NCBI RefSeq assembly: GCF_001664485.1
Contig: NZ_CP013635.1
Coordinates: 603,631 to 667,630 of the forward strand
DNA from: Rhizobium sp. N324
GTDB lineage: Bacteria; Pseudomonadota; Alphaproteobacteria; Rhizobiales; Rhizobiaceae
Reading direction: 5' to 3'
Length of the DNA: 64,000 bases
The position numbers were made by a program, and so were the translations under genes. A model generated the notes under the pieces. It ran no database searches. It was not told the origin of the DNA and saw only the letters and a list, made by a program, of their open reading frames with translations. Every line of letters starts with the position of its first letter. Position 1 is the stretch's first letter. Below, one piece after another: positions 1 through 64,000 of this stretch.

Positions 1-4
1 CGGA

Positions 5-577
5 TCAACCCTCGACAGTCTGGAATTCTTCCGGGCGCTCCAGGACGGAGTAGCCGCGGCGCATATTGGCGATGGAGACGATGACCGCGCGGATCAACAT
101 CAGCACGAAGGCGACGAGCACGGAGTAGAAGACGATGTTGCGCGGCAGCTCGACGGTGACCATCTGCTCGTCGGCGACGATGTCGACATAACGCCACATC
201 AGATGGCAGCCATAGGCGAAGAAGCCGATGCGGACGATGTCGACGAAGGTCGCGAGCACTCGCGCCAGCCCTGCCGGCATATAGTGATAGAACACATCCA
301 CCTGAATATGCCGTGACATGCGCACGCACATGGCCGAGCCGAGAAAGACGACACCGATCAGGCAATTGATCGCGATCTCCTCGGTCCAGGCATAACTGTC
401 GTTCAGCACATAACGGGTGAAGAACTGCAGAAACACACAGCCCGCCATCAGCCAGAAGACGATCAGCGTGATCCAGTCCTCGATGGCGTAATCCGCGACG
501 TTGGCGGTCGGCGCGTGGCCTTCGAACTCGTGGCCGATTTCCTCGGCCGTGATTGGCGTGTGAATTTCTTGCGACAT
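5..577 (-). CDS. TRAP transporter small permease subunit (DctQ family)
   Basis: Small inner-membrane subunit of a TRAP transporter, which imports a carboxylate-type solute with the ion gradient, together with a large DctM permease and a periplasmic DctP receptor. The product is 190 residues with four hydrophobic segments (about 35-54, 66-84, 106-125 and 144-166), the normal DctQ size and topology. The start at 577 (MSQEIHTP) is preferred: an in-frame ATG at 643 would add an unconserved proline-rich leader. It lies downstream of gntR and dctP on the same strand but is separated from dctP by a repeat-bearing gap of about 280 bases. DctM is expected just beyond the left edge. The substrate cannot be read from the sequence. 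Confidence 0.85.
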   Translation of the reverse strand: MSQEIHTPITAEEIGHEFEGHAPTANVADYAIEDWITLIVFWLMAGCVFLQFFTRYVLNDSYAWTEEIAINCLIGVVFLGSAMCVRMSRHIQVDVFYHYMPAGLARVLATFVDIVRIGFFAYGCHLMWRYVDIVADEQMVTVELPRNIVFYSVLVAFVLMLIRAVIVSIANMRRGYSVLERPEEFQTVEG

Positions 578-666
578 GATCGGCCTTGTTCCGGTTGGGG
601 AAGGAGGGCGCGGCGCGTAGGCGCGACCTGAGTTTACTGACAAGCCTTGCTGCTTACTGGGCGTGG

Positions 667-841
667 CCCCTCATCCGCCTGCCGGCACCGACCGGCGTCG
701 AGCCACGGGTCTCGACCCGTCCTCCGGACCCCCGTAAACGGGCGAAGGGGATATGCGGCAACGTCTCCGTCCCCCGCCGACGTCTCGTGGGGCACGTCCC
801 CTCTCCCCGTCAAAACGGGGAGAGGGTTAGGGTGAGGGGCA
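667..841 (+). repeat. RIME-like intergenic mosaic repeat, copy 1
   Basis: This non-coding segment begins CCCCTCATCCG and ends GGGTTAGGGTGAGGGGC, with inner palindromes such as CTCTCCCCGT/ACGGGGAGAG. The same ends and blocks recur at 54723-54859 and, inverted and shorter, at 23446-23519. The arrangement fits the Rhizobium-specific intergenic mosaic elements known from many rhizobia. It fills most of the gap between dctP and dctQ and could fold in the mRNA, lowering dctQ expression relative to dctP. Open frames across it are not genes. Confidence 0.75.
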
Positions 842-859
842 TCTATCGCTGACGAGCTT

Positions 860-1834
860 TTACTGAATCGCCCGGATCGCTTCCCAATCGGCCTTCTCGT
901 AGCCGAAGTCCTCGAACTTCACCTTTTCCATCACGCTCTTTTCGAAGTCCGATTTGTCGACTTCGGCAACGTTCAGGCCCTTCTCCTTGAAGGTCGCAAC
1001 CAGGCTGGCCTCCTTGCCGGCGATCGTCTTGCTGGTGCGCTCGGCCGCCTCCTGCATGACCTCGCCGAAGATCTTCTTGTCCTCGTCGGACAGGCTCGCC
1101 CACCGCGTCTTCGAGATCACGGTGTTGAGGTGATCGACGATGTGGCCGGTCAGGATGATGTTCTTCTGGACTTCGTAGAACTTCTTCGCCTCGATCGTCG
1201 TCAGCGGGTTTTCCTGCGCCTCGACGGTGCCGTTCTGCAGAGCGAGATAGACTTCGGCAAAGGCGATCGGCGTGGTGTTGGCGCCGCAGGCGCGCGGCAT
1301 GGCGAGATAGGCCGGAACGTCAGGCACGCGGATCTTCAGGCCCTGCATATCGGCGCATTTGGCGATCGGCTTGTTCGAGGTCGTGTGGCGCGTGCCGTAA
1401 TAGCTGACGGCGGCGATGTGGTTGCCGGTCTTGTCCTCATAGCCTTTGGCGAGGCGCTTGAAGACATCGCTCCTGGTGTAGGCGATCAGGTGATCGGGGC
1501 TGCGGAAAATATAGGGAAAGTAGGTGACGCCGATCGGCTTGTAGTCGCGTGCGGCAAAGCTCGATCCGGAGATGATGATGTCGACCGTGCCGAGTTTGAG
1601 ACCCTGGTTGATATCGGCTTCCTTGCCGAGCTGCGAGGCCGGATAGACCTCGATCTTGTAGCGCCCGTCGGTGCGCTTGGCGATCTCTTCGGCGGCCCAG
1701 ACAGAATCGGTGTGGAAGGGTTCCGAGGTCTCATAGACATGCGCCCATTTCAGTACCGTCTGGGCGTGCGCGACCGCCGTCGTCGCCATGATCGCGGCTG
1801 CGGTGCAAAGTATCGTTGCAAGTCTGCTCTTCAT
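860..1834 (-). CDS. TRAP transporter solute-binding protein (DctP family)
   Basis: Periplasmic receptor that captures the substrate and delivers it to the DctQM permease. The product is 324 residues with an N-terminal Sec signal peptide of about 24 residues ending AHA-Q. The mature part begins TVLKWAHVYETSEPFH, and AEEIAKRTDGRYKIEVYP and ASQLGKEADINQGLKLGTVD are typical of the DctP fold, as is the central IKIRVPDVPAY-like segment (LKIRVPDVPA). GGGAGGAGAGAGCG precedes the ATG. It lies 23 bases downstream of the GntR regulator gene on the same strand. Sialic acid, C4-dicarboxylates or sugar acids are all possible substrates for this family, and nothing here decides between them. Confidence 0.9.
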   Translation of the reverse strand: MKSRLATILCTAAAIMATTAVAHAQTVLKWAHVYETSEPFHTDSVWAAEEIAKRTDGRYKIEVYPASQLGKEADINQGLKLGTVDIIISGSSFAARDYKPIGVTYFPYIFRSPDHLIAYTRSDVFKRLAKGYEDKTGNHIAAVSYYGTRHTTSNKPIAKCADMQGLKIRVPDVPAYLAMPRACGANTTPIAFAEVYLALQNGTVEAQENPLTTIEAKKFYEVQKNIILTGHIVDHLNTVISKTRWASLSDEDKKIFGEVMQEAAERTSKTIAGKEASLVATFKEKGLNVAEVDKSDFEKSVMEKVKFEDFGYEKADWEAIRAIQ

Positions 1835-1857
1835 CGCTCTCTCCTCCCGAGCTCGGG

Positions 1858-2616
1858 TTAAATCTTGTCCATTCCTTTCGCGGGCCGCCTATTGCGGCCA
1901 CGCTCCTCCTCTCCCGAAAACTCCTCCCCGAAGCTTTCGGAAAACCGCTTCTGCGACAGTGTGAGATGGGCGCGCATCGCCGCCTTGGCGCCCGCGCCAT
2001 CGCCGGCGGCGATCGCGTCGCGAATAGCGCGATGCTCGTCCACGGCGCTGCGCCATGTTCCCGGCCCCTCGAAGTGGCTGGCGAGCTTGGCGAAATAAGG
2101 CGTCATGCGCATGTCGAACATCTCGCCCGTCACCCGCATCAGCGTCGCATTGCCGACGATCGCGGCAATGCCGGTGTGAAAGGCGCGATCGGCGGCAAGC
2201 ACCGTGCTCGCATCATTGACGCCGCCGCTCATGCGCATCAGCGCTTCGTCGAGCAGCGCGATGCCTTCCGGCTTGGCGCAGCCCGCCGCTTCCTCGGCAA
2301 TGGCGCATTCAATGATGGCGCGCGCCTGCAACAGCTCGAAAGGCCCCTCCACCGGTTCTCGCTCGGCTCCCGCCGCAGCCGCGGCGTGCTGGCGCACCAC
2401 GTAGATGCCGGATCCCATGCGGATATTGACGAGGCCTTCGACCTCCAGGACGATCAGCGCCTCGCGCACCGTCGGGCGCGACACCGACAGTTGCTCGGCC
2501 AGATCGCGCTCGGCCGGCAGCCGCTGGCCAACGGCAAGTTCGCCGCTCGATATCATCAAACGAATCTGGTCCGCCACCTGCCGATAGAGGCGGCGCGATT
2601 CCACAGGTGAAAACAT
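1858..2616 (-). CDS. GntR/FadR-family transcriptional regulator
   Basis: DNA-binding regulator, probably of the adjacent TRAP genes. The 252 residues divide into an N-terminal winged helix (about 8-75; LPAERDLAEQLSVSRPTVRE is the recognition region) and an all-helical FCD ligand-binding domain (about 95-230). The metal-site histidine pattern typical of FCD domains is plausible around AFHTGIAAIVGN and DEHRAI. A good GGGAGG ribosome site precedes the start. The gene begins 38 bases from a TGGTCA-N7-TGACCA palindrome that looks like its own operator, so autoregulation and control of dctPQ are inferred. The effector is probably the transported acid. Confidence 0.88.
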   Translation of the reverse strand: MFSPVESRRLYRQVADQIRLMISSGELAVGQRLPAERDLAEQLSVSRPTVREALIVLEVEGLVNIRMGSGIYVVRQHAAAAAGAEREPVEGPFELLQARAIIECAIAEEAAGCAKPEGIALLDEALMRMSGGVNDASTVLAADRAFHTGIAAIVGNATLMRVTGEMFDMRMTPYFAKLASHFEGPGTWRSAVDEHRAIRDAIAAGDGAGAKAAMRAHLTLSQKRFSESFGEEFSGEEERGRNRRPAKGMDKI

Positions 2617-2653
2617 TCTGGCCTCCCTGGCGGCTTCTCCTCAAGCGCGCATC

Positions 2654-2672
2654 TGGTCAACTGGCCTGACCA
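2654..2672. promoter_or_regulatory. Putative GntR operator
   Basis: Perfect inverted repeat TGGTCA-N7-TGACCA lying 38 bases upstream of the gntR-dctP-dctQ start. TGGT...ACCA half sites are typical of FadR-type GntR regulators. A second palindrome, TGATATCA, follows about 11 bases further upstream and may mark the promoter. Confidence 0.6.
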
Positions 2673-2759
2673 ATCCCCAGAGTGATATCAGCTCACTGGT
2701 TGTGCGTCAATCCGCCGCATAAACGTTAAACGCGCTCTATCCCCTTCGCCAGAAACCGA

Positions 2760-3044
2760 TCAATGGCAAATGATATCGGCTTCGGTCCGCAGACGCACCA
2801 TTGTCGCCCGAAGCTGGAAGAGTTCCCGGATGATATCTTCCCAACAGTCGTCATCGGCTCCGGCGATCGATATCATCGACGCGCGGATCGTATGAAGCAG
2901 ACGAAGGAGGATCGGGCGTGGATCGGGCGCGCCGTCGCAGAGTTCCTGAAGTTCATCGACGATCTGTCTGAGGGCGATCTGCCGTTCCGGAAAGCTCAGA
3001 CCGGAGGAACAGACCGAGATGGAGGCGCGCCGAGTTCTATCCAT
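2760..3044 (-). CDS. Hypothetical small protein, 94 residues
   Basis: Unrecognised acidic, helix-rich protein without signal peptide or membrane segment. It is supported by position: its ATG overlaps the stop codon of the preceding small gene (ATGGATAG junction), a sign of translational coupling, and both frames stay open with rhizobial codon use. The N-terminal half (ERQIALRQIVDELQELCDG) and C-terminal half (LFQLRATMVRLRTEADI) look like a helical bundle. No function is proposed. Confidence 0.5.
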   Translation of the reverse strand: MDRTRRASISVCSSGLSFPERQIALRQIVDELQELCDGAPDPRPILLRLLHTIRASMISIAGADDDCWEDIIRELFQLRATMVRLRTEADIICH

Positions 3045-3309
3045 CCTGACACTTTGACTGGCCGGTTTTTACGGCTGGACGCGAGGCCGTTTGCCCATCC
3101 AGGTGCATGTGGCGCATCAGGCCAGCGAGTTTATGCGGATTGCGAATGCCGCATTCGAACCAGGAGACGAGTTCCCGCGCAATATGCTGCGCCGCCGGAC
3201 TGCCGATCCCGCATGATTTTTCCCGACACCACTGCGTAAGCACCGCATGCAACATGGTTATGTCTTCAGGCTGCAGCGCCGGCTTCGTAATTCCCGAATG
3301 CTGGGTCAT
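3037..3309 (-). CDS. Hypothetical small protein, 90 residues
   Basis: First gene of a coupled pair with the 94-residue protein downstream. A strong GGGGGAGGAACTCGG leader precedes the ATG. The core (MLHAVLTQWCREK, then AAQHIARELVSWFECGIRNP) resembles a type of small cytosolic protein common in rhizobia, with a helix, a variable turn and an amphipathic helix ending near a Gly-Ile. That likeness comes from memory of the pattern, not a search. No function is known. The roughly 250 bases upstream (3310-3563) contain no recognisable gene. Confidence 0.6.
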   Translation of the reverse strand: MTQHSGITKPALQPEDITMLHAVLTQWCREKSCGIGSPAAQHIARELVSWFECGIRNPHKLAGLMRHMHLDGQTASRPAVKTGQSKCQDG

Positions 3310-3563
3310 CCGAGTTCCTCCCCCGTATGTAAGACGATCCTAATCTTCGGATTTTCGATTTCAACCGCGAGTACGAAAGCGTACCGATGCCGGTTTCCGT
3401 TCGATCCTTCCGCCGAAATGGTGAGCAATACACCGTGCACGTGCGCGGCGGCTCCCGCCAAGAATATCCACCGACGCGCCGTCGTGATCTGCGGCTTCAG
3501 CTGGGCATGGGCGAACTCAGCTAAAGAGCTTTGCGAACAGGCGGATCGGAGCCTGCCCGCAAC

Positions 3564-4343
3564 TCATATGCCGGCATACCATTCGTAGCCGCGATCCTCC
3601 CAGAAGCCGCCATTGCCGCCATAAAGTTGACCGAGATCGGCCACCGCTTCGATGCGCGTCAGATATTTCGCCTGCTTGTAACCGAGCTGCCGCTCGACCC
3701 TGAGCCTCAGCGGCGCTCCATGCGCCACTTCCAGGTCGCGGCCGTTCATCGAATAGGCAAGGATCGTCTGCGGATGAAGCGCATCGACCAGATCGATGCT
3801 CTCATAATACCAGCCGCTGCCATCCAGCGTCTTTTCGTATTCGTCGGCGCAATGAAATACGATATAACGCGCCTCGGGCTTCAGCCCGACCGATTGCAGC
3901 AGGGCGCCGAGCGGCAGGCCGGTCCATTTGCCGATCGCGCTCCAGCCTTCGACGCAGTCGTGGCGGGTGATCTGGGTGCGCGACGGCATCGCCTTCAGCT
4001 GCGCCAGCGAGAACTGCGACGGCTTTTCGACGAGACCGCCGACATCCAGTCTCCAGGTCGAGAACTGCCGGCTGATCCAGTCGAGATATTGCGGGTTATC
4101 GGGCATGCTGGTGCCGTTGGAGCGAAAGACCGGGGAGAGGTCCGCCTCGCTGAATTCGCGGGCCAGCGCGTCATCACCGAGCAGCAAGCGCTGCGTCTTC
4201 ATGCTGAAACCTTCGGCGATCTTCAGCACCGACTTCGTCCGCTCGCTCTCGACCAATGCGTCGCAGCCGCTCAATCCCAGCGCGGAGGCGGTGAGCGTCG
4301 AGCCGATCAGGAAGCGGCGGCGGGTGATCAGGCGGCTCATCAT
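3564..4343 (-). CDS. Tat-exported molybdopterin-dependent oxidoreductase (SUOX/MsrP-like fold)
   Basis: Periplasmic molybdoenzyme of the sulfite-oxidase fold, likely taking electrons to or from the cytochrome b encoded just upstream. The product is 259 residues with a twin-arginine signal (TRRRFLIGS) followed by LSGC, so it may also be lipid-anchored. The molybdopterin core is seen in ITRHDCVEGWSAIGKWTG, where the Cys is the expected Mo ligand, and in the later GAPLRLRVERQLGYKQAKYL segment. The ATG overlaps the stop of the cytochrome gene (ATGATGA), showing tight coupling. The substrate could be methionine sulfoxide, sulfite or another S/N-oxide; MsrP-type reductase with an MsrQ-like partner is one option, but the partner here is a larger b561-type cytochrome. 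Confidence 0.85.
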   Translation of the reverse strand: MMSRLITRRRFLIGSTLTASALGLSGCDALVESERTKSVLKIAEGFSMKTQRLLLGDDALAREFSEADLSPVFRSNGTSMPDNPQYLDWISRQFSTWRLDVGGLVEKPSQFSLAQLKAMPSRTQITRHDCVEGWSAIGKWTGLPLGALLQSVGLKPEARYIVFHCADEYEKTLDGSGWYYESIDLVDALHPQTILAYSMNGRDLEVAHGAPLRLRVERQLGYKQAKYLTRIEAVADLGQLYGGNGGFWEDRGYEWYAGI

Positions 4344-5179
4344 TCGTCTCCCTGTTCGATGGCGTAGTAGCCGGTGATCATCGAGCGCAGATTGTTGAAG
4401 ACACCCGACAGGATCACCATCCCGACATGCACCACGACGAAGGCGACGAGCGAGAAGGCGGTGAGGAAATGCAGGGTGCGGGCCGATTGCCTGCCGCCGA
4501 AGACATCGAGCAGCCAAGGCGCCACCGCATTGAAGCCCGGCGACATGGTGAGACCCGTCGCAACCATCAGCGGCAGCAGCAAAAAGATCACCGCAAGATA
4601 GGTCAGCTTCTGCAAAGTGTTGTAGTGGCGTGCCTCGGCTCCTTTCGGAAAACGCAGCCGGGCATGGTTGGCGACCTCGTGGCCGAGATGGGCGACCGTC
4701 AGCTCCTTGCCTTCAGGGGCGAGATCCCGGCGGAAATGCCGGCTGATCAGCCCATGGAGAAGATAGACGGAGCCGTTGAGAACGAAGAGCCAGGCGAAGA
4801 AGAAATGCCAGCGCCGGCCAGCCGATAGATCCTGGTAGCTTGGTAGCGTGAGCCAGCTTGGAAACCCCCTCGCTGTCGCCTCGCCGTCGACATTCGAAAG
4901 ACCGAGCACGCCTGTCGTATCGAAGGTGAACGAACCGACATGCGTCAGCCCCTTCGCCCGGTCGCCGTCCTCGACGGCTTCCATGGCGATGAAGGACGGA
5001 TCGTTGTCGGCGCCGTACTGGCCCCAATAAAGCGCCGGATGCGCATTGAATATCTGCAGACCACTGAACAGCAGCACGGTGAGGCAGAGCACATTCAGCC
5101 AATGCGACAGGCGCACGGCAAGGCTGTGGCGGTAGATAAGCGTGCGGCCGGTTTTCGTGCCGGCATCGATCGTCGCCAT
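4340..5179 (-). CDS. Cytochrome b561-type membrane protein
   Basis: Inner-membrane di-heme cytochrome b, presumed electron partner of the molybdoenzyme encoded downstream. The product is 279 residues. The first membrane helix carries a heme-ligand His (IYRHSLAVRLSHWLNVLCL), and others are in FAWLFVLNGSVYLLHGLISRHF, LQKLTYLAVIFLLLPLMV and LHFLTAFSLVAFVVVHVGMV, each with His residues spaced for heme ligation. A periplasmic loop of about 90 residues lies between helices 1 and 2. Start chosen at 5179 because GGAGAACGATC precedes it. The gene follows the MXKDX-repeat gene with a repeat-bearing gap of 138 bases and may share its promoter. Confidence 0.85.
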   Translation of the reverse strand: MATIDAGTKTGRTLIYRHSLAVRLSHWLNVLCLTVLLFSGLQIFNAHPALYWGQYGADNDPSFIAMEAVEDGDRAKGLTHVGSFTFDTTGVLGLSNVDGEATARGFPSWLTLPSYQDLSAGRRWHFFFAWLFVLNGSVYLLHGLISRHFRRDLAPEGKELTVAHLGHEVANHARLRFPKGAEARHYNTLQKLTYLAVIFLLLPLMVATGLTMSPGFNAVAPWLLDVFGGRQSARTLHFLTAFSLVAFVVVHVGMVILSGVFNNLRSMITGYYAIEQGDE

Positions 5180-5229
5180 GATCGTTCTCCGAAAGTCAGA
5201 CGTTTCGAAAAGAGGGGACGCGGCCGCAG

Positions 5230-5285
5230 CAACCAAAAGTGCTACAGCGTCCTTTGCGCGTCTAAAAAGACGCGCGGCGCTGTAG
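5230..5285 (-). repeat. Dispersed palindromic repeat, copy A
   Basis: Nested palindrome: CTACAGCG (5242-5249) pairs with CGCTGTAG (5278-5285), and GCGCGTCT (5256-5263) with AGACGCGC (5268-5275). Read on the minus strand, the core and its tail (GACGCTGTAGCACTTTT) match about 40 bases at 62583-62622 with few differences, so this is a dispersed repeat. It lies in the mRNA leader of the cytochrome b gene and could act as a partial terminator or stabiliser. Confidence 0.65.
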
Positions 5286-5317
5286 AAAAGTTTCAGCGGC
5301 CGCGCAGATAGAAACGG

Positions 5318-5581
5318 CTATTTCATCGCGTCGCAGGCCTTCATCATGTCGGTCTTTTTCATCGCGTCCTTTTCCATGCCGGCCTTGTGCATGCAGTCGG
5401 TCTTGGTGCCTGATGTCTTCATGGCATCCTTCGACATGGCGCTGCTCTGCATCGTGTCCTTCTTCATCGTGTCCTTTTTCATCGTGTCGGACTTCATGGC
5501 GTCTTCAGCCGAAGCGGCGCCGGCGAGCGAAAGACCGACGATGAAGGTGCAGGCTGCAAGGCTGGAAAAAAGCTTGGTCAT
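5318..5581 (-). CDS. Pentapeptide MXKDX repeat protein
   Basis: Small exported protein of 87 residues: a Sec signal peptide (about residues 1-24, ending AASAE) followed by five-residue units such as MKSDT, MKKDT, MKKDT and MSKDA, matching the MXKDX repeat family. It has Met and Lys throughout and two Cys, suggesting metal or oxidant binding, though its function is unknown. GGGAGAGTTCC precedes the ATG. A GTAACG-N16-CGAATA promoter sits 62 bases upstream, matching the SigF-type sites in this module, so it is probably a direct target of the neighbouring sigma factor. In other alphaproteobacteria such proteins accompany SigF-type sigma genes. Confidence 0.85.
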   Translation of the reverse strand: MTKLFSSLAACTFIVGLSLAGAASAEDAMKSDTMKKDTMKKDTMQSSAMSKDAMKTSGTKTDCMHKAGMEKDAMKKTDMMKACDAMK

Positions 5582-5642
5582 GGAACTCTCCCGAAATGGA
5601 TTTTCGTGTCCGCCGGCGGCCTGCCGATGGCTCACATCCGAT

Positions 5643-5670
5643 TATTCGAGGGAGTGCCGGGATGCGTTAC
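5643..5670 (-). promoter_or_regulatory. Putative ECF (SigF/RpoE4-type) promoter of the MXKDX gene
   Basis: On the minus strand GTAACG (5665-5670) and CGAATA (5643-5648) are separated by exactly 16 bases. This fits the GTAACC-N16-CGAA consensus described for SigF-type ECF sigma factors. It lies in the divergent gap beside the sigma gene. Confidence 0.65.
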
Positions 5671-5723
5671 AGCTTCACGCGCATGTGATAGGACTGTGAT
5701 ACCGACATTGTTTTGATCTTCCT

Positions 5724-5748
5724 GTAACCGATTGGCCGTTTCTGCGAA
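5724..5748 (+). promoter_or_regulatory. Putative autoregulatory ECF promoter of the sigma gene
   Basis: GTAACC (5724-5729) and CGAA (5745-5748) are separated by 15 bases, one less than the site facing the other way. Transcription would begin only about 10 bases before the ATG at 5765. This argues against a longer protein starting at the in-frame TTG at 5732, which lies inside the promoter. Confidence 0.5.
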
Positions 5749-5764
5749 TGAAGTCTTTGACAGC

Positions 5765-6313
5765 ATGACAACCGCCCAATCGGAAGACGCCCTGAAAGCA
5801 TTGATGCTTCTGTCCCTTGACGGGGACGAGGCTGCCTATCGGCATTTGCTGACGGGCTTGCGCGTGCTGCTTATCGGTTACTACAGCCGCAGGATGGCTG
5901 CGGCGGCGAAAGCGGATATGGAAGATCTGGTCCAGGAGACATTGCTGGCGCTGCATTCCCGCCGGTCCACCTATGACCGGGAAAGACCGTTTACGGCCTG
6001 GTTCTTCTCGATCGCCCGCTACAAGCTGATCGACCATCATCGCGGCCGCGGCGGCCGCAGGCTGGCCGAGACCCAGCTTGGCGAGGAGATCGAAAGCGAC
6101 TTCAGCGAGGATATGCTGACGGCGCGCATGGATGTCGAGCGGTTGCTCGACGGCTTGCCGCTGAGACAGCGGGAACTGATCCGCCAGGTGAAATTGGAAG
6201 GCCAGTCCGTCGCCGACACCGCAAACCGCACCGGCCAGTCCGAATCGGCGGTGAAGGTCGGCATCCACCGGGCGCTCCGGGCGCTGGCAGAGAAAATGCG
6301 AGGCGCATCGTGA
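5765..6313 (+). CDS. ECF RNA polymerase sigma factor (SigF/RpoE4-like)
   Basis: Alternative sigma factor of 182 residues. Region 2 lies at about 10-95 (DMEDLVQETLLALHSRRSTY for core binding and RPFTAWFFSIARYKLIDHHR for -10 recognition) and region 4 at about 120-180 (LPLRQRELIRQVKLEGQSVA, then SESAVKVGIHRALRALAEKM). The stop overlaps the GTG start of the anti-sigma gene. The partner type, the GTAAC promoters and the MXKDX/molybdoenzyme neighbours resemble the Caulobacter SigF and Sinorhizobium RpoE4 stress modules, which respond to metal, oxidative or sulfite-type stress. Signal assignment here is inference. Confidence 0.85.
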   Translation: MTTAQSEDALKALMLLSLDGDEAAYRHLLTGLRVLLIGYYSRRMAAAAKADMEDLVQETLLALHSRRSTYDRERPFTAWFFSIARYKLIDHHRGRGGRRLAETQLGEEIESDFSEDMLTARMDVERLLDGLPLRQRELIRQVKLEGQSVADTANRTGQSESAVKVGIHRALRALAEKMRGAS

Positions 6314-6954
6314 CAAAGACGGACGACATCATCGAACGCCTGGCAAGCGACCTGAAGCCGGTGCCGCGCAACGCATTGTGGCGCCGCCTGGCGCTCGGCA
6401 TAGTGCCGGCGCTCGGGCTGTCGCTGCTATCGATGCTGGTCATTCTCGGTCCGCGGGTCGATATATCTGACGTGCTGATGCTGCCGGTCTTCTGGATCAA
6501 ATCGGCCTACAACGCCCTGATTGCCGTGGCGGCTTTCATCGCCGTCTATCGCCTTTCCCGCCCCGACGGCTCGGAAGGCCGCTTTTTCGGTCTGCTTGCC
6601 TTGATCTTCGCCGCCATGGCGGCGGTCGCGGCCATCCAACTGATGATCGCTCCGGTCGAAACTTACCCGGTGCTGATCCTCGGCTCCTCGGCGCTCCATT
6701 GCCCGCTGCTGATTCTCGGCTTCGCAGTGCCGGTTTATGCCGGCGCCGTCTGGGCGCTACGCCAGACGGCCCCCACGGAGCTTCGCCTGACCGGCTTCGT
6801 CGCCGGCATTGCCGCAGGCGCAGCCGGCGCCTGGGTCTATTCGTGGTTCTGCACCGAGAACGGCATGCCCTTCGTGCTGATCTGGTATTCGCTGGGCATC
6901 TTGCTCACCGGCGCGCTCGGCGCCGTCACCGGCCCTCGCCTGCTCCGCTGGTAG
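6310..6954 (+). CDS. Membrane anti-sigma factor, NrsF family (DUF1109)
   Basis: Inner-membrane negative regulator of the ECF sigma factor encoded just upstream. The product is 214 residues with a short cytosolic N-terminus (TDDIIERLASDLKPVP, the typical NrsF/DUF1109 opening) and six hydrophobic segments: about 27-47, 58-78, 90-110, 120-145, 155-175 and 185-210. It starts with GTG in a GTGA overlap with the sigma stop codon, ensuring matched synthesis. NrsF proteins sense stress through periplasmic Cys residues; candidates are in ALHCPLL and WFCTENG. Confidence 0.85.
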   Translation: MTKTDDIIERLASDLKPVPRNALWRRLALGIVPALGLSLLSMLVILGPRVDISDVLMLPVFWIKSAYNALIAVAAFIAVYRLSRPDGSEGRFFGLLALIFAAMAAVAAIQLMIAPVETYPVLILGSSALHCPLLILGFAVPVYAGAVWALRQTAPTELRLTGFVAGIAAGAAGAWVYSWFCTENGMPFVLIWYSLGILLTGALGAVTGPRLLRW

Positions 6955-7061
6955 ATCCTTGGTAGGCGACCAGGCTTCAACAAGCCTTGCGTCGGGCGGA
7001 ACCTCGTGCGTCGATCAGGCGTCTTGTCGCGCGTTAGCGCGTCATTGCGCCGCCAGCGGCT

Positions 7062-8939
7062 TCATCTTTGCATCGCGCGCCGCAGAGCGACCAGCCGGAT
7101 GGGTGCGTCGCCGTCGGAGCCCCGGCTGCCGTGTTCCATGCCTGCCGTACTTCTGTCGCCGTCCAACTGAAATTGATTGACCAGATTCCGCAGGCGGCCC
7201 GCCTCGGAGGACAGAGAGGCGGCGGCGGCCGTCGACTGTTCGACCATTGCCGCATTTTGCTGGGTCGCCTGGTCCATATGATTGACGGCGGTGTTGATCT
7301 CGGCAAGTCCGGTCGATTGCTCGCGCGCCGAGGTGGCAATCGCATCCATGAGCTGGTTGATCTGTACGACGTGCTCGCCAATCGCTTTCAGTGACGTGCC
7401 GGTTTCGAGCACCAGTTTGACGCCATTTTTGACGTCCGTCGACGACTTCTGGATGAAGCCTTTGATCTCCTTGGCTGCGTGAGCAGCGCGCTGGGCAAGC
7501 TCACGGACTTCTTGTGCAACCACGGCAAAACCCTTGCCCGCCTCCCCCGCACGGGCAGCTTCAACGCCGGCGTTCAGCGCCAGAAGGTTGGTCTGGAAGG
7601 CGATTTCATCGATTGCACCGATGATGTTGGAAATCTGTTCCGAACTATCCTCGATGCGTCGCATGGCCTGTTCCGCCTCCGCAACGACAGTTGCCGACCG
7701 CTGAGCGCTGATATCGGCCTCGAGGGCCACATTGCGTGCCTCGTCGGTGCGTTTGGACGCCATCGTCACATTCGACGTGATCTCGTCCAGGGCTGCGGCC
7801 GTCTCCTCGAGAGAGGCTGCTTGCTGTTCGGTACGTTTAGAAAGGTCTTGCGCAGCCGATGCGATCTCGCCGCTACCGCTATCTATGCTGTGTACCGTCT
7901 GGAGCACGGCCCCGATCGTCGTGCCCAATTGCCGGAGCGAAGCGTTGAAGTCTTCGCGCAAGGTCTCGTATTCGGCGGCAAATTGATCGGAAAGCTGGAA
8001 GGATATGTCGCCGGCTGCAAGCCGCCGAAGGCCTCCACCCAAGCTCGTGGTTGCGAAGCGCAATTGTTCGGCCTCACGTTCGGCGCGCTGCTGGGCTGCC
8101 GCGCGCACTGCCTCACTCTCGCTGCGGGAGAGAGCAGCTTCCTTCTCGAGCCTGACGACACTGAGAGCATTCTGGCGGAAAACTTCGACGGCGCCGGCCA
8201 TTTCGCCAACTTCGTCGGCGCGGCCGGCACCAGGTATGTCGCTATCGAGGTCACCGTCCGACAGACGCCTCATGGCGGAGGCGATGCTTCGGATCGGATT
8301 GGCGATGCCGAATATTGCAAACGCGATGCCTGCCATGGCGATCAGCACGGCCAGCGCTGCGATTGCGGCCGTCAACATGAAGGCGGACGCCGCGGAACCA
8401 TCGCTGGCGGCCACAAAACCTTCGGCCTGGCTGAGAATGAACGCAACCAGATCGCCCACACCCTTGTCCACCAACTCGGATTGCGGCTCCATATCTTGCT
8501 TGAAGAAACGAACCGCGTCGGCTGCCTTGCCGTTATTTTGCAGCGCAATCATCTGCTCTGCCAACCCGCGATACTTGCTCAGTTCAGGCTTGATCTGATT
8601 GATCAGTTCGCGCCCGCGCTCGGTGCGGACGCCCTTTTCATATTCGGTGACGACCTTCTCGACCGCGGCGCCGGCGGCATCGATTTTTTGTTGCCCGACG
8701 GTGCGCTCCTCCGCTGTATCCTCCAGAAGATACTGGGCGTAGACCAGTCTCAGATCGAGGAAGTTACCCTTGATCTCCCGCGCGGTCACAAGCCGCTGCA
8801 TCCAGAAGGTCCCGATCTGCTCAGTATTGGCACGAAGTGTCGAAATCGTGCTCAGCGAGACATAGGACAGGCCAACCATGAACAGGCTGATGATCGACAG
8901 CTTCACGATCAGGGCTTGCTTGATACTGGGGCGCTTCAT
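7062..8939 (-). CDS. Methyl-accepting chemotaxis protein
   Basis: Transmembrane chemoreceptor of 625 residues. Membrane helix 1 is about residues 11-31, followed by a helical four-helix-bundle ligand domain (about 32-185), membrane helix 2 (about 187-212), a HAMP domain (RSIASAMRRLSDGDLDSDIP, about 215-265) and a cytoplasmic signalling coiled coil. The hairpin tip is the highly conserved EIAFQTNLLALNAGVEAARA. There is no C-terminal CheR-tether pentapeptide. GAGGAGACCCGC precedes the ATG. The gene stands alone, facing away from vbsP. The ligand is unknown. Confidence 0.92.
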   Translation of the reverse strand: MKRPSIKQALIVKLSIISLFMVGLSYVSLSTISTLRANTEQIGTFWMQRLVTAREIKGNFLDLRLVYAQYLLEDTAEERTVGQQKIDAAGAAVEKVVTEYEKGVRTERGRELINQIKPELSKYRGLAEQMIALQNNGKAADAVRFFKQDMEPQSELVDKGVGDLVAFILSQAEGFVAASDGSAASAFMLTAAIAALAVLIAMAGIAFAIFGIANPIRSIASAMRRLSDGDLDSDIPGAGRADEVGEMAGAVEVFRQNALSVVRLEKEAALSRSESEAVRAAAQQRAEREAEQLRFATTSLGGGLRRLAAGDISFQLSDQFAAEYETLREDFNASLRQLGTTIGAVLQTVHSIDSGSGEIASAAQDLSKRTEQQAASLEETAAALDEITSNVTMASKRTDEARNVALEADISAQRSATVVAEAEQAMRRIEDSSEQISNIIGAIDEIAFQTNLLALNAGVEAARAGEAGKGFAVVAQEVRELAQRAAHAAKEIKGFIQKSSTDVKNGVKLVLETGTSLKAIGEHVVQINQLMDAIATSAREQSTGLAEINTAVNHMDQATQQNAAMVEQSTAAAASLSSEAGRLRNLVNQFQLDGDRSTAGMEHGSRGSDGDAPIRLVALRRAMQR

Positions 8940-9273
8940 GCGGGTCTCCTCGAAGATAACTGGGACGACCGGCTTGCCGGTTGATGCAAGATCTCACACC
9001 GGATTCAATAATTTAGTATTAACTAAACAATGGATTCGCTGGGTTTTAGAAAATCTTCTGCGCCGATCGATACTTCCGCGATTACTTAACCGCGCCACGA
9101 CCCCAAGTTACTGGAAAATTTGCGAAAAAATCAGCTATAGCGAGCGAACATTGGATCGTCTCAACCTGGAGATTCCTCAAATATGGCCCGGCCGACCAAG
9201 ACCTCAGCGCCCACTGTAAACGATTGACCGACTGCGCGCTTGCCGTGCGGTGTCGAGCAGCCATACTGGATCT
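8940..9273. promoter_or_regulatory. Intergenic region with a TTTAGT palindrome upstream of the chemoreceptor gene
   Basis: 334 bases without a gene between the divergent chemoreceptor and vbsP genes. The central part is AT-rich and holds a perfect inverted repeat, TTTAGT-ATTA-ACTAAA, at 9012-9027. It could be an operator or part of the chemoreceptor promoter. No TGA-N9-TCA iron operator and no RpoI-type promoter is seen here, consistent with reports that vbsP is not iron-regulated. Confidence 0.35.
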
Positions 9274-9993
9274 ATGCAGCAATCAGATACTCAACCCGCC
9301 GCTATCGAAATCACTCTGTGGCAATATTCCAGGAACGACCGCGACTGGAACCGCTGGATGCGGTCGCTTTCACAGGATGAACGAGATCGGGCGGCGACCT
9401 ATCGCTTCGAAGGAGATCGCGCCTCATTCATGGCCGGCCGCTATCTGTTGCGGCGGCTGTTGAGCGGCCATCTCGGAACGGTGCCGGGTGCCGTCGTTTT
9501 TGTTGCAGACAAGCAGGGTAAGCCGAGGCTCGAGGGTTGCGATGCGCCGCAATTCAGCCTCGCCAATGCCGATGGGCTGGTGGCGGTCGCTGTCGCGTCA
9601 GGATGTGACCACGTCGGAATAGACTGCGAACGCGCCGACGTGGAGATCGAAGCGGCGGCAGTCGAGAGCTATTGCAGTGGGGACGAGCGACGCTGGCTTG
9701 CGGAATTGCCCGCCGGCGAACGGGCGCAAACGGCTGTCGCACTCTGGACGCTGAAGGAGAGCCACCTGAAGGCGCTCGGCGTCGGGCTGCGCGAGGATCC
9801 TCGCAATGTCGCTTTCGCCTGGAAAGACGGCATCCCTGTGATAATCGATGGCGGCGATCGCGATCGGCGATGGCATCATCGTCTGGTCGAAAGCGGCAGC
9901 CGGCACGTCGTGGCGCTGGCTGCCTGCTCGCAATCCGGGCTCCCCGGCATTTCTATACGGATATTTCAGGACGACAGCATGCCGTCCGAATAG
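9274..9993 (+). CDS. vbsP: 4'-phosphopantetheinyl transferase, vicibactin synthesis
   Basis: Activates the carrier domain of the peptide synthetase VbsS by adding phosphopantetheine from CoA. The product is 239 residues of the Sfp type: HVGIDCERAD (about residue 115) holds the Mg-binding Asp, and WTLKESHLKALGVGL (about residue 160) is the WxxKE signature. Start chosen at ATG 9274; a GTG at 9250 is in frame but neither has a strong ribosome site. The 3' end overlaps the convergent vbsO gene by 28 bases. Position beside vbsOSG and the family identify it as VbsP. Confidence 0.9.
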   Translation: MQQSDTQPAAIEITLWQYSRNDRDWNRWMRSLSQDERDRAATYRFEGDRASFMAGRYLLRRLLSGHLGTVPGAVVFVADKQGKPRLEGCDAPQFSLANADGLVAVAVASGCDHVGIDCERADVEIEAAAVESYCSGDERRWLAELPAGERAQTAVALWTLKESHLKALGVGLREDPRNVAFAWKDGIPVIIDGGDRDRRWHHRLVESGSRHVVALAACSQSGLPGISIRIFQDDSMPSE

Positions 9994-11324
9994 CCGGCTC
10001 TGAGCTGATGCGGCATTGCGGACGCCGTCTCCGTCGCCCAGGCGAGTTGCGCATTGTCCGGTTCCGCGTCGAAATGCTGCCGGCCGAGCAGCGTGTTGAC
10101 GATCGTCGCGCTGCGCCAGGCCATCAGACTCAGCTGAGAATCGGCGATGCCATGGGAATATCGACCGGCATTCTGCGCCAGCAGCCGGTTTGCCCGCGGG
10201 CCTGTCCATTGCATCGTGTAATCGTCGTTGAGCATGGGATAGCCGTTTCTGTCGAGCGTTATCCGTTCACCCAGCGAGGCGAGCGCATCCGGCAATCGGA
10301 ACCGGTAGCCGGTCGCCAGCACCACCGCATCCGCATGCAGCACCTCGATCCCGCCGTCGAATTGATTTCTGACGATGAGCCGATAGGCCTTGCCGTTCCG
10401 TTCCATCTGGATCACGTCGCGGCTCGGCGACAGAGATGCGTTCAGCGCGCTCGGCTCGAGATAGCGCAGCGCATAGAGGCGGCGGTAGATCGAATGAATC
10501 GTCGAAATCGACAGGCCGTCGCTGGTCAGGATCGAGTTCTTCAAGGCTGCCTGCTTCTGCTCGCCGCTGAGCTTCAGATAGGCCTGCACATACTCAGGCG
10601 AGAAGACCTGGTTTGAAAACGGCGTGTCGTTGATCGGTTCGAAATTGTGTCGTCGGCTGATCCATGTCAGCTCCTTCATCGAGCCGGGATCGGCAAGCAA
10701 GGCTTCGACAACCTCGCCGCCGCTCTGGCCGCCGCCAACGACGACGACGCGGCCGGCACGAAGATCGGTGATACGCGTTTTCGCCTCGCTGTTATGGAAG
10801 CAATCGGCACCCAGGAAGGGTTTTGCCCAGTCGGGCACGAAGGGCGAAGATCCCGTGCCGATCACCAGGTTCTTCGCTTCTTCCTGGCCGTTGTCGAAGC
10901 GCAGGACGAAGCGGTCGTCGCGGTGCTCGACGTCGCGAATGTCCGTTCCGAAACGCAAACCCTCCACGCCTTTGGCGACCCAGGCGAGATAACGTGCGAA
11001 TTCCTGCCGCGGAACGGCGTCATAGTTGGCGTTGAGGAAGGCGTAGAGCCTCTTGTGCGCCACCAGATAGGAGACGAACGACCAGCGGCTGGTCGGCAGG
11101 ACCGGGGTGACGAGGTCTTTCAGGAAGGACGACTGCAGCTCGACGCCGGGCATCATCATGCCCGGATGCCAGTCGAACGAGTCTCGCCGCTCGAAGAAGC
11201 GGCTGCGGAGCTCGGGCACCGATTCCAGCAGGCAGGCGAGGCTCAGATTGGAGGGGCCGATACCGATGCCGGCAAGATCGAACGGCTCGTTGAGGGCGTC
11301 CCTGCGGGTAAAAGCGACGGTCAT
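9966..11324 (-). CDS. vbsO: L-ornithine N5-monooxygenase, vicibactin synthesis
   Basis: Flavin enzyme that hydroxylates the side-chain amine of L-ornithine with NADPH and O2, the first step in making the hydroxamate. The product is 452 residues. FAD-binding GIGIGPSNLSLA lies at about residues 18-29, the NADPH-binding VVVVGGGQSGGEVVEAL at about 190, and the C-terminal ATGYRF motif at about 335. It is last in the vbsG-vbsS-vbsO operon, its ATG overlapping the vbsS stop (ATGA). The operon starts from an RpoI-type promoter upstream of vbsG. Confidence 0.95.
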   Translation of the reverse strand: MTVAFTRRDALNEPFDLAGIGIGPSNLSLACLLESVPELRSRFFERRDSFDWHPGMMMPGVELQSSFLKDLVTPVLPTSRWSFVSYLVAHKRLYAFLNANYDAVPRQEFARYLAWVAKGVEGLRFGTDIRDVEHRDDRFVLRFDNGQEEAKNLVIGTGSSPFVPDWAKPFLGADCFHNSEAKTRITDLRAGRVVVVGGGQSGGEVVEALLADPGSMKELTWISRRHNFEPINDTPFSNQVFSPEYVQAYLKLSGEQKQAALKNSILTSDGLSISTIHSIYRRLYALRYLEPSALNASLSPSRDVIQMERNGKAYRLIVRNQFDGGIEVLHADAVVLATGYRFRLPDALASLGERITLDRNGYPMLNDDYTMQWTGPRANRLLAQNAGRYSHGIADSQLSLMAWRSATIVNTLLGRQHFDAEPDNAQLAWATETASAMPHQLRAGYSDGMLSS

Positions 11325-14300
11325 GCGAAGTCCTTCTCTGTTTCCTTGAGACGCAGGGCCAGCCTTGCGTGGAAGGCGGGAGACCCGATCATATGCAGAT
11401 GGTTGGTGCCGGTGATGATTTCGGCAGCCCGCGCCCGCGGCGACAGGCGGCGCCAGTCGATCAGGTTGAGGCCGCGGTTGAGGCTGTCGTCGGCCGCCCA
11501 GGGATAGATCGGCACATCGTGGGGAAGGAGCCGATGCTTGCGGAAGATCAGGGCGTTGTCGATCAGCACCCAGAACGTATGCTCGCGGCTGCTGATATCC
11601 GGCCCGTCTGTGGGAAGCGGGTCCTTCTCATCGCCGACGAAGCGCAGGAACTGGTCATAGGTGTCCGCGTCCATCGTCGACAGCAGCCGGTCCCATTCGG
11701 GGCGCATCGCCGTCTTCTGAAGCCATGCCTCGACGTCCCGGTGCAGCGCGTCACGCTCGCCCGGCCGGAATCTCGGTTTAGCGCCGATTGCAAATTCCGA
11801 TCCGAGATCGCAAACGTCGACCATCGCCATCATCCTGACGTCGACCTCGTTGCCGAGGGCGCGGGCAGCCTCATAGGCGAGAAGCCCACCCCAGGACCAG
11901 CCGAGGAAAGTGCAGGGCGCGCCTCTGCTATGGGTCCTGATATAGTCGACATAGCTCTCGATGATGTCTTCGATCGGCGCGCCGACTTCCTTCTTTTCGG
12001 ACAGCGAATGGCAAATGAAGCCGGTCGCCGGCTGATCGGCGCCGAGATAATCGACGAGCTTCACATATTCGCGGGTGCTGACGAGAAGCCCCGGAAAGCA
12101 ATAGAGCCGCGGCTTGGTACCGGAGGCGCGCAGCACGATCACCTCCGACAGATCGCGTTCGGCCCCCTGCTCCATCACGCCGGCAAAGGCGCGGATGGTA
12201 GGGTTGTTGAAGATATCGGCGACGGTGAGCGGCGTTTTCGGCCGGCGTTGCCGGAGCTGCGAAAGGATGCGGATCGCGCCGAGCGAATTGCCGCCGATCG
12301 CGAAGAAATTATCCTCGACGCTGATCGCTTCCAGCTTCAGAACCTGGCGCCAGACGTCCAGCACCTCCTCTTCGAGCGCGGTTGCCGGCTCGACGATATG
12401 GCGCTTGACCGGCTGCGGCGCCGGCAGCGCGAAACGGTCGAGCTTGCTGTTCGGATTGGTCGGCATCTTTTCCAGTTCGACCACCGCCGCCGGCACCATG
12501 TAGGAGGGCAGGCTGCGTTCGAGGCCGGCGCGGACGGTCTCGACGTTCAACGCCTCGTCCTTCTTGGAAACGACATAGGCGACCAGCGCCTTCTCGCCGG
12601 CATCGTCATCGCGCAGCACGACCAGCGCTTCGCCGACGCCGGGCTGCTGGAGGAGCGCGGCCTCGATCTCGCCGAGTTCGATGCGGTAGCCACGAAGTTT
12701 CACCTGATGGTCGACGCGGCCGACGAATTCGACGGTTCCGTCCTCACGCCAGCGCGTCAGATCGCCGGAGCGATAAAGCCGGCCGCCCTCCTTGGAAAAG
12801 GGATCGGGAATGAAGCGGTCCGCCGTCGTATCCGGCTTGCCGAGATAGCCGCGGGCGATGCCCTCGCCGCCGATATAGAGTTCGCCGGTCACGCCGATCG
12901 GGCACGGATTGAGGTCGGGGTCGAGCACATAGACGCGCCGCAGCCCGACGGCACGGCCGAGTGGCGCATAGACGCCCTGGAACGTCGTGCCGGCCCTCAC
13001 CTTCCAGACCATCGGCGTCATGATGGTTTCGGTGGGACCGTAACCATTGATCAGCCATTCCGATTTCAACGCCCGCGACAGGAGATCGAAGGTCGGTTGC
13101 GCCAGCCCCTCGCCGCCGAAGGAATAGAGCCGCATCGGCGGTGCGCCGTCGGTAATGTCAGCCCATTCCGCCAGCTGCTGCAGATAGGTTGTGGGGATGC
13201 TAGCATTGTTGGCGCCATGTTTGCGCATCGCCGTCAGCGTCTCCTCAGGCGTCCACAGCGGCTGATCGGGAAGAATGATGCTGCCGCCCTCCATCAGCGG
13301 GTTCATCCACCGCTCATGGCCACCATCCGAACTGAAGGGCAGGAACGGCAGCTCGCGGGATTCCGAACTCATGCCGTAAACGCGCGAGGTGTTTTGCAGA
13401 TGGTGCGTCAGCGGGCCGTGTTCGACGGCGACACCCTTCGGCAATCCCGTCGATCCCGAGGTGTACATGACATAGGCGAGCTGATCCTTGTGGGTGGGAA
13501 TATAGAGCGGCGTATCCGGCTCGCCGTCGAGATCGATCTTGTCGAGCTCGAGGACGATCGTGTCGAGTTCTTCCGGCAGGCGATGGCGCAGCCAGCTGTG
13601 GGTGAGCACGATCTTGACGCCGCCGTCGCGCAGGATGTGATGGTTGCGCGCCGGCGGATGATCGGGCTCGACCGGAATATAGGCGCCGCCGGCCTTCAGC
13701 GTCGCGAGGATGCCGACGACGGCCTCCGGCGAGCGCTTGATGAAGATGGCGACCGTGACTTCGGCGCGGACGCCGAGCTGCCGCAGCCGATGTCCGAGGC
13801 GATTGGTGCTCGCCTCCAGCCAGCCATGGCTCCACTCCTCGTCGCCATAGACGATCGCGGTCTTCTCAGGCGTCCGGCGCGAATGGGCGGCGATCAATTC
13901 ATGCACCGGCCTGTCGTCGTTGACGACATCATCCTCGTAAGGCGCCGACAACCAGTCGAGCTCGTCAGCCCCCACCAGTTCGATATCCTTGATGCGCACA
14001 TTCGGCTGCGCGACCATCTGCTCGAGCACGCCGCCGAAATGCCGGGCGATGCGGGCAACCAGAGCGCCGTCATAGAGATCCTGCGCGTAGTCGATCAGCC
14101 CGAATGCACCATCCGAATGCGCCTCGACCACCAGGGAAAGCTCGCTGTCGGCGCGGGCGCCCGGCGGCTCCAGATTTGTGGCATGGCTCGGTACCGCATA
14201 GGGTCCGCGGAATTCGAACAGTGCCTTGACCACGGCTTCCTGGGCGGCGGCTTCGTCGACCACCAGTTCCTGGGTGATGCGCTCCAGCGGCACGAGTCGG

Positions 14301-15310
14301 CGTTGCCCCTCCTCGCCTGCCGACGAGATCGCCGCGATGACATCGCCGAGAGAATATCTAGAGGTCAGTGACAGGATGAGCGGCAGCACCTGCTCGGCAC
14401 GGCCGCGGCTGGCAAAATGCTGCGTTTCGGGCCGCGCGACCAGCAGGCCGGTCAGCAAAGCGTAGTTGCCGCTATAGCGCGCGAGCAGCGCACAAAAGGC
14501 GGCGTGCAGCACGCGCTCGACATGAACGCCCTTAGCCCCGGCATGCCGTTCGAGTTTGCTCCAGAGGTCGGGCTCGATCGAAAATCGATGCTGGGCGCGC
14601 GCCACGCCGGCCAGCCCGCCGCTGTTGAAGCGGGTCGGGAAGGTCGAGGCGGCATAGTCGAGACCGATCGCATCGCGCCAATAGGCAAGGGCTTCCCGCG
14701 CCTCGTCCGTCTCCAGCCAATCGGCCTCGCGCGTCCCGGCCGAGATTTCCAGCGGATGCATGTCGCCAACGGGCTCGCCATCGAGAAGGCGTGCCAGCGA
14801 CCCGGCGAGAACGGATTTTTCGTGGTCGTCGCAGACGATCGGATGCAGCACGATCGTCAGCAGCGACTGCCCCTGGGCAAGCCGGATGATCTGGATGCGC
14901 GCACCCGGCCCCTCCAGGAGATCGAAGCGCTTGTCGCGGAAGGCTTTCCTTGCCGCCGACGCATCCGGCTCGGAGGGGGCCGCGCCGTCTTTGCCGAGGA
15001 TCTCGATCGGCACCGCGTTCGATGCGCCGCGATATTGCTCGATGCGGCCGCCCGCCAGCCGGCGGAAGCGCAAGGCAAGCGACGGATTCTGCGCCACGAG
15101 CGCCCGGCAGGCGCCGGCAATCGTCTCGATGTCGGCTGCCGGGCTCAATCGCAGCCCGATGACCTGGTCGGGAAAAACCGTGTAATTGCCGATCTGCTCC
15201 AGCGACCAGATGCGCTTCTGTGCGATCGTCAGCGGAAAGCTCTCGAAGACCGCATCCATTGCAGCATCGGTCGGGGAAGCATCGGCGAAATTGGTGATTT
15301 GCTTGTTCAT
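11321..15310 (-). CDS. vbsS: Vicibactin non-ribosomal peptide synthetase (C-A-PCP-TE)
   Basis: Single-module synthetase that loads the hydroxyornithine-derived unit and, through its thioesterase, joins and cyclises three units into vicibactin. The product is 1,329 residues: condensation-like domain (about 25-445), adenylation domain (about 480-965; MYTSGSTGLPKG near 617, NGYGPTET near 755, GYRIELGEIEAA near 880, NSKLDR near 960), carrier domain (GGNSLGA near 1008, Ser for phosphopantetheine) and thioesterase (GWSWGG near 1138, with NHLHM near the end supplying the likely His). The start at 15310 follows GGATCCCCAAG and lies 20 bases after vbsG. The condensation His motif is degenerate (see findings). 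Confidence 0.95.
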   Translation of the reverse strand: MNKQITNFADASPTDAAMDAVFESFPLTIAQKRIWSLEQIGNYTVFPDQVIGLRLSPAADIETIAGACRALVAQNPSLALRFRRLAGGRIEQYRGASNAVPIEILGKDGAAPSEPDASAARKAFRDKRFDLLEGPGARIQIIRLAQGQSLLTIVLHPIVCDDHEKSVLAGSLARLLDGEPVGDMHPLEISAGTREADWLETDEAREALAYWRDAIGLDYAASTFPTRFNSGGLAGVARAQHRFSIEPDLWSKLERHAGAKGVHVERVLHAAFCALLARYSGNYALLTGLLVARPETQHFASRGRAEQVLPLILSLTSRYSLGDVIAAISSAGEEGQRRLVPLERITQELVVDEAAAQEAVVKALFEFRGPYAVPSHATNLEPPGARADSELSLVVEAHSDGAFGLIDYAQDLYDGALVARIARHFGGVLEQMVAQPNVRIKDIELVGADELDWLSAPYEDDVVNDDRPVHELIAAHSRRTPEKTAIVYGDEEWSHGWLEASTNRLGHRLRQLGVRAEVTVAIFIKRSPEAVVGILATLKAGGAYIPVEPDHPPARNHHILRDGGVKIVLTHSWLRHRLPEELDTIVLELDKIDLDGEPDTPLYIPTHKDQLAYVMYTSGSTGLPKGVAVEHGPLTHHLQNTSRVYGMSSESRELPFLPFSSDGGHERWMNPLMEGGSIILPDQPLWTPEETLTAMRKHGANNASIPTTYLQQLAEWADITDGAPPMRLYSFGGEGLAQPTFDLLSRALKSEWLINGYGPTETIMTPMVWKVRAGTTFQGVYAPLGRAVGLRRVYVLDPDLNPCPIGVTGELYIGGEGIARGYLGKPDTTADRFIPDPFSKEGGRLYRSGDLTRWREDGTVEFVGRVDHQVKLRGYRIELGEIEAALLQQPGVGEALVVLRDDDAGEKALVAYVVSKKDEALNVETVRAGLERSLPSYMVPAAVVELEKMPTNPNSKLDRFALPAPQPVKRHIVEPATALEEEVLDVWRQVLKLEAISVEDNFFAIGGNSLGAIRILSQLRQRRPKTPLTVADIFNNPTIRAFAGVMEQGAERDLSEVIVLRASGTKPRLYCFPGLLVSTREYVKLVDYLGADQPATGFICHSLSEKKEVGAPIEDIIESYVDYIRTHSRGAPCTFLGWSWGGLLAYEAARALGNEVDVRMMAMVDVCDLGSEFAIGAKPRFRPGERDALHRDVEAWLQKTAMRPEWDRLLSTMDADTYDQFLRFVGDEKDPLPTDGPDISSREHTFWVLIDNALIFRKHRLLPHDVPIYPWAADDSLNRGLNLIDWRRLSPRARAAEIITGTNHLHMIGSPAFHARLALRLKETEKDFA

Positions 15311-15330
15311 CTTGGGGATCCGGACGTTAT

Positions 15331-15549
15331 TCAGAGACGCGCATCGCCTGACATTGCCGAGCGCAGCGAGAGGGGACGCGGGTCGGTCCAGACGTCGCGG
15401 ATATGGGCCAGGCATTCCTGACGTGAACCGGCAAAGCCGGTCCGCTCCCAGCCGGTGGGAATCCGCTTGTCCTGCGGCCAGACCGAGTGGTGGTGCTCGG
15501 TGTCGATGACGACGATCCAGAGATCGTCGCGAGGCTCAAAACTATCCAT
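15331..15549 (-). CDS. vbsG: MbtH-like protein, vicibactin synthesis
   Basis: Small chaperone-like partner that binds the adenylation domain of VbsS and supports its activity. The product is 72 residues, standard MbtH length, with the signature spread over DTEHHHSVWPQDKRIPTGW and TGF...ECLAHIRDVW. AGGAGCTTTCG precedes the ATG. It is first in the vbsGSO operon, 38 bases downstream of the RpoI-type -10 element. Confidence 0.93.
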   Translation of the reverse strand: MDSFEPRDDLWIVVIDTEHHHSVWPQDKRIPTGWERTGFAGSRQECLAHIRDVWTDPRPLSLRSAMSGDARL

Positions 15550-15586
15550 CGAAAGCTCCTGCGGTGATTGATGTCATGCGCAAATG

Positions 15587-15610
15587 ACGGATCCCGACGG
15601 CTGCGGTTTA
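15587..15610 (-). promoter_or_regulatory. Putative RpoI-dependent promoter of vbsGSO
   Basis: Minus-strand TAAAC (15606-15610) and CGT (15587-15589) are separated by exactly 16 bases, matching the TAAAT-N16-CGT form known for PvdS-type iron-starvation sigma factors. Flanking bases (CTAAA...GGAT.CGTCATT) are shared with the divergent vbsADL promoter. RpoI dependence of both operons is established in R. leguminosarum. Confidence 0.75.
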
Positions 15611-15645
15611 GAAAATTGCTGAGAATTTTTTTCTTCGCCTACCCC

Positions 15646-15669
15646 TAAATCCGCCGGAAGATGGATCGT
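15646..15669 (+). promoter_or_regulatory. Putative RpoI-dependent promoter of vbsADL
   Basis: TAAAT (15646-15650) and CGT (15667-15669) with exactly 16 bases between, an exact match to the PvdS/RpoI-type pattern. It leaves a leader of about 70 bases before the vbsA ATG at 15744. It faces away from the vbsGSO promoter, 36 bases apart. Confidence 0.8.
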
Positions 15670-15743
15670 CATTCTACCAAATCGGCACAAGAGCGCGCTT
15701 CATGCTCGCCGCATCAAAAGCCCTGCCGGTCAAGGAGAACATC

Positions 15744-16733
15744 ATGGATTTCGACGCCGCCAAACAAAGGCGGGCTCTGCAGTCGCGGAGCTACATCAGG
15801 CTCGCCCCCAATATCGTCCACCTGAAGACCGCGCACGGGCACCACGAAGCCGCTTTCGAGGTCGAGGCCGGCGTCGCAACGATCACCTTCTACCACGGTG
15901 ATCCCGCGCGACCGGCCGAGCTTCTGATGGCGGCTGCCGAAGCCGTGACGGCGGAAGATCGCTCAATCAGATCCGTCGTCTTCGAGGGGCATCAGGCGAG
16001 CCTCCCGCCGCATATTTCCGGCGCCGGCGGCAGGCTGGATTCAGAGATCCTCTGGCAATGGCCGTCGCTCTGGCTGCCGCAGCTCAGCTACCCGCTGCCG
16101 CCGGTGCAGGAAATGACCGCCGGCCGCTATCATCCGCGCCGGCCGGCAAAGCCGAAGGGCACGATCTACCGGCGCTTCATTCCCTGGCTGGAGCGGGACA
16201 TCAGCTTCCGGGTGGCCGATCCCGAGACCGATCTTGCCGCGTTCCACCGCTGGATGAACGACGAGCAGGTCAACACGATCTGGGAGGATGCCGGCTCGCT
16301 CGACAAACACCGGGAGATCCTGGAGGAGCGGATCGCCGATCCGCATGTGCTGCCGCTGATCGGCAGTTTCGCCGACATCCCCTTCGGCTATTTCGAGGTC
16401 TACTGGGCCAAGGAAAACCGGCTCGGCCCCTTCTACGATGCCGACGACTATGATCGCGGCTGGCATGTCGCGATCGGCGAACCCGATTATCGCGGCAAGA
16501 AATGGATCAGCGCCTGGCTTCCGTCGCTGATGCATTTCATCTTCCTCGACGACCCGCGCACCAGGCGCATCGTCGGCGAGCCGCGCGCCAGTCATGAACA
16601 GCAGATCCGTAACCTCGATCGTTCGGGTTTCGCCAAGGTCAAGCATTTCAATTTTCCGCATAAGCGGGCGCTGCTGGTGATGCTGACCCGCGAGCGTTTC
16701 TTCGGCGACCATCTCTGGGTGCCTGCATCATGA
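15744..16733 (+). CDS. vbsA: N5-hydroxyornithine acyltransferase, vicibactin synthesis
   Basis: Transfers a hydroxybutyryl group from CoA to N5-hydroxyornithine, forming the hydroxamate. The product is 329 residues with a poorly conserved N-terminal region (1-130) and a C-terminal GNAT domain of the siderophore IucB/AlcB type (about 150-325): FHRWMNDEQVNTIWED, GYFEVYWAKENRLGPFY and GEPDYRGKKW are characteristic. ATG 15744 was chosen over ATG 15702 because AAGGAGAACATC lies directly before it. First gene of the vbsADL operon; its stop overlaps the vbsD start (ATGA). Confidence 0.92.
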   Translation: MDFDAAKQRRALQSRSYIRLAPNIVHLKTAHGHHEAAFEVEAGVATITFYHGDPARPAELLMAAAEAVTAEDRSIRSVVFEGHQASLPPHISGAGGRLDSEILWQWPSLWLPQLSYPLPPVQEMTAGRYHPRRPAKPKGTIYRRFIPWLERDISFRVADPETDLAAFHRWMNDEQVNTIWEDAGSLDKHREILEERIADPHVLPLIGSFADIPFGYFEVYWAKENRLGPFYDADDYDRGWHVAIGEPDYRGKKWISAWLPSLMHFIFLDDPRTRRIVGEPRASHEQQIRNLDRSGFAKVKHFNFPHKRALLVMLTRERFFGDHLWVPAS

Positions 16734-18148
16734 ACGACATGAGCGAGATGAGCGGCAGCCTCCGCAAACGGCGCCTCGCCCCGGAGGATCTTGCCAGTCC
16801 TCAGCTTCTCAGGCTGCTGTTGCGGCTTGGACTGCCGGCCATGTTCGGCCTGTCGATCAATGCCGCCCATCACACGATCAACATGGTTTTCGTCGGCATG
16901 ATCGGCGAAGACCAGATCGCCGCGATCATGATCGTCCTGCCGATCCTGATGCTGATCGCCGCCTTCGGCGAAGGCATCGGCGTCGGTGTCGCAACCGAGG
17001 TCGGACGGATGCTCGGCGCCGGCAACCGCTCGCGGGCCGGCGCCATTGCGTCGATCAGCCTTGCTGCCGGCGTCGCCTTCGGCGCGGCCAGTGCGATCGC
17101 AATCGTCGCCTTTCCGGATCTGCTGCTGTTCGGCGCCACATCAGCGATCGAGCCGCTTGCGCAACATTACCTGATGATCATCGCGATCTCGATACCGCTG
17201 ACGATGGCGCAGATCATTCTGGATTTTCTGGCGATCGCCGAGGGTAACGCCCGCTTCAGCATGTGGACGCTGGTCGCCTGCTTTGCCTTGAACATGATCC
17301 TCGACCCGATCATGATCTTCGGATTCGGCCTCGGCCTGCAGGGCGTGGCAATCGCCACCATTCTGTCCCAGATCGTCGCGCTTTCCATCTATGGCGCCTA
17401 CCACTTCAGGCGGCTTGGGACGGTCCGGCTGAGCCTTGACTGGCGGCTGGCAGATATCCGCACTCTCTGGTCCGTCCTTGCCGTCGGGGCCCCGACGACG
17501 CTGACCAGCCTGACGACGGCAGGCGCGATCGCGATCATGGTGTCGCTCGCCGCCACCTATCACGGAGAATCCGGCATTGCCGGCGTCGGGATTGCTTTGC
17601 GGCTGCTTGCCGTCGGAACCCTTCCCGTTATCGGCATCTCGCTTGGGGCCCAGTCCATCCTAAGCTTTGCCTGGGGTCGCGGCGATATGGCAAGGGCGCT
17701 GGCGGCAACCCGCATCCTGACAGCGGTCACCAGTGCGGTGAGTGGCGCCTACGGGCTGACCGCGCTGGTCTTCTCCCAAGCGCTTGCCTCGTTCTTCACC
17801 GACGATGCGGTAGCGATCGGGATCGCCGGACAGGCAATCGTCGCAACCCATCTTCCCCTTCTGCTGTTCGGCCTGCGACAGACGGTGCTGATCCTGTTCC
17901 AGGCGCAGGGAAGACCCAAGGCGGCGGTCGCCATCGGCCTGGCGCAAAACGGCTATCTGCTCTTTCCGCTGCTTGCGCTCCTGCCGCCCTTCTTCGGCTT
18001 TTCAGGCGTGCTGGCCGCCATGTTCCTGGCCTCAGCCCTCACCGGCCTGCTGTCGGCCGTCTGCCTAGTGAGGTCGCTCAGCGCACTCCGGCAGCGCTCC
18101 GCCGGCCCTCTGACCTCCATCCGTCCCACTCCCAGCTTTTGTCCATGA
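16730..18148 (+). CDS. vbsD: MATE-family efflux transporter, probable vicibactin exporter
   Basis: Inner-membrane multidrug/siderophore exporter of the MATE family. The product is 472 residues with about 12 membrane helices in two repeated halves; LRLGLPAMFGLSINAAHHTINMVFVG-like opening and later LTSLTTAGAIAIMVSLA carry the family pattern. The gene lies between vbsA and vbsL, overlapping vbsA by four bases and ending 10 bases before vbsL, so co-expression under RpoI is clear. Export of vicibactin is inferred from location. Confidence 0.85.
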   Translation: MNDMSEMSGSLRKRRLAPEDLASPQLLRLLLRLGLPAMFGLSINAAHHTINMVFVGMIGEDQIAAIMIVLPILMLIAAFGEGIGVGVATEVGRMLGAGNRSRAGAIASISLAAGVAFGAASAIAIVAFPDLLLFGATSAIEPLAQHYLMIIAISIPLTMAQIILDFLAIAEGNARFSMWTLVACFALNMILDPIMIFGFGLGLQGVAIATILSQIVALSIYGAYHFRRLGTVRLSLDWRLADIRTLWSVLAVGAPTTLTSLTTAGAIAIMVSLAATYHGESGIAGVGIALRLLAVGTLPVIGISLGAQSILSFAWGRGDMARALAATRILTAVTSAVSGAYGLTALVFSQALASFFTDDAVAIGIAGQAIVATHLPLLLFGLRQTVLILFQAQGRPKAAVAIGLAQNGYLLFPLLALLPPFFGFSGVLAAMFLASALTGLLSAVCLVRSLSALRQRSAGPLTSIRPTPSFCP

Positions 18149-18158
18149 GAGGATGACC

Positions 18159-19346
18159 ATGAACCAGTCGATCAATCCGCACGACCTCGGCGCCCATGCG
18201 GTCGCCGACGATCTCTTCACGCCGGTCGATCCGGCGGCATTCAACGCCGTGTCGCCGCCGATCTTCCAGACCTCGCTCTTCACCTATGACAGTTACGAGG
18301 CGATGGAAGATGTTTTCGCCGGCCGCACGCGCAACTACATCTATTCGCGCGGCGACAATCCGACCGTCCGCGAATTCGAGCTTCTGGTCGCCCGCCTCGA
18401 GGGCGCAGAGGATGGGCGCGCCTTTTCGAGCGGAACGGCCGCCATCACCTCGACAATTCTGAGCCTGGTGCAGGCCGGCGACCGGGTCGTTGCCGTCCGC
18501 CACCTCTATAATGATGTCTACCGTCTTCTAGTCAAACTGCTCGACCGGCTCGGCGTCGCCGTCGATTTCGTCGATCCCGCCGACCACGACGAGGTGCGCA
18601 AGGCGCTCTCCGGCGCCAAGCTGCTCTATCTCGAAAACCCGACATCCTTCGTCTTCGAGCTGCAGGACATTGCGGCGCTGTCTGCCATGGCGAAGGAGGC
18701 GGGCGTTACCACCGTCATCGACAATTCCTGGGCAACGCCGCTGTTTCAGAAGCCGATCCAGCACGGCGTCGATATCGTCATCCACGCCGCCTCGAAATAT
18801 CTCGGCGGCCACAGCGATACGGTCGCCGGCGTCGTCGTCGGCTCGAAGGAGGCGATCGCGCGGATCAATTCGACCTCCTATCCCTATGTCGGCGCCAAGC
18901 TCTCGCCCTTCGAGGCCTGGCTCTTGTTGCGCGGCATGCGCACCCTGCGTGTCCGCCTCAAGGAACATGAGCGCAGCGGGCTTCTGCTGGCCGATCGGCT
19001 GAAGCAGCATTCGGCCATCGCCCGCGTCCGTCACCCGGCCCTCCAGGATCATCCCGGTCGGGCGACGCTGTCGGGTTATGCCGGGCTGTTCGCCTTCGAC
19101 CTCAATCCCGATATCGACGTCGCCCGTTTTGTGAACAGTCTGCGCGACATCCGCCTCGGCGTCAGTTGGGGGGGACCCGAAACACTGGTGGTCCCCGCCA
19201 AGGTGGCGCTGCAGATCCCCGACCGGATGACTTCCTTCATCCGGTTCGGCGTGAGCGAGCAGACGGTTCGTTTCGCCGTTGGCCTGGAAGAGCCGGAACT
19301 GCTGTGGAACGATTTGCAGCAGGCGCTGCACGCCGCGAAGCGGTAA
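18159..19346 (+). CDS. vbsL: PLP-dependent epimerase of vicibactin synthesis (Cys/Met-metabolism fold)
   Basis: Assigned the epimerisation of the acylated hydroxyornithine unit to the D form. The product is 395 residues of the cystathionine gamma-synthase fold: YSRGDNPTVREFE near residue 62, FSSGTAAITSTI near 89 (phosphate binding), VIDNSWATP near 187 (Asp for the pyridine nitrogen) and HAASKYLGGHSD near 210 (Lys for the PLP Schiff base). Start chosen at 18159 since GAGAGG lies six bases before it; ATG 18153 is also possible. Its last 110 bases overlap the rpoI gene on the other strand. Confidence 0.88.
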   Translation: MNQSINPHDLGAHAVADDLFTPVDPAAFNAVSPPIFQTSLFTYDSYEAMEDVFAGRTRNYIYSRGDNPTVREFELLVARLEGAEDGRAFSSGTAAITSTILSLVQAGDRVVAVRHLYNDVYRLLVKLLDRLGVAVDFVDPADHDEVRKALSGAKLLYLENPTSFVFELQDIAALSAMAKEAGVTTVIDNSWATPLFQKPIQHGVDIVIHAASKYLGGHSDTVAGVVVGSKEAIARINSTSYPYVGAKLSPFEAWLLLRGMRTLRVRLKEHERSGLLLADRLKQHSAIARVRHPALQDHPGRATLSGYAGLFAFDLNPDIDVARFVNSLRDIRLGVSWGGPETLVVPAKVALQIPDRMTSFIRFGVSEQTVRFAVGLEEPELLWNDLQQALHAAKR

Positions 19347-19893
19347 TATCCCGCGCGCGTTCGTCATCAAGGCGGGCAGGCTCGTTCATTGCCAGATGGC
19401 AATGTTCCTCCGCCGCCTTGATCATGAAGTTGACGAGGGTCCGTGAAACGCCGAGTTCGGCGGCAATATCCTTCTGCGGCACGCCGTTGAGGCGGTGCCG
19501 TATGAAGGCATCGTTGGTGCGCTTCGGCAGGGCCTTGAGCGAGGCAAGCACATCGCGCAGCGTCTCGGCAGCGACAAGCTGGTCGAGTACGGTGGGGATG
19601 GGAGCCGTGATCTCCTGAACCTGGTCTATCGACCTATAGTTGTTCATCTGCTGACGGCGGCGGCGGCTTTCATCGAGTGCAAGGTTATAGACCATCCGGA
19701 AGGCGTAACCGATCGGGCAACGAATACCATCGGTTTTGACCCCGTAAGCTTTAATCACGCCATCCTGAAAGATATCCTCGGAATATGACCTTGATTTGAC
19801 AACGCTTTCAATCGTCTTAAGGAGCTTATCCTTGTTTTCGATCATGGCGTTGACAACGGCATTTCCATTCACATCGCGATGCAATGCTTGCAT
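19237..19893 (-). CDS. rpoI: ECF sigma factor for vicibactin genes
   Basis: Iron-starvation sigma factor related to PvdS/FecI that drives vbsGSO and vbsADL. The product is 218 residues: region 2 at about 15-85 (YSEDIFQDGVIKAYG and YAFRMVYNLALDESRRRR), region 4 at about 115-170 (ALPKRTNDAFIRHRLNGVPQ and DIAAELGVSRTLVNFMIKAA). The last 40 or so residues are a basic, low-complexity tail running antisense to the vbsL 3' end, unusual for PvdS-like proteins of about 190 residues. ACAGGACA precedes the ATG. A TGA-N9-TCA iron operator lies 118 bases upstream, in the gap shared with the GNAT gene, indicating RirA repression in iron-rich cells. Confidence 0.92.
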   Translation of the reverse strand: MQALHRDVNGNAVVNAMIENKDKLLKTIESVVKSRSYSEDIFQDGVIKAYGVKTDGIRCPIGYAFRMVYNLALDESRRRRQQMNNYRSIDQVQEITAPIPTVLDQLVAAETLRDVLASLKALPKRTNDAFIRHRLNGVPQKDIAAELGVSRTLVNFMIKAAEEHCHLAMNEPARLDDERARDITASRRAAPAANRSTAVPALPGQRRNEPSARSRRTG

Positions 19894-20010
19894 TGTCCTG
19901 TACCCTTTTTACAAATGGAAAATCAGGCTCAGTCGTTACTGGTCGACGCGGTCGTGGCGCTCCTTTTTGGAGGGAAAGTACACGATTTGATTGCAGTGTC
20001 TATTTTAAGG

Positions 20011-20025
20011 TGATAACAGGAGTCA
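20011..20025. promoter_or_regulatory. Iron-responsive operator (RirA-type IRO box)
   Basis: TGA-N9-TCA (TGATAACAGGAGTCA) between the divergent rpoI and GNAT genes, 33 bases before the GNAT ATG. It matches the IRO box bound by the iron regulator RirA in Rhizobium. A second copy is upstream of fhuA. Confidence 0.7.
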
Positions 20026-20057
20026 AGTTTAAATCGACGGAGTGAAAGCGAGAAAAA

Positions 20058-20549
20058 ATGGGAAGGACAGTTGAGATCCTGACGGGCAAGGCGGAGCTCT
20101 GCCGATCGATCATGGGGGCTTTGCCCGACTGGTTTTCCGAACCGGAGGTCATCGAGGCGAGTGTCCAGGCGATCGAAGATCTGCCGGTGTTCGGCTATAT
20201 CGAAGCCGATGTCGTCACCGCGCTGATTGCCTTGAAGCCGCACCTGCCCGGCGCCGTCGAAATCGCGCTGATCGCGACCCGACCCGAACATCACGGCCGC
20301 GGCGCCGGACGTCAGCTCATCGACGAAGCCGAACGTTTCAGCCATGAAGCGGGTGCCCGGTTGCTGACGGTCAAGACGCTCGCCCCGCGCCGCCGCGAGG
20401 AACCGCAATTCGAGGCGACGCGGCGCTTCTACGACCGGAACGGCTTCATCAGGGCGGAGGTCTTTGCAGAGTTATGGGACGAGGACCACCCATGCCTGTT
20501 CATGGTCAAGCCGCTCGCCGGCGTCCAGGCAGATGAGACGACGCTTTGA
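20058..20549 (+). CDS. GNAT-family acetyltransferase, candidate VbsC
   Basis: Acetyl-CoA-dependent N-acetyltransferase of 163 residues. The CoA-binding motif is RPEHHGRGAGRQLIDEAE (R/Q-x-x-G-x-G/A type) at about residues 75-92, followed by GARLLTVKTLAP and RRFYDRNGFIRAEVF, the GNAT C-terminal strands. It is divergent from rpoI across an iron operator and overlaps fhuD (TTGA). Vicibactin synthesis needs an acetylase, VbsC, reported as iron-regulated but RpoI-independent; this is the only unassigned acetyltransferase in the cluster and its promoter fits. An unrelated GNAT remains possible. Confidence 0.8.
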   Translation: MGRTVEILTGKAELCRSIMGALPDWFSEPEVIEASVQAIEDLPVFGYIEADVVTALIALKPHLPGAVEIALIATRPEHHGRGAGRQLIDEAERFSHEAGARLLTVKTLAPRRREEPQFEATRRFYDRNGFIRAEVFAELWDEDHPCLFMVKPLAGVQADETTL

Positions 20550-21415
20550 AACGACGAGACTTTCTGCTTGGCACGCTGGCAATGACCGGCGCACCCGCAA
20601 CCGTGCGCGCCGGCGATGGCGGCGTCGTTTCGCTCGATTACGGACTGGCATCCACGATGCTGGCGCTCGGCCAGACGCCGCGCGCCGTCGTTTCCCTGAG
20701 AAACTGGGGGGAATGGGTGGTCGAACCGACGATGCCGGCCGATGTCGTCGATCTCGGCACCAGCTCGGAGATCAATCTCGAGGTTCTCACCAGTATCCGG
20801 CCGTCGCTCATTCTCAGCACCCCTTTCCTTGCGGCACTGGACGAAAAACTGTCGCGGATCGCGCCGGTGGAGCGGTTCACCATTTATGCCGAGCACAACG
20901 AGGCACTGGCCCGTTCCTACGTCGAAACACTGCGGCTCGGCACGATGATCGGGCGGGCAGAGCAGGCAAAGGCGTTTCTGTCCGATGCCGATGCCAGTTT
21001 CGATCGGTTGCGCGAGCGGACAAAAAACCTGTCTGCTCCCCCGGTTGCCGTCATCAACTTCATCGACAACAGGCATGCGCGCATCTACGGCGGCCCCGGG
21101 CTTTTCAGCGGCGCCATGAAGCGCATCGGCCTTGAGAATGCCTGGAAGGGCGAGGCCAGTTACTGGGGATTTCAGACGATCGGCCTGGAACAGCTCGCCG
21201 AACTCGGCGAAGACGCGCATCTGATCATCGTTTCGCCGCTGCTTCCACCCGACGTCCTGACCCAGCTTTCCGAAAGCCCGCTCTGGACCAGCCTTCCCTT
21301 CGTCAAGCGGCAGCGGCTCTCGGTCATTCCAGGCGTTCTGATGTTTGGAATGATTGAGGAGGCGCTGCGGTTTTCGACCCTGGTCGTCGATACGCTGGAG
21401 ACTTCAGCCCGATGA
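20546..21415 (+). CDS. fhuD: Ferric hydroxamate periplasmic binding protein
   Basis: Periplasmic receptor that captures ferric hydroxamate siderophore and passes it to FhuB. The product is 289 residues with a twin-arginine signal (KRRDFLLG). The TTG start at 20546 overlaps the GNAT stop; the next ATG at 20581 would remove the signal, so TTG is preferred. The family pattern is visible in VVSLDYGLASTMLALGQTP, VDLGTSSEINLEVLTSIRPS and LIIVSPLLP. The stop overlaps the fhuB ATG (ATGA). Confidence 0.9.
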   Translation: MKRRDFLLGTLAMTGAPATVRAGDGGVVSLDYGLASTMLALGQTPRAVVSLRNWGEWVVEPTMPADVVDLGTSSEINLEVLTSIRPSLILSTPFLAALDEKLSRIAPVERFTIYAEHNEALARSYVETLRLGTMIGRAEQAKAFLSDADASFDRLRERTKNLSAPPVAVINFIDNRHARIYGGPGLFSGAMKRIGLENAWKGEASYWGFQTIGLEQLAELGEDAHLIIVSPLLPPDVLTQLSESPLWTSLPFVKRQRLSVIPGVLMFGMIEEALRFSTLVVDTLETSAR

Positions 21416-23379
21416 AGGCCAGATTGTCTCACTTCGGCGCGCCCGCACTTGCGGGCCTCCTGCTCTTTTCCGGATTGGCCCTTGCCGTAAGGGAGGTTTG
21501 GGCGGCACTGCCCCATCTCGAGGCGGCGTCCGGCGGTTATGATGCCGAGCGCCTTCTCCTCCTCTATTCGACGCTGCCGCGCATGGCGACAGCCCTGATC
21601 GCCGGTGCAGCACTCGCGCTCTCCGGCACGATCCTGCAGCAGGTGCTGCGCAATCCGCTGGCCTCGCCGACGACGCTCGGCATTTCCACCGGCGCCAATC
21701 TGGCGCTGGTTTCCGTGATGCTCGCCGTTCCGTCACTCGCGGGATGGGGCCGGGACGCGGTCGCGCTTGCCGGCAGTGCCGCTGCCGCCTTGGCCATCTT
21801 CTCGATCAGCGCCCGCCATGGCTTCTCGCCCTTTTCCCTCATCCTGTCGGGCATGATCGTCGGTCTCTGGTGCGGGGCGACGGCGGCCATCCTGGTGCTG
21901 ATGAACGATCAATATCTCTCGGGGATTTTCATCTGGGGCGCCGGGTCGCTGTCGCAGCAGAGCTGGGCGATCCCGGCGTCGCTGCTGCCGAAGGTGGCGC
22001 TGCTGGCGGCGCTTGCTTTTCTGGCCACGAGACCGCTGACGTTGAGCCAGATCGGCGATGCCGGCGCAACGAGCCTCGGCCTGCCGATCAAATGGGCCCG
22101 CGGTTTCATGCTGGCGATTGCCATCGCGCTCAGCGCCTTCGTTACCAGCGCCGTCGGCGTCATCGGCTTCATCGGGCTGGTCGCCCCGCAGATCGTGCGG
22201 CTTGCGGGCGCCAGGCGGATTCTCAGCCAATTGATCTGGTCGCCCATTGCAGGCGCCGGCCTTCTGCTGCTGACGGACCAGGCGATCAAGCTTGCCGCTC
22301 CAGGCGATTTCGTGCCGACCGGGGCGGTGACGGCGCTGCTCGGCGGCCCGATCCTGATTGCTCTTCTCCCCCGCCTCGCCACGGCCTCGCGCGCGCTGCC
22401 CGGCGTGGCGTCGCCCCAACATGCAATCGACAACAGAACGGCATCCTTTGCTGCTCTGCTCGTCCTGGTCGTCATCTTGGCGATTGCCGCAATCTTCTTC
22501 GGCCGCGCACCCGACGGTGCATGGGCCTGGCTGCCGGCCGCCTCTTGGGACGAAATCCTTCCCCTGCGGCTGCCGCGGGTCGCCGCCGCATTCGGCGCCG
22601 GAACCGTGCTCGGCGTGACCGGGCTGATCCTGCAGCGGCTGACCGGAAACGAAATGGCAAGCCCCGAGGTGCTCGGCGTATCGGCAGGAGCAACGCTCGG
22701 CGTTGCGGCCGCCATGTTTGTCTTTGCGGCGCCAGGCCTGACGATCCAGCTTGCCTTTGCCGGCGGCGGCGCTCTTGTGGTGCTGACGCTGATCTTCCTC
22801 CTGAGCGCGCGTTCCGGCTTCGGCCCGAACCGTGTGCTGCTCGCCGGCATCGCCCTCGGCGCGATACTCGACGCCGGGATCGGCGTCCTTGCCGCGAGCG
22901 GCGATCCGCGCGGCCTGGCGCTCATCCGCTGGATGGCGGGCTCGACCTATTTCGTCGACAATGCGGTGGCCGCAAGCGCCCTTCTGATTGCGCTCGGCTG
23001 TCTGGCCGCCGCCTTTCTCGCCAGCCGCTGGCTTGCCCTGCTGCAACTTGGAACCGAGACGGCAAGTGAACTCGGCCTCAGAATCGTTCCCGCACGCGCG
23101 GTGCTGTTCGGCCTCTCGGCGATCATGACGGCGGCGGCGACGCTCGTCGTCGGCCCCTTGAGCTTCGTCGGCTTGATGGCCCCGCACCTTGCCCATGGGC
23201 TCGGTCTTCGCCGGCCCGCTGCCCAGCTCCTCGCCGCCGCCCTCATTGGGGCGGCCCTTCTCGTCATCGCCGACTGGACGGGGCGGATGATCGCTTTCCC
23301 CTACCAGATCCCCGCCGGATTGATCTCGGCTCTTGTGGGCGCCCCGATGCTGCTGATCGTTCTGCGCCGGCGAGCGTGA
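21412..23379 (+). CDS. fhuB: Ferric hydroxamate ABC permease, fused double-length FhuB
   Basis: Inner-membrane permease for ferric hydroxamates. The 655 residues consist of two BtuC/FecCD-like halves (about 1-325 and 340-655), the fused arrangement of E. coli FhuB. Each half has about ten helices; GTILQQVLRNPLASPTTLGI in the first and GLILQRLTGNEMASPEVLG in the second are the duplicated signature, and VGVIGFIGLVAPQIVR / VGPLSFVGLMAPHLAH the duplicated ATPase-coupling region. No FhuC ATPase gene is adjacent, so it must use an ATPase encoded elsewhere. Confidence 0.93.
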   Translation: MKARLSHFGAPALAGLLLFSGLALAVREVWAALPHLEAASGGYDAERLLLLYSTLPRMATALIAGAALALSGTILQQVLRNPLASPTTLGISTGANLALVSVMLAVPSLAGWGRDAVALAGSAAAALAIFSISARHGFSPFSLILSGMIVGLWCGATAAILVLMNDQYLSGIFIWGAGSLSQQSWAIPASLLPKVALLAALAFLATRPLTLSQIGDAGATSLGLPIKWARGFMLAIAIALSAFVTSAVGVIGFIGLVAPQIVRLAGARRILSQLIWSPIAGAGLLLLTDQAIKLAAPGDFVPTGAVTALLGGPILIALLPRLATASRALPGVASPQHAIDNRTASFAALLVLVVILAIAAIFFGRAPDGAWAWLPAASWDEILPLRLPRVAAAFGAGTVLGVTGLILQRLTGNEMASPEVLGVSAGATLGVAAAMFVFAAPGLTIQLAFAGGGALVVLTLIFLLSARSGFGPNRVLLAGIALGAILDAGIGVLAASGDPRGLALIRWMAGSTYFVDNAVAASALLIALGCLAAAFLASRWLALLQLGTETASELGLRIVPARAVLFGLSAIMTAAATLVVGPLSFVGLMAPHLAHGLGLRRPAAQLLAAALIGAALLVIADWTGRMIAFPYQIPAGLISALVGAPMLLIVLRRRA

Positions 23380-23445
23380 AAAGTGGTCGGCAATCGACGT
23401 CTCAGGCGGGCTTATATTCGGCCGTTTGACTCGTGCCGATGGCTG

Positions 23446-23519
23446 CCCCTCACCCTAACCCAACCGGGGTCGAGACCGGTGGCTCAACCCCGGTCGGTGG
23501 CGGCAGCCAAATGAGGGGC
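23446..23519 (-). repeat. RIME-like intergenic repeat, copy 2 (short)
   Basis: On the minus strand it begins CCCCTCATTTGGCTGCCGCC and ends GGGTTAGGGTGAGGGGC, the ends shared with the copies at 667-841 and 54723-54859. Its inner palindrome is ACCGGGGTTGAG/CTCGACCCCGGT. It lies exactly where the fhuF-like reading frame stops matching, so it probably inserted into, or replaced the end of, that gene. Confidence 0.7.
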
Positions 23520-23520
23520 A

Positions 23521-23946
23521 AACCGAGGTCGGGAAGATCAATGGCGCCGTCCTTCAGCGGGCAGGCTCCGCCGCGACCGCCGACGCTCAGCCTATCGGTC
23601 TCCAACGGCAGCCCGATCCGGTGCATGAATATCTGCGGGCTGGGGCAATCGACAGGATGCTGAAATAGTAGAGGGTCCACATCGAGACGACCGCACTGCG
23701 GTCGCTGCCTGGAAATTTTTGCGCATATCGGGCGATGAGCCCGTCAAAGAATGCGACGTCGCTGAGATCCCTGAAAGCAAGAACGATGCCCGTCTGCGGT
23801 GGGGCACCGAGCAGCTTGCCGCGGCCAATAGGAGAACGCGCCATCGCCCACCACGCCGTCAACGGCCTGGTGGGCGACAGGATAATTGGCGATCGAAGTC
23901 GGGCGCCGAGACGCCCTACTCCGTCTTTGCCGCCATGCCTTACCAC
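23521..23946 (-). pseudogene. fhuF: fhuF remnant (siderophore-iron reductase), frameshifted and truncated
   Basis: Remnant immediately downstream of fhuA on the same strand. One frame gives FFDGLIARYAQKFPGSDRSA followed by VVSMWTLYYFSILSIAP, which follows the FhuF N-terminal pattern (...LLAVYSD..., ...LISLWAQWYIGLMVPP... in E. coli). That frame then runs out of similarity near 23640, and the matching sequence continues in another frame as FMHRIGLPLETDRLSV and DGAIDLPDLG until a RIME repeat begins at 23519. The C-terminal Cys residues that bind the 2Fe-2S cluster in FhuF are absent. An intact gene would reduce and release iron from vicibactin. Confidence 0.65.
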
Positions 23947-26114
23947 CGATACTTCAGCGTCCCGGTCATGTTGCGGCCCTGGCCGAGATAGCAGAAGCCT
24001 TCGTTGCAGACGGTGTCGCGCTCGTCGGCAATGTTGCGGATATTGAAGGCGGCCGTCAGACCTTCGTATTTCTTGTCGACCGCACCGAAATCATATGATG
24101 CGGATGCGTCGATGTAGAAGCTCGTCGGGTTCTTCGACGTATTGGCGGTATCCGTCCAGTTCTCGCTGACATAACGGACACCTGCGCCGACCGACAGGCC
24201 GTTGAAGGGGTTGGTTTCCTGGAACGTGTAGTTGGCCCAGAGGCTAGCGACATGCGAGGGTGTCAGGGCCGGCGTATTGCCCTCGTTTTCACCGCCGCCC
24301 GTCACTTCTGACCGGTTGTAGGTGTAAGCCGCGATAAGATCCCAGCCATCGGCTACCGCCGCGCGGGCTTCGAGTTCGACGCCCTTTCCGGTCACTTCAC
24401 CGATCGAGCCATAGGCAAACAGCAGCGGATCGACCAGCACCGGCTTGTTCTTTTCGACGATGTGATAGGCAACGGCCGACAGGAGGATATCGGAGCCCGG
24501 CGGCTGGTATTTCACGCCGACTTCGTATTGTTCCCCCTCTGTCGGCGCCAGGATCTTGCCTGAGGTCGAACGGTTGGTCACCGGATCGAACGAGGTGGCG
24601 TAGGAGACGAAGGGAGCAATGCCGTTATCGAAGAGGTAGAGAGCACCGGCTTGCCAGGAGAAGGCGTTCTTGTCGACCTCCTCCGAGCTGACCGCGGGCA
24701 GGGTCGCATCGCGCGTCTGGTTCACCCAGGTCTGCCGGCCGCCGAGGTTGAAGCGCCAGTTTCCGACCTCGATCTGATCCATCGCGTAAAAGCCGGCCTG
24801 TCGCATGTCGGCATCGGAAGCCAGGATGCTATAGTCCGGCGTAGCGCCCGACACTCCATAAGTCGGATTGGCGATATCGAAGTCGAACGCCGGATCCGCG
24901 GCTCCGGCGCCGTAACCAAAGCTCGACTGGAGGTTGGTGTAGTCGAGCCCGAACAGCATCGTATGGGCAAGCGGGCCCGTATCGAACTTCGCCTCGAGCT
25001 GATTGTCGACCTGGAAGACGTTCATTTCGTCCCGGATTGCATTTGTGCCACGATGCGCGACGGTCCCGTTCCAGCCGGTAACGCCGAGATAGCGGGCCTC
25101 CAGGTCGAGATGCGAGTAACGCAGGTTCTGCCGGAAGGTCAGGCCGTTGTCGAATTCATGTTCGAACTGATAGCCGACCTGCTGCTGCTTGACCTTCTGG
25201 TAGTCGTAGTCGGGATCGCTCTCCCTGAGTTCGTGGAACTTGCCGTCCAAGGTCGTGATCGCGCCGACATTGGAATCGGTCTCGTCCGACTGCGCCAGAC
25301 CGTACACCGTTAGGGACGTGCCCTCGTCAGGCTTCCAGGTGAAAGACGGCGCCAGGAAATAGCGGTCGTCGGCAATATCGAAATTCGTGTCGCCGCGGCG
25401 GGCGAGACCGACGATGCGATAGAGGAAATCGTCGTTGCCCTCACTGATAGGCCCGCCGAAATCGAACATCCCCTGCAGCCGGTCCTTGGTGCCGTAGGTA
25501 ATGCCGACTTCGCGGATCGGCTCCTCGGTCGGAAGCTTCGATATTTTGTTGACGAGGCCGCCCGGCGATCCCGCACCGTAGAGAACGGAAACCGGCCCCT
25601 TGATCACCTCGACGCGCTGTAACTGATAGGGATCGGTGCGGAACATGCCGTAATTCATGTAGGGCTGGCGCAGGCTGTCACGAAAGTCGCCGACCGTCGT
25701 GATGTTGAAGCCGCGAATGTAGATCTGGTCGAAGCGCGGATCGAAGCCGTTCGGTCCGGTCGTCACGCCAGCGGTATAACGCACTGCCTCGATGACGCTC
25801 TGCGCGCCGCGCTGCTCGATTTCAGTCTCGGTGGTTACGGAGATCGAACGCGGCGTTTCGACGAGCGGCGTGCTGATCTTGGTCGCGCCCGCGCTGTTCT
25901 TGGCGGCGACGGACGTCCGGTCGGTCTTGCTATCAGAGGCTGCACCTTGAATGACGATTGGTTCCAATGCCGTCGCGGTGTCACCTGTGGTCGCGCTCTG
26001 GGCGGCAGCCGGCAAGGCTGCAATGCCGGTCGCGATCAGAGCTGTCGTGGCAAACAGGCTATCCCTGTAAATTCTGGGTACAATATTAGAAACATTCAAA
26101 AAAACACGCGCCAT
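23940..26114 (-). CDS. fhuA: TonB-dependent ferric hydroxamate receptor
   Basis: Outer-membrane receptor that imports ferric vicibactin or related hydroxamates with TonB energy. The product is 724 residues: signal peptide (about 1-40, ending AAAQ), plug domain (about 70-185; VETPRSISVTTETEIEQRGA and VEVIKGPVSVLYGAGSPGG are diagnostic) and a beta-barrel to the C-terminal aromatic residue (LKYRW). The reading frame is intact, in contrast to the fhuA pseudogene reported at another R. leguminosarum locus. A TGA-N9-TCA operator lies 66 bases upstream. Convergent with fhuB, with the fhuF remnant between them. Confidence 0.9.
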   Translation of the reverse strand: MARVFLNVSNIVPRIYRDSLFATTALIATGIAALPAAAQSATTGDTATALEPIVIQGAASDSKTDRTSVAAKNSAGATKISTPLVETPRSISVTTETEIEQRGAQSVIEAVRYTAGVTTGPNGFDPRFDQIYIRGFNITTVGDFRDSLRQPYMNYGMFRTDPYQLQRVEVIKGPVSVLYGAGSPGGLVNKISKLPTEEPIREVGITYGTKDRLQGMFDFGGPISEGNDDFLYRIVGLARRGDTNFDIADDRYFLAPSFTWKPDEGTSLTVYGLAQSDETDSNVGAITTLDGKFHELRESDPDYDYQKVKQQQVGYQFEHEFDNGLTFRQNLRYSHLDLEARYLGVTGWNGTVAHRGTNAIRDEMNVFQVDNQLEAKFDTGPLAHTMLFGLDYTNLQSSFGYGAGAADPAFDFDIANPTYGVSGATPDYSILASDADMRQAGFYAMDQIEVGNWRFNLGGRQTWVNQTRDATLPAVSSEEVDKNAFSWQAGALYLFDNGIAPFVSYATSFDPVTNRSTSGKILAPTEGEQYEVGVKYQPPGSDILLSAVAYHIVEKNKPVLVDPLLFAYGSIGEVTGKGVELEARAAVADGWDLIAAYTYNRSEVTGGGENEGNTPALTPSHVASLWANYTFQETNPFNGLSVGAGVRYVSENWTDTANTSKNPTSFYIDASASYDFGAVDKKYEGLTAAFNIRNIADERDTVCNEGFCYLGQGRNMTGTLKYRW

Positions 26115-26180
26115 TCTTGGTCCCTACCTCACGGATGCGGGCGGAACCTATGGAGCGAAGGAAGCATTGTCAACATAAGA

Positions 26181-26195
26181 TGATTATTTTAGTCA
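26181..26195. promoter_or_regulatory. Iron-responsive operator upstream of fhuA
   Basis: TGA-N9-TCA (TGATTATTTTAGTCA) lies 66 bases before the fhuA ATG, in an AT-rich promoter region. It has the same form as the box between rpoI and the GNAT gene, so both are likely RirA targets. Confidence 0.7.
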
Positions 26196-26465
26196 CCTTT
26201 TATTGATGAAATCCATGGCTTTCGGCACTCCCGAACAGGTTGCACACGTCTTCGAGGCTTGGCCCGGCCTCAGCCTCGCTTTTCAAGCGTCCAAATCCAC
26301 ATCGAGTGAGCGCCGCTCTCGGCGGGACGCTGTTTTCCACGAGCGATTTCGCTGCAGATGCCGGCACCCGACTTATCACCCGAAAGTCCGTCCATTTGAC
26401 AGATATCCTACAAGTATATATGTAATAACCAATCCTTTATCGACGATGCGAGGAAGCGACCCGGC
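26196..26465. other. Intergenic region without recognisable gene
   Basis: Between the fhuA operator and the GntR gene there are about 270 bases. Short open frames lack ribosome sites and resemble nothing I recognise. The last 60 bases are AT-rich (around CAAGTATATATGTAAT, 26414-26429) and probably contain the promoter and operator of the GntR gene. Confidence 0.4.
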
Positions 26466-27209
26466 ATGACATTGAAATCGATGAAGCCGCTGACGCGCGC
26501 ACCACTTTTGCACGTCTCCGTGCAGGAAAGTCTGCGCGCCTATATCGACGATAACGGCCTTGCCCCCGGAACCCTGCTTCCGGCGGAAGGAGAGCTTGCG
26601 ACCCAGCTCGGCGTCAGCCGCAATTCGCTCAGGGAAGGCATCAAGGCGCTGGAATCGCTCGGCGTGCTGGAGACACGGCGCGGCGTCGGCATTTTCGTGA
26701 AGGCATTTTCCTTCGAGCCGCTTCTCGACAACCTCGCTTACGGCCTCGGCGGCGCCCTGCGGCAGATCGAGGAGGTTCTCGAAATCCGGCGCACGCTTGA
26801 GGTGGGATTGATCGGCAAGACGATCGATATGATTGGCGAGGAGGACATTGCCGAACTGCGCGCCACCGTCGATCGAATGCGCGCCCATGCCGAGCGCGGT
26901 GAAACCTTCGCGGCGGACGACCAGTTGTTCCACCGGCTGCTGTTTCGCTGCCAGGACAACGAGACGCTCGTACGGCTGATCGATGTCTTCTGGCTCGCCT
27001 TCTACAAGGCGTCGGATTTCGTCAACCTCGAAAATACCGATCCGATGGCGACGTGGCGCGATCACGCCGCAATCGTCGATGCGATCGAGGCAAAGGATCT
27101 GGAGGAGGCCCGCCGGCGCCTGGATCGCCATTACGAGGGAATTGCCCGGGTGATTGCCAATAACAAGACAAGTTCAAACATGGGAGGAACGCATGAAAAG
27201 ACTGTCTAG
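26466..27209 (+). CDS. GntR/FadR-family regulator of the peptide-type ABC operon
   Basis: Regulator of 247 residues: N-terminal winged helix (about 12-85; LPAEGELATQLGVSRNSLRE) and a C-terminal FCD domain (about 95-235, with DDQLFHRLLF and WRDHAAIVDAIEA supplying probable metal-ligand His). Its last 17 bases overlap the binding-protein gene downstream, so it is the first gene of that operon and probably controls it. The start at 26466 has GAGGAAG upstream at a long distance; an ATG at 26481 is an alternative. Confidence 0.85.
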   Translation: MTLKSMKPLTRAPLLHVSVQESLRAYIDDNGLAPGTLLPAEGELATQLGVSRNSLREGIKALESLGVLETRRGVGIFVKAFSFEPLLDNLAYGLGGALRQIEEVLEIRRTLEVGLIGKTIDMIGEEDIAELRATVDRMRAHAERGETFAADDQLFHRLLFRCQDNETLVRLIDVFWLAFYKASDFVNLENTDPMATWRDHAAIVDAIEAKDLEEARRRLDRHYEGIARVIANNKTSSNMGGTHEKTV

Positions 27210-28791
27210 ACTATCCGCTGTCGCGCTTGGCGCCCTGCTGTCGACAACAGCCGTTCCGGCTCTTGTCGTTTCGGGCGCTGCAGCCTCGGCTCAGGCCGCC
27301 ACCCTGTCCGGCGGCTTCGATGTCGGCCCGGGAGGCTTCCAGGGCAACTTCAATCCGCTGGCGGCGACCGCCGGCTTTACCTGGCTCAGCATCTATTACG
27401 AACCGCTGATCACCTATGACGAGAAGCTGCAGAAAGTCGTCGGCGCGCTGGCGAACGCCTACGAGATCAGCCCCGATCAGCTGACCTACACGTTCAAGCT
27501 CGCCGACGCCAAATGGCATGATGGCAAACCCTTTACCGCCAAGGATGCGAAATTCACCCTGGGCCTTGCGACGGATGCGAAAACCGGCTCGGTGCTCGCG
27601 GCCCGGCTGAAGGGCATATCGTCCGTCGAGGCGCCGGACGATCACACCGTCGTCATCAAGCTTAGCGCACCCAGCAGCAGTTTTCTCGACACGATGACCA
27701 AGATGATGATGCTGCCCGAGCATGCGCTCGCCGCGATACCGGCTGACCAGCTGGCGAAGAACACCTGGTGGTCCACCGCGCCGATCGGCACCGGCCCGTT
27801 CAAATTCACCAAATACGTCTCGGATCAATATGTCGAGCTTGCCGCAAACACCGATTATCGCGGTGGCAAGCCGGCGCTCGAACGCGTTATCAACCGCTAT
27901 TTCGCCAACCCGGCCGCGGCGATCGCGGCGCTCCGATCCGGCGAGATCCAGTTCACCTATGTCGATTCCAACGACGTGCCGACCTTCAAGGACAATAAGG
28001 ACTTCAAGGTCATGGAAGGCAACTCTTTCGTCGTCAACTATCTGGGCTTCAACCACGATTCCCCGATCTGGAAGGATCTGCGCGTCCGCCAGGCGGTGAT
28101 GTATGCGATCAATCGCGATGCCATCATCCAGAGCCTCTATGGCGGTGCAGCCAAACCGGCCAACTGCGCCTATGTCGCCGAACAGCTGATACCGCCGGGC
28201 ATCGACACCTATGCCTACGATCCCGAGAAGGCCAAGAAGTTGCTGAAGGACGCCGGCTGGGACCAGATCAACGGCGGTAAGCCGATCACGCTTCTGACCT
28301 ATTACACCACGCCGCTTGCCACCAACGTTCTTGCCGCAGTCCAGGCGATGCTTGCCCAGGTCGGAATCAACATCGTGCCGCGTGCCGTCGATGCGCCGAC
28401 CTATAACAGCATCGTTCTCAATGCGACGCCGGATATTGCCCAGTTCCAGATGGTTTACGCCGGGCTGCAGAACGGGCCGGATGCCGGAAGCATCAATGTC
28501 GGCCTCAACGAGAAACAGATCCCTCCGGCCGGACCGAATGTCGCCAGAGTGCGTATGCCCGATCTCACCAAGGCGCTGGATAGCGCGCTTGCCGAGCCCG
28601 ACAGCGCCAAGCGGGATGCGGCCTACCAGGACGTCTGCAAGGTGATGAACACCAACCTGCCCTGGGCGACGCTCTGGGTGGCAAACCGTTACGGCATCGT
28701 CTCGACCAAGGCGAAGGATTTTGTCTGGACACCGGCGCCGGGCGGCGGCCCCTACCAGGCCGACCCGCAGAAATGGTCGATGGCCGAATAA
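27193..28791 (+). CDS. Peptide/opine-type ABC transporter substrate-binding protein (family 5)
   Basis: Periplasmic receptor of a dipeptide/oligopeptide-type ABC importer. The product is 532 residues with a signal peptide of about 35 residues ending SAQA. Family 5 features are FNPLAATAGFTWLSIYYEPL, LTYTFKLADAKWHDGKPFTA and the later DLRVRQAVMYAINRDAI. The start at 27193 follows GGGAGGAACGC inside the end of the GntR gene. A hairpin and short repeats follow the gene, probably letting it be made in excess over the permeases. The substrate may be a small peptide, an opine or another amino compound, given the two DapA-family enzymes encoded downstream. Confidence 0.9.
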   Translation: MKRLSRLSAVALGALLSTTAVPALVVSGAAASAQAATLSGGFDVGPGGFQGNFNPLAATAGFTWLSIYYEPLITYDEKLQKVVGALANAYEISPDQLTYTFKLADAKWHDGKPFTAKDAKFTLGLATDAKTGSVLAARLKGISSVEAPDDHTVVIKLSAPSSSFLDTMTKMMMLPEHALAAIPADQLAKNTWWSTAPIGTGPFKFTKYVSDQYVELAANTDYRGGKPALERVINRYFANPAAAIAALRSGEIQFTYVDSNDVPTFKDNKDFKVMEGNSFVVNYLGFNHDSPIWKDLRVRQAVMYAINRDAIIQSLYGGAAKPANCAYVAEQLIPPGIDTYAYDPEKAKKLLKDAGWDQINGGKPITLLTYYTTPLATNVLAAVQAMLAQVGINIVPRAVDAPTYNSIVLNATPDIAQFQMVYAGLQNGPDAGSINVGLNEKQIPPAGPNVARVRMPDLTKALDSALAEPDSAKRDAAYQDVCKVMNTNLPWATLWVANRYGIVSTKAKDFVWTPAPGGGPYQADPQKWSMAE

Positions 28792-28810
28792 CGGTTTCCG
28801 CAAAGGCTCA

Positions 28811-28830
28811 AGGGTGGCTTCGGCCACCCT
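28811..28830 (+). terminator. Intercistronic hairpin after the binding-protein gene
   Basis: Perfect eight-base stem AGGGTGGC / GCCACCCT with a TTCG tetraloop, 19 bases after the binding-protein stop. There is no U-run, so it more likely stabilises the upstream mRNA or attenuates transcription than ends it fully. Confidence 0.6.
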
Positions 28831-28835
28831 GACAG

Positions 28836-28896
28836 GACGGCCCGACAAGGCGGCCCAACAGACGGCCCGACAGACGGCCCGACAGACGGATTGACG
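28836..28896 (+). repeat. 12-base tandem repeat before the first permease gene
   Basis: Five successive units of about 12 bases: GACGGCCCGACA at 28836, 28861 and 28873, a variant (AGGCGGCCCAACA) at 28848, and a divergent last unit running straight into the ATG at 28897. It occupies the position of the ribosome site, which is weak, so copy number could influence permease translation. Confidence 0.65.
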
Positions 28897-29856
28897 ATGC
28901 TCCGATACAGTCTTAGACGCCTGATCATAGGAACAGGCATGCTCGTCGCCCTGAGCATGCTGATCTTCCTGCTGTTGCGCCTGACACCCGGCGATCCGAT
29001 CGATGCCTATATCGATCCGAACCTGCCGATGTCGCCGTCGGATCTTGTCGATCTGCGCCGACGCCTCGGGCTCGACCAGCCCTTGCCCGTCCAGTATCTG
29101 GGCTGGCTGCAGCAGGCGTTGGCGGGCAATCTCGGTTATTCGATCAAGCGTCTCGACCAGCCGGTTCTCAGCCTGGTGCTGTCGCGGATCGGGCCCACGG
29201 TGCTGCTGATGGGCACCGCACTTGCCTTCGCCATCGTCGCCGGAATCGCCTGCGGGGTGATCGGCGCCGTCCGCCGCAATTCGCTTGCCGATCTCTCCTT
29301 GTCGGTGGCAGCGCTTGCCGGCATTTCGAGCCCGGCATTCCTCAGCGCGCTGATCGGCCTCTATATCTTCTCCGTCCGCCTGCACTGGATGCCGTCGGGC
29401 GGCATGCTGACGCCGGGCGAAGAATTCTCGCTCAGTGATATGCTCCACCACCTGATCCTGCCGGCAGCGCTTCTGTCCGTCGCCCAAGCCGCATTGATCA
29501 TGCGGTACATGCGCGCGTCGCTGCTCGAAGTTCTGAACCAGGATTACGTCCGCACGGCGCGCGCCAAGGGCGTTCGCGAGTTCTGGGTCATCAGCAAGCA
29601 CGCGTTGCGCAATGCGCTTCTTCCGATCGTCACCCTGATCGGCTCCACCATCGGGCTTGCCATCGGCGGCGCCATCTTCATCGAAAGCGTTTTCAACTGG
29701 CCGGGCATGGGTCTTTTGCTGGTCGATGCCGTACAGACCCGCGACTACCCCGTCATCATGGGCGCGACACTCGTCATCGGCACTTGCGTTATCGTCGTCA
29801 ATCTTTTGACCGACATCACCTATGCGGTCGTCGACCCGCGCATCAAGGTGGGCTGA
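28897..29856 (+). CDS. Peptide-type ABC permease (DppB family)
   Basis: First membrane subunit of the importer. The product is 319 residues with about six helices; [16 protein letters not shown] near the N-terminus, then [20 protein letters not shown] and [20 protein letters not shown] form the EAA coupling loop for the ATPase. ATG 28897 was chosen over TTG 28891. Ends two bases before the second permease ATG. Confidence 0.92.
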
Positions 29857-29858
29857 CC

Positions 29859-30737
29859 ATGCTGGCCCGCGCCCCCCAGCACCGCAGCCCGGGGCCGCTT
29901 GCCCGCGCCTTCAGCCGTTTCATGCTCAACCGCGCGGCGGTTGCCGGCGTCTGCATGGCCGTTCCGATGCTGCTGCTGATCCTCTCCTATCCGCTCTGGT
30001 GGGCTTTCCAGCCGAATGACATCGATCTTCTGGCCATGAATAGCGGCCCGACGGCCACTCACTGGTTCGGAACCGACGGCGTCGGCCGCGATGTCTTCGC
30101 GCGGGTGCTCGAAGGCGGCCGGATCTCGCTGCTGGTCGCTATCGCATCGACCGCGCTTTCGGCGGTCATCGGTTTTCTCCTCGGGGCGATCTCGGCACTT
30201 GCGGGTCGTTGGGCGGACGCCGTCTCGATGCGCTTCGTCGATCTGGTGATGACCCTGCCGCCCGTCATCTTCCTGCTTGTGCTCGCCTCGATCGCCGGCA
30301 CCGGCATCTGGCCGACGGTGCTGGTCATCTCACTGCTCTCCTGGCCGCTGCTGGCGCGGATGATCCGCTCCCGGCTGCTGGAATTGCGCGAGCGTGATTT
30401 CGTCATGGCCGCCCGCGGCATGGGCGCCGGCATCGGGCATCTGCTCTTCCGCCACGGCCTGCCGAATTCGATCGATATCCTCGTGGTTTATGCGACGCTG
30501 CAGATCGCCAACGCCATCCTGCTCGAGGCCGGCCTGTCCTTCCTCGGTCTCGGCATCGCCCCACCGGCGGCAAGCTGGGGCAACATGCTGAACGCCGCCC
30601 GCTCCACCGCCGTGCTCGAACAATATCCGTGGCAATGGCTCTTCCCCGGCGGCGCGCTGGTCCTTGCCGTGCTTGCAATCAACTTCATCGGCGATGGCCT
30701 CAGAGATGCCTTCGACCCGCGTGCCGAACTGAACTGA
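29859..30737 (+). CDS. Peptide-type ABC permease (DppC family)
   Basis: Second membrane subunit, 292 residues. [20 protein letters not shown] after the first helix is the DppC signature, and [20 protein letters not shown] followed by RHGLPNS is the EAA loop. The start at 29859 directly follows the first permease. It is followed after 18 bases by the first DapA-family gene. Confidence 0.92.
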
Positions 30738-30755
30738 CAATCGAAAGAAGCGAAA

Positions 30756-31673
30756 ATGGCCAAATTCAAGGGTGTCGTCCCCCCCGTCGTAACGCCGCTC
30801 AACCCGGATCTCACCGTCGACTACCCCTCCTATACCAAGGTGCTCGAACATCTGATCGACGCCGGCTGCCACGGCGTATTCGTGCTGGGGTCGACCAGCG
30901 AAGTCATCTTCCATGACGAAAAGACACGCCGCGAAATCATCGAGCATTCGGCCAAGGTGGTGAACGGCCGGGTGCCGCTGATCGTCGGCGTCATCGATCC
31001 GACCACCGATCGGGTCATCGCCCATTCGAAGGTCGCAAAGGCTGCCGGCGCCGACGCTGTGGTCATGACCGCTCCGTTCTATACGGTCACCAGCCAGTCC
31101 GAGATCCTCGATCATTTCCGTTATGTCAGAGATGCGGTGGACGTTCCGCTCATCGCCTACGACATTCCGGTCTGCGTTCACGTCAAGCTGCAGCGCCAGA
31201 CCGTGGTCACGCTCGCCAGGGAAGACACCATCATCGGTCTCAAGGATTCCAGCGGCGACGACGGCAACTTTCGTTATGCGCTTCTCGATCTCGCCGAGCA
31301 CGAGGACGTCTTCCTGATGACCGGCTCCGAGATCGTCGTCGACACCGCCCTGCTGATGGGCGCCCACGGCGTCGTTCCCGGCATCGCCAATGTCGATCCG
31401 CACGGCTATGTCAGACTCTGGGATGCCGCACAGCGGGGCGATTGGGCCGCCGCAAAGAAGGAGCAGGAGCGGCTCTGCCGCCTGTTCGAAATCGTTTGGG
31501 TCGCACAGGGCCGTGTCAGCGGCGGCGCATCGGGCATCGGCGCATTCAAGACCGCCATGCAGCGCCTCGGCATTATCGACAGCGCCGTCATGCCGCGGCC
31601 GCGCGCCTCGCTGAACGATGCGGAAATCGCACGGATCGACGAGATACTGCGTGCAACCGGCCTGCTGAGCTGA
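30756..31673 (+). CDS. DapA-family aldolase/lyase, first copy
   Basis: TIM-barrel class I aldolase or hydro-lyase of the dihydrodipicolinate synthase/N-acetylneuraminate lyase superfamily. The product is 305 residues with GSTSE near residue 47 (carboxylate binding), YDIP near 137 (catalytic Tyr) and GLKDSSGD near 162 (Schiff-base Lys), all in place. It is embedded in the ABC operon, so it probably acts on the imported compound, for example a 2-keto acid derived from a hydroxyproline- or opine-like substrate; true DapA is unlikely because that is a housekeeping gene. Confidence 0.88.
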
Positions 31674-31681
31674 GCCGGCCG

Positions 31682-32698
31682 ATGGAACAGACGGCCGAAC
31701 CGGTACTCGACATCAGGGGATTGCGAACGATCTTCCGCATCCGCGGCGGCGAGATCGCGGCGGTCAACGATATCGACCTGACGGTCGCCGCCGGCGAGAC
31801 GCTGGCGCTCGTCGGCGAATCCGGCTCCGGCAAGTCGGTCACCAGCCTGTCGGTCATGCGGCTGCTGACCCGCAACATCGGTGTGATCGCCGCCGGCAGC
31901 ATCCGCCTGACGACGAGAAGCGGCGCGGTCCGCGATCTTGTTTCCCTGGATGAAGAGAGCATGCGCAGGATCAGGGGCGACGACATCGGCATGGTGTTCC
32001 AGGAGCCGATGTCGAGCCTCAATCCCGTTTTCACGATCGGTGTCCAGATCGCCGAGCCGATCTGCATCCATCGCGGCGCGAACCGGAAGGCCGCAATGAA
32101 CGCAGCCGTCGCCTTGCTGGAAAGCGTCGGCATACCGGATGCCCGGCGCCGCGCCGGCCAATATCCGCACGAATTGTCGGGCGGCATGCGCCAGCGCGCC
32201 ACCATCGCCATGGCGCTCGCCTGCGATCCGGCCCTGCTGATCGCCGATGAGCCGACCACGGCGCTCGACGTGACGATCCAGGCGCAGATCCTCGATCTGC
32301 TGCTCAAGCTGCAGCGCGAGCGCGGCATGGCCATGCTCTTCGTCACCCACAATCTCGGCGTGGTCGCCGAAATCGCCCATCGCGTCGCGGTGATGTATGC
32401 CGGAAGGATTGTCGAGCAAGGGCCGGTCGGCGAGGTTTTCCGCAATCCGAAGCATCCCTACACGATGGGCCTTCTCGCCTCCATGCCGCGGCTTGGCGAG
32501 GCATCACGGATGAAACAGGCCGGCGAAAAACTCTCTGCCATTCCCGGCATGGTTCCGAGCCTGATGAACATGCCGAGCGGCTGCGCCTTTTCCCCACGCT
32601 GCAAATTTGCGATCGACGCCTGCCGTGCCGCGATTCCGGCACTCGTACAGGTCAATCCGCAGCACCGCAGCCGCTGCATCAGATGGCAGGAGATCTAG
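31682..32698 (+). CDS. Peptide-type ABC ATPase (DppD family)
   Basis: First of two ATPases of the importer, 338 residues. Walker A GESGSGKS (about residue 45), signature LSGGMRQR (about 163), Walker [13 protein letters not shown] (about 184) and the C-terminal Cys-bearing extension ([14 protein letters not shown]) typical of oligopeptide ATPases. Starts eight bases after the DapA-family stop and ends directly against the next ATPase start. Confidence 0.93.
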
Positions 32699-33652
32699 AT
32701 GAACGCGCCCCTGCTCTCCGTCCGCGACCTGTCGAAACATTATACGTCCCGCGGCACGCGGCTCAACATTCTTGAGGGCATCTCCTTCGATATCGCCAAG
32801 GGGGAGGTCGTCGGACTTGTCGGCGAATCCGGCAGCGGAAAGACTACGATCGGGCGTTCCGTCCTTCGGCTGGTCGAACCTTCCTCGGGCAGTGTCCGCT
32901 TCGACGGACAGGAACTCACCGGACTTTCCCCTTCGGCGCTGAGGCGGCAACGGCCGCGCATGCAGTATATTTTCCAGGAACCCTTCGCCAGTCTGTCGCC
33001 GCGCATGACGATCGGCGAAATCCTGACGGAGGGCCTGAAGATCCAAGGGATCGGATCGGCACGCGAGAGGCTTGAACGAGCGCAAGCCGCGTTGGCCCAG
33101 GTCGATCTGCCTGCCGATGCGATCCATCGCTACGCGCATGAATTTTCCGGCGGCCAGCGCCAGCGCATCGGCATCGCCCGGGCATTGACCTTGTCGCCCG
33201 AATTCATCGTGGCCGACGAGCCGGTCTCGGCCCTCGACGTGTCGATCCAGGCGCAGGTGATCAACCTGTTGCGTGAGCTGCAGCAGCGGCTTGGCCTTAC
33301 TATGCTGTTCATCTCGCATGACCTCGCCGTCGTCGAATATATCTGCGACCGGGTGATCGTGCTCTATCTCGGCCGCATCATGGAGATTGCGCCGAGTGCC
33401 GATCTCTATGCGAGACCGCAGCATCCCTATACGCGCGCGCTTCTCTCGGCGATCCCTTCACCCGATCCGGATGCCCGCCGCGACAGGCAGATCCTGAAAG
33501 GCGATATTCCAAGTCCGGCCAATCCGCCGAGCGGATGCGTCTTCCGCACGCGCTGTCCGAGTGCGCTCGAGGCCTGCGCCAGTGCCATTCCGCAATTGCG
33601 GCAAATCGCACCCGGCCACTTCAAGGCCTGCATACGCGACGATCTCAACTGA
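32699..33652 (+). CDS. Peptide-type ABC ATPase (DppF family)
   Basis: Second ATPase, 317 residues: Walker A GESGSGKTT near residue 42, signature FSGGQRQRIGIARAL near 150, Walker B FIVADEPVSALD near 175, and C-terminal CVFRTRCPSALEAC extension. The ATG abuts the stop codon of the preceding gene with GGCAGGAG as ribosome site, giving coupled translation. Confidence 0.93.
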   Translation: MNAPLLSVRDLSKHYTSRGTRLNILEGISFDIAKGEVVGLVGESGSGKTTIGRSVLRLVEPSSGSVRFDGQELTGLSPSALRRQRPRMQYIFQEPFASLSPRMTIGEILTEGLKIQGIGSARERLERAQAALAQVDLPADAIHRYAHEFSGGQRQRIGIARALTLSPEFIVADEPVSALDVSIQAQVINLLRELQQRLGLTMLFISHDLAVVEYICDRVIVLYLGRIMEIAPSADLYARPQHPYTRALLSAIPSPDPDARRDRQILKGDIPSPANPPSGCVFRTRCPSALEACASAIPQLRQIAPGHFKACIRDDLN

Positions 33653-33678
33653 TCTGCCATCCATCGGGGAGACAACAG

Positions 33679-34614
33679 ATGAACGCGAAGACGCCGCATT
33701 CCACCATCGGCGGAAACTGGGCGAGCCTGCTTCTGCCGATTGCGGCCGACGACAGCATCGAATTCGACAAGCTCGGCGAAGAGATCGACATCCTTATCAA
33801 GGCCGGCGTGGATGGTATCTATTCGAACGGCACGGCCGGCGAATTCCACAACCAGACGGAGGAGGAATTCGACAGGATCCAGGAGATGCTGGCGGGACGC
33901 TGCAAGGCTTCCTCCATGCCATTCGTGATCGGCGCCTGCCAGCCCGACCCGCTGATCATGCTCAATCGCGTCCGCCGCGCTGCGGCACTCGATCCCCGCG
34001 CCATTCAAGTCATATTGCCGGACTGGTGGCCGCTCACCGATGCCGAAGCGGTTGACTTCCTGAAACGGGCGGCCGACGTTGCCTGCGGAATTCCGCTCGT
34101 CCTCTACAATCCGCCGCATGCAAAACGGGTGCTGGCGCCAAAAGCGCTGGGCATGCTCTGCGCGGCAGTGCCCCAAGTGATCGGCGTCAAGCTGGCCGAT
34201 GGAGACGGTTCCTGGTACGCGGAAGCACGCCAGCATCTGTCCGGGCTTTCGCTCTTCGTCCCCGGCCATCATCTCGCAACCGGCGTCAGGCAAGGCGTCG
34301 CTGCCGGCTCCTTTTCCAATGTGGCCTGTCTCAATCCCCGCGGCGCTCAGATCTGGACGGTGTCGATGCGAAACGAACTCGACGCCGCACTCGAACTGGA
34401 ACGACGCATCTGCGCGTTCATGGACGCCCATATCGTCCCCTTCCGCCAACAATTCGGCTATTCGAACGCCGCTCTCGACAAGCTTTTGAGCGCCATCGGC
34501 AATTGGGGACCCGTGGGCACCCGTCTGCGGTTTCCTTATCGTTCGATCGACACGGAAGAAGCGGTCAGGTTGCGGCGCATCGCCCGTTCCGACCTTCCCG
34601 ATCTTTTTCCCTGA
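33679..34614 (+). CDS. DapA-family aldolase/lyase, second copy
   Basis: Second DapA-superfamily enzyme in the operon, 311 residues and clearly divergent from the first copy. GTAGEFHN near residue 52, LVLYNPPHAKRVL near 142 (Tyr) and IGVKLADGDG near 170 (Lys) keep the catalytic set. GGGGAGACAACAG precedes the ATG. It is the last gene of the operon. Two such enzymes could perform sequential steps or handle two stereoisomers; the substrate is not readable. Confidence 0.87.
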   Translation: MNAKTPHSTIGGNWASLLLPIAADDSIEFDKLGEEIDILIKAGVDGIYSNGTAGEFHNQTEEEFDRIQEMLAGRCKASSMPFVIGACQPDPLIMLNRVRRAAALDPRAIQVILPDWWPLTDAEAVDFLKRAADVACGIPLVLYNPPHAKRVLAPKALGMLCAAVPQVIGVKLADGDGSWYAEARQHLSGLSLFVPGHHLATGVRQGVAAGSFSNVACLNPRGAQIWTVSMRNELDAALELERRICAFMDAHIVPFRQQFGYSNAALDKLLSAIGNWGPVGTRLRFPYRSIDTEEAVRLRRIARSDLPDLFP

Positions 34615-34786
34615 GGTTCTTCGGCGTGAACAGCTGCCTCCGGGAGTAAAGACTGAAGCGATACAGATCCAGGCGATCTGAGATCGCAACAGCCGCCTTG
34701 AGCGAAGAGAAGAATTTTCTGTTGTCGCAAATGAAAAATCTGATTTACTGATATTCCGCTGCTTGGCTTTAAGGGGGATATTGCCG

Positions 34787-35461
34787 ATGCTGGGGACCCG
34801 CAGGGAAATTTTGCTTGGTGGTTTGGCGTTACTTGGCGCCGGTGCGGTCGGCAGACCGGCATTCGCCGCGGCGTCGTCCTATTTTGACGGCACCATCGTC
34901 GACAATGGCGTGACGTTCCGAGGGACCAACTTCGCCAAGATCGACAGGAAGTGGCACCGCCAGGTCGTCAAATATTTCAGCAGCGAGCCGATCGGCACCG
35001 TCGTCGTCGATACAAGGCATCATTTTCTCTACGTGATCATGGAGAACAAAACCGCCATTCGCTACGGCGTCGGCGTCGGCCGCGAAGGCTTCAAGTGGTT
35101 CGGCCGCGCCACGATCGACGCCAAGTCGCTGTGGCCGCGCTGGACGCCGCCGCCGGAGATGCGCAAGCGCCATCCCGAACTGCCCGAATTCGTCGCAGGC
35201 GGTTCACCGAAAAACCCGCTCGGCCCCCGCGCCATGTATCTGCATCGCGACGGCGTCGACACCGGCTATCGCTTCCATGGCACGCTTGAGCCTTGGAGCA
35301 TCGGCAAGGATGCTTCCAGCGGCTGTATCCGCATGTTCAACGAAGACGCCATCGACCTTTACCAGCGTTGCCCGATCGGCACGGCCGTGCAGGTTCTGCC
35401 GCATATTGCCGACCAGGCCGAAAGCACCACGCAGGTCAGCCAAACAACCCCGGTCGAATAA
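34787..35461 (+). CDS. L,D-transpeptidase (YkuD family)
   Basis: Exported peptidoglycan-modifying enzyme that forms 3-3 cross-links or attaches proteins to the wall. The product is 224 residues with a hydrophobic, Arg-led signal (TRREILLGGLALLGAG) ending AFAA. The catalytic motif is complete: HGTLEPWSIGKDASSGCIRM, with active-site His and Cys. ATG 34787 follows AAGGGGGAT; a TTG at 34763 is unlikely. It is paired with an OmpA-like lipoprotein gene 13 bases downstream, suggesting a cell-envelope anchoring unit. Confidence 0.92.
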   Translation: MLGTRREILLGGLALLGAGAVGRPAFAAASSYFDGTIVDNGVTFRGTNFAKIDRKWHRQVVKYFSSEPIGTVVVDTRHHFLYVIMENKTAIRYGVGVGREGFKWFGRATIDAKSLWPRWTPPPEMRKRHPELPEFVAGGSPKNPLGPRAMYLHRDGVDTGYRFHGTLEPWSIGKDASSGCIRMFNEDAIDLYQRCPIGTAVQVLPHIADQAESTTQVSQTTPVE

Positions 35462-35474
35462 GGAATATCACCTG

Positions 35475-36038
35475 ATGTCTGCTACGACCGGATATGCGAG
35501 CCGCCTTCTCACCGCGGCCATGCTCCTGGCACTTGCCGCCTGCTCCACCACGGAGATCGCTTCCCTGGAAGAACCCACTGCCGCGCCGATGACCGGCCAG
35601 ACCAACGATCCGGCGCCCGGCTTCGAAAACGTCGCGGCCGGAAGCGAAGAGGATTTTATCCTCAACGTCGGCCGGCGGATCTACTTCAAGCAGGATTCGG
35701 CCGCACTCGATTCCGTCGCCATGGCAACCTTGGACAACCAGGCCAATTGGCTCAACAGGAACCCGACCTGGCTGCTCAAGCTGCAGGGATTTGCCGACGA
35801 TTCCGGCTCCGCGTCCAAAATGGAAACGCTGTCGCAGAAGCGCGCCGATGCAGCGATGGCCTATCTCGCCTCGAAGGGCGTCGATCCGAAGCGCATGTGG
35901 GCCAAGGGCTACGGCAACGACCGCGAAGTTCGCGACTGCACGGATCGCTCCTGCAAGGTACAGAACCGGCGCGTTGTCACCAATCTCCGCACCCAGCCCG
36001 ACGCGGTCAGACCGCGCCGCCTGCCGCATCGGCGATAG
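35475..36038 (+). CDS. OmpA-like peptidoglycan-associated lipoprotein
   Basis: Outer-membrane lipoprotein of 187 residues: lipobox LAAC with Cys at about residue 23, a flexible linker rich in Thr/Pro (about 25-55), then an OmpA/Pal domain (about 65-175). LQGFADDSGSASKMETLSQK matches the peptidoglycan-binding core, although the usual Asp-x-x-Gly-x-Asp is altered to FADDSGSAS. CTDRSCKVQNRRV near the end may form a disulfide. Directly downstream of the L,D-transpeptidase gene, so probably co-expressed. Confidence 0.9.
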   Translation: MSATTGYASRLLTAAMLLALAACSTTEIASLEEPTAAPMTGQTNDPAPGFENVAAGSEEDFILNVGRRIYFKQDSAALDSVAMATLDNQANWLNRNPTWLLKLQGFADDSGSASKMETLSQKRADAAMAYLASKGVDPKRMWAKGYGNDREVRDCTDRSCKVQNRRVVTNLRTQPDAVRPRRLPHRR

Positions 36039-36312
36039 AGCCTCTGACATCCAAAGCGCGTGGAGATCGTAAGCCGAATTCACGAGCGATCTAACCGTTA
36101 TGCACCACGAACTGCACATTCTACAGATGAAGCTTCTGCGCTAGCTCGCTCCTCAGCCGTTGATGTCTTCGTCGAGACTTGCGACATCATCAAAGAAAGG
36201 ATCGCGCGCTGGCGACCCCCGCGCTTCGATCGTTATTTGCGGCGAAAGCCCTCTTGGCAACGAGATTATTAGGTTGCTACCTAGCATCATATTCAGCAAC
36301 GGGGGATCACAA

Positions 36313-37398
36313 ATGACTTTAATTGCTGGGCTCGTAAGGCCCCCATATTTTCTCGCTGTTGGAGACGCACTCCTTACGACCAACTCCCGCATTCACCACG
36401 ACGCTCCAATTCCGACACAACGGTTACCCAACGAGACCGAACAAATGTCTGATAGTGGCCTGTGGGTCGCAGGCCTTGCTCGGAAAATTTTCCCAATTGG
36501 CTCATTTCTGGTTCTAGGCTGGAGTGGAACAATGGGTGCCTACGAGCATTCATTCAAGTTTCTATTCGCAAACTCCCCAGATGTTATGCTGAGCTTTTCC
36601 GATTTCCAGCATTTAGTAGAGAACGCGAATCTTCCTCGCGGTTCCGATGCTAGTTGGTTCATCTTCGGCATATCTAAGGACTACGGACCGGTTTCCGTTT
36701 CTCACAATATAGCCAAAAGCACTCCAAAAGAAGGCAGTTTTAATTTGCTTGGCGGGTCTGGACGGAAGCATTTTGAACAATTTTTAAATGATCAAGCCAT
36801 AGTCCCACTAGACGGAACTGGTTTGTTCGCTGAATTGCTCGGCGCATGTGCTAAATATTTGCTGGCCCAACATCGGCAGGGACGCTTTCTGAAGGAAGGG
36901 GTTGGAGGCGCTTTCGACATTATAGTAAGTGGAGAATCGGCCTTTGAGCAACTTGATCACGTACTATATGTATTCCGCGATTATTGGGACGAGAGCGAAG
37001 CAAACCTTGTCCAGTGCGACGCACAATACGTTACTAAAACAGGCTGTACTTTCAGCAAAATCGATGCAGTATACTACGCAACTCATTTAGGCAGATCGCT
37101 GTTTGTGGGTCGCTGGCATCAAGGCGGACCAGATTTCTTTGAAATCGAAACGCCGTACCTGGAGCCTCGACCGTTGGAGAAAACGCCACATATGTGGGGC
37201 GTCGATTATGTTGTAGAAACTCTGACTCACTATACTGGGAAAAGGCCAGTCTCGATCCTTCCATCTTCAGAAGAATATGATTTTCAAATCGACGCCAGCG
37301 GTCATCCGCAGCTAAAATTTCCAATGGAGCTCTCGCAAGAATGCGAGCAAGCTCTGCGAAACTGTCTGGAAGCTCGGCGGACTGACACAGGCAAGTGA
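36313..37398 (+). CDS. Proteasome/HslV-like Ntn-hydrolase domain protein, unassigned
   Basis: The product is 361 residues with no signal peptide. The first 190 or so residues can be laid on the HslV/proteasome beta fold: after removal of Met1 the new N-terminus is Thr (TLIAGLVR), an Asp lies at position 17 from that Thr (LAVGD), GLARKIF resembles the HslV Lys33 region, LVLGWSGTMGAYEHSFKFL resembles the GFAGGTADA helix, and FNLLGGSGRKHFEQFL the GSGGNYA segment. The C-terminal 150 residues are unrecognised. No HslU/Mpa-type ATPase is nearby. GGGGGATCACAA precedes the ATG; an in-frame extension to 36160 has no ribosome site. The gene and its flanks (about 36060-37550) are visibly AT-richer than neighbours, suggesting transfer. 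The fold call is by eye. Confidence 0.75.
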   Translation: MTLIAGLVRPPYFLAVGDALLTTNSRIHHDAPIPTQRLPNETEQMSDSGLWVAGLARKIFPIGSFLVLGWSGTMGAYEHSFKFLFANSPDVMLSFSDFQHLVENANLPRGSDASWFIFGISKDYGPVSVSHNIAKSTPKEGSFNLLGGSGRKHFEQFLNDQAIVPLDGTGLFAELLGACAKYLLAQHRQGRFLKEGVGGAFDIIVSGESAFEQLDHVLYVFRDYWDESEANLVQCDAQYVTKTGCTFSKIDAVYYATHLGRSLFVGRWHQGGPDFFEIETPYLEPRPLEKTPHMWGVDYVVETLTHYTGKRPVSILPSSEEYDFQIDASGHPQLKFPMELSQECEQALRNCLEARRTDTGK

Positions 37399-37552
37399 AA
37401 GAGAGACCTCCTTGCCGACCAAGTTGGGAATCACTTACGAGACCCTGCCACGCTGCACCAACATGAGATCGCCCACAACAATCCCGGCATCAGTCGCTAT
37501 TGCGAGCGCTTCAGATAGTCTGCTTGAAATATCAGGAGAATGCAGCCTCTAG

Positions 37553-40015
37553 CTAATGCGAAGGCGGCAGCACGTGGGTGAGTGGTGAGGACAGATCAAC
37601 GACGAACCGGATATCCGCCGCATTCGGTGCCACGACCAGCTGGTAGTCGCCAGGTTCGGCGCGGAAGGCGCCGGCCTCGACGTCGAAATAGGCGAGGTCG
37701 CGCGGCAGGATCTTCATTGTAGCCGTGCCGGTCTCGCCGGGCTGCAGCGAAAGTTTTGCGAAGGCGCGTAGCTCCTTGTCCGGCCGCTCCACTTTGGTCT
37801 TCGGCGAACGCACATAGAGCTGCACCAGTTCGGATCCCGCCCGGTCGCCGGTATTGGTCAGGTCGACACTGACGGTCACGCCTTCGGCGCCCATTTCGCC
37901 AGCCGACAGCCGCGGTGCACCCCAGGTGAAGCGGGTATAGCCAAGGCCGAAGCCGAAGGGGAAGAGCGGCTCGACGGCATGGGTATCGTGATGACGGTAA
38001 CCGACGAAGACGCCTTCGGCATAACGCACATGCCCATCCTTGCCGGGATAGACGGCGGGATCGCCTGTGATGGCGGAATTGTCGGCCAATGCCTTCGGGA
38101 ATGTCTGCGGCAGGCGGCCGCCGGGCTCGACATCGCCGAACAGCACATCGGCGAGCGCATTGCCGAGTTCCTGCCCCGGATACCACATCTCGAGCACGGC
38201 GCGGACCTTGCCGAGCCAGGGCATTTCCACCGGGCCGCCGGTCTGCAGCACGACGACGGTATTGGCGTTGGCGGCCGCCACGCGCTCAATCAGTTCCTCC
38301 TGCCGGCCCGGAAGCCGCATGTCGGGCAGGTCCAACCCCTCCGTATCCCATTCGCCGTCGCGGCCAACGAAGAGAAGCGCCACATCGGCATTGCGGGCCG
38401 TCTCGACGGCTGCCTCGATATCGGCCTCGCCGAGCGGTTTTTCCACGCCGAAACGAACAGCGATGAGGTTGATGCCCTCGCCGCTCGCGATGGACGGCTC
38501 ATACGCGACCGTCAGCTGATAGGCTCGGCCGGCTTCGAGCGCCACGCTGCCGCGCTGTTCGTCATTGGCGGTGCCGAAATAGTTTTCGCCGCGTGTCCAA
38601 CCCTCATGGCCGTCGACCGTGAGCCTGCCATCGACGAAGAGCCGCGCCAGGCCGGCATTGGTCATGCCGAAGACATGATCGCCGCTCTCCTCCGGCACGT
38701 ACTGCATGGTCATCCTGGCCGAGAAATCGGCAGGGTCGAGTTCGCCCGATGGCAGCTCGAACCAGAAGAACTCGCCCTTGTCGACGGTCTCGACATGCAG
38801 CGGCTCGCCCTTGCAGCCGCGTCCCTTGAAATATTCGACGGTGATCTTTCCCTTGAACACGTCGATTAGGCGATTGTGGCGGCAGCCGACCGCATGGCTG
38901 ATGCTGTTGGCATTGGAAAGGGCGGCGCGGATGCCTTCGAGCGGGCTTACCGTATAATGCGCCGCGATCTGCGCACTGCCGCCGCCCATGACGCGTGCGC
39001 TCGCCGCATTCGGTCCGATGACCGCGATGCGGTCGAGCGAGGTCTTGGCAAGCGGCAGGATGCCGTCATTCTTCAGAAGCACCGCGCCCTCGGCACCGAG
39101 GCGCCGGATCAGTGCACGATCCTCCGGCAGATCGATTGCCCGTTCCGTCAGATCGGGCTTGTTCTCGAAGGCGCCAACGCGCTCCAGCAAAACCAATATG
39201 CGCCGCGCCGCGGCGCGTACCGCAGCGGCTTCGACCTTGCCCTCGCGCACGGCAGCGACCAGCTTTTCGCCGCGGTCGCGCGCCGGCCCCGGCATTTCGA
39301 GATCGAGGCCGGCATTGATCGTCTCGGCGGTCGAATGCGAGCCGAACCAGTCGGACATCACGATGCCGTCGAAGCCCCATTCCTCGCGCAGCACCTTGGT
39401 CAGCAGCCAGCGATGCTCGCTGGTATAGGTGCCATTCAGGCGGTTATAGGAGGACATGACGGCCATGACGCCGGCGCGGCGCACCGGCTGTTCGAAGGGC
39501 GGCAGGTAGATTTCGCGCAGCGTCCGCTCGTCGATATCGGAAGACATGGTCTGCCGCTCTATCTCGGATTCGTTGCCGGCGAAATGCTTGATCGTCGCCG
39601 CGATCCCCTCGCCCTGCACGCCGTCGATATAGGCGACGGCCAATTCGGCCGTCAGCATCGGATCCTCGGAATAACATTCGAAATTGCGCCCGTTGAGGCC
39701 GGAGCGGTGGATATTCACCGTGGGCGCCAGCAGCACGGCCGCACCCTTGCTCTTTGCCTGGCGCGCAAGGGCTGCGCCCATCTGCGAGACGAGATCGGGA
39801 TTCCAGCTGGCGCCGAGCGCAACGGCGACGGGAAAGCACGTCGCCTTGACGCCGGCGACCAGCGAACCGGCGCCGCGTGCGCCGTTCGGCCCGTCCGTCA
39901 CCTTGATCTTCGGCACGCCGAGACGCTCGACCGGAACGGTCGTCCAGAAATCGGCGCCGGATAGCAAGGAGACCTGCTCCTCGAGCGTCATCTGGTCGAG
40001 AATGGAATCGATCAT
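37553..40015 (-). CDS. Beta-glucosidase, glycoside hydrolase family 3 with PA14 domain
   Basis: Cytosolic beta-glucosidase-type enzyme of 820 residues without a signal peptide. GH3 N-terminal barrel (about 1-300), where DGIVMSDWFGSHSTAETI carries the nucleophile Asp (SDW, near residue 220), the alpha/beta sandwich (about 310-385, 560-650), an inserted PA14 domain (about 390-540; YVPEESGDHVFGMTNAGLAR) and a C-terminal fibronectin III-like domain (about 700-790; TNTGDRAGSELVQLYV). This layout is that of plant-glucoside hydrolases of Agrobacterium and Rhizobium. GGGAGGTTTGC precedes the ATG. Divergent from a TetR regulator across a 16-base palindrome. Confidence 0.93.
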   Translation of the reverse strand: MIDSILDQMTLEEQVSLLSGADFWTTVPVERLGVPKIKVTDGPNGARGAGSLVAGVKATCFPVAVALGASWNPDLVSQMGAALARQAKSKGAAVLLAPTVNIHRSGLNGRNFECYSEDPMLTAELAVAYIDGVQGEGIAATIKHFAGNESEIERQTMSSDIDERTLREIYLPPFEQPVRRAGVMAVMSSYNRLNGTYTSEHRWLLTKVLREEWGFDGIVMSDWFGSHSTAETINAGLDLEMPGPARDRGEKLVAAVREGKVEAAAVRAAARRILVLLERVGAFENKPDLTERAIDLPEDRALIRRLGAEGAVLLKNDGILPLAKTSLDRIAVIGPNAASARVMGGGSAQIAAHYTVSPLEGIRAALSNANSISHAVGCRHNRLIDVFKGKITVEYFKGRGCKGEPLHVETVDKGEFFWFELPSGELDPADFSARMTMQYVPEESGDHVFGMTNAGLARLFVDGRLTVDGHEGWTRGENYFGTANDEQRGSVALEAGRAYQLTVAYEPSIASGEGINLIAVRFGVEKPLGEADIEAAVETARNADVALLFVGRDGEWDTEGLDLPDMRLPGRQEELIERVAAANANTVVVLQTGGPVEMPWLGKVRAVLEMWYPGQELGNALADVLFGDVEPGGRLPQTFPKALADNSAITGDPAVYPGKDGHVRYAEGVFVGYRHHDTHAVEPLFPFGFGLGYTRFTWGAPRLSAGEMGAEGVTVSVDLTNTGDRAGSELVQLYVRSPKTKVERPDKELRAFAKLSLQPGETGTATMKILPRDLAYFDVEAGAFRAEPGDYQLVVAPNAADIRFVVDLSSPLTHVLPPSH

Positions 40016-40043
40016 GCAAACCTCCCAAGGAAATCCTTAAACC

Positions 40044-40059
40044 TACCGATTACTCGGTA
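40044..40059. promoter_or_regulatory. Putative TetR operator between the beta-glucosidase and tetR genes
   Basis: Perfect inverted repeat TACCGA-TTAC-TCGGTA, 28 bases from the beta-glucosidase start and about 100 bases from the tetR start. TACCGAGTAATCGGTA-like palindromes are common TetR-family sites. It probably lets the regulator repress both genes. Confidence 0.65.
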
Positions 40060-40161
40060 TTTTTAAGATGTCAATCCGGCAAGCCTGATGTATGGATGGA
40101 GAAGCATGGAAGAAATCGGGCGACGGCGCCGATGGCCGCGCCAAGGGGCAGACAGGAGACG

Positions 40162-40797
40162 ATGGCAGAATTGTCGGAACAGCAGACCGGAGAGGAAAAA
40201 CGACGGCGCCGATCCCGCAAGGGAGAGACACGCCGCGCGGAAATCCTGACGGCGGCGATGCGGCGTTTTGCCGAAGACGGCTACCAGAATGCGGCAATCG
40301 GCGACATCGCCCGCGATGTCGGCCTGTCGCTGCCCGGCCTGCTGCATCATTTCCCCACCAAGGTCGATCTGCTGCTCGCGATCCTCGCCAAACGCGATCT
40401 CGAAAGCGCCGATTTCATCGGACATTATCGCTCCGATCTCAGCGGCCTGCTCCAGGGCATGGTCGCCGTCTTCCGCCGCAACACCGAATTGCTCGAGGTC
40501 GTCAGGGCCTTCGCCATCCTGAATGCGGAGAGCCTGATGAAGGACCACCCCGCCAAGGCCTGGTTCCTCGCCCGCGCCACCCAGATGCAGAGCGACATCG
40601 CCGCGACCTTCGGACGGGCGATTGCCGACGGCACGATCGACGCCAAGATCGATGGTGAGGCGATGGCCGCCGAACTCATCGCAGTGATGGACGGCCTGCA
40701 GATGCTCTGGTTGCGCGACCCCACCCGTTTCGACATGGTCGGCGGCCTGGAAGCCTATGTCGGGCGGCTGCTGGCAAGCCTCGGTTTGGAAGGCTGA
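40162..40797 (+). CDS. TetR-family transcriptional regulator
   Basis: Repressor of 211 residues: N-terminal helix-turn-helix (about 20-65; TRRAEILTAAMRRFAEDGYQ and AAIGDIARDVGLSLPGLLHHF), then a helical ligand domain. The start at 40162 follows AGGAGACG. It is divergent from the beta-glucosidase gene with a palindrome in the gap; the inducer is probably a glucoside or its aglycone. The 3' end overlaps the convergent alpha/beta hydrolase gene by 43 bases. Confidence 0.9.
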   Translation: MAELSEQQTGEEKRRRRSRKGETRRAEILTAAMRRFAEDGYQNAAIGDIARDVGLSLPGLLHHFPTKVDLLLAILAKRDLESADFIGHYRSDLSGLLQGMVAVFRRNTELLEVVRAFAILNAESLMKDHPAKAWFLARATQMQSDIAATFGRAIADGTIDAKIDGEAMAAELIAVMDGLQMLWLRDPTRFDMVGGLEAYVGRLLASLGLEG

Positions 40798-41642
40798 TCA
40801 CATAGAGCTTCATCGAAGCGGGCCAACCAATCCATGATGCGGCTGACCGCTTCGTGATATCTTTGCCCGACCAGCAAACCGGTATGCGTCGTTCCCCGGA
40901 GACCCAGATATTCGCCGCCAATGTGGCGTGCCGCCGCCCTACCGCGGCGATCATCGTCTTCACCGCCGACAGCCGAGATGACCAGGCTGGGGCATGTGAT
41001 CTTTTCGCCATCGACGGAAATTCCTTCCGCCCCGAAATGAAAGGAAAATGCAGCGAATGCCTTCGCCGATTCCATCGACAGGTACTTCCGCTGGAACGCG
41101 ATATCTTCGAGCGTTTCATCGGCGCTGCTTTGCTCCTCGCGCCCCGGCGCCGGCACGACGAGGTCGGGCATTCGTGGCGCAAGGTCACGATAGGGCACCT
41201 CGGCATGCACTTCCCTGCAAATGCTGGAATCGATCAACACCAGCCCGGCAATCCTGACGTTTTCCGCCAGTTTCTGGCTAAGGATTCCCCCCATGCTGAA
41301 GCCGATCACGATTGGGGCGACTGCGCATTCCTCAACGATGTCGAAGATCGCCTCCCGGATGTCGTCGAGGTAATCCTCAAAGGTCACTTTGGTCAAATCG
41401 ACCGATCGGCTCTTGTAGTGGCCGCGCAAGTTGAGGCAATACGCTCTCCATCCGGCCGATATGAAGTGAGGAATGTACTTGCTCCACATCCAGCTCCCGG
41501 TGAAGGCGCCGTGAACGAAGAGCAGAGGCGGCCGGACGGAATGATCTGAGCCCTTGTCCCCATGGAAAACGTCTAGAAGCAGGTCGTTCTCTCCGATGTA
41601 TTTCGTCGTGTGCTCGGGCAATTCTTTCGCAAAGTCCCGCAT
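40755..41642 (-). CDS. Alpha/beta hydrolase
   Basis: Serine hydrolase of 295 residues. PPLLFVHGAFTGSWMW provides the oxyanion-hole region (HGAF), VIGFSMGGILSQ the GxSxG nucleophile near residue 110, and LGLRGTTHTGLLVG the probable catalytic His near residue 250. The start at 41642 follows GGGAGTAAGCGGC; an ATG at 41672 has no ribosome site. It is divergent from a LysR gene, a typical regulator-target pair. An esterase or lactonase role is likely; the substrate is unknown. Confidence 0.85.
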   Translation of the reverse strand: MRDFAKELPEHTTKYIGENDLLLDVFHGDKGSDHSVRPPLLFVHGAFTGSWMWSKYIPHFISAGWRAYCLNLRGHYKSRSVDLTKVTFEDYLDDIREAIFDIVEECAVAPIVIGFSMGGILSQKLAENVRIAGLVLIDSSICREVHAEVPYRDLAPRMPDLVVPAPGREEQSSADETLEDIAFQRKYLSMESAKAFAAFSFHFGAEGISVDGEKITCPSLVISAVGGEDDDRRGRAAARHIGGEYLGLRGTTHTGLLVGQRYHEAVSRIMDWLARFDEALCDQPSKPRLASSRPT

Positions 41643-41796
41643 GCCGCTTACTCCCTTCGTATTGGCAGACATCGCCCGCGGGCTGCGCCTCGCTGGCCCG
41701 CGGCTTCGGGAACAAAGGATATTTTATACGCAATATTGATCAATTGCCCATGTTGGACATACATAAAGGACACAATATCTCTAATCTGGGTGCTGC

Positions 41797-42720
41797 ATGG
41801 AAAGCCTCGCGAGCATTTTTGCCCTTGTCTACGCTGCCGAACAGCAGAGCTATGTGGGGGCCGCGCGCGTCGCCGGAGTTTCGCCATCCGCCATCGGAAA
41901 GGCGGTCGCGCGTTTGGAAAGCCGGCTGGGCGTGCGGCTCTTCAACCGCACGACACGCAGTATCAGTCTGACCGAGGAAGGGGCGGTCCTCTACGAACGC
42001 TTCAAGCGCATCATCGACGATATGGAGGATGCCGAGGCAACCATCGTGCGTAGCCGCGAACGCCCCAGGGGACGCCTGCGGGTCAGCGTGCCGCATATCG
42101 TCGGCCATCACTTGCTGATGCCGATCCTGCCGATCTTCGCGGCGCGATTTCCGGAGATCGAACTGGACATCGATTTCGAAGACAGGGTCATCGATCTGGT
42201 CGCCGAGGGCCTGGATGTCGTCGTGCGCAGCGGCGAGCTTGCCGATGCACGGTTGATCGCCCGCCGTCTCGGCGATCAGCATTTCGTCGTTTGCGGCAGT
42301 TCCGACTATCTCGAGCGTCGCGGACGGCCGGAGACGCCTGATGATCTCGCCCGGCACGCCTGCATTCACTTCAAATATCCATCCAGCGGCCGGATCGCGC
42401 CATGGGCATTCCATCCGCCATCTGAGCGGCTGCTTTTGCCGAGAAGCCTGACCTTCAACAACACCGATGCGGGACTGCGGGCAGCGCAGGACGGCCTCGG
42501 GCTCGCGCATCTGCCGGTCTATGTCGCCGAGCCGCACATCCGAGCCGGCACTTTGATCCCCATCCTCACCGCCTTCATGGCGCCGTTCGGCTCGCTCTCG
42601 CTCGTTTGGCCATCCAACCGGCAGCTTTCGCCGAAAATCCGCGCTTTCGTGGATTTCGTGGTCGAGAATTTTACCGCCCGACCCGAGGCATTTCGACCGG
42701 CGATAAACTTGTCCCGATGA
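41797..42720 (+). CDS. LysR-family transcriptional regulator
   Basis: Regulator of 307 residues: N-terminal winged helix (about 5-62; SYVGAARVAGVSPSAIGKAV, then RLESRLGVRLFNRTTRSI) and a periplasmic-binding-protein-like effector domain (about 90-300). It belongs to the CrgA/DsdC-like group with a strong SVPHIVGHHLLMPILPIF start of the effector domain. Divergent from the alpha/beta hydrolase; the AT-rich gap of about 150 bases likely contains the binding site. Confidence 0.9.
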   Translation: MESLASIFALVYAAEQQSYVGAARVAGVSPSAIGKAVARLESRLGVRLFNRTTRSISLTEEGAVLYERFKRIIDDMEDAEATIVRSRERPRGRLRVSVPHIVGHHLLMPILPIFAARFPEIELDIDFEDRVIDLVAEGLDVVVRSGELADARLIARRLGDQHFVVCGSSDYLERRGRPETPDDLARHACIHFKYPSSGRIAPWAFHPPSERLLLPRSLTFNNTDAGLRAAQDGLGLAHLPVYVAEPHIRAGTLIPILTAFMAPFGSLSLVWPSNRQLSPKIRAFVDFVVENFTARPEAFRPAINLSR

Positions 42721-42735
42721 TCAGATCTATGCGAG

Positions 42736-42752
42736 CCGATCGTTTCGATCGG
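42736..42752. terminator. Hairpin between convergent lysR and chemoreceptor genes
   Basis: Perfect seven-base stem CCGATCG / CGATCGG with a TTT loop, 16 bases after the LysR stop. It lacks a clear U-run and may serve both directions. Confidence 0.4.
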
Positions 42753-42860
42753 TGCTGCAACGCCTTGCCTTTCGCCCGCAGTCACCGCCCACCCGGTAAC
42801 GCCCGGCATCGGAATTTACTGAAATTGAGCGGATTCAACAGGCGGCCGGCCGAGCCGATA

Positions 42861-44900
42861 TCAGAACTCCTCCCATGACGCCGCCGCGGCAGTCGCCGTA
42901 GCAGTGCGGTCGCCAAAGGCGCCGGCGAGCTTCTGGCCGAGTGTGCGCGCCGGCGAGGCAACCGGTCTGCTCTGTGGGGAGGCAGCACGTGGCGCAGCCT
43001 GTGCGGCGTCGAGCTTGAAACGGACGATCAACCGGGCGAGATTGGCCGCCTCTTCCGCCAGCCGGTTGGTCGCGGCCGTGGATTCCTCGACCATGGCCGC
43101 GTTTTGCTGCGTCACCTGATCCATCTGATTGACCGCGGTCGAGACCTCGGAAAGGCCGGTCGACTGTTCTCTTGCGGCCGTTGCGATCGAGCGCACATGC
43201 TCGTCGATCTTGACCACCTGGTCCTGGATGTGGCCGAGCGCCTCACCGGTCGCCGTCACCAGCTTCACCCCGGATTGGACTTCACCGCTGGAGCGGTTGA
43301 TCAGCACCTTGATGTCCTTGGCGGCATTGGCCGAACGCTGCGCCAGTTCGCGCACTTCCTGCGCCACGACGGCGAAGCCCTTGCCGGCTTCACCGGCGCG
43401 CGCCGCCTCGACACCGGCATTGAGCGCCAGAAGATTGGTCTGGAAGGCGATCTCATCGATGACGCTGATGATCTTGCCGATTTCGCCCGAGGCCTGCTCG
43501 ATCCGTCCCATGGCCGACACGGCCTGGCTGACGACATCGCTCGACTGACCGGTGCCCTTCTTCGTCTCGTCGACCATGTGACTGGCTTCCAATGCACGCT
43601 CGGTCGAATGCTTCACGGCGACGGTGATCTCTTCCAACGCGGAGGAGGTTTCCTCCAGCGACGCCGCCTGCTGCTCGGTGCGCTGCGACAGATCTCCGGA
43701 AGCGATGCGCATTTCGCCGGCGCCACCATTGATAATGTCGACGGCCGCACGCACCTCGCCAAGAACGGCGCGCAGGTTGGTCATGGTTGCATTGACATTG
43801 TTCTGCAGCTCCGCGAAGGAACCCTGGAACTCGCCGCGCATATTCTCCGTCAGGTCGCCATTGGCCAGCGCCGAAATAACCCGGCGGGTTTCCGCAACGC
43901 CATGATCGACCGAGGCGATGAGCTGATTGAGGCCGACGACGATGCGGTTGAGATCGGGATAGCCGAACTCCTCAGGTGCACGATGCGTGAAATCGCCCGC
44001 CGCCGCCGCCGTAATGGCCGCGTCGATGCTCTTCTGCATTTCGATGACCTTGGCCCGCTTATCCGCGCCGGCGGCATCCAGTTCGCGCACCTTGGCGCCG
44101 TTCTGCTTGAAGACTTCGACGGCACGGGCCATCTCACCGATTTCGTCGCGTCGGCCAGCGAAAGGAATGTCGGCGTCGAGATTGCCGCCGGCGAGATCGT
44201 TCATGCTCGTGGTGATCCGGCCGATCGGCTTTGCGATCGCCCGGGCGCCAAACACGGCGGAGCCGATCAGCGTGGTGATCGTCAGCAGGCCGATGCCGAG
44301 ATTGAGAAAGAGAACCAGAACGGCGGCGGCATCCGCCTCCTCCCCGGCCTTTGTTGCCATCGCCTTTGCCGAATCCACCCCTTCGTCGAGCAGCTTGGCC
44401 GCCTCATCCGAAATCGCCATTAGCTTTGCCTGAGAGTCCTTCTCCTTTGCGTCGAGGGAAGTGTCGCCAGCTTTGAGGGCGAGTTTTGCCTTGGTAATTT
44501 CGACCATGTCGCCGGTAGCGTTGAAAAGGCTCTCGGCCAGCGTTTTGAGCTTCACGATCCGGTCCCTGTTGACCTGCATCCGCAGTCCGCCCATGGCATC
44601 GTCAAGGTATTTGATCACCGAGTGATGGCGGGCCGCGAGGTAATCGGCGGCCTTGGCGATCTCGGCGGCGGAGGCGGCGAGACGCAGATCGCGCACCCCG
44701 ACCTGCATGCCCCGCCATGAAGCCTTGGCATCGACCAGGTCGCGGGAAACGACCAGCTGGCCCTCCTGATATTTCGCGCGTTCATAGACGTGCTGGCCGC
44801 CCTGCCAGACGGTGAGAAGCATCACCGCCACCAGGAAAATGCCGATGGCGGAAAGGGTGGCCAGTTTGGTGCTGATGCGCGAAAAAATGCTTGCGGGCAT
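42861..44900 (-). CDS. Methyl-accepting chemotaxis protein with CheR tether
   Basis: Chemoreceptor of 679 residues: membrane helix 1 (about 12-32), helical ligand domain (about 35-185), membrane helix 2 (about 190-215), HAMP (about 218-270; ITTSMNDLAGGNLDADIPFA), a second HAMP-like segment (about 300-350), then the signalling coiled coil with the same EIAFQTNLLALNAGVEAARA tip as the other chemoreceptor here. It ends in SWEEF, resembling the C-terminal pentapeptide that binds CheR/CheB, which the first receptor lacks. Start chosen at 44900 (MPASIFS) with AGGACC upstream. Confidence 0.92.
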   Translation of the reverse strand: MPASIFSRISTKLATLSAIGIFLVAVMLLTVWQGGQHVYERAKYQEGQLVVSRDLVDAKASWRGMQVGVRDLRLAASAAEIAKAADYLAARHHSVIKYLDDAMGGLRMQVNRDRIVKLKTLAESLFNATGDMVEITKAKLALKAGDTSLDAKEKDSQAKLMAISDEAAKLLDEGVDSAKAMATKAGEEADAAAVLVLFLNLGIGLLTITTLIGSAVFGARAIAKPIGRITTSMNDLAGGNLDADIPFAGRRDEIGEMARAVEVFKQNGAKVRELDAAGADKRAKVIEMQKSIDAAITAAAAGDFTHRAPEEFGYPDLNRIVVGLNQLIASVDHGVAETRRVISALANGDLTENMRGEFQGSFAELQNNVNATMTNLRAVLGEVRAAVDIINGGAGEMRIASGDLSQRTEQQAASLEETSSALEEITVAVKHSTERALEASHMVDETKKGTGQSSDVVSQAVSAMGRIEQASGEIGKIISVIDEIAFQTNLLALNAGVEAARAGEAGKGFAVVAQEVRELAQRSANAAKDIKVLINRSSGEVQSGVKLVTATGEALGHIQDQVVKIDEHVRSIATAAREQSTGLSEVSTAVNQMDQVTQQNAAMVEESTAATNRLAEEAANLARLIVRFKLDAAQAAPRAASPQSRPVASPARTLGQKLAGAFGDRTATATAAAASWEEF

Positions 44901-45077
44901 GTATCGGGTCCTGCTGAGCGCGACAGGAGTCCTCATATCCCCTGCCCGCCACGGAATGGGTGATCGACTTCATTCGACCGCCATCTATGCGCCCGGCCTT
45001 TCGAGATCGCCTCCGCGTCGAAGGGATCACTGTCGCCATGGCCTCGGCCCACTAACAGTCGATAAACATATAATAAA
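44901..45077. other. Intergenic region, no gene seen
   Basis: Together with the terminator and its flank this gap runs from 44901 to 45208. It contains the chemoreceptor promoter region and an AT-rich patch (around 45057-45079), but no supported open reading frame. Confidence 0.4.
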
Positions 45078-45106
45078 AAGTTCCCCTTTCGCCGGGCCGG
45101 GAACTT
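45073..45106 (-). terminator. Intrinsic terminator downstream of the RES toxin remnant
   Basis: On the minus strand AAGTTCCC pairs with GGGAACTT (45099-45106 with 45078-45085) around a GC-rich loop, followed by TTTTTATTA. This is a typical Rho-independent terminator about 100 bases after the RES frame. Confidence 0.65.
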
Positions 45107-45208
45107 GGATGCGCGATCGGGATAGGGTGCGCTGAAAGTGGATATGCTGGCGACCACTCTCCCCCTCTTGCGGGCTGGCCGCGCCGCACGCGACTGGGAT
45201 GGCTCGCG

Positions 45209-45791
45209 TCAGGATTGCCTGTCGATGACCGTGACGTGCAGGGCATCGAGTATAGGACCGAGTGCCGACAAGCGGATGAGATCCAATGCAGGGCTATCGG
45301 CTTCAAGGCTTGCCGTAGCCCGGTCATAGACAGCAACGCACTGCTTGTTGGTGATCCGCGACATATAGAGGATACCGTCAAAATCGGTGCGATCGTAGAT
45401 TTCCTGACTGAGGCGACGTCCGCTCATCTGCGCCCTTGCCCGAACGGCATCTGTCGACACCCCGAGCAAGTTTGCACCCTCGTAGCGCAGATCGAGCAGG
45501 AAAAGCGGAGCCTGGCTTCGGACAGCTGCGATCGAATAGCGGTCGAGTTCCTCCCGCAGTATCAATCGCCCGGTCTTGCCCTGGAACCGGTCACGAACAA
45601 TCGTTTCCGCTACCGCAGTCGCTGGATCCTGAGCGAGGTAGAGCAGCCGGAACTTATCCTTGGGGCTCGAAAAACGCGTCTTGCCCCCATGCCTAGCGGC
45701 GTTCCCGCATGAGCGCGAGAGATTATCCTGACATAGTCGGGACGTCGGCCCGGACGGCGAGACGTTGCAGGACGGCTTTGTCGAGCGTCAT
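45209..45791 (-). pseudogene. RES-domain toxin, broken by two frameshifts
   Basis: Toxin half of an Xre/ParS-RES toxin-antitoxin pair; intact members degrade or ADP-ribosylate using NAD+. The ATG at 45791 overlaps the antitoxin stop (ATGA) but its frame stops after about 22 codons. RES-like sequence continues in a second frame (DYVRIISRAHAGTPLGMG), and then in a third (KTRFSSPKDKFRLLYLAQDP, VAETIVRDRF, TDFDGILYMSR, QCVAVYDRA) to the stop at 45209. Adding one base near 45735 and one near 45685 would join all parts, so two single-base losses are inferred. The protein cannot be made as is. Confidence 0.75.
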
Positions 45792-46510
45792 TGCGCAGCG
45801 AAATAGGTCTGAGCTGCGTCAACAACCTCGTCCGCGCGATCCTGTTTCAGGAGGCCTATGGGTCTGCGCCCGCCCAATATAGGATTCGACTGGCTGAGCC
45901 ACAGCCATGCGACGCGCTGATTGGAAACGAGAGCGCTGATCGTCCCTATGCCTTTTGCAGGGCGCCCGTCGATGAATTGTTCAACCGGGTAGACGTGTTT
46001 TCTCGTTCCCTTCAATAGGGCGATGACCTCGCCGGCATGCTGCCAGCGATTAAGGGTGGAGCGCGCAATTCCGAAATCGCGCTGGAGTTCGCTTGCGCCG
46101 GCAACCGGCCCGGCCCAATCCTCGAGCTTGCGGGTGACCGCAAGTTCGCCCAACAATCGCTCGCCCTCCTCCGCAGTGACGATCTTCCCAAGTCCTTCGC
46201 CTCCGGACGATTCCACCGCTGTTGGAATCTCAAGCGCGATCTTGCCGCCAGTCGGCGCATCACCGAAAGTCTCCACCAGGCCGCGAATGCGTCGGGCCAG
46301 CTCGCCCTGGCGCTTGCTGAGTTCACGTCGTGCACTGATCGGAAGATCGACAATGGCCGCCGCGGCCGCTCCCGCGATTCTGGCGGACAGGGCAACCGAG
46401 CCGGACTCGAATGTGGCGTCGGCTTTCAGCACATCGGCGACTTTGGCGGCAACGCGATCGGCGACCTGCGCCTGACGAGCGCGATCCGGCTGCGTTTGGG
46501 AGCCAACCAT
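45788..46510 (-). CDS. Xre/MbcA/ParS-type antitoxin
   Basis: Antitoxin and autorepressor of 240 residues. The C-terminal toxin-binding domain is clear (VAWLWLSQSNPILGGRRPIG followed by LLKQDRADEVVDAA); a helix-turn-helix lies before it (SELQRDFGIARSTLNRWQHAG, near residue 140). The N-terminal 120 residues (alanine-rich, helical) are longer than in usual 130-160 residue antitoxins. GGAGGTAGTTTC precedes the ATG. Direct repeats TTTGTCC at 46559 and 46568, 9 bases apart, lie about 50 bases upstream and may be its operator. The toxin partner downstream is broken. Confidence 0.8.
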   Translation of the reverse strand: MVGSQTQPDRARQAQVADRVAAKVADVLKADATFESGSVALSARIAGAAAAAIVDLPISARRELSKRQGELARRIRGLVETFGDAPTGGKIALEIPTAVESSGGEGLGKIVTAEEGERLLGELAVTRKLEDWAGPVAGASELQRDFGIARSTLNRWQHAGEVIALLKGTRKHVYPVEQFIDGRPAKGIGTISALVSNQRVAWLWLSQSNPILGGRRPIGLLKQDRADEVVDAAQTYFAAQ

Positions 46511-46600
46511 GAAACTACCTCCGTTCTTTTACGACCTGATATAGTCTCAAATGACCAATTTGTCCAGTTTGTCCCATTTAAGCGACTGCAGGCATGATCG

Positions 46601-46636
46601 AACTCGCACCGCCGCGCTGGAGCGGGGGTGCGAGTT
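46601..46636. terminator. Hairpin at the 3' end of the alpha-mannosidase gene
   Basis: Perfect ten-base stem AACTCGCACC / GGTGCGAGTT around a GC-rich loop with its own pairing potential, 18 bases after the mannosidase stop. No U-run follows, so termination efficiency is uncertain. It also separates the gene from the antitoxin promoter. Confidence 0.55.
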
Positions 46637-46653
46637 CTCTCAAGAAGGAACCG

Positions 46654-49600
46654 TCAGGCCTTCAGCAGCTTCCAGGTCCGGATCTCAAACGGCATAATGT
46701 CGGCGGGGCCTTTCCGGTCCATCGGCTCTTCAAGAATGTTGAGCGGCTGCGAGGCCGACCATCCGGACGGCAGGGCGACAGAGAGGCGGCCGCGCCGGCC
46801 GGCGGGTTCGTAGAGGCGCAGGATCAGGCCATCGCCCTCTTCGGCCGGTTTCAGGCCCGAAAAGGCGACGGGCGTGCCGGCAACCGCGAGCGGCGTGAAA
46901 GTGCTTGTGGAGAGACCCCTGGCTTCGGTCACCACAAGCGGCTGGTTGAGATCGATCGCCTCATCAAGCACGCTGCCTTCATGCCAGGCGCCTTCATGCG
47001 GCATCAGCGCATAGGTAAAGCTCTGCTCGCCTTCATCGGCCAGCGGATCGGGATAGATCGCCCCGCGCACGAGGCTCATGCCGATCACATTGCCGCGGGC
47101 GCTGTGGCCGTATTTGGCATTGTTGAGCAGTGCGACGCCGAAACCCGGCTCGCTGATATCGACGAAACGATGGGCGACGGCCTCGAACATCGCCTGCTCC
47201 CAGGAGGTGTTGGTGTGCGTCGCCCGCTCGACGATGCCGTAAGCGCATTCGAACGTCGCTTTCCGGGCCTTTACGTCGACCGGGTTGAGGGTGCGCAGCA
47301 GGGTACGCCGGTCGTGCCAATCGATCGTCGTTTCGATGTCGAGCCGCTTGGCATTGGCCGTCAGCACATAAGTCTGAGTGACGCTCGAATTGCGGTAACG
47401 ATGGACGACGCGGATCGCCGCGCGGTGCGGGCCGCTTTCGACGAGGGAGATGCTTTCGGGCGTGTCGAGCCGGACGGCCTTTTCGGCATAATCGGCGTCG
47501 ATATCCCAGGCGTCCCAATTGCGGGGCTTGTCGGCTGGATAGACCCAGAGCTGGTTTGCCGAACCGTCGACCGCTTCGCGGCCCGTCGCCTTGTGGACAA
47601 GGCTTGCAACCGCGCCGTCCTTGCCGATGACGACGGCGAGATGGTCGTTTTCGAGGCGCTCGGGGCCGGCCTTCAGCCCACCCGCCGGCTGCAGCGCCTG
47701 CCTGTCGAAGACCGCGACGGACAAGGGGGCAACGATATCGCCGGCCGAAACGACGGTGCCGTCGGCAAGCGTGGCGCTGACGGGCCGCGGCGCAAGCGAC
47801 GGATTGACGACGATCAGTGCATCGGCAACACCACCCTTCGGCAGATGGGACGACAGCGCCTGCACGGCCTTTGCCTGCTCGGATTTGGCGTTGTCGAGGA
47901 CCCCACCGAGTTCCTGCTCCGCATCCTGGTAGACCTCGCGGATGCTCGATCCCGGCAGGATATCGTGGAATTCGTTTTTCAACACCACGCGCCAATCCGC
48001 TTCGAGGCTTCTCGGCTTGTCGGCACCCAGCATATGGGCGAGCGAAGCCAGCGTTTCGGCGGTGATCAGCGCACGCTCCGCCTGGCGGTGCTTGCGCTTG
48101 ACGCCGCTTTGGGTCGTCAGCGTGGCGCGGTGCAGTTCGAGATAGATCTCGCCGTCCCAGACGGGGAGGTTCTTTTCCGCCGCGGTCTGATGCGCCTTCT
48201 CATAGAAGCTTTTGACGGTACCCCAGCGCGCCTGCGGGATGGCGGGAAAATCGCGCAGCTGCACCTCGCGCTCCACCATTTCAGGCGTCACGCCGCCGCC
48301 GCCGTCCCCGTAGCCGACGGCCAGAAGCGAGGTATCGTGCTGCACCTTGCCGCGGAAATTCTTCCATGTCGGCAGATAGCAATCTGCCTGCACAAAGCCG
48401 TTATATCCCTGCATCGGATTGTCGAAGGTGTGGGTCAGCACCTGGCTGCCGTCGAGGCCCTTCCACCAGAAGAGATCGGAAGGGATATGATTGGTCTCGC
48501 TCCAGTTGACCTTGATGGTGAAGAAGCTGTCGATGCCGCCCTGTTTCAGGATCTGCGGCAGGGCGCCGGAGAAACCGAAGCAATCCGGCAGCCAGCACAC
48601 CGTATGGCGGGTGCCGAAGGTCTTTTCGAAATAACGCTGGCCATAGAGAACCTGACGGACGAGGCTTTCGCCCGTGGGCATGTTGGTATCGGGCTCCACC
48701 CACATGCCGCCGACGGTTTCCCACTTTCCTTCCGCGACCTTCTTCTTGATCCGTTCGAGAAGCTCCGGATCCTCCTCTTCCATCTGCGCGTAATAATGGG
48801 CAGTCGACTGGTTGAAGCGGAAATCGGCCGATCGCTCCATCAGCGACAGCGCCGTGTTGAAGGTGCGCCGCATCTTTCGCCGCGTCTCGCGATAGGGCCA
48901 GAGCCACGCGAGGTCGATATGCGCATGACCGGTCAGCAGCAGCTCGCCATTCGGCGGAAAGCGCTTCTGCAATTCCTTCAACCGCGCCGTCAGCACCTCG
49001 AACGCGGAAGCCGCCGACGCACTCTGCTCGTCGGAGAGACCTGCCGGGTTCGCCTCAAGCTCCGGCAGCTCCCAGATCTTCTGCTGCATCACGGCATCGG
49101 AGGTGCGGGAGACGTAAGCCGCCGTATCCGATGGCCAGTCGAGGCTGCGCAAGGCCTGCTCGGAAGCATCGACCAGATGCGGCACGACTTCATGCTCGCC
49201 GAGCACCTCGATCGCCTCTGAAACCTGCTTCAACAGAAGATGCAGGCGATGTGCCGGGCCATCGAGCCAGATCAGCCGCGCCTTGTTCAGCCGCGGCGCC
49301 CGGTTCGGCTCCCCGAACGGAAAGCGAGCAACGCTTTCCGTCGCAATCGAAAAGCGGCGACCCTTGACCGGAAATTCCTGGTGGTAGGGATCGAGCCCGA
49401 ATGTCTCGCTTTGACCATCAGGATAGCCCAGCGTGATCAGGCTCTCGCCGCCGAGATCGAGCTGCAGGCGGATATCTTCGAGCGGCCAGCCCGCCGGCGC
49501 CTCCGCATTCGCGGCAAAATGCACTACGCCCTGGCGATGCGGCCAGTCCTGATGATGAGCGATCGGCTCGCCTTCGAAGGTCCAGCCGTCGACCGGGCTA

Positions 49601-49680
49601 TTCTGCCGATCCCGCCAATGCGCCAGCTCGGCAATGCGGACTTTGAGGCGATCGAGGCGTTGGGCAATGGTCAGGGGCAT
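46654..49680 (-). CDS. Alpha-mannosidase, glycoside hydrolase family 38
   Basis: Cytosolic zinc enzyme of 1,008 residues that removes alpha-mannose from imported oligosaccharides. LLTGHAHIDLAWLWPYRETR near residue 250 holds zinc ligands (HxD), CWLPDCFGFSGALPQILKQG near 360 the nucleophile Asp, and the C-terminal half is the beta-sandwich of GH38. There is no signal peptide, so the substrate must be imported, probably by the ABC system encoded at 53-60 kb. AGGATAAGCC precedes the ATG. Its promoter is nearly identical to that of the ABC binding-protein gene (see 53283-53310), pointing to one regulon. Confidence 0.93.
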   Translation of the reverse strand: MPLTIAQRLDRLKVRIAELAHWRDRQNSPVDGWTFEGEPIAHHQDWPHRQGVVHFAANAEAPAGWPLEDIRLQLDLGGESLITLGYPDGQSETFGLDPYHQEFPVKGRRFSIATESVARFPFGEPNRAPRLNKARLIWLDGPAHRLHLLLKQVSEAIEVLGEHEVVPHLVDASEQALRSLDWPSDTAAYVSRTSDAVMQQKIWELPELEANPAGLSDEQSASAASAFEVLTARLKELQKRFPPNGELLLTGHAHIDLAWLWPYRETRRKMRRTFNTALSLMERSADFRFNQSTAHYYAQMEEEDPELLERIKKKVAEGKWETVGGMWVEPDTNMPTGESLVRQVLYGQRYFEKTFGTRHTVCWLPDCFGFSGALPQILKQGGIDSFFTIKVNWSETNHIPSDLFWWKGLDGSQVLTHTFDNPMQGYNGFVQADCYLPTWKNFRGKVQHDTSLLAVGYGDGGGGVTPEMVEREVQLRDFPAIPQARWGTVKSFYEKAHQTAAEKNLPVWDGEIYLELHRATLTTQSGVKRKHRQAERALITAETLASLAHMLGADKPRSLEADWRVVLKNEFHDILPGSSIREVYQDAEQELGGVLDNAKSEQAKAVQALSSHLPKGGVADALIVVNPSLAPRPVSATLADGTVVSAGDIVAPLSVAVFDRQALQPAGGLKAGPERLENDHLAVVIGKDGAVASLVHKATGREAVDGSANQLWVYPADKPRNWDAWDIDADYAEKAVRLDTPESISLVESGPHRAAIRVVHRYRNSSVTQTYVLTANAKRLDIETTIDWHDRRTLLRTLNPVDVKARKATFECAYGIVERATHTNTSWEQAMFEAVAHRFVDISEPGFGVALLNNAKYGHSARGNVIGMSLVRGAIYPDPLADEGEQSFTYALMPHEGAWHEGSVLDEAIDLNQPLVVTEARGLSTSTFTPLAVAGTPVAFSGLKPAEEGDGLILRLYEPAGRRGRLSVALPSGWSASQPLNILEEPMDRKGPADIMPFEIRTWKLLKA

Positions 49681-49798
49681 GGCTTATCCTGTTCAAAAAT
49701 CGGCGGCGAGCGATCCGGAATCATGGCTTTGGGAGATAAAGATGGTGCGACAGACATCGCGAATTGCCGGCCCTCCTCCCAGCGGTCCGCCGAGTCTT

Positions 49799-49826
49799 AG
49801 ATTAAGTAACTTTGATTTGGCGTCAA
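49799..49826 (-). promoter_or_regulatory. Promoter/operator of the alpha-mannosidase gene
   Basis: Minus-strand TTGACG (49821-49826), a 16-base spacer and TAATCT (49799-49804). The spacer contains CAAATCAAAGTTACT, differing at one base from the spacer of the promoter at 53283-53310. Conservation of the whole spacer indicates a shared repressor site, probably for a ROK regulator. The rest of the 313-base gap (49681-49993) shows no gene. Confidence 0.7.
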
Positions 49827-49993
49827 GAGAGGAAAGCCACCTGGGATAAGACAGTCCTCGGTTTGTGGCGGCTAATTGGCCCAACGAATAACGAAATCTT
49901 GATCGTCAGCCACAGTTACCGCTCGCCGGATCCGCACTACTTCCTTCGATTCATGCTGGAATTGCCGGTTTCGAGCGTCCACGGGAGGGTAAG

Positions 49994-50179
49994 ATGCTTC
50001 AAATTCGCAAAACATTGGCAGCCGTCGCAGCCATCATCGTGGTTGCCGTCTCATCGTCCTGCACGACAGGCTCGACCGACTCAGTGCAGACGGGCTCGGT
50101 TGGATACAGCAGCGTCGACTACGGACTGAGACCCGCCTGCCGGGACGGCTTCGGCAACGATCGCCCTTGCAGCTACTAA
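49994..50179 (+). CDS. Small lipoprotein, hypothetical
   Basis: Predicted lipoprotein of 61 residues: signal sequence with lipobox VSSSC (Cys at about 23), followed by a short Ser/Gly-rich tail with PACRDGFGNDRPCSY, where two Cys may pair. GGGAGGGTAAG precedes the ATG. Short entericidin-like or unclassified lipoproteins of this form are frequent in rhizobia. The function is unknown. Its last four bases overlap the frameshifted gene on the other strand. Confidence 0.65.
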   Translation: MLQIRKTLAAVAAIIVVAVSSSCTTGSTDSVQTGSVGYSSVDYGLRPACRDGFGNDRPCSY

Positions 50180-50735
50180 ATCCTAAGGGTCGGCCGGAGC
50201 GACATCGGGGGTGAGCCGCCGGAAGCCGCTTCCTTGACTTCGCTTGAACTGAACCCCGGAACCCATCTGCGCGGTATCGCGACGGTCCTTTCAAGAGGCT
50301 GCCGCTTGCGCAACACTTCAAGTATTTCCGGATCAGCATCCTTGCGCACAGTCAGATAAATGAATCCCGTCCACCGGGCCTGAGGGACATCCACGCGTTC
50401 GATCATCGGCCAAGGGATGCGCTTCGGCAGCCTTTGACCAGCGATGCCGTCGGGCCCGATCACCATTAGGGGCTTGGTGAAGTCCACCTGCCGAGCCTTT
50501 ACTGCAACATGAACGATGATGCCGAGGAACAGGATCGCGAACAGACCCTCTCCGACACCGCTCGTCGGTCTGCTCATTTCGATCTGCCCAAGGGCGATAA
50601 GCAAGAGAGGTAGACGAAACAGAGTGCCAGGACGCCAAGGATGATGAGGAGGTATCTAACGCTCCCTCGCAGAACGAGGATTGGCTGGGCGGCGTTTGGG
50701 TCGCCGTCAGTGGCGGGAGAATGCTCATCGGTCAT
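50176..50735 (-). pseudogene. STM3941-like membrane protein gene with a frameshift
   Basis: From ATG 50735 one frame encodes 52 residues with a membrane helix (RYLLIILGVLALCFVYLS) and then stops near 50576. An overlapping frame continues a second helix and a soluble PH-like domain (GLFAILFLGIIVHVAVKARQ, then PLMVIGPDGIAGQRLP and IPWPMIERVDVPQ) to 50176. One missing base near 50612 would join the two into a single protein of about 185 residues with the layout of STM3941-type proteins. It could be a true mutation or a sequencing error; a shorter protein from within 50604 is another possibility. Confidence 0.55.
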
Positions 50736-50883
50736 CGGTTGAATTCAACGCTCCACGCAAGTAATTCCGAGCACACCTTAACTGTGTAGAGCCGAGCCCC
50801 TTCGTTACACCACCTACTGGAAAATCGTTACGAACACCTGCAAGCGTGATACACAACCGGATAGTGCTCTAGGAAAGGCGGTC

Positions 50884-52023
50884 ATGCGGTATCTTCGGTC
50901 AGGGCCGCGTCGGCTTCATACCCAGGAGATGGGCGGTCCGCGCGCCAAAACGGTGGGTCTGAGGTCGGGCGAGATCGCCGACCGGAATATTCGCGTCATC
51001 CTGGAAGCGATCCGCAGGCATGGGCCGCTGACGCGCACCGAGCTTGGCCGGCATAGCGGGCTGACCGGGCCCGGCATCACCAATATTCTGCGGCGACTGG
51101 CGGAGGAAAAGCTCGTCACCTCGAACCGGCGCAACGGCCTTGGCGGCGGCGCCACAGCGACGGAATTCGCATTGCGGCCGGAAGGCGCGTTTTCGGTCGG
51201 GGTCAAGCTTCGCCAACGGCGCGGCGAGATCGTGCTCGTCGATCTGAGCGGCCAGGTGCATGACCGAGCCTATTTCGACGTGGAGCCGACAGAAAAGGTC
51301 AGGCGGGTGCATGCGGCCGCCCGTGACATGGTCGATCGGCATGCCGACCTGCCGGTCATCGGGCTCGGCATCGCCACCAACGACTGGACGGAAGATGAGA
51401 GCGATGCGATCGCCGCCATATCGACCATCGCGCGTCCCTATGTCGAAAACGAGTGCACGGCGAGCCTTCTAGCCGAGCGCACGATCGGCAGCGCCCTTCC
51501 GGAGGGGGGGCTCGCGATGATCATCATCGACGACGACGTGCAGGCGGGCTTCCTCATCCGCGGCGCCCCCTATTCCGGCGTGCACGGGCGGGCGGGCAGC
51601 ATCGGCGAAATGGTGACCGGGCCCGACAATGCCCAGCTCAATACCGTCGTCGGTTTCCAGGCGCTGCGCTCGCGCATCGGCGATGACGACTTCGCCCGTC
51701 TGCTCAAGGGCGAGGAATTCTCCTGCCCCTTGCTGTCGCAATGGATCCGCGAGGCCGCCGGCCATCTGCTCGATCCCATCATCGCCATGGCCGGTTTCTT
51801 CGCTCCCAGCGCCGTCATGATCGGCGGAGATCTGCCGCAGGGCGTGCTCGAGGCGCTGATCCATCAGCTTTCCATCGAGCGGCGCGATACGTCGACACGC
51901 CCGATCATCACGCCGTGGATTTCGCCGATGCGGCCGGCAAGCTTCAGCGGCGGCGGCGTAGCACTCGGTGCCGCGCTCCTGCCCTTCCTCAACACCCTGC
52001 TTCTGCCGCCGGCTTCGGCGTGA
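50884..52023 (+). CDS. ROK-family transcriptional regulator
   Basis: Sugar-responsive repressor of 379 residues: N-terminal winged helix (about 32-95; HGPLTRTELGRHSGLTGPGI) and a ROK sugar-binding domain. The zinc motif and kinase residues of sugar kinases are not present, and GVHGRAGSIGEM replaces the usual G-H-x-G-E segment. AGGAAAGGCGGTC precedes the ATG. It lies between the mannosidase and the oxidoreductase and is one of two ROK genes in the region; it is a candidate for the repressor that binds the shared promoter element. Confidence 0.87.
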   Translation: MRYLRSGPRRLHTQEMGGPRAKTVGLRSGEIADRNIRVILEAIRRHGPLTRTELGRHSGLTGPGITNILRRLAEEKLVTSNRRNGLGGGATATEFALRPEGAFSVGVKLRQRRGEIVLVDLSGQVHDRAYFDVEPTEKVRRVHAAARDMVDRHADLPVIGLGIATNDWTEDESDAIAAISTIARPYVENECTASLLAERTIGSALPEGGLAMIIIDDDVQAGFLIRGAPYSGVHGRAGSIGEMVTGPDNAQLNTVVGFQALRSRIGDDDFARLLKGEEFSCPLLSQWIREAAGHLLDPIIAMAGFFAPSAVMIGGDLPQGVLEALIHQLSIERRDTSTRPIITPWISPMRPASFSGGGVALGAALLPFLNTLLLPPASA

Positions 52024-52024
52024 C

Positions 52025-52049
52025 GTCCAAGGCGCTGCGCGCTTTGGAC
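52025..52049. terminator. Bidirectional hairpin between rok and oxidoreductase genes
   Basis: Eleven-base stem GTCCAAGGCGC / GCGCTTTGGAC with a TGC loop and one G-U pair, lying between the converging stop codons of the two genes. No U-run, so read as a probable weak terminator. Confidence 0.5.
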
Positions 52050-52053
52050 GGGA

Positions 52054-53100
52054 TCAGGCGAGCGTTTCGTCCTTGTGGCTGAGATCGGAGGCAAGCGCCT
52101 TGTCGAGCACCTTCTGGATGTTGGCGGCGCGGCGGAAGGACGGTTCCTGGGTCTTGCCCGCGCGCACCGCCTGGACGAAACGCTGGTAATTGGTCTCGAC
52201 GGGATCGAAGGGCACGTCGCGCCAGGTCGCCGTGTGCACGTCTTCGCCGAGACAGGCGCGCAGCGTCGAGTTCCCGGTATCGTAGACCATCTCGATCGAG
52301 CCGGTTTCGCCATAGACCCTGAGGCGTAGCTGATCCATCTGGCCGGCGGCGGTGCGCGTCGCCTGGATCGTGCCGATCGCCCCGTTGGTGAAATCGACAT
52401 TCATCGTGAAGCTGTCATTGGCGTCGAGATCGTACTCGCCGATCTTATGGCCCGGCGCCTTATCGAAGGTCTTCAGCCGGGCGAAGACATGGGCGATGTC
52501 GAGGCCGGAACCGTAGGAGGCGAAATCGACGATATGGATGCCGATATCGCCCAGCGCGCCGTTCGACCCATGTTTCTTGCTCAGCCGCCACAGCCATTTG
52601 CTTTCGCTCTTCCAGTCGCCCCAGTGGCGGCCGACCAGCCAGCTTTGCAGGTGCGATGCCTCGACATGGCGCACCGCGCCGATTTCACCGGCAAGCACCA
52701 TCTGCCGGCCTTTCTGCAGGGCGGGCGAATTGCGATAGGTGAAATTGACCATGCCGACCTTGCCCGAACGTTCGATCGCCTCGGTCATCTCCATTGCCTT
52801 GACCGCATCGGTCGCAAGCGGCTTTTCGCAGAAGACATGCTTACCGGCGGCCACCGCCTGCAGCGTCGTCGGGTGGTGGATGCTGTCAGGCGTGACATTG
52901 GCAACCGCGTCGAATTCGCCCCAGGCGAGAGCCTCCTCGAGAGAGTTGAAATGATTGGCGATGCCATGTTCGCTGCAGAAGGCGGCAAGCCTTTCCGGCA
53001 CGACATCGACACCGCCGACGACGCTGACGCCCTCGATCGCCTTGAACCGCGCGGCATGCTGGTTGGCCATCCCGCCGGTGCCGAGAATGAGTAAACGCAT
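52054..53100 (-). CDS. Gfo/Idh/MocA-family oxidoreductase
   Basis: NAD(P)-dependent sugar or inositol dehydrogenase-type enzyme of 348 residues. The Rossmann motif LGTGGMANQHAARF is at the N-terminus, EKPLAT near residue 95 is the family's cofactor/catalytic Lys motif, and DIGIHIVDFASY near 180 carries the catalytic Asp/His. GGAGGAAAAG precedes the ATG at 53100. It is divergent from the ABC operon and convergent with the ROK gene, and probably oxidises or epimerises the imported sugar. Confidence 0.9.
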   Translation of the reverse strand: MRLLILGTGGMANQHAARFKAIEGVSVVGGVDVVPERLAAFCSEHGIANHFNSLEEALAWGEFDAVANVTPDSIHHPTTLQAVAAGKHVFCEKPLATDAVKAMEMTEAIERSGKVGMVNFTYRNSPALQKGRQMVLAGEIGAVRHVEASHLQSWLVGRHWGDWKSESKWLWRLSKKHGSNGALGDIGIHIVDFASYGSGLDIAHVFARLKTFDKAPGHKIGEYDLDANDSFTMNVDFTNGAIGTIQATRTAAGQMDQLRLRVYGETGSIEMVYDTGNSTLRACLGEDVHTATWRDVPFDPVETNYQRFVQAVRAGKTQEPSFRRAANIQKVLDKALASDLSHKDETLA

Positions 53101-53282
53101 CTTTTCCTCCATAGACTTTCAATTTCCGGCCGCCTCGGCAGCCGGGCAGGCCAGCCCGGGCCGTCGCGCTAAATCGCGATTGCCGTGCTGTTCTTCCTCT
53201 GGAAATTGCCGGGATATGCGCTAGCTGCTGTTGATCGTCGCCAGCATCTCAACCTCCCCAGGTCTGCCTTTCAAGCTCTGGC

Positions 53283-53310
53283 TTGACATCAAATCAAAGT
53301 AACTTAATCT
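53283..53310 (+). promoter_or_regulatory. Promoter/operator of the sugar ABC operon
   Basis: TTGACA (53283-53288), 16-base spacer, TAATCT (53305-53310). The element from TTGAC to TAATCTAA is repeated with three differences upstream of the mannosidase gene in the other orientation. The leader of about 70 bases to the ATG includes GGGGAGGAG. Confidence 0.72.
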
Positions 53311-53388
53311 AATTAATGCAGCACGGAAATGAGGAGAGGTCAACCGACCGCCAGGCTGTATTCGTTCAAAATGGGGAGGAGACCCATC

Positions 53389-54687
53389 ATGAAGAGCGCC
53401 ACCGTCAGCGCATTTGCGCTGAGCACAATGTTATTTTCAGCATCCGTTTCATTTGCCCAGGAACTTGCCACCAAGGACCGGATCGGCCTTGCCGATGCAC
53501 CAAAATCCCTCGTCGTCCGCCTGACCAACGACAGCCCGAACAATTCCGATCCCGCCATCGCCGAGGGCTATCAGAAGCTCTTCGTCGACTTCATCAAGAA
53601 GCATCCCGACTGGAAACTGCAGATGCAGTTCATGTCCTCAGACATCGGCACCGAACAAGCCAAGATGCTGGAGCAGGCCAAGGCCGGCAATGCGCCGGAT
53701 TGCGCCGCCGTCGATTCCTTCGTGCTGTCGCAGTTCATGGTCAATCACGTGCTGGCCGATTTCACGCCCTATTTCTCGAAGGAAGAAGTGGACGACCTCT
53801 TCCCCTTCATCCGCAGCGGCATCACCGACAAGGACCAGACGGTACGGGCCTGGTGGTGGGATACGGACCTTCGCGTGCTCTACCGCAACAAATCGATCGT
53901 CGCCGAGGCGCCTGCGACCTGGGACGATCTGAAGACCGCCGCGCTCGCCTCCACCAAGGAAGGCATGGAAGGCGTGCTCTTCAACGGCGGGCGCTGGGAA
54001 GGCACGACCTTCGACTGGCTGGCGAACTATTGGGCGCTCGGCGGCAAGCTCGTCGACGATACCGGCAAGCCGGTCTTCGGCGAAGGCGAGAACAAGGAGA
54101 AGTTCCTGAAGGCGCTCAACTATTTCAAGGATCTCGTCGATTCCGGCGCGGCTCCGAAACGCGTCAGCACCATCGCCAATTACGACGACATGAATGCTGC
54201 GGCAGCGGCCGCGACGACGGCCCTCTTCATCGGCGGCAACTGGCAATATGCGCAGCTGAAGTCCACGCTCGACGAAGACGAGTTCAAGAACTGGACCTTC
54301 TCGCCGATCCCCGGCCCGACGGTCGATCAGCGCTCGACCGGCACCGGCGGCTGGACGATCGCCTCCTTCAGCAAGGACAAGGACAAGGTCGAGATGTGCG
54401 CCAACCTGGCGCGCGAGGTTTATATGGGGCCGGCCAATGCGCTGCAGCAGCAGCTGCCGACCCGCAAATCGCTGTTCGACAAGTATGAGGTCTTCTCGAC
54501 CGAAGCCAACAAGACCTTCGCCAAGGCGCTGGTCGACGGACAGGCCCGCCCGGGTGTGCCGATCTATCCGGAGATCTCCAACCAGATCCAGATCATGATG
54601 GGCGACGTGCTTTCGGGCACCAAAAAGCCGGAGGACGCTTTGAACGCCGCCTTCAATGCGGCGATGGAAGCTTACAAGCGTCTGTGA
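53389..54687 (+). CDS. Sugar ABC transporter substrate-binding protein (CUT1 type)
   Basis: Periplasmic sugar receptor of 432 residues with a signal peptide of about 23 residues (ending SFAQ). The fold is recognised from LLEQAKAGNAPDCAAVDSF-like (MLEQAKAGNAPDCAAVDSF) and WWWDTDLRVLYRNKSIVAEA, followed by WDDLKTAA, all in the family 1 binding-protein pattern. Start at 53389 follows GGGGAGGAGACC. It is first in a six-gene operon. A RIME repeat separates it from the permeases, which may allow its excess production. The promoter is shared in type with alpha-mannosidase, so the ligand is probably a mannose-containing oligosaccharide (inferred). Confidence 0.92.
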   Translation: MKSATVSAFALSTMLFSASVSFAQELATKDRIGLADAPKSLVVRLTNDSPNNSDPAIAEGYQKLFVDFIKKHPDWKLQMQFMSSDIGTEQAKMLEQAKAGNAPDCAAVDSFVLSQFMVNHVLADFTPYFSKEEVDDLFPFIRSGITDKDQTVRAWWWDTDLRVLYRNKSIVAEAPATWDDLKTAALASTKEGMEGVLFNGGRWEGTTFDWLANYWALGGKLVDDTGKPVFGEGENKEKFLKALNYFKDLVDSGAAPKRVSTIANYDDMNAAAAAATTALFIGGNWQYAQLKSTLDEDEFKNWTFSPIPGPTVDQRSTGTGGWTIASFSKDKDKVEMCANLAREVYMGPANALQQQLPTRKSLFDKYEVFSTEANKTFAKALVDGQARPGVPIYPEISNQIQIMMGDVLSGTKKPEDALNAAFNAAMEAYKRL

Positions 54688-54722
54688 TGCTGCGGTTAAG
54701 TTCAGGAGATTGGCGAGAGCAG

Positions 54723-54859
54723 CCCCCCATCCGGCTGCCGCCACCTTCTCCCCGCCCGCGGGGAGAAGGCAAGATGCCGCAAGCTCTCCGTCCCTCACAA
54801 GCGCCTCGTAGGGCACGTCCCCTCTCCCCGCGAGGGGGGAGAGGGTTAGGGTGAGGGGT
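54723..54859 (+). repeat. RIME-like intergenic mosaic repeat, copy 3
   Basis: Starts CCCCCCATCCGGCTGCCGCC and ends AGGGTTAGGGTGAGGGGT, with two palindromic blocks (CTTCTCCCCGC/GCGGGGAGAAG and CCTCTCCCCGCG/GGGGGAGAGG). Shares ends with the copies at 667-841 and 23446-23519. It sits between the binding-protein and permease genes of one operon. Confidence 0.75.
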
Positions 54860-54935
54860 ATCTCCACCGCTTCAGACAGCGGCGCCGCCTGTCCGCAGGC
54901 GCCGCCGGCTTTGCCAAGTCAGGACAGGGAAGCCA

Positions 54936-55865
54936 ATGAGCCCAATTGCCATCGAGGCTGACAGCCCGCCTCAAAGCAGAACGTTCATGCGCCGTTTCGC
55001 CGGTGCGCCGCTGCCCTGGATCATGCCCGTGATCGTCGTCATCGGCATCTTCTACCTCTACCCCGTCATCGACGTTTTCCGGCTTTCCTTCACCAATGCG
55101 ACGCTGATCGGCGACACCCAGGACTATACGCTGGGCTCGATCGTCAATGCCTTGAGCTCACCGCAGCTGCCCGACATTTTATGGGCGACGCTGATCTTCG
55201 TCGGCGGCAGCGTCATCGGCCAGCAGATCCTCGGCCTTGCGGTCGCAGTCACCGTCATTCGCGGCGAAAAACGCGGCCTGTTCGGCACCACCATCCTGAG
55301 GACAACGGCGCTGATCGCCTGGGTCGTGCCGGGCATTGCCGGCGGCATCATCTGGCAGATGCTGTTTTCCGAAGCGCCTTACGGCGCGCTGAACAGCATT
55401 CTGAGATTGATGCATATGCCAACCGTCGCCTGGCTTTCCGATCCGGCGATCGCGCCATGGTCGACGCTGATCTCCAACATCTGGCGCGGCACGGCCTTTT
55501 CCATGGTCGTCATGTATGCGGCGCTGAAGGCGATCGATCCCTCGCTCTATGAAGCCGCCGAGGTCGATGGCGCGACGGCCTCGCAGCAGTTCTTCTTCGT
55601 CACCCTGCCGCAGCTGCGCGCCGCCATCCTCGTCAATATGATCCTCATCACCATCCAGACGGTAAACACCTTCGATGCGATCATCACGCTGACCGGCGGC
55701 GGTCCGGGGCGGGCGACGGAGGTGATCTCGCTCTACGTCTTCAACATCGTCTTCAGAAACTACGATCTCTCCGGCGGCAGTGTGCTCTCGGTGCTGATGC
55801 TGATCATCAGCCTCGGGCTTGCCTTCGTCTATGCCTCGTTCCTGCCGAAGGAGGAGGAGCAATGA
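54936..55865 (+). CDS. Sugar ABC permease (MalF/UgpA type)
   Basis: First membrane subunit, 309 residues with six helices (first about 30-50). The EAA loop is YEAAEVDGATASQQFFFVTL near residue 205. GGACAGGGAAGCCA precedes the ATG. The stop overlaps the start of the second permease (ATGA). Confidence 0.93.
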   Translation: MSPIAIEADSPPQSRTFMRRFAGAPLPWIMPVIVVIGIFYLYPVIDVFRLSFTNATLIGDTQDYTLGSIVNALSSPQLPDILWATLIFVGGSVIGQQILGLAVAVTVIRGEKRGLFGTTILRTTALIAWVVPGIAGGIIWQMLFSEAPYGALNSILRLMHMPTVAWLSDPAIAPWSTLISNIWRGTAFSMVVMYAALKAIDPSLYEAAEVDGATASQQFFFVTLPQLRAAILVNMILITIQTVNTFDAIITLTGGGPGRATEVISLYVFNIVFRNYDLSGGSVLSVLMLIISLGLAFVYASFLPKEEEQ

Positions 55866-56704
55866 GCGGGAGGACAGGAACCAGGCTTGGCGACGCCCTG
55901 AGCTATCTCTTCATGCTGGTGATGTTCGTCTTCTTCGCCGGCCCCCTCACCTATCTCCTGTCGATGGCGATGCGTGACAAGCGCGAAATCTATCGCGGCG
56001 CGGCGCGCTATATTCCTCAGAACCCGACGATCGACAATTTCATCACCGTGCTGAACAACAGCTATTTTCCGATCTATCTCTGGAACGGCCTCAAGCTCGC
56101 GGCCCTGAGCGGGATCGGTGTGCTGATCGTGGCACTGCCCGCCGCTTACGCCTTTTCCCGCTTTCAGTTCCGCGGCAAGGGCCTGTCGATGATGGGGCTC
56201 CTGCTCTTCCAGATGATTTCGCCGCTCGTCATCATGGTCCCGCTCTACCGCTACATGAACCGGCTCGGCATGCTCGACACGCATTTTGCCGTCGTCATGG
56301 TCTATATCGCGCTCGGCGTTCCGCTGGCGACCTGGCTGTTGAAGAGCACGGTCGACGGCATTCCGCGCAGCCTCGACGAAGCCGCCATGATCGACGGCTG
56401 CAACCGGTTTTCGGTGTTCTGGCGCATCATCCTGCCTTTGTCGGCGCCGGGTATCGCCTCGGTCTTCATCATCACGGTGATCGCCGGCTGGTCGCAATTC
56501 CTTGTGCCTTTCCTGCTGCTCACCAAAAATGACCTGATGCCGATCGGCGTCGGAATCTTTAACTTCCGCGGCATGCAGACCGACTCGTCCATCCAGCTGC
56601 TTGCCGCCGCCTGCCTGATCTCGGTCGTTCCGGCGATCGTGGCCTTCCTGTCGCTCCAGAGGCTGATCCTCGGCGCGATGACCAGCGGCGCGGTGAAGGG
56701 ATGA
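55862..56704 (+). CDS. Sugar ABC permease (MalG/UgpE type)
   Basis: Second membrane subunit, 280 residues with six helices. LDEAAMIDGCNRFSVFWRII near residue 170 is the EAA loop. Overlaps the first permease by four bases and is followed after 40 bases by the ROK regulator gene. Confidence 0.93.
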   Translation: MSGRTGTRLGDALSYLFMLVMFVFFAGPLTYLLSMAMRDKREIYRGAARYIPQNPTIDNFITVLNNSYFPIYLWNGLKLAALSGIGVLIVALPAAYAFSRFQFRGKGLSMMGLLLFQMISPLVIMVPLYRYMNRLGMLDTHFAVVMVYIALGVPLATWLLKSTVDGIPRSLDEAAMIDGCNRFSVFWRIILPLSAPGIASVFIITVIAGWSQFLVPFLLLTKNDLMPIGVGIFNFRGMQTDSSIQLLAAACLISVVPAIVAFLSLQRLILGAMTSGAVKG

Positions 56705-56744
56705 GGATCGGTCAGTCTCGATGATTGATGAAGGATTCGACCCT

Positions 56745-57983
56745 ATGAACCAGACACTCGGCGCCAGGCCGTCCCCCGATCTGACCGGTGCCAATGTCGA
56801 GGATGCCGGCGAGCATAACAGGGCGGTCGTCCTGCGCTGCATCCATCGCCAGGCGCCGATTTCGCGCGCCGAAATCGCGCGGCGCACCGGCTTTACCAAA
56901 CCGGCCATCGCGCGCATCGTCGATCGGCTGCTGGATGAGGGGCTGATCATGGAAGCCCGCCGGCGGCATGGGCTGCGAGGCCAGCCGGCGATCGAACTGG
57001 AGATCAATCCGGATGCCTGTTTTGCGATCGGCATCAACATCGACCGCGACCATCTGACGATCCTGGCGGTCGACGCCGTCGGCAATGTGCGCGCCCGCGT
57101 GCATCACGAAAAGCGCTTCATCCTGCCGGCGGAATTCCTGCAGCTGACATCAGATGCGATTTCGCATTTCCAGCGCAGCCGGCTGATCGATGATGCGCGG
57201 CTCGCCGGCATCGGCCTGGCGATGCCGGATTGGCTCGGCGAAATTTCGCTGCTCGGCAAGCCCAGGGCCTATCAGGAATGGACCGCATTCGATGTGCGCG
57301 CCGCACTGGAGAACCTGACGCAGCATCCCGTTTTCATCGAAAACGAGGCCAATGCGGCAGCCCTTGCGGAGCTCGATTACGGCCTCGGCGCCGAGAGCAG
57401 CAGCTTCTTCTATATCGCCATCAATGCCTGCCCCGGCGGCGGTCTCGTGCTTGACGGCAACGGCCATCGCGGCGCCATGGGCCTCAGCGGCGAAATCGGC
57501 TGGCTTCCCATCGCCGACGGCCGAGACGAGAAGGCCCACAAGGTCCAGCTTCTCGGCGAAATATTCTCGCTGTTTTCACTTTATGATTTTCTTGCGCGCC
57601 ACGACATCGAGGTGAGTGTTCCGCACGATCTGCTGACGCTCGATGCGCATGGCAGGCGCCTGGTTTCGCAGTGGCTGAAGGAAATGAGCGCGCATCTGGC
57701 CGTCGCCGTCAAGCATATCGGCTTGATCGTCGATCCCGACGCCGTCCTCGTCGGCGGCCGGCTGCCGATCCGCATCGTCGACGAGCTGCTGCGCTATGTG
57801 CACGAGCATCTCGACCCCGAAGACACCACCCTGCCCTCGCTGCATCGCGCCTCAATTGGCGAGGATGCCTCGGCCATGGGCGCCGCCGCCATGCCGATGG
57901 CGGCAGCCCTCATGCTCGCATCGGCGGATGTGGCTCAACGCACGCGTTCGCCGCTGAAAAACATGGATCGCCTGAACAGTTGA
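56745..57983 (+). CDS. ROK-family transcriptional regulator, second copy
   Basis: Sugar-responsive regulator of 412 residues in the ABC operon. N-terminal winged helix (about 28-85; QAPISRAEIARRTGFTKPAI) and a ROK domain (about 95-395) with NACPGGGLVLDGNGHRGAMG and LSGEIGWLPI in the ligand-binding region. Start chosen at 56745 with AAGGA nine bases upstream; ATG 56721 has no ribosome site. As part of the operon it probably represses this system and senses the imported sugar. Distinct in sequence from the ROK protein at 50.9 kb. Confidence 0.88.
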   Translation: MNQTLGARPSPDLTGANVEDAGEHNRAVVLRCIHRQAPISRAEIARRTGFTKPAIARIVDRLLDEGLIMEARRRHGLRGQPAIELEINPDACFAIGINIDRDHLTILAVDAVGNVRARVHHEKRFILPAEFLQLTSDAISHFQRSRLIDDARLAGIGLAMPDWLGEISLLGKPRAYQEWTAFDVRAALENLTQHPVFIENEANAAALAELDYGLGAESSSFFYIAINACPGGGLVLDGNGHRGAMGLSGEIGWLPIADGRDEKAHKVQLLGEIFSLFSLYDFLARHDIEVSVPHDLLTLDAHGRRLVSQWLKEMSAHLAVAVKHIGLIVDPDAVLVGGRLPIRIVDELLRYVHEHLDPEDTTLPSLHRASIGEDASAMGAAAMPMAAALMLASADVAQRTRSPLKNMDRLNS

Positions 57984-58029
57984 ACCGGCCGGCAAGGCGC
58001 CAGGGATTGGTGAAGATGGGAGGATTTTG

Positions 58030-58884
58030 ATGAAGATCGGCTTTTACACCTCGACATTCAATGACCGCCCGCTTGAAGAAGTGGTGGATTTCGCCGCGTC
58101 GGCGGGGTTCGACGCGATCGAAATCGATGTCGGCGGCCATATCAAAACGCCGGATCGGGTGGAGGCAGCCGTCACGCTTGCCCGCAGCCGCAATCTCTTC
58201 GTCTCTTCGATCACCTATTTCGGCAATCAGCTCGACGCCGACCGCGACAAACGCCGGCAGCTCAGGGCAAGAACCGCCGATTTTGCCGAGGCGATCGGCG
58301 AGGCCGGCGTCCCGATCTTCGTGATCTTCCCGGGCCACGACGACAGCGCCGGCGAGGAGGCCAATTATGACGACTTCGCCGACTTCGCGAATGCGTTGAT
58401 CGGAATGACGCAGTCCTCCGGCCTCACCTTCGCGATCGAGAATTGGCCGGGACCGAAGGACCATTTCATCGGTACGACGCCGAGAGGATGGCAGGAGCTT
58501 TTTCGCAGGATCGAAGATCGCCGCTTCGGCCTGGAATTCGATCCCTCGCACCTCATCCGCATCGGCGTCGATCCCTATCGGGCGATGGAGGTGGTGAAAG
58601 ACCGCATCGCCATCCTGCACGCCAAGGATACGGCGATCGATAATGAGGTGCTGCAAGCTGTCGGCTATCACGGCAAGGGCTGGTGGCAATACAAGCTGCC
58701 GGGGCAAGGCCTTCTCGACTGGCCACGCTTCCTGCGCCAGGCGCGCGGGCATGGCTTTGACGGCACGCTATCGATCGAGCACGAGGACGCCGCCTATGGC
58801 TGGCCCGGCAAGGATCTTGCTGCGCGCAAGGAGGGCGAGCGTCTCGGCCTCACTTATCTCAAAACGGTCCTGAGCGGACTTTGA
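58030..58884 (+). CDS. Sugar phosphate isomerase/epimerase (AP endonuclease 2-type TIM barrel)
   Basis: Enzyme of 284 residues in the xylose-isomerase-like TIM barrel superfamily. Metal ligands are expected in FAIENWPGPKD (Glu, near residue 137), GLEFDPSHLIRIG (Asp and His, near 175), ILHAKDTAID (His/Asp, near 200) and LSIEHEDA (Glu/His, near 247). GGGAGGATTTTG precedes the ATG. It sits between the ROK regulator and the transport ATPase, so it likely interconverts the imported sugar or its oxidised form made by the Gfo/Idh/MocA enzyme. Confidence 0.88.
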   Translation: MKIGFYTSTFNDRPLEEVVDFAASAGFDAIEIDVGGHIKTPDRVEAAVTLARSRNLFVSSITYFGNQLDADRDKRRQLRARTADFAEAIGEAGVPIFVIFPGHDDSAGEEANYDDFADFANALIGMTQSSGLTFAIENWPGPKDHFIGTTPRGWQELFRRIEDRRFGLEFDPSHLIRIGVDPYRAMEVVKDRIAILHAKDTAIDNEVLQAVGYHGKGWWQYKLPGQGLLDWPRFLRQARGHGFDGTLSIEHEDAAYGWPGKDLAARKEGERLGLTYLKTVLSGL

Positions 58885-58906
58885 CGGCGAATTCGGGAGG
58901 ACTGTC

Positions 58907-59968
58907 ATGGCCCATGTTTCGGTCAACAATGCGCGTAAGGATTACGGCGCGTTCAAAGCCATCAAAGGCGTATCGGTCGACATCGGCGACGGCGAGTTCG
59001 TCGTTCTGGTCGGCCCATCCGGCTGCGGAAAATCCACGCTTTTGCGGATGATTGCCGGCCTCGAAGGCATCACCTCGGGCAAGATCCAGATCGGCAAGCA
59101 TATCGTCAACGAGCTTGCGCCCAAGGATCGCGACATCGCCATGGTGTTCCAGAACTACGCGCTCTATCCGCATATGACGGTCGCCAAGAATATGGGCTTT
59201 TCCCTGCGGCTGAAACGCATGCCGAGGACGGAGATCGACCAGCGGGTCGGCAATGCCGCCAAGATCCTCGGCCTCGAAAATCTTCTCGAAAGATATCCAA
59301 AGCAATTGTCCGGCGGCCAGAGGCAGCGCGTCGCCATGGGCCGGGCGATCGTGCGCGACCCGGCGGTCTTCCTGTTCGACGAGCCGCTGTCGAACCTCGA
59401 CGCCAAACTCCGGGTGCAGATGCGCTCGGAGATCAAGGAACTGCATCAGCGGCTGCAGACGACTACCATCTACGTCACCCACGACCAGATCGAAGCCATG
59501 ACCATGGCCGACAAGATCGTCGTCATGAAGGACGGGCTGATCGAGCAGTCGGGCTCGCCGCTGGAACTCTACGATCGGCCGAACAATCTTTTCGTCGCCG
59601 GTTTCATCGGCTCGCCGGCGATGAATTTCATCCAGGGCAGCATGACGGAAGGCGGCTTCAAAACCGCCGACGGCCTGCTGCTGCCGAGCGAGCGCCGCCC
59701 GAGCGATGCCGTGACCTATGGCATCCGACCCGAGCATATCAGGCTCGATCCCGACGGCATCGAGGTAACGACTGTCGTCGTGGAGCCGACGGGTTCGGAA
59801 ACGCTTGTTATCGTTCGGTTGGGCACACAGACGCTCACCTGCGTCTTTCGGGAACGGATCAGGGCCGCCCCCGGCGACGTGCTGAGGATCGCGCCCATCC
59901 ACGACACCGTCCACCTGTTCGGGGCGGACGAACAGCGGATCACCTCCGGTGAAACCCCGCTGAACTGA
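58907..59968 (+). CDS. Sugar ABC transporter ATPase (UgpC/MsmX type)
   Basis: Energising subunit of the importer, 353 residues: Walker A GPSGCGKST near residue 37, Q-loop QNYALYPHM near 82, signature LSGGQRQRVAMGRAI near 134, Walker B VFLFDEPLSNLDA near 155, H-loop VTHDQIEA, then a C-terminal TOBE regulatory domain (about 280-350). GGGAGGACTGTC precedes the ATG. It ends the operon, after which repABC begins within 250 bases. Confidence 0.94.
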   Translation: MAHVSVNNARKDYGAFKAIKGVSVDIGDGEFVVLVGPSGCGKSTLLRMIAGLEGITSGKIQIGKHIVNELAPKDRDIAMVFQNYALYPHMTVAKNMGFSLRLKRMPRTEIDQRVGNAAKILGLENLLERYPKQLSGGQRQRVAMGRAIVRDPAVFLFDEPLSNLDAKLRVQMRSEIKELHQRLQTTTIYVTHDQIEAMTMADKIVVMKDGLIEQSGSPLELYDRPNNLFVAGFIGSPAMNFIQGSMTEGGFKTADGLLLPSERRPSDAVTYGIRPEHIRLDPDGIEVTTVVVEPTGSETLVIVRLGTQTLTCVFRERIRAAPGDVLRIAPIHDTVHLFGADEQRITSGETPLN

Positions 59969-60097
59969 GCCGGCCGATTGCCCCCTCCCCTTCGGCCGGG
60001 CGGCGGCCGGGAGCGCGTTTTCCGCGCCCCGGCCGTGAAATTTCTTGGTGCTCCGACGTCCGGGCAGCATCCGCCAAGTGCTTGAACCAGCGCTGAA

Positions 60098-60119
60098 AAG
60101 GTTAATATGCGTTAACCTT
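60098..60119. promoter_or_regulatory. Inverted repeat upstream of repA, possible RepA/RepB operator
   Basis: AAGGTTAA-TATGCG-TTAACCTT, an eight-base perfect palindrome 91 bases before repA. repABC operons are autorepressed by RepA with RepB at operator sequences in this position. A second imperfect repeat (CGGATAA at about 60150 and TTATCCG at about 60188) lies closer to the start. Confidence 0.5.
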
Positions 60120-60209
60120 AAAATTCTTGGCCGGAATCGGAGAATCGCGGATAATAACGGTTAGAAGGGCTTTTGATCCCGAAAATCGTTATCCGAAAGA
60201 TTGCTGCCG

Positions 60210-61418
60210 ATGAACGCTAAATTGACGGCCTTGAAGACGGCGCCGTTGCATTTCGAGGATCAGATCCTCGAGCATGGCGACGTGATTTCAAAGAAGCTTC
60301 ATCTGCTCAGCGTGCAGCGCTTTCCGCCCAATGCCAAAAAGACTCTGCGCAACTTCTCCCTGGCGGAGGTCGCCAATTATGTCGGTGCCTCGCAAAGCAC
60401 GCTGAAGAAGCTGCATCTCGAAGGCAAGGGCCCCTTCCCGCAGACCTCGCCTTCCGGGCGGCGCTCCTATAGCGCCGAGCAGATGCTGGAGCTCCGACGC
60501 TATCTCGATGTCCACGGCCGCTCCGAGAGCCGTATGTATGTTCCCCATCGCCGCAGCCATGAGAAGCTGCAGGTACTGGCGGTCGTCAATTTCAAGGGCG
60601 GCTCGGGCAAGACGACGACGGCGGCCCATCTTGCCCAGCATCTGGCGTTGACGGGCCATCGTGTGCTGGCCGTCGATCTCGATCCGCAGGCATCGCTCTC
60701 TTCCCTGCATGGCTTCCAGCCGGAGTTCGACCAGGCCTCGTCCCTTTATGAAGCGATCCGCTACGACGGCGAGAAGAAGAAGCTCTCTGAGATCATCCAT
60801 AAGACGAACTTTCCAGGCCTCGATATCGTGCCGGCCAATCTCGACCTGCAGGAATATGAATACGACACGCCGCTTGCGATGGCCGACAAGTCGAGCAATG
60901 ACGGCAAGACCTTCTTCACCCGCATTTCGCGGGCGCTCGCCGAGGTTGATGACCGCTATGATGTCGTCGTCATCGATTGCCCGCCGCAGTTGGGTTACCT
61001 GACGCTGACGGCGCTGACGGCGGCGACCAGCGTGCTGATCACCATCCATCCGCAGATGCTCGACGTCATGTCGATGGGTCAGTTCCTGCTGATGCTCGGC
61101 GGAATCCTGAAGCCGATCCGTGCGGCCGGCGCCGAGGTGAACCTTTCCTGGTATCGCTATCTCATCACCCGCTACGAACCGACCGACGTGCCGCAGGCGC
61201 AGATGGTCGGTTTCATGTCGACGATGTTCCACGAATTCATGCTGAAGCAGCAGATGCTCAAGTCGACGGCGATCTCGGATGCCGGGATTACCAAGCAGAC
61301 GCTCTACGAGGTCGAACGGTCGTCGATGAACCGGGGAACCTATGACCGGGCGCTGGAGGCGATGGACGCCGTCAACGCCGAGATCGCCGAGCTTATTCAT
61401 CGAGCATGGGGGCGGTGA
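60210..61418 (+). CDS. repA: Plasmid partition ATPase RepA (ParA family)
   Basis: Partition ATPase and operon repressor of 402 residues. The N-terminal DNA-binding segment is about 45-75 (FSLAEVANYVGASQSTLKKL), followed by the deviant Walker A VVNFKGGSGKTTTAAHLA near residue 125 and Walker B-like VVVIDCPPQLGYLTL near 250. The length is normal for RepABC plasmids. ATG 60210 is preferred over TTG 60201. First gene of the repABC operon; its stop overlaps a palindrome that may be parS. Confidence 0.95.
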   Translation: MNAKLTALKTAPLHFEDQILEHGDVISKKLHLLSVQRFPPNAKKTLRNFSLAEVANYVGASQSTLKKLHLEGKGPFPQTSPSGRRSYSAEQMLELRRYLDVHGRSESRMYVPHRRSHEKLQVLAVVNFKGGSGKTTTAAHLAQHLALTGHRVLAVDLDPQASLSSLHGFQPEFDQASSLYEAIRYDGEKKKLSEIIHKTNFPGLDIVPANLDLQEYEYDTPLAMADKSSNDGKTFFTRISRALAEVDDRYDVVVIDCPPQLGYLTLTALTAATSVLITIHPQMLDVMSMGQFLLMLGGILKPIRAAGAEVNLSWYRYLITRYEPTDVPQAQMVGFMSTMFHEFMLKQQMLKSTAISDAGITKQTLYEVERSSMNRGTYDRALEAMDAVNAEIAELIHRAWGR

Positions 61419-61435
61419 TTTGTCGGCTGACAAAT
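61418..61435. promoter_or_regulatory. Candidate parS centromere between repA and repB
   Basis: Perfect palindrome ATTTGTC-GGCT-GACAAAT, overlapping the repA stop codon. Its core TTTGTCGGCTGACAAA follows the GTT-N4-GC-N4-AAC pattern of known RepB sites except at the outermost G/C. Another palindrome, AATCAATTGATT, lies at 61455-61466. Confidence 0.55.
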
Positions 61436-61486
61436 TCGCTGTTTCCTTGAACCGAATCAATTGATTGACCGCAATCGGAGGACGTG

Positions 61487-62461
61487 ATGGCACGAAAGAA
61501 TCTGCTGGAAGGGCTCGCCGACATGCCTGACGAGAATGCAGGCGCGCCGAACTATCCGATGCGCGGGGCGGGCCGGTCGCTCGTCCGCTCGCTGGACGAA
61601 CTCGCCAAGCAGGCGGAAAAATTCCTGGAGGGCGAGGCGGTCGTCGATCTCGATCCCGATGTCGTCGAGGTCTCCTTCGTCAAGGACCGTCTGTCTGAAG
61701 ATGACGAGGAATTCCGCGCGCTGGTCGAAGCGATCCGTGCGCGCGGGCAGGACACGCCCATTCTGGTGCGCCCCCACGCCAAGATCGACGGGCACTATCA
61801 AGTGGTCTTCGGCCACCGGCGACTGCGGGCCGCCCGCGAGCTCGGCCGCAATGTCAGGGCCGTCGTCAAGGCGATCGATGACCGCACCCATGTCATCGCC
61901 CAGGGCCAGGAGAATTCGGCCCGCGCCGATCTCACCTTCATCGAACGGGCGCTCTTCGCCGGGCGACTGGAAGAACTGGGATACGACAGGGAGGTCATTT
62001 CGACAGCTCTTGCCGCCAATGCGGCGTCGATCTCGAAAATGATATCGGTGATGGATCGCATCTCGCCGGAGGTCGTCCAGGCGATCGGCCCCGCACCCGG
62101 CATCGGCCGCGAACGCTGGGTGGAGCTTTCGCTGCTCGCCGGCAAATCGGCTAATGCAACAAGCGTCGCCCAGGTCCTGCAGGACGACAGCTTTCATCAG
62201 TTACCTTCCGACAAACGTTTCGAATCGCTCCATGCGGCGCTGAACAAAAGCGCGCGGCCGGTGAAGAAAACGGCCGCGGCAAGGAAGGTGAAATGGCAGC
62301 CGCGAGATAAGGCGGTTCAGGCGGAAATGAAGAATGACGGCAAGGCGTTCTCGCTCTCGATGAAAGCGAGGAATGCCGGCCGCTTCGGGGAATTTCTCTC
62401 CAGCAGGCTGGATGCGCTCTATGAGCAATTCCTCGCCGAGGAGAGCAAACAAGGAGACTGA
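61487..62461 (+). CDS. repB: Plasmid partition protein RepB (ParB family)
   Basis: Centromere-binding partition protein of 324 residues. The ParB/Sulfiredoxin-like domain is about 55-160: LVEAIRARGQDTPILVRPH and YQVVFGHRRLRAARELGR, then GQENSARADLTFIERALFA, with the helix-turn-helix at about 170-215. The N-terminus (KNLLEGLADMP) is typical of RepABC RepB. CGGAGGACGTG precedes the ATG. Second gene of the operon; the counter-transcribed RNA gene follows. Confidence 0.95.
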   Translation: MARKNLLEGLADMPDENAGAPNYPMRGAGRSLVRSLDELAKQAEKFLEGEAVVDLDPDVVEVSFVKDRLSEDDEEFRALVEAIRARGQDTPILVRPHAKIDGHYQVVFGHRRLRAARELGRNVRAVVKAIDDRTHVIAQGQENSARADLTFIERALFAGRLEELGYDREVISTALAANAASISKMISVMDRISPEVVQAIGPAPGIGRERWVELSLLAGKSANATSVAQVLQDDSFHQLPSDKRFESLHAALNKSARPVKKTAAARKVKWQPRDKAVQAEMKNDGKAFSLSMKARNAGRFGEFLSSRLDALYEQFLAEESKQGD

Positions 62462-62472
62462 AACCGCAAAAG

Positions 62473-62526
62473 AAAAAGGCCCCCAAACGACCTGAGTCGT
62501 GGAAGCCCTTCTCCTATCCTTAAGCA
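62473..62526 (-). ncRNA. Counter-transcribed RNA (incompatibility RNA) of repABC
   Basis: Small antisense RNA that limits repC expression, as in other repABC plasmids. Minus-strand promoter TTGACT (62556-62561), 17-base spacer, GATTCT (62533-62538); start predicted near 62526. The 3' end is an intrinsic terminator: GGCTTCCACGAC / GTCGTTTGGGGGCC (62478-62504) and then TTTTT (62473-62477). Size about 54 bases, as expected. It is transcribed against the repB-repC leader. Confidence 0.8.
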
Positions 62527-62582
62527 AGACAGAGAATCGCATTTTCACGAATCCCAGTCAAGAGTCCTGCAGCGCGACCCCC

Positions 62583-62622
62583 CGCGTCTTTTCAGACGCG
62601 TAAGAGACGCTACGGCACTTTT
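62583..62622 (+). repeat. Dispersed palindromic repeat, copy B, in the repC leader
   Basis: CGCGTCT-TTTC-AGACGCG (62583-62600) followed by AAGAGACGCTACGGCACTTTT. About 40 bases match the copy at 5230-5285 in the other orientation. It lies between the antisense RNA promoter and the repC start, where folding of the leader controls repC translation. Confidence 0.6.
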
Positions 62623-62677
62623 ATCCTCGCATCGTTTCGGTGAGCGGATTTCTTTTGCCTGAGCGAAGGTGAAGGAA

Positions 62678-64000
62678 ATGGAGAGTGAATATGTGACGAC
62701 GCCCTTCGGGCGGCGGCCGATGTCGCTTGGCATGCTGCTGAAACAGCGACGCGGCGAAGCGATCGAAGCCGGGACGAGGCGCAATAAGTGGAAGCTGTTC
62801 AGATCGGTCTGCGAGGCCCGAGCGGGTCTCGGTGTCAGCGATCGGGCACTGACGGTGCTCGATGCGCTGCTGACATTTTTTCCCGACGACGAGCTGTCCG
62901 GTGAAAAAGGACTGGTCGTCTTTCCCTCGAACATGCAGCTTTGCCTCAGGGCACGCGGCATGGCGGCCGCGACATTGCGCCGGCATCTCGCCGGTCTGGT
63001 CGAGGCCGGACTTATCTCCCGCAAGGATAGCCCGAACGGCAAGCGCTATATTAGGCGCAACAGGGAAGGCGGGGTCGACGAGGCCTATGGCTTCAGCTTG
63101 GCGCCGCTTCTTGCCCGCGCCACCGAGATCGAAACGATCGCCGCCCGCATTGCCGCCGACCGGCAGATGCTGCGCGCACTGAAAGAGCGGCTGACCATCT
63201 GCCGGCGCGATATCGCCAAGCTCGTTTCCGCCGCCATCGAAGAAGCGGTTCCCGGCGACTGGGAGCACGTCTCTTCGATGTTTCATGCACTGCTGCAGCG
63301 CATCCCGAGGACGGCAACACTCGAAAGCCTCCAGCCGATCCTGGAAGAGCTTGAGACGATCCGCCTTGCAGTCATCAAAACATTGGAATCTCGAGAGAAA
63401 ACTCAAATGACGAGCACCAATGAATCCCGGATTGAGCGTCACATACAGAATTCGAATCCCGAATCCACATCTGAATCTGAACCGGGTTTGGAAACGGGGC
63501 AGGAGGCGGAACGGGATGAGCCGAGGACCGGCAGCCGTGAACCCGGAATTGCCGGGAAGGACGGGGAGGGATCGCGGGCCATTGCCCGGGCAAATGCCGG
63601 AGGATGGAAATCCTTCCCGCTCGCCACAGTTCTCCAGGCCTGCCCTGACATCGTCGACTACGGACCAGGCGGAGCAATCACCAGTTGGCGGGATCTGATG
63701 ACGGCGGCGGCCATCGTGCGCTCGATGCTGGCCGTCGGTTCATCGGCCTATGAGGAAGCGGCCTTGGTTATGGGGCCGGAGAACGCCGCCGCCGTCATGG
63801 CCTGTATTCTGCAGCGGGGAGGGAACATCAACTCCGCCGGCGGTTATCTCAGGGACCTCACGCGGCGCGCCGAACGCGGCGAGTTCGCAATCGGCCCGAT
63901 GCTGACGGCTCTCTTGCGGGCGAGGGACCCGTTATCTCACCAAGGCGGCGCCTCGGCCCGACGACGGGAACAGAGCTGCGCTCAAGCGGCGTCGCGATAG
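62678..64000 (+). CDS. repC: Plasmid replication initiator RepC
   Basis: Replication initiator of 440 residues; the origin of repABC plasmids lies within the repC gene itself. The N-terminal winged-helix DNA-binding region (about 30-145) includes LFRSVCEARAGLGVSDRALT and RGMAAATLRRHLAGLVEAGL; a variable acidic linker (about 245-300) separates it from the C-terminal domain (WKSFPLATVLQACPDIVDYG, then GGNINSAGGYLRDLTRRAERG). ATG 62678 follows GAAGGTGAAGGAA; a GTG at 62669 is in frame. The TAG stop is the last three bases of the window. Confidence 0.95.
   Translation: MESEYVTTPFGRRPMSLGMLLKQRRGEAIEAGTRRNKWKLFRSVCEARAGLGVSDRALTVLDALLTFFPDDELSGEKGLVVFPSNMQLCLRARGMAAATLRRHLAGLVEAGLISRKDSPNGKRYIRRNREGGVDEAYGFSLAPLLARATEIETIAARIAADRQMLRALKERLTICRRDIAKLVSAAIEEAVPGDWEHVSSMFHALLQRIPRTATLESLQPILEELETIRLAVIKTLESREKTQMTSTNESRIERHIQNSNPESTSESEPGLETGQEAERDEPRTGSREPGIAGKDGEGSRAIARANAGGWKSFPLATVLQACPDIVDYGPGGAITSWRDLMTAAAIVRSMLAVGSSAYEEAALVMGPENAAAVMACILQRGGNINSAGGYLRDLTRRAERGEFAIGPMLTALLRARDPLSHQGGASARRREQSCAQAASR

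Follow-up and report, generated by a model that had tools for sequence, protein, structure and literature searches.

A single open reading frame in a stretch of AT-rich DNA, whose product opens with Met-Thr, raises the question of whether a rhizobium can make a proteasome-type hydrolase from a gene with no ATPase partner beside it, and of what such an enzyme might do. The frame lies in the window, by which the whole stretch of 64,000 nucleotides analysed is meant (Rhizobium sp. N324, contig NZ_CP013635.1, positions 603,631 to 667,630). According to the ORF list of the window, it runs from an ATG at 36313 to a stop codon ending at 37398 and has 361 codons. A GGGGGA sequence is found a few bases 5' of this ATG, and an alternative in-frame TTG is present 51 codons upstream; the alignment of the relatives begins at the same Met-Thr as the window protein, and three relatives (L007, L014 and L018) have a GTG start. 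No model in Pfam, NCBIfam or PADLOC matched the protein, and a phmmer search against PDB sequences returned one chance match only (E 1.7). A chance reading frame is ruled out by the relatives and by their substitution rates, with dN 0.23 and dS 0.98 between L006 and L004, and dN 0.065 and dS 0.146 between L003 and L006, a pattern that, at the level of sequence, fits purifying selection. The window gene and its closest relative, from Rhizobium sp. BT03, differ by too few changes for a verdict on selection (dN 0.006, dS 0.012). The features of the locus are collected in Table 1.

Table 1. Coordinates in the window of the Ntn hydrolase gene, its predicted functional parts and the surrounding insert.
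Feature	Position	Strand	Remarks
Proteasome-like Ntn hydrolase gene	36313..37398	+	361 aa, stop codon included; basis: ORF, relatives, model, fold
Thr2 codon	36316..36318	+	predicted nucleophile; Thr1 if Met1 is removed; invariant 13/13
Asp18 codon (proteasome Asp17)	36364..36366	+	invariant 13/13
Asp17-Lys33 loop, residues 24-50 (approximate)	36382..36462	+	mostly low confidence in the model; absent from L018
Lys58 codon (proteasome Lys33)	36484..36486	+	invariant 13/13
Trp70-Ser71-Gly72	36520..36528	+	Gly72 14 residues past the Lys; Trp70 at the place of residue 45
Gly148-Ser149-Gly150 motif	36754..36762	+	two invariant glycines flanking S, T or V
Extra C-terminal region after the Ntn core, approximately residues 237-361	37021..37395	+	from the predicted order of elements; Foldseek alignments span about 225-280 columns with gaps
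AT-rich insert between OmpA-family and beta-glucosidase genes	36016..37551 (ends approximate)	.	missing in four relatives
Decayed C-terminal fragment of a plasmid hypothetical protein, internal stop	36109..36215	-	only other coding trace found in the insert

The nearest public record is a protein encoded by plasmid pRspBT03f of Rhizobium sp. BT03 (NZ_CP125641.1), 98.6% identical to the window protein over its full length and annotated as a 'hypothetical protein'. The match in this record begins at 8001 (L019 8001-9086), whereas the annotated coding sequence begins at 8220, 73 codons inside the gene, and the annotated product thus lacks Thr1, Asp17 and Lys33. Because the annotated start omits the active site in the nearest record, proteins of this kind are easily overlooked, and start-site misannotation is a practical obstacle to noticing them.

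A proteasome-type Ntn fold is supported for the window protein by structure prediction. The sequence-only reading had proposed such a fold, with prediction and a Foldseek comparison as the means of checking it and a match to an unrelated fold as the outcome that would speak against it; the matches found were to proteasome subunits. AlphaFold modelled the window protein with a pLDDT of 76.7 and a pTM of 0.81, and this model gave 65 matches in the PDB at E ≤ 0.001, the best 50 of which were chains from proteasome entries (best E 5.4e-6). For the L014 protein, which is 19% identical to the window protein, the model (pLDDT 78.6, pTM 0.84) gave 678 matches at the same threshold, and the best 50 of these were likewise proteasome-entry chains (best E 1.0e-7), counting one titled only 'yCP' that was taken as the yeast core particle. 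The TM-scores of the window model were moderate, at 0.26-0.38 by query length and 0.37-0.62 by target length, in part because of an extra C-terminal region. In a library of viral structures, the best match was to a siphovirus protein named 'Proteasome beta type-2 subunit' (E 1.0e-5).

Profile comparisons point the same way. A ten-member profile searched against PDB sequences returned 16 matches at E values up to 10, all 16 of them HslV or proteasome subunits, individually weak (E 0.32-1.1). The 13-member profile aligned with 26 HslV-type sequences (those kept by a simple motif match from 30 Proteasome-family loci, four being dropped) with a score of 33.7, an E of 3.4e-4 and a probability of 38%, and in this alignment Thr fell on Thr, Asp on Asp and Lys on Lys; the score did not exceed 22.3 in 60 column shuffles and was 15.0 for the reversed alignment. 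When the alignment was forced to be global, the match was weaker (probability 5.8%, E 0.0019). The Pfam Proteasome model (PF00227) did not match the window protein at the Pfam cut-off; its one match among ten members had an E of 0.07, slightly worse than those of two unrelated models, each of which matched a single member (E 0.039 and 0.048). The two structural models, the register of the profile alignment and the invariant residues described below agree on a proteasome-type Ntn fold with a Thr1/Asp17/Lys33 site.

In the 13-member alignment (A3), whose most distant member is only 14% identical to the window protein, nine columns are invariant: M1, T2, D18, K58, W70, G72, G148, G150 and G198. 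Thr2, Asp18, Lys58 and Gly72 correspond to Thr1, Asp17, Lys33 and Gly47 of the proteasome. The Thr following Met1 and the Asp 17 residues along, counted from that Thr, had been pointed out from the sequence, and both hold in all 13 members; a 14th (L068), read by eye, also keeps the Thr, Asp, Lys and Gly, with Leu in place of Trp70, so homologues lacking the N-terminal Thr or Asp17, which would have counted against the assignment, were not encountered. The oxyanion glycine, Gly47, lies 14 residues past Lys33 in proteasome numbering (PMC8665760), and the distance from Lys58 to Gly72 is 14 in all 13 aligned members. The distance from Asp to Lys is 40 in the window protein and 16 in the proteasome and HslV, because about 24 residues are inserted between the two; it is 37-41 in 12 of the 13 members and 15, near the canonical 16, in the member from Ca. 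Tenderia electrophaga (L018). The strings GLARKIF (which holds Lys58), GWSGTMGAYEHSF and GGSGRKHF, read from the sequence as following the order and spacing of HslV/proteasome elements, are all present, but the spacing is right only outside this Asp-Lys loop. The further analogy of GGSGRKHF to GSGGNYA is borne out for its two invariant glycines and not for the rest, as the residue between them is Ser, Thr or Val and the positions equivalent to proteasome Ser129 and Asp166/Ser169, which have a role in the proteasome, are variable in the 13-member alignment.

In proteasomes, the S1 pocket is lined in part by residue 45. At the corresponding position, the family has Trp70, the HslV-type profile has Phe and a Plasmodium beta-1 subunit has Arg. 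The tryptophan might alter the pocket, which can be put forward only as a suggestion.

Beyond the catalytic core, the protein has two parts of its own. The additional 24 or so residues form a loop that links the strand after Asp18 to the one preceding Lys58, and PT and PNE are conserved in the loop of many members. Judged by the predicted order of elements, the Ntn core extends to about residue 232, and the remaining 125 residues or so comprise strands and a last helix modelled with lower confidence; the separate C-terminal region noticed in the sequence is thus present, but shorter than the 150 residues ascribed to it. The helices that flank the core of proteasome-like proteins are also predicted, with H1 at residues 74-86 and H2 at 95-105 in the window model (H2 at 94-104 in the L014 model), and only six residues separate H3 (151-161) from H4 (168-189), compared with twelve in the L014 model.

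Proteasome-like homologs are a known kind of protein, and PMC8665760 describes 22 new homologs or subfamilies, with more expected; it reports no genomic context suggesting a function for these 22. The proteasome-like family (proteasome beta subunits, HslV, Anbu, BPH, connectase and the 22 homologs) shares with the window protein an Ntn core, Thr1/Asp17/Lys33, the oxyanion glycine and flanking helices (PMC8665760). The features that mark the family in this sense, a proteasome beta-like fold with conserved Thr1/Ser1, Asp17, Lys33 and oxyanion glycine, are found in the members studied here. The newly described homologs also resemble the locus in the window in having no known co-occurring AAA+ partner (PMC8665760). 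Unlike the proteasome-like family, the window protein combines an Asp17-Lys33 insertion, H1-H4 and a C-terminal extra region, and it falls below the Pfam Proteasome cut-off. It resembles HslV in the register of Thr1, Asp17 and Lys33 and in an aromatic residue, Phe, where its own family has Trp70, but no HslU was recognised beside its gene and it has 361 residues, versus about 170-175 in the HslV-type proteins compared. One separate Pfam Proteasome match exists elsewhere in the genome from which the window is taken.

By their published descriptions, several described subfamilies come close to the window protein. Connectase, an archaeal protein ligase of methanogens, also has an insertion at the S3/S4 site, and some connectase variants have a C-terminal extra domain; it lacks H1 and H2 and its insertion consists of two helices (PMC8665760), whereas the window family is bacterial, H1 and H2 are modelled and the loop is mostly unstructured in the model. 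Assignment to connectase was rejected on the basis of the two predicted helices. RPC and DAH share a C-terminal extra domain with the window protein according to the text of PMC8665760, but RPC is described there as lacking H2, which is predicted in both models, and was rejected despite its C-terminal extension. PMI-5 and PMI-6 share the S3/S4 insertion; the same text gives them insertions at both S3/S4 and H3/H4, and they too were rejected, neither model having a comparable H3/H4 insertion. The family therefore looks like a further variant of the proteasome-like homologs, set apart from connectase, RPC and PMI-5/6 by these descriptions, although it could belong at the margin of a published subfamily, with DAH and DPH among the candidates (PMC8665760). 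A literature search at abstract level, together with passages of PMC13022661, turned up no further account of a family like this one.

Iterative searches yielded 13 further divergent members, with identities down to 14%, and one copy that was 99% identical. The divergent members come from alpha- and gamma-proteobacteria and from one cyanobacterium. Matches were found in five of 150 kin genomes, the window's own counted, all of them within its genus. Profile searches placed members in at least five of 385 genomes of the class, at least three of 398 of the phylum and at least three of 347 of the order (the window's own genome included each time, with samples that overlap), and in one of 78 genomes for another class, this one being the genome used as centre. 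The genome sets searched were proteobacterial, the Oscillatoria member having come from a plasmid collection, in which three of 72,556 records contained a member with the queries used: BT03, Oscillatoria nigro-viridis PCC 7112 and Ca. Tenderia electrophaga. A scan of genome contigs gave three relatives, two of them already found, leaving only L007 (Mesorhizobium) as new. No member was detected in phage records with two queries, and no relative in viral contigs with three single-protein queries; PHROGs and NCBIfam models searched against the 13 members matched single members only (best E 0.091 and 0.035, respectively). The genome from which the window comes contains another copy of the gene, 42% identical to the first and located on a 4.6-Mb contig. 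On this sampling of sequences, the family is widespread but rare.

The DNA around the gene is foreign in composition, as had been suspected from its letters: the gene has a G+C content of 48.3%, compared with 61.7% for the whole window, and a third-position G+C content of 45%, compared with 80% for the adjoining beta-glucosidase gene. In the plasmids of four relatives (Rhizobium sp. C104, R. leguminosarum WSM2304, R. acidisoli FH23 and Rhizobium sp. NZLR1), the OmpA-family and family-3 glycosidase (beta-glucosidase) genes adjoin without the insert. The same slot is filled by an Hsp20 gene in R. leguminosarum CB782 (L033 1767-2237), and Hsp20 is also among the matches to the region in R. johnstonii records; the slot is perhaps a small hot spot of insertion. 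A functional link to the OmpA and beta-glucosidase neighbours was rejected, the slot being empty in four relatives and occupied by Hsp20 in one. At the end of the OmpA-family gene (36009-36038), the window has AGA where the five relatives compared (the four insert-free plasmids and BT03) have TGA, and nine more codons follow before a TAG.

Among 408 matching plasmid records, only BT03 covered at least 80% of the 6-kb region. Window and BT03 are 99.15% identical over the insert (1513/1526), versus 94.4% (1182/1252) and 91.3% (2249/2463) over the flanks, which suggests, from these sequences, that the insert was recently exchanged; the DNA carrying the gene was probably acquired recently. No convincing repeats were found at the ends of the insert. 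The source protein of the decayed fragment within it has about 200 amino acids and no Pfam match, and 65 plasmid records, BT03 among them, match part of a 297-base query from the region of this fragment.

The ten neighbouring genes in the window that were scanned with Pfam encode two DHDPS-family enzymes, two ABC-transporter ATPases, an L,D-transpeptidase, OmpA, a glycosidase, TetR and LysR proteins and an alpha/beta hydrolase. No AAA+ unfoldase was recognised among these ten, and no HslU was present either among them or among the annotated neighbours in BT03. The remark that the gene has no ATPase neighbour thus stands as regards an unfoldase, the only ATPases being the two ABC-transporter subunits. 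At other loci, where selected neighbours were scanned with Pfam (10 + 8 + 10 proteins, called by a greedy ORF script that includes wrong-strand frames in G+C-rich DNA), the neighbours included methylmalonyl-CoA mutase, an AsnC regulator with an amidase, a TerB/DnaJ protein, a trypsin/PAN protein, an FAD-binding enzyme, a short-chain dehydrogenase and cation and sulfate transporters, and several ORFs gave no Pfam match. Except for the trypsin/PAN gene, no neighbour was shared across the loci inspected. In three Rhizobium genomes, copies of the Ntn gene (L070, L072 and L077) lie tail to tail with this gene for a trypsin-like PAN-domain protein. A functional pair, considered for these copies (the second copy in the window's genome, G000, and those in G007 and G056), was rejected; nine loci of the trypsin/PAN gene were examined, and the Ntn gene was present in three and absent from the fetched stretch in six, so that shared ancestry of the locus suffices as an explanation. 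The gene is most likely a rare accessory gene, spreading horizontally and present here as a single gene.

Taken with the computed reading frame, the predicted fold, the conserved active site with its register and the insert, the best explanation is probably a horizontally spreading, proteasome-like Ntn enzyme that acts with no ATPase partner encoded next to its gene and uses Thr1 to cut, or to cut and rejoin, a few targets. Methionine is removed before threonine by methionine aminopeptidase. The start Met would be lost in this way, making a propeptide unnecessary, and the exposed Thr1 would act as the nucleophile, assisted by Lys33 (Lys58) and Asp17 (Asp18), with Gly72 at the oxyanion hole, stabilising the oxyanion. 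A peptide bond would then be cut, or cut and rejoined, in a single protein or a small number of proteins that are exposed or unfolded, the choice of which the Asp17-Lys33 loop and the C-terminal region may help to determine. Activity of this kind, the preference for hydrolysis over ligation, the narrow range of targets and the independence from an unfoldase are all conditional in this scheme, and a household ATPase encoded elsewhere could serve the enzyme.

Other accounts of the same protein differ in how it would assemble and what it would do with its targets. It is possible, though doubtful, that it is a ring protease that assembles itself, as do BPH or the uncapped 20S particle, with H1-H4 packing the rings around a chamber that degrades unfolded or damaged proteins without ATP. 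The four predicted flanking helices and the short H3-H4 link of the window model are consistent with this oligomeric state, and BPH is described as active with no known unfoldase (PMC8665760), but the loop and the C-terminal region might get in the way of stacking. That the protein is instead a specific protein ligase (transpeptidase) like archaeal connectase, in which a lid-like loop selects one sequence to be cut and joined to another protein, is unlikely. The insertion at the S3/S4 site occupies the place of the helical insertion of connectase in the description of PMC8665760, and the PT and PNE motifs common to many members would suit a selective loop. Against this, both helices that connectase lacks are modelled here, and the loop is mostly unstructured, predicted with low confidence and dispensed with altogether in L018. 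Still less probable is a protein with a proteasome-like fold that is catalytically dead and serves as a scaffold or binding protein, in the manner of proteasome alpha subunits; the variability of the Ser129 and Asp166 equivalents would be in keeping with it, but Thr2, Asp18, Lys58 and Gly72 are among the nine invariant columns despite divergence to about 14% identity, which makes this account very unlikely.

The neighbours of the plasmid members bear on an anti-phage or plasmid-conflict role, in which the protein would, in some plasmids, be the protease that follows tagging, beside bacterial ubiquitin-like conjugation genes. On the Oscillatoria plasmid pOSC7112.01 (L017 669-12342), Multi_ubiq, E2/UBC, ThiF and DUF6527 genes are followed by a type I restriction locus, and the member itself sits between the HsdS and HsdR genes; on the Tenderia plasmid, Multi_ubiq, a JAB-like match (E 0.0054, below the Pfam cut-off) and ThiF are followed by an integrase gene and a KfrA-like gene. 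Multi_ubiq and a ThiF-family gene thus occur within about 8 kb in two of the three plasmid records with a member, and together with the sporadic distribution and the recently exchanged insert they argue for such a role. Other genes intervene in both plasmids, however, the integrase gene in Tenderia being one of them, PADLOC-DB matched none of the 13 members at E ≤ 1, and the phage records searched with two queries contained no member. A general tie to ubiquitin-like operons was rejected, as Multi_ubiq was found in none of the ten member-bearing genomes, the window's own included, in a search in which no control genome rang for it either. A conflict role is improbable, and the ubiquitin-like neighbours of the plasmid members are a lead. 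The early suggestion of a defence or mobile-element system found no support: to the PADLOC result is added the variation of neighbours from locus to locus, and the only other coding trace found in the insert is a decayed fragment of a plasmid gene. It would be a long shot to join these strands into a mobile, single-gene, ATP-independent proteasome relative, a protease or ligase specified by its loop, that partners a ubiquitin-like operon in some plasmids; if this were true, the plasmid pairing would amount to tagging and cutting reduced to a minimal pair, separate from the proteasome proper.

As a probable proteasome-like enzyme acting without an ATPase encoded beside it, the window protein adds a family missed by Pfam, NCBIfam and PADLOC to the proteasome relatives without an unfoldase. 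The two copies in one rhizobium and the natural member that lacks the loop (L018) make the question of which substrates such a stand-alone enzyme would have a testable one.
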